Assembly (NCBI RefSeq): GCF_000003815.2
Contig: NC_049996.1
Span: forward strand, 18,297,074-18,361,073
Origin: Branchiostoma floridae
Taxonomy: Eukaryota; Chordata; Leptocardii; Amphioxiformes; Branchiostomatidae
Direction: 5' to 3'
Length of the DNA stretch: 64,000 nucleotides
Shown: in pieces, positions 1 through 64,000 of the stretch
Position numbering within the stretch: the first letter of the stretch is position 1
Layout of the letters: the number at the start of each line of letters is the position of its first letter
Translations under genes and position numbers: made by a program
The notes under the pieces: generated by a model
Databases searched by the model: none
The model's input: the letters and a program-made list of their open reading frames with translations, nothing else
What the model was told of the DNA's origin: nothing

Positions 1-860
1 TTGCCATTGTAGGAGACTGAGCCTGCACATGTAATAAGCTGCATTTCTCTATAAGCCACGTGCTTATGTTCAACTCTGAAATCCTATCAGTTTTTCTTTT
101 TTCGTTGCTGGAGTAGAGTGAGGTATACGCGGTCGTCTGGGTCATGAGATTTGTGGTGTTATGATTAAAAGTTTCTATAGCCTTCTTTCCCCATTAACAA
201 AGAGGAATAAAACTTAGCAGACTTTTTGGCCTTTAAACAGTTAATAACTGTGTAAAGTTTCGTTTCTTTTGGTTAATGGAAAAATAGTCTTTTAACCAAC
301 AACTCACGAATTCGTGTATCAATCCAACAGCTCTATATCACAATTTACTCCATACTAGCAGCTGTAAAAGAGGAACTATTGAGAGTTCAGAAATGAAAAT
401 CGGCATGCATCATATAGAAACAAGTGATATCATATATGTGTAATTCTAACCTCCTACAGTGGTTTTCAGTGGGTCATATCTAGAGGAATTCATATTCTGA
501 CAAGCTACCAAGGGCGTGTTCATCTTCAAATCAACTCAGTTGCTCATAAAATGATAAAGACCAAATTTAAAAAATCCAATCTCAAGAGGACATATGCCTC
601 TACTTTTGTGCCAAATTTCAACTCAATTGATTTAAAAACGAGTCTGTTATGAAACCACTTGCATTACTTTCTGACTCACCCTCGTACATAACCAAGAGCA
701 ACAGGTTGTTTTGTCTAGAGAAAATGTAATCTGAGCCCGTTGATGGTAAAATACAGGCCATACTTTGATCTACGCTGGAGGGTTATTTGTTAATGGAAGC
801 AGCTTAAGCCAGGCTCAGCAGACATCTTCAATAGACCAATAAAGTTCCACTTCATTATGT
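1..860. other. Intergenic, nothing recognised
   Basis: AT-rich sequence upstream of the GPCR reading frame. I see no coding-like frame, no clear repeat and no promoter motif I would defend. Confidence 0.5.
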
Positions 861-2330
861 ATGCTCTTCATTATGTATGCGCCGTCTCCTTGGTACCCGC
901 CATCGTTATGCACGAGCGCTTTTTACTTAAATGATGCTCCTTCATATGGGACTCAAAGCCGGTACAGGCCACATTTCTCTCCGGTTCTGTACAACGAAAG
1001 AAGAATGAGCGTCGCAGTGAAATATCTCGCCGCTCGCGCAGCGTCTTTTCACCTGCCGGGCATCAACCGACAGTCTGACAACGTCTCCTCGGCCGAGGAC
1101 GCCAGCAGACCCGAGGACGTGTTCCCGGTCGACTCGATGGTCTGTGGAGCCGTGCTCTCGATCCTGGCTCTCTTCATGGTGGCCGTGAACGGACGAGTCA
1201 TTCTGGCCTTTATTCTGGACAAGAAACTATGGTATCCTAGTAACCTACTTGTACTGAACCTCTCCGTGTCGGACTTTTTGTTCGGTTTGATCTCTCTCCC
1301 GTTACTGACTGTGAACCAGGTGACGGGCCGGTGGGTCTTAGGCCAGACCGCCTGCTCTCTGTGGCAGTTCGTCACCTTATGGATGAGATGTGAATCTGCC
1401 TTGACCGTGGCGCTGATCAGCTTCGACCGATACCTCATGNNNNNNNNNNNNNNNNNNNNNNNNNNNNNNNNNNNNNNNNNNNNNNNNNNNNNNNNNNNNN
1501 NNNNNNNNNNNNNNNNNNNNNNNNNNNNNNNNNNNNNNNNNNNNNNNNNNNNNNNNNNNNNNNNNNNNNNNNNNNNNNNNNNNNNNNNNNNNNNNNNNNN
1601 NNNNNNNNNNNNNNNNNNNNNNNNNNNNNNNNNNNNNNNNNNNNNNNNNNNNNNNNNNNNNNNNNNNNNNNNNNNNNNNNNNNNNNNNNNNNNNNNNNNN
1701 NNNNNNNNNNNNNNNNNNNNNNNNNNNNNNNNNNNNNNNNNNNNNNNNNNNNNNNNNNNNNNNNNNNNNNNNNNNNNNNNNNNNNNNNNNNNNNNNNNNN
1801 NNNNNNNNNNNNNNNNNNNNNNNNNNNNNNNNNNNNNNNNNNNNNNNNNNNNNNNNNNNNNNNNNNNNNNNNNNNNNNNNNNNNNNNNNNNNNNNNNNNA
1901 AGATAAATGTCAGGCAGCCTACGCGGCCTTTGTCACGGCAAAGGCAATGGCCAGTAAGCACGGCGATTTGGAGTTCACAAAACCACAAGAGCCACATGCG
2001 GCTACCGTAGACACTGAGAAGATATTTGCGGCTTCCTGGTTCCGAAAAAGAACTTTAACTAACGAGGACAAAGTATCTCGGACCGTAGGACTTCTGGTAC
2101 TTGCGTATATCATTACTTGTGCACCCCTAAACATAGCGACTGTTGTAAAGGGAATTTTCCCCGATGTCGTCAGCTCTTTATTGTACAAAATCCTTTTTGT
2201 TGTCATGGCGATCAGCGGGGCAGCCAATCCAGTGGCCTATTCTTATCGTATTCCACCAATCAGAGAACATCTTTTGAGTGTTCCTTGTAGAAGAGTTCCA
2301 GCAAAAAATAGTGGTAAAACCTTCGTCTAA
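861..2330 (+). CDS. Class A (rhodopsin-like) G protein-coupled receptor, orphan, interrupted by an assembly gap
   Basis: A single-exon plasma-membrane receptor of about 489 codons. What is visible: TM1 near residues 92-118; TM2 near 128-150 with the LNLSVSD signature (Asp at position 2.50); Trp in the first extracellular loop; the disulphide Cys165 at the top of TM3; and the DRY motif at 189-191. The gap removes TM4, TM5 and much of loop 3. TM6 follows, with TCAPLN in place of the usual CWxP, then TM7 ending NPVAYSY (the NPxxY motif) and a short basic tail. An N-glycosylation sequon NVS lies at 74-76. The overall pattern resembles the muscarinic/histamine H3 branch, but position 3.32, normally the amine-binding Asp, is Thr172, so a classical amine ligand is unlikely. 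The start is uncertain: Met49 would give a more usual N-terminus. The frame stays open on both sides of the N run only if the gap length is correct. Confidence 0.85.
   Translation: MLFIMYAPSPWYPPSLCTSAFYLNDAPSYGTQSRYRPHFSPVLYNERRMSVAVKYLAARAASFHLPGINRQSDNVSSAEDASRPEDVFPVDSMVCGAVLSILALFMVAVNGRVILAFILDKKLWYPSNLLVLNLSVSDFLFGLISLPLLTVNQVTGRWVLGQTACSLWQFVTLWMRCESALTVALISFDRYLMXXXXXXXXXXXXXXXXXXXXXXXXXXXXXXXXXXXXXXXXXXXXXXXXXXXXXXXXXXXXXXXXXXXXXXXXXXXXXXXXXXXXXXXXXXXXXXXXXXXXXXXXXXXXXXXXXXXXXXXXXXXXXXXXXXXXXXXXXXXXXXXXXXXXXXXXXXDKCQAAYAAFVTAKAMASKHGDLEFTKPQEPHAATVDTEKIFAASWFRKRTLTNEDKVSRTVGLLVLAYIITCAPLNIATVVKGIFPDVVSSLLYKILFVVMAISGAANPVAYSYRIPPIREHLLSVPCRRVPAKNSGKTFV
1440..1899. other. Assembly gap (N run) inside the GPCR
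   Basis: 460 Ns. The gap removes the region after the DRY motif through most of the third intracellular loop. Confidence 1.
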
Positions 2331-2501
2331 GAGTGACGTGGTCTTGTCAAAAACAACAACAACAGACAAGCAAACAAAACTGGCTCTGTGGTGTAAGTAT
2401 TGTTTTAAATTTTGTAATGATTACAACACGAGAAAATGTTACATCTATAATCTTGAATGTATTTTTCATTTTTATACATGTATTATTACATGAAGAAAAA
2501 T

Positions 2502-2507
2502 AATAAA
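2502..2507 (+). promoter_or_regulatory. Putative polyadenylation signal of the GPCR gene
   Basis: AATAAA lies 172 bp downstream of the GPCR stop codon in AT-rich sequence. It is plausible by position only. Confidence 0.4.
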
Positions 2508-3135
2508 TGTACAAGACATAACTGCAAGGATATGCCTCAGGGGCGAGCCTAATGTTTATAGTGTGCGACCGTTTGACAGGAATTCTAGGAATTCCGCAGG
2601 CATGCTAGGAATTTTTCTACGGGTATTCCCTAGGGAATTTGTTTTTGTGTGTGACCTTTAGTCTGTCTTGGGTATGGCGTATAATACGATGACGTGACCG
2701 ATGTTATAAACCAGGAATTCATGTGTTAGATACTCGTTTCACCATCAAGTATACAGCACATTACATTTTTTAACAAATTACCCGATATTATGTATCGTTA
2801 GGGGAGAAAAGTGGGTCAGTCATATTTTTGGCTTGACCATTCGGCGTAATGATGTCGTGTACGTATGAGGATTGTTTTGTTTCGTTTGAAGGTTTTTATT
2901 TCATATCTTTCTGTTATATCATTTTGTATGGTTGTGTGACTCTTGATTCTTCCCTTTTTTTCATATTGCTGTGATGTTCATTTGGTTCCCAAACCATCGC
3001 GACAAAGGGGTGTACTTGTCAGTCGATTCTTCCTGTAACCTGGGGGTTGTCATGCCGGCGTTCATCTGTGGGGACAGATTGTGAGAGAGGATTGATATGA
3101 AGAATTTTTTGCAATAGTGATACTAACTTAGCAAC

Positions 3136-3190
3136 TTTTGTATGTCTGGAGTTGTTGTATGTCTGGAGTTGTTGTATGTCTGGAGTGTTG
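3136..3190 (+). repeat. Short tandem repeat, about 17-bp unit, three copies
   Basis: Three consecutive near-identical units containing TTGTATGTCTGGAG. The rest of 2508-3229 holds nothing I recognise. Confidence 0.8.
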
Positions 3191-3229
3191 TTTTCTGTTA
3201 GATACAGGCAGTCGGAAGTGATGTAAGGC

Positions 3230-3382
3230 ATCAAAGTAATTCAGATATAATTTATAGCAAAAGTGATACATATTGAATTACAACGCTTATATTGTCATGT
3301 CAAGTCAAAGTCCTTCCCGCTCCATGGTGCATAGGGCGGCGCCCATGTTCTTGCAGTAACCCTGGGCCAAACAACTGCAATT
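3230..3382. repeat. 153-bp perfect direct repeat, copy 1 (next to gap)
   Basis: Identical base for base to 3931-4083. This copy ends five bases before an N gap. Perfect identity beside a gap suggests misassembly or haplotype duplication rather than an old repeat. Confidence 0.85.
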
Positions 3383-3387
3383 GAAAA

Positions 3388-3605
3388 NNNNNNNNNNNNN
3401 NNNNNNNNNNNNNNNNNNNNNNNNNNNNNNNNNNNNNNNNNNNNNNNNNNNNNNNNNNNNNNNNNNNNNNNNNNNNNNNNNNNNNNNNNNNNNNNNNNNN
3501 NNNNNNNNNNNNNNNNNNNNNNNNNNNNNNNNNNNNNNNNNNNNNNNNNNNNNNNNNNNNNNNNNNNNNNNNNNNNNNNNNNNNNNNNNNNNNNNNNNNN
3601 NNNNN
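3388..3605. other. Assembly gap (N run)
   Basis: 218 Ns. The following 3606-3930 is unremarkable non-coding sequence. Confidence 1.
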
Positions 3606-3930
3606 AGACTTTCTTTAGTATACACTGGTGAGTCTTTTGTGAGAAGGTGGCAGACAGACATAATTTCCTGCAGTTGGCAGGGATGGGTGAATGCCCTTCT
3701 TCCCAGCCCACTGACCCAGTTTCATCATATTGTTTCCATGTTCGAACATGTGATCACAAATGATGCATCTATGTTGGAACAGTTTAGAAACTAACAGAAA
3801 TAATGTATTAGATGTTAGAAATGTTTCTAACATGTTTGAATACCATAGAAACATTTAGAACGTCATATAGATGTTGTAAATAGTTCTAAACAGTTACTTA
3901 TCACAGTTAGATTGTTACAAAGATTTCCAA

Positions 3931-4083
3931 ATCAAAGTAATTCAGATATAATTTATAGCAAAAGTGATACATATTGAATTACAACGCTTATATTGTCATG
4001 TCAAGTCAAAGTCCTTCCCGCTCCATGGTGCATAGGGCGGCGCCCATGTTCTTGCAGTAACCCTGGGCCAAACAACTGCAATT
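3931..4083. repeat. 153-bp perfect direct repeat, copy 2
   Basis: Perfect match to 3230-3382. Its second half is the 3' body of a SINE-like repeat that continues to about 4280. Confidence 0.85.
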
Positions 4084-4280
4084 ACTACAGCAGGGGGCTA
4101 GGACACTGGTTGTGGTGTGTGTTCAAATTTCATACTCTTTCCCGAATGCTGAGTGCTAAGCTGAGAAATTAGCACGACCATTTAACACGTCATACCATAT
4201 TCGGCCGGGGATCGAACTTACCACGTACCGAATGCATGGCGAACACTTTTCCCACTCGTCTCATTGCACCGGCGATAATG
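3996..4280 (-). mobile_element. tRNA-headed SINE-like element
   Basis: On the minus strand a B-box-like GTTCGATCCC lies near 4200. It follows a serine/threonine-type tRNA-like head and is followed by a body that recurs at 59862-59990. The two copies share the words GTGCATAGGGC and GGGCCA and the CTACAGCAGGG block. Boundaries are approximate. Confidence 0.5.
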
Positions 4281-6082
4281 CTTGTGTAGACAGACCACAA
4301 TACTCGGGATGCTAACGTGTCGTTACTTTGACCGATGAGGTCTATTTCTCTTATAACCAAAGGGCACAAAAGTGCATTATCATTTACCTTTTGGTGTAGC
4401 CCGAGTTTTGAAACATTAAAGAAGTTACAGAAATAAAATGTACCGCCGTGAATAAGAAATAATGACACAACATATCCTTTCTCGGCTTGGCTTCGCACGA
4501 ACGAAGGCACATCAAAATATCAATATACACGTCGGCCTAAAAGCCACAAGCGACGGCTATCGGGTCTAAAATGCAGTGCACTGTTACGTCGGGTGGCGTA
4601 AACCAGTATACAGAATATTTCGTCCAACAAACAAGTAAAACGGCTGCATTTGCAAGAGATATCCAACTTCTACGTGTGGAAGGGAGGTAAAGGTGATTGG
4701 AAAAGCATCCTGTATACAACGGCTATACCATCACTAGCCTGTAATAAGACAGAATGAAATAAGTCACAGGTACGCTCACCGCTATTAAACTGCTCGGTGG
4801 ACAAGCTACCCGCTAAGGCCACAGCATGTTAATTTTGTCGGTCACTTGAAGAAGAGGCTGACTCAGATACGATAGATGCCGTATAGTTCATTCGGACCAG
4901 ATGTTGATGTTACTAGGTAGCTAGCCTATTTTAGGAATAGAATATGTGACTAGACCATATATGTAGCATCGACCAATAATTCCCACGTCGATCCAACTTA
5001 CATTCTGAAAATTACGTAAAGATTTGTAAGATTAAACACAGATACGTCATGCATTTACTGATGGTTAATGAGGGATTTCCGAACCGCGATTTTTATAACG
5101 TATCAACAGAAGTGTATCGACGTAACGGACGCGTGCCATTTTCCCATTTGGAACGTCATAACCAGTAAACAGAAAGGCCAAAAACACGCATTTGAGCCTG
5201 TAACGGACTAGGAACAGTTAAGTGGAACATTGATGGTACGCCACTCGTGACATTTCCTACCTGGGCCCGGTCGGGCTGTTTAAAGAAACAAAAAAAGTTT
5301 GTGCCAATAAATATGCACAAGGCATGCTTTTGAATCATTTTTGGTCCGTTTTGGTTTTTTTTCTGTCTTTCCTATCGTACTTTTCGTTCACCAAAGGTCC
5401 CCGACCGGGCCCCTTTGTGGAATTATGTAACGTTGGCCTTATCGGGAAAATGTTTGATATCTCTGTAATCATTTTCATATATAGAACGAATCGTATGTTA
5501 GCCTATAACAAATCTTTGGAGCGTTTGCTCACCTGCAACCTTAACGATCATACTACCGAGGGAAAACAACGGCAGCAATGTTTCTGTTGAAAGAGTATTT
5601 TTCTTTATGTTCAAAATTGTTTTCTACTGTAGTGCTACGTCGGTTGAACCCATTTCCAGATTTTTTCCTGAATCTTTGCAGGCTGTAGTGTCAAGGCCAA
5701 TGTCACCGGATGAATCTAATTAAAGCAACTGTCAATCCCTAGTGGTATGAACATTGATACAGCGTTTCTTTACGTCCAGTTGCTAGAATAAATGATCCAG
5801 TAGTCCCTAACTGTTGATAAAAATCTGCAAAACTACAACATCCCCATGAATTAATTGCGAATACATTTTTTATATAAAACATTGTTAAGTTCGGTACGTC
5901 CAAACTGTTCGGTTACTTTTTAGAACGGCCCATATTTACGTTTAACTGCACATCTAGCCGAAAACCGCCAGAAGTATAGAAAGACCTTGTGAACTAGTCT
6001 GACTGCCCCTACGGCCACCAGCTACCACATGTTTGTCTTCGAGGGGTTTTCGAGGACGAAATTCGCTAAGTTCTTATAGCGC
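4281..6082. other. Intergenic, nothing recognised
   Basis: No convincing gene. A frame at 5324-5590 begins with a hydrophobic stretch followed by KGPRPGP, but I could not tie it to a family. No clear repeat. Confidence 0.4.
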
Positions 6083-6226
6083 TCAACCACGCTCCTTTTG
6101 GCCCCGACCCGGATGGCTTTCTCCTGCAGGCGCAGCAGTCCCGTGGAGTTTTGCGGGGTAGCGGTGAACGAGGGGGTCCAGGCACGCCTCCTTCGCCTTG
6201 TCCAGCTCTCGCTGAAGTGAGTTCTC
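6083..6226 (-). CDS. Unrecognised gene, putative last exon
   Basis: A good acceptor (pyrimidine-rich tract ending TTTAG) precedes 48 codons that begin ENSLQRELDKAKEACLDP and end at TGA. They continue in phase from the donor at 7589. The first half reads like a charged helical or coiled-coil segment. After about 25 codons another frame looks more protein-like (RLQEKAIRVGAKRSVVERY and onward to a stop near 6030), so a one-base error or a frameshift mutation is suspected. Family unknown. Confidence 0.35.
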   Translation of the reverse strand, partial: ENSLQRELDKAKEACLDPLVHRYPAKLHGTAAPAGESHPGRGQKERG

Positions 6227-7588
6227 CTAAAGAGAAAATTAAATGAAAACAACGTCAGGTTTATTTTTCAACTGCTCCAATTTTCCGCTCGCTGCCGCAA
6301 TCATTTGGGCCTGGCGGTTCTGGCTGACACATGTTACCAAACCCGGGACGGTAGGGAGCCTTTGTCGGCACTCGACTGTGACGTGGTGGAATGTTATGAT
6401 CGATTAGGGAATAATGAAGACTTGTTTCATGCTGTGAGAGCACGTTGCTGACACCCCGGTTTGTCTCTCGCTAGGCCTGGATGTAATTAGAAGCCCGGTG
6501 CGATAACTGTCTTCTCACGATTAGAAAATAAAGCCACCTGGGCGAAGCTAAAAACTTTTGGATTTGAAAAAGGCGAGAATACACTGAATACAGTCACCCT
6601 CTTTTAACCTGTGCTTAGAAATCTGCACAAGCTAATCAAGAGGTGGGGGAAACCGAACTGGGGTAGGTTAATTTTTGGACGGAAAAAACAGAGAAACTAA
6701 TGGTTTTCTCGCAAGCGGGGAGAAACGACGTCGTTTTGTTGGTGCTGGTGGGGGAAGCCAAACTTTCCTGTGTTGTATTTGTGGGTGAAGTTTTCAACTT
6801 AGGTCGCACTATGTACCAAGTCAGCGAATAGGTTCGTACTTATAAAATCGACTGGGGGATAACTAATACGTGTTTCATTCGTTTCGTGTCAAGCCATGCA
6901 TAGGTCCTTTCTCATACGCCGGGAACAACTCATGTCTTTTATGTCCGTCATAGTTACCAACTTCAAATCCGATCAGCTAAGGAAACAAACTCGTTTCCTC
7001 CGTTTCTGCGGGGATACAACGTCAACCCGCCCGTTCCGGAAAAAATGTTGTTTTTCCGGTTCTGTGGGGTGATGTAACTTGAACTCACCCATCCTAGCAA
7101 ACAAAGTGTCGTTTCTTCCTGTCTGTGGGGAGATACAACTTCAACCCGCCCGTCCTGAGGAAACAAAATGCCGTTTTTTCGTGTCTGCGGAGAGATATAA
7201 CTACAACCCGCCTGTTCTGGGAAACAAAGTGTATTTTTTCGATTCTATGGGGAGATACAACTTCAACCCGCCCGTCCAGGAAATACAATGTCATTTTTCC
7301 GTTTCTGCGGGGAGATACAAGGTCATACAACTTCAACCCGCTCGTCCAGGAATCAAAATGTTGTCTTTTCCTTCCTGCGGGGAGATACAACTTCGACCCG
7401 CCTGCCTATACTAGGAAAACAAAGTGTTGTGTCAACGTTTTTGCGGAGGCTACCACTTAAACCTGTCCTGCCAGCACTATACCGCATTGTTTCGTTCGTG
7501 TCCGCGGTTGGCCCATACATCAAGTACTTAATACATCTTTCAAAACCCAGGTGTACGAAAAAAAACATTCCGGAAAAACCGTACTAAC
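6227..7588 (-). other. Putative intron of the unrecognised gene
   Basis: Non-coding sequence between the proposed donor (GAG|gttagt) and acceptor. Its main content is the minisatellite at 6993-7470. Confidence 0.35.
6993..7470. repeat. Minisatellite, about 62-bp unit, 7-8 diverged copies
   Basis: Repeating units carry the words GGGGAGATACAACTTCAACC and CGTTTCTGCGG. Units vary in length and are 15-25% diverged by eye, which is why several frames stay open here on both strands. Those frames are a side effect of the repeat, not genes. Confidence 0.85.
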
Positions 7589-8065
7589 CTCGAGATCGCT
7601 CTCGCTACCGGAGCTTGAGTCCTCCTCCAGTGGGGCTGGCTTTGCCTTTTTGGCTGGCGGAGGGTCTCTCGGGGCGGTTCGTCGGTGGGGTCCAGGAGGT
7701 TTGCGACCGCCTGGGCTGCGGTTTTGCCGGCCTTGGATGATCGGATCGGCTGCCTGTGTGCCGCGGCATCGTTGGCTGCCATGATCAAGAAGTGCGCCAA
7801 GCGGACGATCGTCTCGTGTGCCTTGAGGTCCTTTCCCGTCATGTCTAGGAGGAAACCGGAGTTCTCTAACTCCCGTGAGGGTCTCCAGCCGCTCCGCCAG
7901 CTCGTCGTCGCTGAGGCATCGGGGCGGCACGTCGGCGTCGAATCTAGCAAGGAGAGCCTCCTCCAGGAGGGGAGCCTCTCCCCGCACCGCTTTAACAACA
8001 TCTAACAAATTCTGCCCCACAAGGGTGGCATCTCCGCGCAGGACGGGTGGAGCCGGAGCGCTCAT
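7589..8065 (-). CDS. Unrecognised gene, putative 5' exon, probably frameshifted
   Basis: 159 codons from a Met (MSAPAPPVLRGD) to the donor GAG|gttagt; the frame is open upstream to another Met at 8128. The first third (LVGQNLLDVVKAVRGEAPL, an acidic helical region) and the last 25 codons (PPAKKAKPAP, then a Ser/Glu/Asp-rich stretch) look like real protein. The middle looks real only in the next frame (TGKDLKAHETIVRLAHFLIM). Two compensating shifts near 7870 and 7680 would explain this. The segment is GC-rich compared with its surroundings. It could be a host gene with sequence errors, a pseudogene, or a gag-like ORF of a decayed element. I do not recognise the family. Confidence 0.35.
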
Positions 8066-8128
8066 AGTGAGGTCCGTGCCAGTCCAGTTTGCGACACGGA
8101 GTGAGCCCACATGTAAGGTTTGTTGCAT

Positions 8129-9691
8129 CTAACCCGCTCATCGCGCGAGACTTAGAAATGGTGAATCCATATGGTCTTAGTTACAGGGAAGTCATCACGC
8201 GATGTCACCGCGTGACACGAGCGGCACCCAGTAAGGCCACAGTAAGTACATTTTGTGGGTGACATACCTGCAGACTCCAAATTTTATACGATAAAAAAAC
8301 AAGATGAGTAAAAAACAAGATGCCTAAATTTTCAAAATGGATATAAAAACCTTGTAACAACAATATTGTAGTGACAAACGATGGTCACCTATCACTTTGA
8401 GCCAACAAGTCTTTTATTCCTGAATTTCAAGCAGGCACAGTGCGCAAAGTGCCTTTATAATAGCCAACATGTAGGTAGCCTGGATACCATACCCCAACCT
8501 CAAATATCTTTCGTGATACTTGAGATCGGGCTGGGGTTTGGATACCAGGCTAACATATAGGCTACCACAGTCACACAGGTGTTACCTCTACAACTACGAA
8601 CCAAGTTTCACTTCTACAACTTCACTCATGACTACCTTAGGAGTGTCACTTCTACAAGTACAATCAAGGCTACAAAGAGGACATATTTTCTATTTCAGCA
8701 TTTTCTCGTCATTGAAACATGTCTTGAGGAGAAAGATGTCTTCCATAAAATCTACTTACTGTTACCTAATCTTAGGTGAGGCGAAATGGTCAACACATGT
8801 TATTCAATTAAAAGAACCAATACATCTCCTCATTGGGTTAAGTTTATGAAACTCGAGTAAGATCTTCAAAACTCCTCAAAGTTAAGGGATATATTACGGT
8901 CACATTACCCTGAACCGGGCGGTCGGGCAGCTCTCGGGAACGAATTAATAGTATTATATAAAGGTCTGAAAACACGCAAACTGTAAAGAAAATAAGTCAT
9001 GACCATAATTTGTGAATTGATAGACAGCTATATTTTTAGTTTTTGTTTCTGGCAACATTCCGACAGTATCTACCATTTGGGGGGTCTTTCACTCTAGTAA
9101 CAAGAGGTCGAACTCGAAATTTTAGACGCATACCTTCTTCTAATACTCTCATCTTGTGTCATAGGGTAGCTTTCGAACTCTGTTAATCTGAAACAGAGTT
9201 TGAACTCAATCGCAAATTTCAGCTGAAGCTTTTCTTCATAGCTATAATAGTGATGTTTTGGGCGCATGCGCAAAACAATTAATTAGCTGCTCGAACTTTC
9301 ACCCATGACCTGTGACCTCTCAGTCTTCCTACGCATCAATGGTGGCTGGTGGTTCGATCTAAGCACCTCTGTCAAGTTTCATTTTATCGGAAGTTTATGC
9401 GGTTTTGACATGCCAAATTAAAACACGCACCGTTTGCTGTATAAGCACCTGGATAAGATACCAGTGCGGGTGCTTGCCCTTCCGCGGCTTTATAAGAGCG
9501 CATCACGTTATTGTTGGGTGGAGCACTGATCAAATTTCGTACGCGTACGCTCCCAGGCTCAGCATGGCAGCTCTGTTTCAACAAACTGCCCACGGTATAG
9601 CACAGTAAACATGAATACACTCTTCATGCCGTGTAGGCTCAAATATCAAGATGTACTTGAGATACACAGCAGGACTGGTCCGACCATTTCA
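8129..9691. other. Intergenic, mostly nothing recognised
   Basis: Apart from the small hairpin element at 8476-8552 I see no gene or defined repeat here. Confidence 0.4.
8476..8552. mobile_element. 77-bp palindromic mini-element
   Basis: An almost complete inverted repeat: TAGCCTGGATACCAT at the left and TTGGATACCAGGCTA at the right, with matching CCCCAACC/GGCTGGGG inner arms. The termini resemble those of the larger TAGCCTGGGTACC element at 53370-53802, so it may be a deletion derivative. Confidence 0.6.
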
Positions 9692-10094
9692 AAGCTAAGG
9701 GCACAACCCGCCGTACGTGCAACTGCGTGGTGTCTACGTGCCACAACTGGTGCTGGTAAAGCTAAGGACACAACCCGCCGTACTTGCAACTGCGTGGTGT
9801 CTACGTGCCAAAACGTGGGAAATCGCACAGAGATTGTACGTTGTAAGCACGTACAACTCACTTACCACTTGCGCAACGAACGATGCACGCGACCGGCTCA
9901 CGGCCAGGCGTGGCGTGCAGACCACATACTTACACCTTTAATAGTTTGCGCAACCGTGCGAGAGACGTGCGTTGAGACGTACTCCCTCCCTGCTCTTACC
10001 AGTCCTTCGCCACGTTTTCGGAAAAACGTGGCGGACGTGACCTCAAAAAAACGTACGGACAAAAAGCACGTACGGCGGGTTGTGCCCCTAGCTT
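9692..10094. mobile_element. Non-autonomous DNA transposon (MITE) with 29-bp terminal inverted repeats
   Basis: The left end AAGCTAAGGGCACAACCCGC (continuing to 9720) is matched in inverted orientation by 10066-10094 with one mismatch. About 65 bp from the left end, the first 64 bp recur in tandem (from about 9757), so the TIR appears twice on that side. No transposase is visible. Open frames across it are fortuitous. Confidence 0.75.
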
Positions 10095-13023
10095 AAACGG
10101 GCTGCTAACTTCAGCTCGGTCTTGCTGATGGGGCCCTGTGGACGGTTATAATTGTTACTTAATTCGAGGTAGATATGGTCAGTGAGATGAGATCGGCCCT
10201 GTTGTGTTTTATAAGGTCACCTAATAGCGTTTGACGGTTCATTGCTTATGAGATCCTATACTGGTGTTCCCATAACTGTTGGTAGGCATAATTTATATGA
10301 CTGGTTTATTTCGAAATTCAACAAACTGACAATGACATTGCAGCCACACGGCTGAATTGCGACTTGTCATTACAAACCGTTAACATCAAAGTGGTTAAAA
10401 TCGAGGCAATAACATAGTTCTTAAAAGGCATTTCAGATCGACAAATTAAAACAGTATTGGGATAAAATGAAGTGTCATTACCAAAACATTTAAGATAGAA
10501 TTTACTTAATACAGTAATATCAGTATATAGCTATTCAAAATACATAATGCTATTTGGTACAAAAACACTGAGGTGACAATAATTTGACAAGATGTTAATG
10601 TTTTGAAGGCATAATAGACAAGTAAGACACGTCCTAGTCACAAAGAGGTTTGATTAGAGGATGTAGTGCTAAAAGATGACAAAACAGGACAGCCCACGAT
10701 ACAGAGCTAGTGTTGTCCATTTTTTGACGAGCATTAAAGTTGGGTATCACCGTCCTACACATGGTTTAGCGGTTTCTGTGTTTGTTCAGGCCTAGTTGAC
10801 AGGTCAGAATACATGCGTTACTGATAACAAGAGCCACCCGTGAGAGAGGGCCACGAGGAAATAAGTACCACATGATCGCCTCCCCCTTCCACGGAGATGT
10901 AAACAAACCGCCACTGATTACTAGAACAGAACCACTCACACTTACAGAACAGAGCAGAACCACCGCGACGATAATCACGCTCATGCAAATGCATGACATG
11001 TCTCTTTCTCCCTACATAACTGTAAACTAAGATGCCCCATCTCATGTTTTCCCTGTAGCGCCCAGCGTCCGTTAAGGGCCCCGGCCACCCACCTCACCAA
11101 GCGGCAAGCTTATACAAATCATCACATTCATCACACAATACGGCTAAGTAAAAGGAAGGCATACATGACATCTATACACCAGATATTTCTAAATACAATC
11201 CAAATCATATGAGTGACCAACTTACCTCCCCTTTTGTCAGTTGTTTTGTAACAAAAGATAATGTGCTGCATAGTTATTCTGCCATAGACGCACGGCAAAA
11301 GCCACCACGTAGGTCACATGGGAGGGCACCCCGTGGCTGGCATGGGCCCGACGAACACGTGTCCCGGCGGAAGAGGCGGTACCCTCCAGATTGACGTGAA
11401 CCCGACCTCACTACCCTTCCGGGACACCAAAACGTTCATCGCTGGGTCACTGCACCAAAACGTGGACGTATGGGAAAAACTAGCAAAATTCTTGGGACAA
11501 GGGCCTGGAAGTCCTTGTTTGGATAAAGAATGAAATTCAGGATAAGAAATTCTTCGCCCCGCGTTTGAGGGTAGCTTTAGAGGGCAGACGTAAAAGTCGG
11601 AACAGGTCATCGACCCGAATTGCCACCGAAGTGACAAGTACACCGAGTAGCACGGAACAAAACTAAGTCGGTATGAACAGTGGCTTCTGCATCATAATCA
11701 CGTCCTACTCTCGCGGAGAGTATTCCAAAGTTGGAAGTCCCCGATGAAGGAGTGTCCGTTTGCGTTTTAATCACAGCTGGCACGTTTAAAGATCCACGAA
11801 ACGCCAAATCTTTGACCCGTATTTCAACGGAACCGAGAAGTTTTTACCCGCAAGCACCAAACTACCGTAACTTGGTTGTATCTCCCTGTATGTCACAGAA
11901 GGTCGTTCAGCTCTTGATCTTTAAACAGATGTTATAGAATGGCTTATTCATACACCTATAGATGTCAACATTGCGGCGTTGGCCAGATACCTTGTTTCCT
12001 TGGAACCGATGACATAAAATGGATTACCCGAAACCCAACACTTATCTGGCCAGGCGCAGATTATTGCACAATATCAATGTAACATGTAGCATGCTTGAAA
12101 TAAACTTTCTAATTTCAACTTTGTTAATTGTTTTGATATTTCTCTATGGTAATATTTAACTTGTGCGAGGTTATATGCATCTTACAAACGAGACGTTTAA
12201 ATAATGCCGTAATTGCGCGCGCGTTCAGCTAAGGTTGTCGTTTGTCTAAAGTACAAAGCTGCGGTGGAATTTTGCGGTCCCCCTGTAATTAGAATCTATA
12301 ACATTGCAAATTACACTAATTGGGTAACGTTATATTTCATTGCTGCATATGATCTGAGCATTTCCACACCGCCATGGACCATGTTACGAAGCGACATCCT
12401 TCCTGTTGGCCATGATCACCTTGGCGTACAGCCATGTGTACCTTTGGTCTGCTCAGAGAAGTCGCTATGGACGTAACAGTAGAACATAAAAGCTCATATG
12501 ATAATGGGGTTCACTCACACGCACAGACATAAGATTGTAGGGACTAATATGTTTTGCATTCCTTTTATGCGCGTATCTATATCGATGTACTTAAGGTGTA
12601 CAGAAAAAGCACATACCTCAATGTTGCAGTTGTTTCCAATATCTTGGTATTTGTTGTCATCGGCAAATTACAGACGGTTTCACATGAACATTGTGATAGA
12701 TTACAACAGACCGCATCTATGTATTTGATTCTACACAGGTGACAATTTTTCACTTTAATAATACAGACCTTGCTACCAATCCATATACAACACCATCTAA
12801 ACCACACCATTAACAACATCATACTACACAGCACATCAAGGACAACGTGACGCGACACTACGACACTAGCACATACAGCCCGGAACATGACCATGACTTA
12901 GCAAGCATACAATTCCTCAATCATCTCTATCAAGATACCAAATACATGTATAACAAAGACAAACGATATTACCGTCGCCATGGCAATGCTTTTTCATTGC
13001 CACGCTTTTTCTACCTTTCTCAG
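10095..13023. other. Intergenic, nothing recognised
   Basis: I searched here for upstream cytochrome P450 exons (PGP/LPxxG anchor, I-helix, ExxR) on the + strand and found none. A frame at 11318-11533 reads moderately well but has no recognisable motif or splice context. Confidence 0.4.
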
Positions 13024-13159
13024 GTGTTGATGAACATGTACTCCCTCCACATGGACCCCGTCTACTGGCCTGACCCGGACCGGTTTGACCCCGAAAGGTT
13101 TCTGGACGCGGAAGGGAACGTCATCAACAAGCCCGAGTCCTTCATGCCTTTTGGAGGAG
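13024..13159 (+). CDS. Cytochrome P450 (CYP2-like), penultimate exon
   Basis: Acceptor TTTCTCAG, then 45 codons plus one base, then donor G|gtacgt. The segment has the DPVYWPDPDRFDPERFLD block (the P450 'PERF' region) and runs to FMPFGGG, the first half of the haem-binding loop. The exon limits and phase match the penultimate exon of vertebrate CYP2 genes. In the family this region packs against the haem in ER-bound mono-oxygenases. No earlier exons were found in the 10 kb upstream, so this may be a gene fragment. Confidence 0.85.
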
Positions 13160-13617
13160 GTACGTCTGAAAAGGATTGCCTTTCATTGGGATTGGTGGTT
13201 CTATTTCTGTTGTATGGTTGATTGTACTGTGTGAATCGTAGAAAGGTTTCTATTCTGCCTAAAAATGGACCTATTTACTATGCATCCGTGTCAAATAGTT
13301 TTGTCAGGTTGGTATGTCACTGAACAAAGACACTATTTTTACACAACCACAGCTTTATTTCTACCGACGTTTCGATGACTGTCGATTCATATTATCCCGC
13401 AGCAATGTGACACCTATTGATTGGTTGATCTAACTTCAGCCCATTCTTACATGTTTTCGCTGTGTGAGTTTGTTTTGGTCTGTGCGTGTCCACAGTGATC
13501 TGTGTGACTACTAGTGAGTGGAAAGATGAAACTTGCCGTACTAGTGGCAGAAAGTACAGAAATTACAGGTCAGAGTTGGTAAAACTAGTTGTTGATTTCG
13601 TTTTTCATTATTTCCAG

Positions 13618-13796
13618 GCCGCCGTGTGTGTCTTGGTGAGCAGCTGGCCAGGATGGAACTTTTCCTGTTCTTCTCGACCCTGCTGCAGTCCTTCACCTTT
13701 AAGACGCCAGAGGGCGCTCCAGCTCCTTGCGCCGATGGCATCTTTCGTATGACGTTGACCCCGCATCCATTTGAACTCTGTGCGATTCCGCGTTAG
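13618..13796 (+). CDS. Cytochrome P450 (CYP2-like), last exon
   Basis: Acceptor TTTCCAG, then 58 codons and TAG, in phase with 13159. It completes the haem-ligand signature FxxFGxGxRxCxG, with Cys in [11 protein letters not shown] as the axial thiolate. The typical MELFLFF helix and a short C-terminus follow. No disabling change is seen in these two exons. Whether the gene is functional depends on upstream exons that are not visible. Confidence 0.85.
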
Positions 13797-15060
13797 TTTA
13801 TGCTAAATAATCCACCAAGGACCTTCTCACACTGTTGCCTTATGTTGTGCCTTTCTTGCTTGCTGACTGTCCAAAAGAGTTCAATACATCCCACCCGATA
13901 AATCCAATAACTCTTACTGTTGACAAATAGGTAAATATGTCAAAGTATGTTTGGACGTTATAACTAGTAGTTTAAACGATATGTTAAACTCAACATGTTG
14001 ATGTTTTTCACCCTTTTTACTCTCTACATTTGTATCCACTTGATTGTATGTATGTTAACATGTAGAAGACCTTATATCGCTGCACCTATGTTGTGTCAAT
14101 ACAGATTATGTATGTAAATGAGATGAAACTAAGACAACCTTCTATGAATTTAACTAGAATGATTTCGCAGCCAAAGATAAACACAGACATTTTCAAACTG
14201 TCATATGCATGTCCCGACTTGATATATAGGCCAATAAATACGTAGCGCTTTGCAAAAGAGAGAACGTATTGTAACATATTGAAACGCTGGACTTGTACAT
14301 GTCAATACGCCTTCTACGTCCATCTTCCTGTAGTCAAAGACTTTACAATAGACCATCATTAGACTTTAGAATAAACTATTATTGTATTGAATGCTTTGAC
14401 TTGATGCCATATACTGTATCGCGTACACCTGTCGCACAATCAAGTTCATCCCCCCCCCAAAAAAAACACACCCCGTGAACTACCAAGCAGGGCCCCTTTT
14501 CCAAGCCTAATGCCAAGTGGACATAATTACATAACCCAAAGAATCAACTAAAACGAGAGCGCTGATATAAGTGTCTTAGACATAATAAACAAATCCTTGT
14601 AATCCTCCAAAAGTGACGTTAACGTCTGTGTGGGCGACGGTTCTGTAGAGGAATTATCTTCAGTTTGGCCCGTATACTGTGTCATGTGTCAGTCTTAGTC
14701 TTTTCCACCTTCGGCAATTCCTCCCAATTGTCTGTGTGGATTGTCTAGAAAAGTTGTCTAGCCGCCCAATTACAAAAAAATTAACCGTATCACTCCACGC
14801 TCACAGATAAAAACGCGGAGTGAAATAGCGTTTACTTGTATTCAAGCGTGCCACATATCAAAGAACGTAAGAAAAAAATCTGTACCGAATTTCCAATAGT
14901 TGCTTTTAGAATAGGCGTATTTTGCTTGCTAACTTGGTTGCTTTCTAGTGGTTCAAAATGTGGACTGTATTTGAAAGTTCCGCGGATGAATACGTGTAGT
15001 GCGATGTGATGTGTCATGTGGCGAGAAAGCATATTAAGAAGACCGACCCGGCAGTGCACA
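13797..15060. other. Intergenic, nothing recognised
   Basis: AT-rich sequence with a short poly-C/poly-A run near 14451. No gene or clear repeat. Confidence 0.4.
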
Positions 15061-15360
15061 GACTATTTCCAGACCCGTCTACAAAAGGTAAGCATTTTTT
15101 TCACTGCGTAACATAGTTTTGCATTTTGTTACCAAAATTTGCTGACATGTTTCAATTCTGAGTTCTTTTCAGACATGTCTTAAATATTCTTGAAGTATGT
15201 CATCCCTGTTTGGAAGCACCTATATTTAAGTTTGAACATTTTCTCGCCCTGTTATCGACCATGCGTTCTTGCAGTGTTCTAGACTACTTTACCAAAGTAA
15301 ATGTTAAACGTATTTCCCAGCAGAAGTATGTGACAGATTTATTTCGTAAATAGTAAGGAG

Positions 15361-15363
15361 TTT

Positions 15364-15397
<34 letters not shown>

Positions 15398-15398
15398 A
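15361..15398. repeat. Compound (CT)n(AT)n microsatellite
   Basis: Pure CT repeats running into AT repeats, inside the proposed 5' UTR intron of the acetyltransferase gene. Confidence 0.9.
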
Positions 15399-16195
15399 AT
15401 GGAAGTAGGTCGACAACAACGTTTATCTACGCTCCGCTTCACTGTTGCTTGGCACGCTAGTACTACTAGTATCTTCGAGTGTCATGGGATTATACATTTA
15501 AGTTACAATTACAACATTCTATCACAGTTAGGTATTTCTAAATTATTTGTTAGAATTCTGTCCATTGCATACGATTTCATTTTCCAATATAAGTTATAAC
15601 GTGCTGAGGAAAGTCGAAATCACACGTATTTGCGAGGAGGTCATACTTTCTCGCAAACTGGAATAAACGCAGAGATGTAACCGACGCATATATTCGCTAC
15701 TGTAAGATGCGTGTTACGTATGTTTTGTATGTAAGGCATACAAAACCGGCCACATACATGTAACTCTCCTTCCCATAACGCCTCTACTGGTTATTTCGGC
15801 CAGTATTTCATTTATTTAAAAATACAGATAAAAATCAACAGACTACGCAGTCCACACATATTTTGTATCATGCGCGAAGACGAAGTGGCCACTTTATAAA
15901 TTATGTGCACCGACAACTTCAGAAATACTGGTCGAGTCTGTTGTCTTTGTCTTAAATCAAAAGCACAATTACATGTTCTAGTACTTGTGTTTGCACATTG
16001 TCTGGATTGATACAAGTATTTTATTTTCCCCTAGATACAGAAGTTATTTTCGGTATCATTAGATAACAGCTACACGTTGTCCACAAACCGAAAACCATCT
16101 TCATGTCAAGTTAGAAAGGCAAAACAATTGTTGAGCACTAAAATTCATTCATTCGTTATCTTCTAGGTAGTACCCAACCAACCACCCATCCAACC

Positions 16196-16387
16196 ATGGC
16201 ATCCGTCGAAGGCGTTACTATCCGCCCTGCAGTCTTCGAAGACAAGGACAAGATCATACAGATCGACGTGGCCGAGGAGGACTTAAAGAATAAGGAGTTC
16301 GACGACATTAAAGACGATCTGGAAGACGAAGACGACTTCGATGATGACGAATCGTACATGTTCGTCGCTGAAACCGAGACTGAAGTG
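16196..16387 (+). CDS. GNAT-family N-acetyltransferase, coding exon 1
   Basis: The ATG lies in a good context (CAACCATGGC) and opens 64 codons: TIRPAVFEDKDKI (strand 1 and helix 1 of a GNAT fold), an acidic linker, then YMFVAETETEV (strand 2) ending at donor GTG|gtaaat. A donor AAAAG|gtaagc at 15088 and the acceptor TTCTAG just upstream of the ATG suggest a non-coding first exon ending at 15087. The three coding exons give a complete 314-residue protein that would use acetyl-CoA. The layout resembles NAT16/histidine N-acetyltransferase-like proteins, but the substrate cannot be read from sequence. Confidence 0.8.
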
Positions 16388-16419
16388 GTAAATACGCGTT
16401 CTATTGCACGATACTTAAA

Positions 16420-16620
16420 GTTAGACCATGTTGATTTGGTTATGTGGATGATATCCCCTGGGAACCCTAAAATTTATGCGAGCGTGTGAGGAGAGAGAAA
16501 AAAGTTTGGCTAAAAACTGTCTTCATCATGAAATCTAAGTGGCTAGGAAGGTTGAAAAATGACTGAACAAATAGAGTATGGTATACCGAACAGAAATGGT
16601 ATTTCAAACTCCCATCCCAT
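16420..16620. mobile_element. Partial MITE in acetyltransferase intron 1
   Basis: Begins CCATGTTGATTTGGTTATGT and contains GCGAGCG and GGTTGAA words shared, in the same order, with the longer palindromic element at 53973-54461. The right terminus is missing. Confidence 0.55.
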
Positions 16621-16688
16621 TGATTAAAAGGGTTATTTCTGAGCCTAACACTCTATCAGTTACGCTACTCACGGCGTTACTTAACATA

Positions 16689-16870
16689 TACAGTCAAACC
16701 TGTATTAGGGGCCACCTCTACAGAGGGGCCACCTGTCCATAGTAGCCACTTTTTGTCGGTCCCTTGGGTATTTTATCTTCAAGTTGCCACCTCTATACAG
16801 AGGCCACCTGTCTATAGTGGCCAAATTTGTCCGGTCCCTTGAGTGGCCACTATAGACAGATTTGACTGTA
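16689..16870. mobile_element. Palindromic MITE with TACAGTCAAA termini
   Basis: Left end TACAGTCAAACCTG and right end AGACAGATTTGACTGTA are imperfect inverted repeats. The interior repeats GTGGCCAC-type words on both arms. It lies in intron 1 of the acetyltransferase gene. Confidence 0.7.
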
Positions 16871-16889
16871 CATGTAATGTGTGAATTTG

Positions 16890-17100
16890 GCCCCTTTCTT
16901 CAGATCGGATTCGTGATCGAAAATATAGACCAATTCAAGACTTTGATGTTTAGCCGCTCTCTTTTCATGTAATTTTGCTATAACATCCAGGCTTTCCAAA
17001 ATTTCGCACCGGCCAGCTTTTTTTTCAAAAGCTTCTTGTTTCCTCAGATCAGGTTTGTGATGCTGGGTGACGAAGACAAGGGCGGACAGTTGTATATTGA
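16890..17100 (+). repeat. Two degraded copies of the 5' edge of acetyltransferase exon 2
   Basis: The real exon 2 starts ...cttcag|ATCGGGTTCGCGATG at 17197. Related acceptor-plus-exon starts lie at 16904 (about 14 bp of exon) and 17048 (about 40 bp: IRFVMLGDEDKGG against IGFAMLGDVDKGG). The three starts are 144-149 bp apart, as expected for a decayed tandem array crossing the intron/exon border. Confidence 0.75.
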
Positions 17101-17196
17101 ATTGTATTTAAATGTTCATTGTTTAACTTGAGGTCTAACCCGCCCCGTTCCATAACGCCACATTTATAATGGATGGCTTTTGTCGCTTTTCTTCAG

Positions 17197-17412
17197 ATCG
17201 GGTTCGCGATGCTGGGAGACGTAGACAAGGGCGGGCGAGGCGGACTCATCTGTGACATGCGCGTCGACAAAGCCTGGCGAGAGGCCGGCGTGTACGAGAT
17301 GATGTATGACTACGTCATCGATTACGCCAAGAACGAGACAGGCATGAAGTACATCCGCACGACTGTCAACAAGTTTCCGGAGGGGACCAACGTCAAGGAG
17401 ATTGCCACACTG
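17197..17412 (+). CDS. GNAT-family N-acetyltransferase, coding exon 2
   Basis: 72 codons, phase 0 at both ends (donor CTG|gtgagt). It holds the central GNAT strand IGFAMLGDVDKGG, then LICDMRVDKAWREAGVYEMM, where the R/Q-x-x-G-x-A/G acetyl-CoA pyrophosphate loop is represented by RxxGV, and the following helix. The usual second Gly is replaced (REAGVY), which may weaken cofactor binding. Confidence 0.8.
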
Positions 17413-17979
17413 GTGAGTCTCTTTTCGGCTTCTTAGGTCAAACCAGATTTACTTGTTGTCTGTGTAACACAAACTCGGCTGTCCAGGGCTGATTGGCCCC
17501 CTCTCCGCGGCAATGTAGGACGGGTCAACAAGAAGCGCTATTAAATCAGCCTAATTTATTTGTTGGTACTCTGATTTTGATGAAGAGATATCAAACCTGG
17601 CTATAAAGTAAACACCTGTCGCAAGAGGACACACAGTCTCAAAGAACAGTCCCGTCCAATTTTTGCTTAGTTAAGACCCTCTCCCGTCTCCCAAGGAACT
17701 GTCTTACCCAACCAGCAACCACTATTTTTTTGCGGTCCCAAAGGGGTATTTATCATTAAGTTCCAATCAACAACCGAAATTGATAGACAACAGCTACCAG
17801 CCATTTCAAATGAGGATTTCTGTAACAGAAAAGCGAGAAGTTGAATTTATCCAACGATAGTTTCATTTTGTATCTGTTATCTGAATCTTTTCAACAAGTC
17901 TTGCTGTGACCCGTACTTATGTGCAATAAAGGTCTTCAATCAATCATTAAACTAATAAAAGGCATGCTTGACGTTTCAG

Positions 17980-18516
17980 AAATACATCGCGTTCGAGGGC
18001 GAAGCCGAGACGCTGCGAGAGTCGCTCAAATCCGTGCCGGCAATGGAGGAGCTGCCCCTGGACACCGTGGTAGAATACAAGCAACGGCACATGCGTCTGA
18101 TGCTCCGGCCTGGTGTTGGCGAGAACGTCCTCACCCAAGGCCTTTTCTTCGCAGACGGCGACTCCTTTACTCTGTGTAAAGACAACCTGTACGATTTAGA
18201 CGAGGAAAACGACGTGTATGTCGACAATAACAAGCCTATTCAGAGTATAAGCTTCGGTACAGATTTTGAATGTGATAGGGCGACGTTCTACGACATTGAG
18301 GTAAACTGTAAGGATATCAGGCTGATGAAAAGTCACATCCTAAAACAGATGCAAACTGCATGTGTGACAGCAGAGGGGCAGGTTGTGTTTTCTGTGTTGG
18401 CCCTTGACTACGAAGATGAGATCAGAGAGTTCTGTAAAGGGATCGAGGGGCTAGAAGAGGTTGAGCAGTTCAATGAGACCGTTGTCTGGTCAAAGATTGT
18501 TCTCTATTCCGACTAA
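17980..18516 (+). CDS. GNAT-family N-acetyltransferase, last coding exon
   Basis: Acceptor GTTTCAG, then 178 codons and TAA. It starts KYIAFEGEAETL, equivalent to the strand after GNAT motif B, and continues into a long acidic C-terminal half that I do not recognise as a separate domain. This half is probably the second, degenerate lobe seen in NAT16-like proteins. The frame is intact. Confidence 0.8.
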   Translation, partial: KYIAFEGEAETLRESLKSVPAMEELPLDTVVEYKQRHMRLMLRPGVGENVLTQGLFFADGDSFTLCKDNLYDLDEENDVYVDNNKPIQSISFGTDFECDRATFYDIEVNCKDIRLMKSHILKQMQTACVTAEGQVVFSVLALDYEDEIREFCKGIEGLEEVEQFNETVVWSKIVLYSD

Positions 18517-19163
18517 CTCTATACCAAGAGTGTCAAAGCCACCTTAATGTGGATTTGATGGTGAACCTTTTAAGAACGTAACACAAAAATGTGATGCAAG
18601 CACAAAATTGCTGACGATCTCTGACAAGCTTTCTGACGATTATGTGCATTATAATCTAGAGGAAAGTTTTTTTTATCAGTCCATTTTTGACAGCGTCATT
18701 TCACACTTACACGGTAAGTTACACCCGAACACTGAACAAATTACAAAGCATGCCGAGGTTCACACTTTTCTGTTAGAGTTAACTTTATCAGTTGGTGTTA
18801 CATGTACGTTATAGTTTAGCCAGTACCGCAACATACTGCATGTAATGGTATTTAACTGTTTGGGTTACCCTGTTTTTATTTCATTTCTACATGCCACCCT
18901 GTGTTACTATCTAAATGGTCTAACAGGTAATAGTGTTAAACTGTCTCATGATCTTACATTTTGTGCTGAAAAAGAATCTGTTGCAAGAATTAAAGTCTCA
19001 TCCTGTCTTGGAAAGAAATGGCAGATATGCATTTTATTTTATTTGCTTTATGATGGACAATGACAATTTGGCACTGTGCAAAGCCTTGTAACTTATTTTA
19101 ACCACAGTGGGTTGGTATCCATTATGGGCATTCAGGGCACTACATTAGAAGGCAGATCCCATC
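18517..19163 (+). other. 3' UTR/flank of the acetyltransferase gene
   Basis: AT-rich sequence without a coding frame. No single polyadenylation signal stands out. Confidence 0.4.
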
Positions 19164-19349
19164 CATGCATTTAAATTTGGAGGGACTTAATATCACCGTA
19201 GCAGGAAACGGAGTTGATTTCACGGTAATGCCATATACTGTGGTCACATACTGTGATTAAAAAAAATGTTCATGGTGGTATTGAGTTTGCAGACCACCAC
19301 AGCTGCAATGGTCAACATAAAACCACCACAAACATTTCTGCATTTGCAG
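19164..19349. mobile_element. Decayed 'cgcggt' hairpin MITE
   Basis: Alignable by eye over its length with the MITE at 20936-21147, but most CpGs have decayed to TpG/CpA (for example CACCACAAACATTTCTGCAT). An old copy. Confidence 0.65.
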
Positions 19350-19769
19350 AATTCTGGAGAAAATTATGAGGTCTAATGTCTTATATGGGTCTTCTCACGG
19401 CTTTCCTTGGCACTGCAGCGAAACTTCCAGTTTGTATTTAGTTTTGGTTGGGTAATTAATAAGTCCAAGCAATTGCAACTGTGTAATATGCCATTTAATC
19501 AATTACCTTTGATAACATTCTTTTTTTGATACTCTGTTTAATTGGTCTTTGACACATATCTCCAAGCACAGATTTTTAAAGTCGTTTTATGTCTTTCTTG
19601 TGTTAAGAATTTTACAGATATTTGCTACCATGAATACATTTGGAAGTCTTCCAACATGATTGGCCATGTACCTTTTTTTTTCAATTTTACACTCAAGCTT
19701 TATACGCATGTATCTGCATTTTTGTTATCTGTTTGAATACATTTAATGAAACCCTGAAAAAGTCTTCTT

Positions 19770-20768
19770 ACATTTGAGTAAATACAAAGTTATTCTCAAT
19801 TCTTAACACATCTTTCTTTATCAACAAACGTTACAAAGTCATAGGATTTTTCTCTCTCATTGAATTAGACATTTTCACTTATTTTGTGCTATTTCAAGGA
19901 TTTATCCCTCTAATCATGTTAACCGTTAAAGTTACTATTAACTCCAATTTGGGCTCTGTTGTCGTTCAAGTTTCCATCTGGGGGTTTCATCTGTATGAAC
20001 AAAGTTTTTCTCAAATCTTTACAAACCCTTCTTGATCAACAAACTTAACGTAGTCATAGGATTTTTCTCTCTCATTGAATTAGACATTTTCACCCGTTTT
20101 ATAGTAGTTCAAGCATTATGCATGCTAGCTTTAGTATTAACTCCGTTTGGGGCTCTGTTGTCCTTCAAGTTTCCATTTCAGGGTTCATCTGTTTAAATAA
20201 ATGAGACCCTCAAAAAGTTTTCATCAATTTTAGTAAATACAAAGTTCTTCTCAAATCTTTACAAATCTTTCTTCAACAGACAGCCCTCTCATTGAAATTT
20301 TCACCCATTTTGTGCTATTTTAGGGATCTACCCATCTAATCAGGTTAACCATTTGCTATAGTATTAACTCCATTTCAGGCTCTGTCCTTCAAGTTTCCAT
20401 CTGAGGGTTTCATCTGTATGAACAAAGTTATTCTCAAATCTTAACACATTTTCTTTATCAACAAACCTTACATAGTCATAGGATTTTTTCTCTCATTGAA
20501 TTAGACATTTTCACTTATTTCGTGCTATTTCAAGGATTTATCCCTCTAATCATGTTAACCATTAAAGTTACTATTAACTCCAATTTGGGCTCTGTTGTCG
20601 TTCAAGTTTCCATCTGGGGGTTTCATCTGTATGAACAAAGTTATTCTCAAATCTTTACAAATCTATCTTCAAACGAAACAAAGTCATAGGATTTTTCTCT
20701 CATTGAATTGGACATTTTCACCCATTTTACGATATTTCAAGGATTTATCCCTATAATCCTTTATGTAA
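19770..20768 (-). repeat. Tandem array carrying the tail of the last POLE exon
   Basis: Units of about 200-225 bp. Each contains a 33-35 bp block equivalent to the last coding bases and stop of POLE (plus-strand word TTCAAGTTTCCATCTG), at about 19965, 20164, 20388 and 20601. The other part of the unit (CTCTCATTGAATTAGACATT and neighbours) is not found next to the real stop. The copy at 20388 matches the real exon end almost perfectly. Confidence 0.8.
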
Positions 20769-21200
20769 TATGCCCTCTCACAGAGATCAGAATGTATTTG
20801 CGGCAACAGGAATTCTAGGTAATATAAGGCAAAGGCCCTGTAAAGAAGACAAAACCTGTATGGACGTTATTATGCAAATTGAAATAATGGTCGAGACAAG
20901 GGCTGTTTTCTTTTACGGGGACTTTACCTTTGACATACTGTAAATGCATTTAAGTTCGCGGGGATTTAATTTCGCGGTAGTGGGAAAAATGACTTTTCGC
21001 GGTGGTTTTAATTTCGCGGTAACACCATCGACTGCAATCTAATACCTTTATAGAAAAATGTTCGCGGTGGATTTAAGTTCGCGGTGAGGTGGTCGCCGCG
21101 AAAACCGCGAACATTAATCCACCGCGAACATTTCTGCATTTACAGTATTAAGGTAGAATTCCTGTCACCACACATGCGTTTTCTCTGTGAAAGGGCTATA
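20769..21200. mobile_element. Palindromic MITE (outer element of a nested pair)
   Basis: Left arm TATGCCCTCTCACAGAGA and right arm TCTCTGTGAAAGGGCTATA form imperfect inverted termini. Both arms also share an AGGAATTCTA block. A second MITE (20936-21147) sits inside. The right end is 36 bp from the POLE stop codon, so the element probably forms part of the POLE 3' UTR. Confidence 0.7.
20936..21147. mobile_element. 'cgcggt' hairpin MITE, nested
   Basis: Near-perfect hairpin with termini TACTGTAAATGCATTTAAG and CATTTCTGCATTTACAGTA, rich in TTCGCGGT words. It is flanked by TA on both sides, consistent with a TA target duplication. This is the best-preserved copy in the window; others are at 19164, 21786 and 58475. 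Confidence 0.85.
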
Positions 21201-21236
21201 TATCATCGACAACTCCACTTCTCCATTGGCCATCCT

Positions 21237-63879
<42,643 letters not shown>

Positions 63880-63934
63880 CTACAGAAGTAGAGGCAATGA
63901 AAAAAGCATTAGCTGTAATTAACAACAAAGATAT

Positions 63935-64000
63935 GTAAGGCCTGATCCATTAAAAAAGCTTCGAAAATCATGACGGAGCCTTTTCTTAACACCTACAGAA
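63935..64000 (-). repeat. Extra copy of the 5' edge of the 63667-63879 exon, at the window edge
   Basis: The last about 60 bp of the window repeat the exon start and its acceptor (CTTTTCTTAACACCTACAG), preceded by a diverged AAAGCTTCG segment. It sits 113 bp upstream of the real acceptor; the array may continue beyond the window. Confidence 0.88.

Follow-up and report, generated by a model that had tools for sequence, protein, structure and literature searches.

Many intronic copies of POLE exon ends in amphioxus differ mostly by silent changes

Why would an essential single-copy gene carry copies of its own exon ends inside its introns, and are such copies merely tolerated decoys, as the original prediction for this locus held? 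The question is raised by the window, a stretch of 64,000 bases (C18:18297074-18361073 of a 513 Mb assembly). The draft protein read from it matches POLE of Branchiostoma floridae (P0001, 2299 aa, so named in NCBI/UniRef) at 100% identity. Residues 482-2299 lie on the minus strand in 36 exons, all pieces being exact matches, and each of the 35 junctions in the window has a single consistent splice solution, GT-AG except for intron 33 (GC-AG; the GC donor lies at 24579-24580, and its intronic copy is GC as well). Another 27.7 kb of the same assembly beyond the window adds 14 POLE exons, giving a total of 50, of which the window holds the last 36. The database protein corresponds exactly to the real exons, and the exon ends it uses are the real ones only.

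Border copies across POLE

When the whole window was compared with itself by BLAST (E<=1e-6, copies no more than 1500 bases apart), 23 duplication clusters emerged, 18 of which are local, direct and placed in the POLE part and its 3' flank. Across the 36 window exons of POLE we count 17 direct border copies or arrays (Table 1), with 44 intronic copies on the donor side, 15 on the acceptor side and at most 14 at any one border; the exon part of the copies spans 21 to 112 bases. Self-BLAST recovered the donor-side copies predicted at ten exons (7, 8, 12, 18, 21, 23, 24, 27, 31 and 33) and the acceptor-side copies predicted at seven (1, 9, 17, 24, 28, 30 and 35). Three further particulars stand in part: the copy of the exon 28 border is real but lies 1.3 kb away rather than in tandem; a copy of the stop end of exon 36 is present but consists of only a 39-base match within the 3'-flank array; and the inverted copy of exon 25 is real but is not a border copy, as it takes in the whole exon and about 29 bases on each side. 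In the copy at exon 21, the intron part resembles the original for the first donor bases only.

Table 1. Border copies and related duplications at the POLE locus (window positions)
Feature	Description	Positions	Strand
Exon 1 (of window), acceptor side	2 copies in all; array runs past window	63821..64000	-
Exon 7, donor side	copy, 172-base unit; second unit interrupted	58365..58916	-
Exon 8, donor side	array, 3 copies of 78 exon bases; differences all synonymous	57501..57924	-
Exon 9, acceptor side	array, 2 copies, N gap inside	56828..57417	-
Exon 12, donor side	two 181-base units about 650 bases off real border	52992..53896	-
Exon 17, acceptor side	array, 3 copies	47023..47744	-
Exon 18, donor side	array, 4 copies, unit about 159 bases	45506..46253	-
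Exon 21, donor side	copy; exon part 88.6% identical, 7 synonymous and 2 other changes	43887..44143	-
Exon 23, donor side	copy, intron part (CA)n	42142..42551	-
Exon 24, acceptor side	copy	41694..41956	-
Exon 24, donor side	array, 9 copies, several classes of intron part	38755..41635	-
Exon 25 and flanks	source of inverted copy	38314..38486	-
Inverted copy of whole exon 25	173 bases, 94.2% identical, in intron 28, 4.5 kb from source	33818..33990	+
Exon 27, donor side	array, 8 copies with (GTTT)n; 1-base gap in 3 copies	36219..37203	-
Exon 28, acceptor side	copy, 1.3 kb upstream of real border	34271..35637	-
Exon 30, acceptor side	array, 4 copies	32131..32728	-
Exon 31, donor side	array, 14 copies with (GTTT)n	29100..31106	-
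Exon 33, donor side	copy, unusual GC donor retained	24205..24628	-
Exon 35, acceptor side	array, 3 copies, AG absent in two	22165..22715	-
Exon 36, stop end, and 3'-flank array	one 39-base copy of stop end	19727..21270	-

In the upstream part of POLE (E<=1e-5) both clusters touch an exon, namely a six-copy acceptor array at exon 5 of the gene and the array at window exon 1; four clusters upstream of the start codon fall outside POLE, one of them in an open frame that looks coiled-coil-like by eye. An N gap at 56988-57102 lies inside the exon 9 array. We rejected an assembly artefact, because the arrays sit in a chromosome-scale contig and 14 copies are too many for two haplotypes, an argument that stops short of read-level exclusion. 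Other repeated or foreign sequence is present as well: the intron after exon 31 contains an 847-aa open frame (26097-28640) that by eye resembles a non-LTR endonuclease-reverse transcriptase, a stretch of about 270 bases within 33378-33899 has at least 39 further genomic places at 84-90% identity, and 153 bases at 3230-3382 and 3931-4083, near an N gap (3388-3605), are 100% identical, possibly through assembly duplication.

The POLE arrays are mirage minisatellites, in which the unit consists of an exon end, its splice site and a little intron. Mirages have been published for the amphioxus genes Adh3, TnC and PGBD5 and the globins Gb6/Gb9 (PMC3087553, PMC3902484), and the name and the amphioxus link had been correctly predicted for this locus. 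Those mirages are tandem copies of the exon-intron boundary and occur at 5' as well as 3' borders, as they do in POLE. In the published genes AG/GT is retained in many copies, regular splicing continues, and units evolve in concert within clusters, the cluster ends being excluded (PMC3087553, PMC3902484). Tandem units spanning the boundary are found throughout the POLE set, except at exon 28, where the copy is not in tandem, and at exon 25, which is copied whole and inverted, and the exact match to the B. floridae protein places them in Branchiostoma. What sets POLE apart is density: 17 border copies or arrays in 36 exons, as against one or two per gene in the accessible portions of those reports (PMC3087553, PMC3902484). 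A likeness also exists to the origin of new introns from tandemly duplicated AG/GT proto-splice sites (Rogers, cited in PMC3087553), where exon sequence and splice signals are likewise duplicated in tandem; in POLE, however, existing introns receive the copies, and of the 10 donor arrays only those of exons 12, 18 and 23 have AGGT within their exon part.

Association with exons in POLE and in other genes

Are the arrays tied to exons? We applied an array-wise test in place of a base-wise border test, placing units of the same length at random and discarding placements that held a whole exon or fell wholly inside one. All 18 POLE clusters touch an exon, as against 3.7 expected (P ~4e-13 if arrays are independent), and so do 16/16 when exons 28 and 36 are left out (P ~9e-12). 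A count by borders or bases gave no enrichment (14 of 71 borders spanned, taking 10 bases on each side, against a shifted mean of 19.5), because the arrays extend far into the introns; the predicted excess of exon edges over random placement is thus present by array and absent by border or base. With exons and their copies masked, 10 clusters were left in the gene and its 3' flank at E<=1e-6, and three further pairs appeared at weaker values (4e-6 to 5e-5). In eight of these clusters (at exons 7, 9, 12, 17, 18, 24, 30 and 33) the arms are 1-99 bases away from exon sequence, either real or copied; a ninth is found at 89-124 bases from exons 35/36, and the tenth, the 3'-flank array, at 479 bases. 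Since clusters left after masking still adjoin exons, the association is not explained solely by exon sequence staying recognisable for longer.

Strongly supported inside POLE, the tie is only weakly supported elsewhere. A myosin sample (21 merged regions, 79 kb, 62 of 142 matches) yielded two clusters, both at one gene and one of them 26 bases from a matched exon, and none of the 62 exon matches was touched; the suggestion of a genome-wide process at POLE-like density found no support there. The intronic minisatellite at L010 858-1475, which stands about 26 bases off a myosin exon match, is devoid of exon sequence. A kinesin sample of 25 regions (93 kb) covered 56 of the 134 exon matches, two of these being copies themselves, and gave 11 clusters, two of which touch a matched exon by at least 10 bases. 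Judged by eye, eight of the 11 have a period below 500 bases; four of these include an exon end, one probably does and three do not. Those with an exon end are L068, two in a gene at C6:18.69 Mb (one by about 13 bases) and one at an unmatched start exon at C6:24.42 Mb; the probable one, also by eye, is on C17. Three further kinesin stretches with 15 exon matches contributed one donor array, L073, at an exon unmatched by the family model. Altogether, 3 of 71 matched kinesin exons have border copies, plus two or three unmatched exons; of the 9 tandem clusters seen in the kinesin regions, 5 or perhaps 6 are tied to exons, partly as judged by eye. Exon touching is undercounted in both samples, because only exons of the modelled domains are known. 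Two other loci, L075 and L076, say nothing about frequency, because they were picked for one domain part matching twice or more. In the window itself, a neighbouring plus-strand gene (N-acetyltransferase-like by eye) has acceptor-side copies at 16886-16917 and 17039-17085, before an exon at 17197. Border arrays therefore occur in several genes, among which POLE, with 17 in 36 exons, is exceptional.

Codon pattern of the copies

Compared with the real exons, the exon parts of the 59 intronic copies carry 41, 31 and 251 differences at codon positions 1, 2 and 3, respectively. If the copies were inert, that is, random tandem duplications spanning an exon end, of which the exon is selected while the copies decay neutrally and exon-bearing arrays stay recognisable for longer, a constrained exon and its neutral copies should together show 50% synonymous variants on the donor side and 45% on the acceptor side. 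Counting each variant once among gapless units (8 of the 59 POLE copies have gaps and were dropped), we found 82 of 107 donor variants to be synonymous, well beyond that prediction (P 2e-8), and also beyond a null that keeps the base change and CpG status (36 +/- 4.6, with a maximum of 49 in 400 draws). The donor excess persists without the four largest arrays (24/30, P 0.001). In the acceptor arrays 23 of 52 variants are synonymous (null 15.1 +/- 2.9), which matches the expectation for inert copies. Splice signals follow suit: the donor dinucleotide is retained in all 42 copies that reach it, whereas AG has been lost from 3 of 15 acceptor copies (P ~0.016). Even so, frame-breaking gaps occur in 5 of the 44 donor copies.

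The donor variants are also structured by age. Those shared between units stand at 31:1 synonymous to other and singletons at 51:24; within donor arrays of at least three copies the comparison is 31:1 against 31:18 (Fisher P 3e-4). Older variants have passed a coding filter, and the youngest less so. For the six donor arrays at exons 8, 12, 18, 24, 27 and 31, copy-copy Ks is 0.31, Ka 0.017 and Ka/Ks about 0.06, with an intron-part divergence of about 0.23, all estimated from forced alignments and non-independent pairs. Because a copy accrues neutral changes once it has split off, a Ks near 0.3 with a Ka below 0.02 means that most of the divergence arose under coding selection.

Multicopy families undergo concerted evolution, which leaves mosaic units and shared variants. 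Four-gamete conflicts (16 of 36 site pairs at exon 24, 6/10 at exon 27, 9/10 at exon 31 and 1/1 at exon 18) indicate that the POLE units at these exons are such mosaics and evolve in concert, although recurrent mutation could contribute. Mosaic units and shared variants are thus common to both, but in POLE one member is a piece of an essential single-copy gene and the others are intronic. GC-biased conversion was rejected, as it leaves no mark: GC3 is 0.735 in array-bearing exon ends, not above the 0.758 of the remainder.

The pattern recurs outside POLE. In three exon-touching arrays with a long exon part, taken without the end units of L073 and L075, synonymous variants number 6/7 (L075), 5/5 (L073) and 7/8 (L068). 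The total of 18/20 compares with 5.4 under the null (0 of 200,000 draws as high) and with 42% expected for neutral copies (P 1e-5); the one nonsynonymous codon of L068 holds two changes, and counting both against gives 17/20 (P 1e-4). The end units themselves have decayed, with synonymous to other changes of 7:7 in L075 and 2:2 in L073, where a 7-base deletion is added; simple addition of the end units brings the count to 27/38. One L075 copy has a stop codon. Between the real exon part of L075 and its first copy, five differences, all synonymous, fall inside 34 bases, beyond which the next 48 exon and 45 intron bases are identical; this clustering looks like an exchange tract. The start-exon copy of the kinesin gene at C6:24.42 Mb differs at three of its 60 coding bases, in each case synonymously, and in the acceptor array at exon 5 of POLE all three variants are synonymous. 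Because this array and L068 are both acceptor arrays, the contrast between donors and acceptors in the window may reflect activity rather than side. Outside the codon test stand the C6:18.69 Mb gene, whose two arrays have a short exon part, the neighbouring gene of the window, the probable array on C17, and L076; at the last, SNF2-domain matches at 514-633 and 1240-1353 cover the same domain part, lie 726 bases apart and are 73.7% identical, as an alternative exon or an old copy might be.

Inertness is therefore largely refuted for the donor arrays, unless mutation prefers third positions beyond base and CpG identity, both of which the null allowed for. The acceptor counts, the acceptor copies that have lost AG (3/15) and the decay of the L073 and L075 end units speak for it; the donor arrays, the three arrays of other genes and the masked intron duplications, most of which still adjoin exons or copies, speak against it, and as an explanation of the arrays we consider it unlikely. 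A neutral snapshot of the real exon is rejected for the donor arrays and retained for the acceptor arrays of POLE and the end units of L073 and L075, and it is for these that the picture of tolerated decoys survives, whereas the codon pattern contradicts it for the donors. What is new is that many donor-side copies differ mostly silently, as inert decoys would not; mirages as such were already known. The pattern does not figure in the accessible portions of the published mirage descriptions (PMC3087553, PMC3902484), and we found no report of it in the open-access literature searched.

Exchange, use and the meaning of spare exon ends

How might intronic sequence come to bear the mark of protein selection? 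The donor pattern implies either that spare units descend recently from the working exon ends of other lineages, or that they are used. We envision, with about even confidence, that a real exon end and its intronic copies form one recombining pool. The working unit, which forms the exon end, and the spare units of its intron would repeatedly exchange sequence, via unequal exchange or short gene conversion, and also between homologous chromosomes. Any spare unit would then have descended recently from a working exon end, its older variants filtered by selection on the protein, and end units that drop out of exchange would decay. The conserved exon part might in addition hold the units recombination-competent, such that arrays at exon ends persist and intron-only arrays lose homology and vanish. 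Non-crossover tracts in amphioxus are mostly shorter than 200 bases (PMC12500494). Simple within-chromosome gene conversion was rejected by reasoning, since it should give similar Ka and Ks.

Exchange with ordinary mutation is nonetheless insufficient by itself. Copy-copy Ks lies about seven-fold above the synonymous diversity of 0.0397 reported for B. floridae (PMC12862219), an excess that is unexplained. In pool simulations, which were single runs of small populations, symmetrical exchange at a diversity of 0.04 left Ks between 0.02 and 0.11, short of the observed 0.3, and Ka/Ks was low only in runs where Ks was low as well. An approach to the data took raised local mutation: one run with theta at 0.35 gave a Ks of 0.23 and a Ka/Ks of 0.06. 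The observed synonymous divergence would thus require a pool that mutates faster or coalesces deeper than single-copy sequence. Acceptor arrays at neutral expectation (23/52), decayed end units and frame-breaking gaps (5/44) also count against the pool.

The other branch, direct use, holds that copies are expressed, for example through a somatic deletion that brings exon body and copy together, through unusual splicing or through template jumping, with selection acting on each copy in place. It would fit the low Ka/Ks at high Ks, the 42/42 intact donors and the somatic instability of the Adh3 mirage cited in PMC3087553. Yet only one of the 10 donor arrays, that of exon 18, has a GT in the real exon just where the duplicated part begins. 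AGGT falls within the exon part of three of 10, so that joining an exon body to a copy by splicing at AGGT, a route we rejected, is possible in those three only. The frame is broken in 5 of 44 donor copies, an L075 copy has a stop, and the database protein has real exon ends only; we regard direct use as distinctly unlikely. Exchange is favoured over use because of the frame-breaking gaps, the L075 stop, the less-filtered singletons, the decayed end units and the mosaics. Duplication set off by the splice junctions as such, by way of R-loops, lariats or fork stalling, is an idea that goes back to the original prediction; it is highly improbable, for although 18/18 clusters lie at exons, both donor and acceptor sides are affected with no pointer to one splicing intermediate, the exon part varies from 21 to 112 bases, 62 myosin exon matches are without arrays, and the synonymous pattern is left unaccounted for.

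Where sequence lying in an intron bears the mark of protein selection, position no longer tells function in the accustomed way. It is conceivable, though we would put it somewhat short of even, that amphioxus introns hold coding-competent, protein-selected exon ends that regularly become the working exon end, in the germ line or in the soma. If this reservoir exists, mirage genes would have exchangeable exon ends and raised synonymous diversity. The B. floridae pedigree with 104 offspring (PMC12862219) makes the rate of exchange directly measurable. If exchange is the cause, nearby copies edit essential single-copy exons at rates relevant to synonymous diversity, and codon-based selection tests, read mapping and gene annotation would be affected in amphioxus; the same may hold for other highly polymorphic animals.
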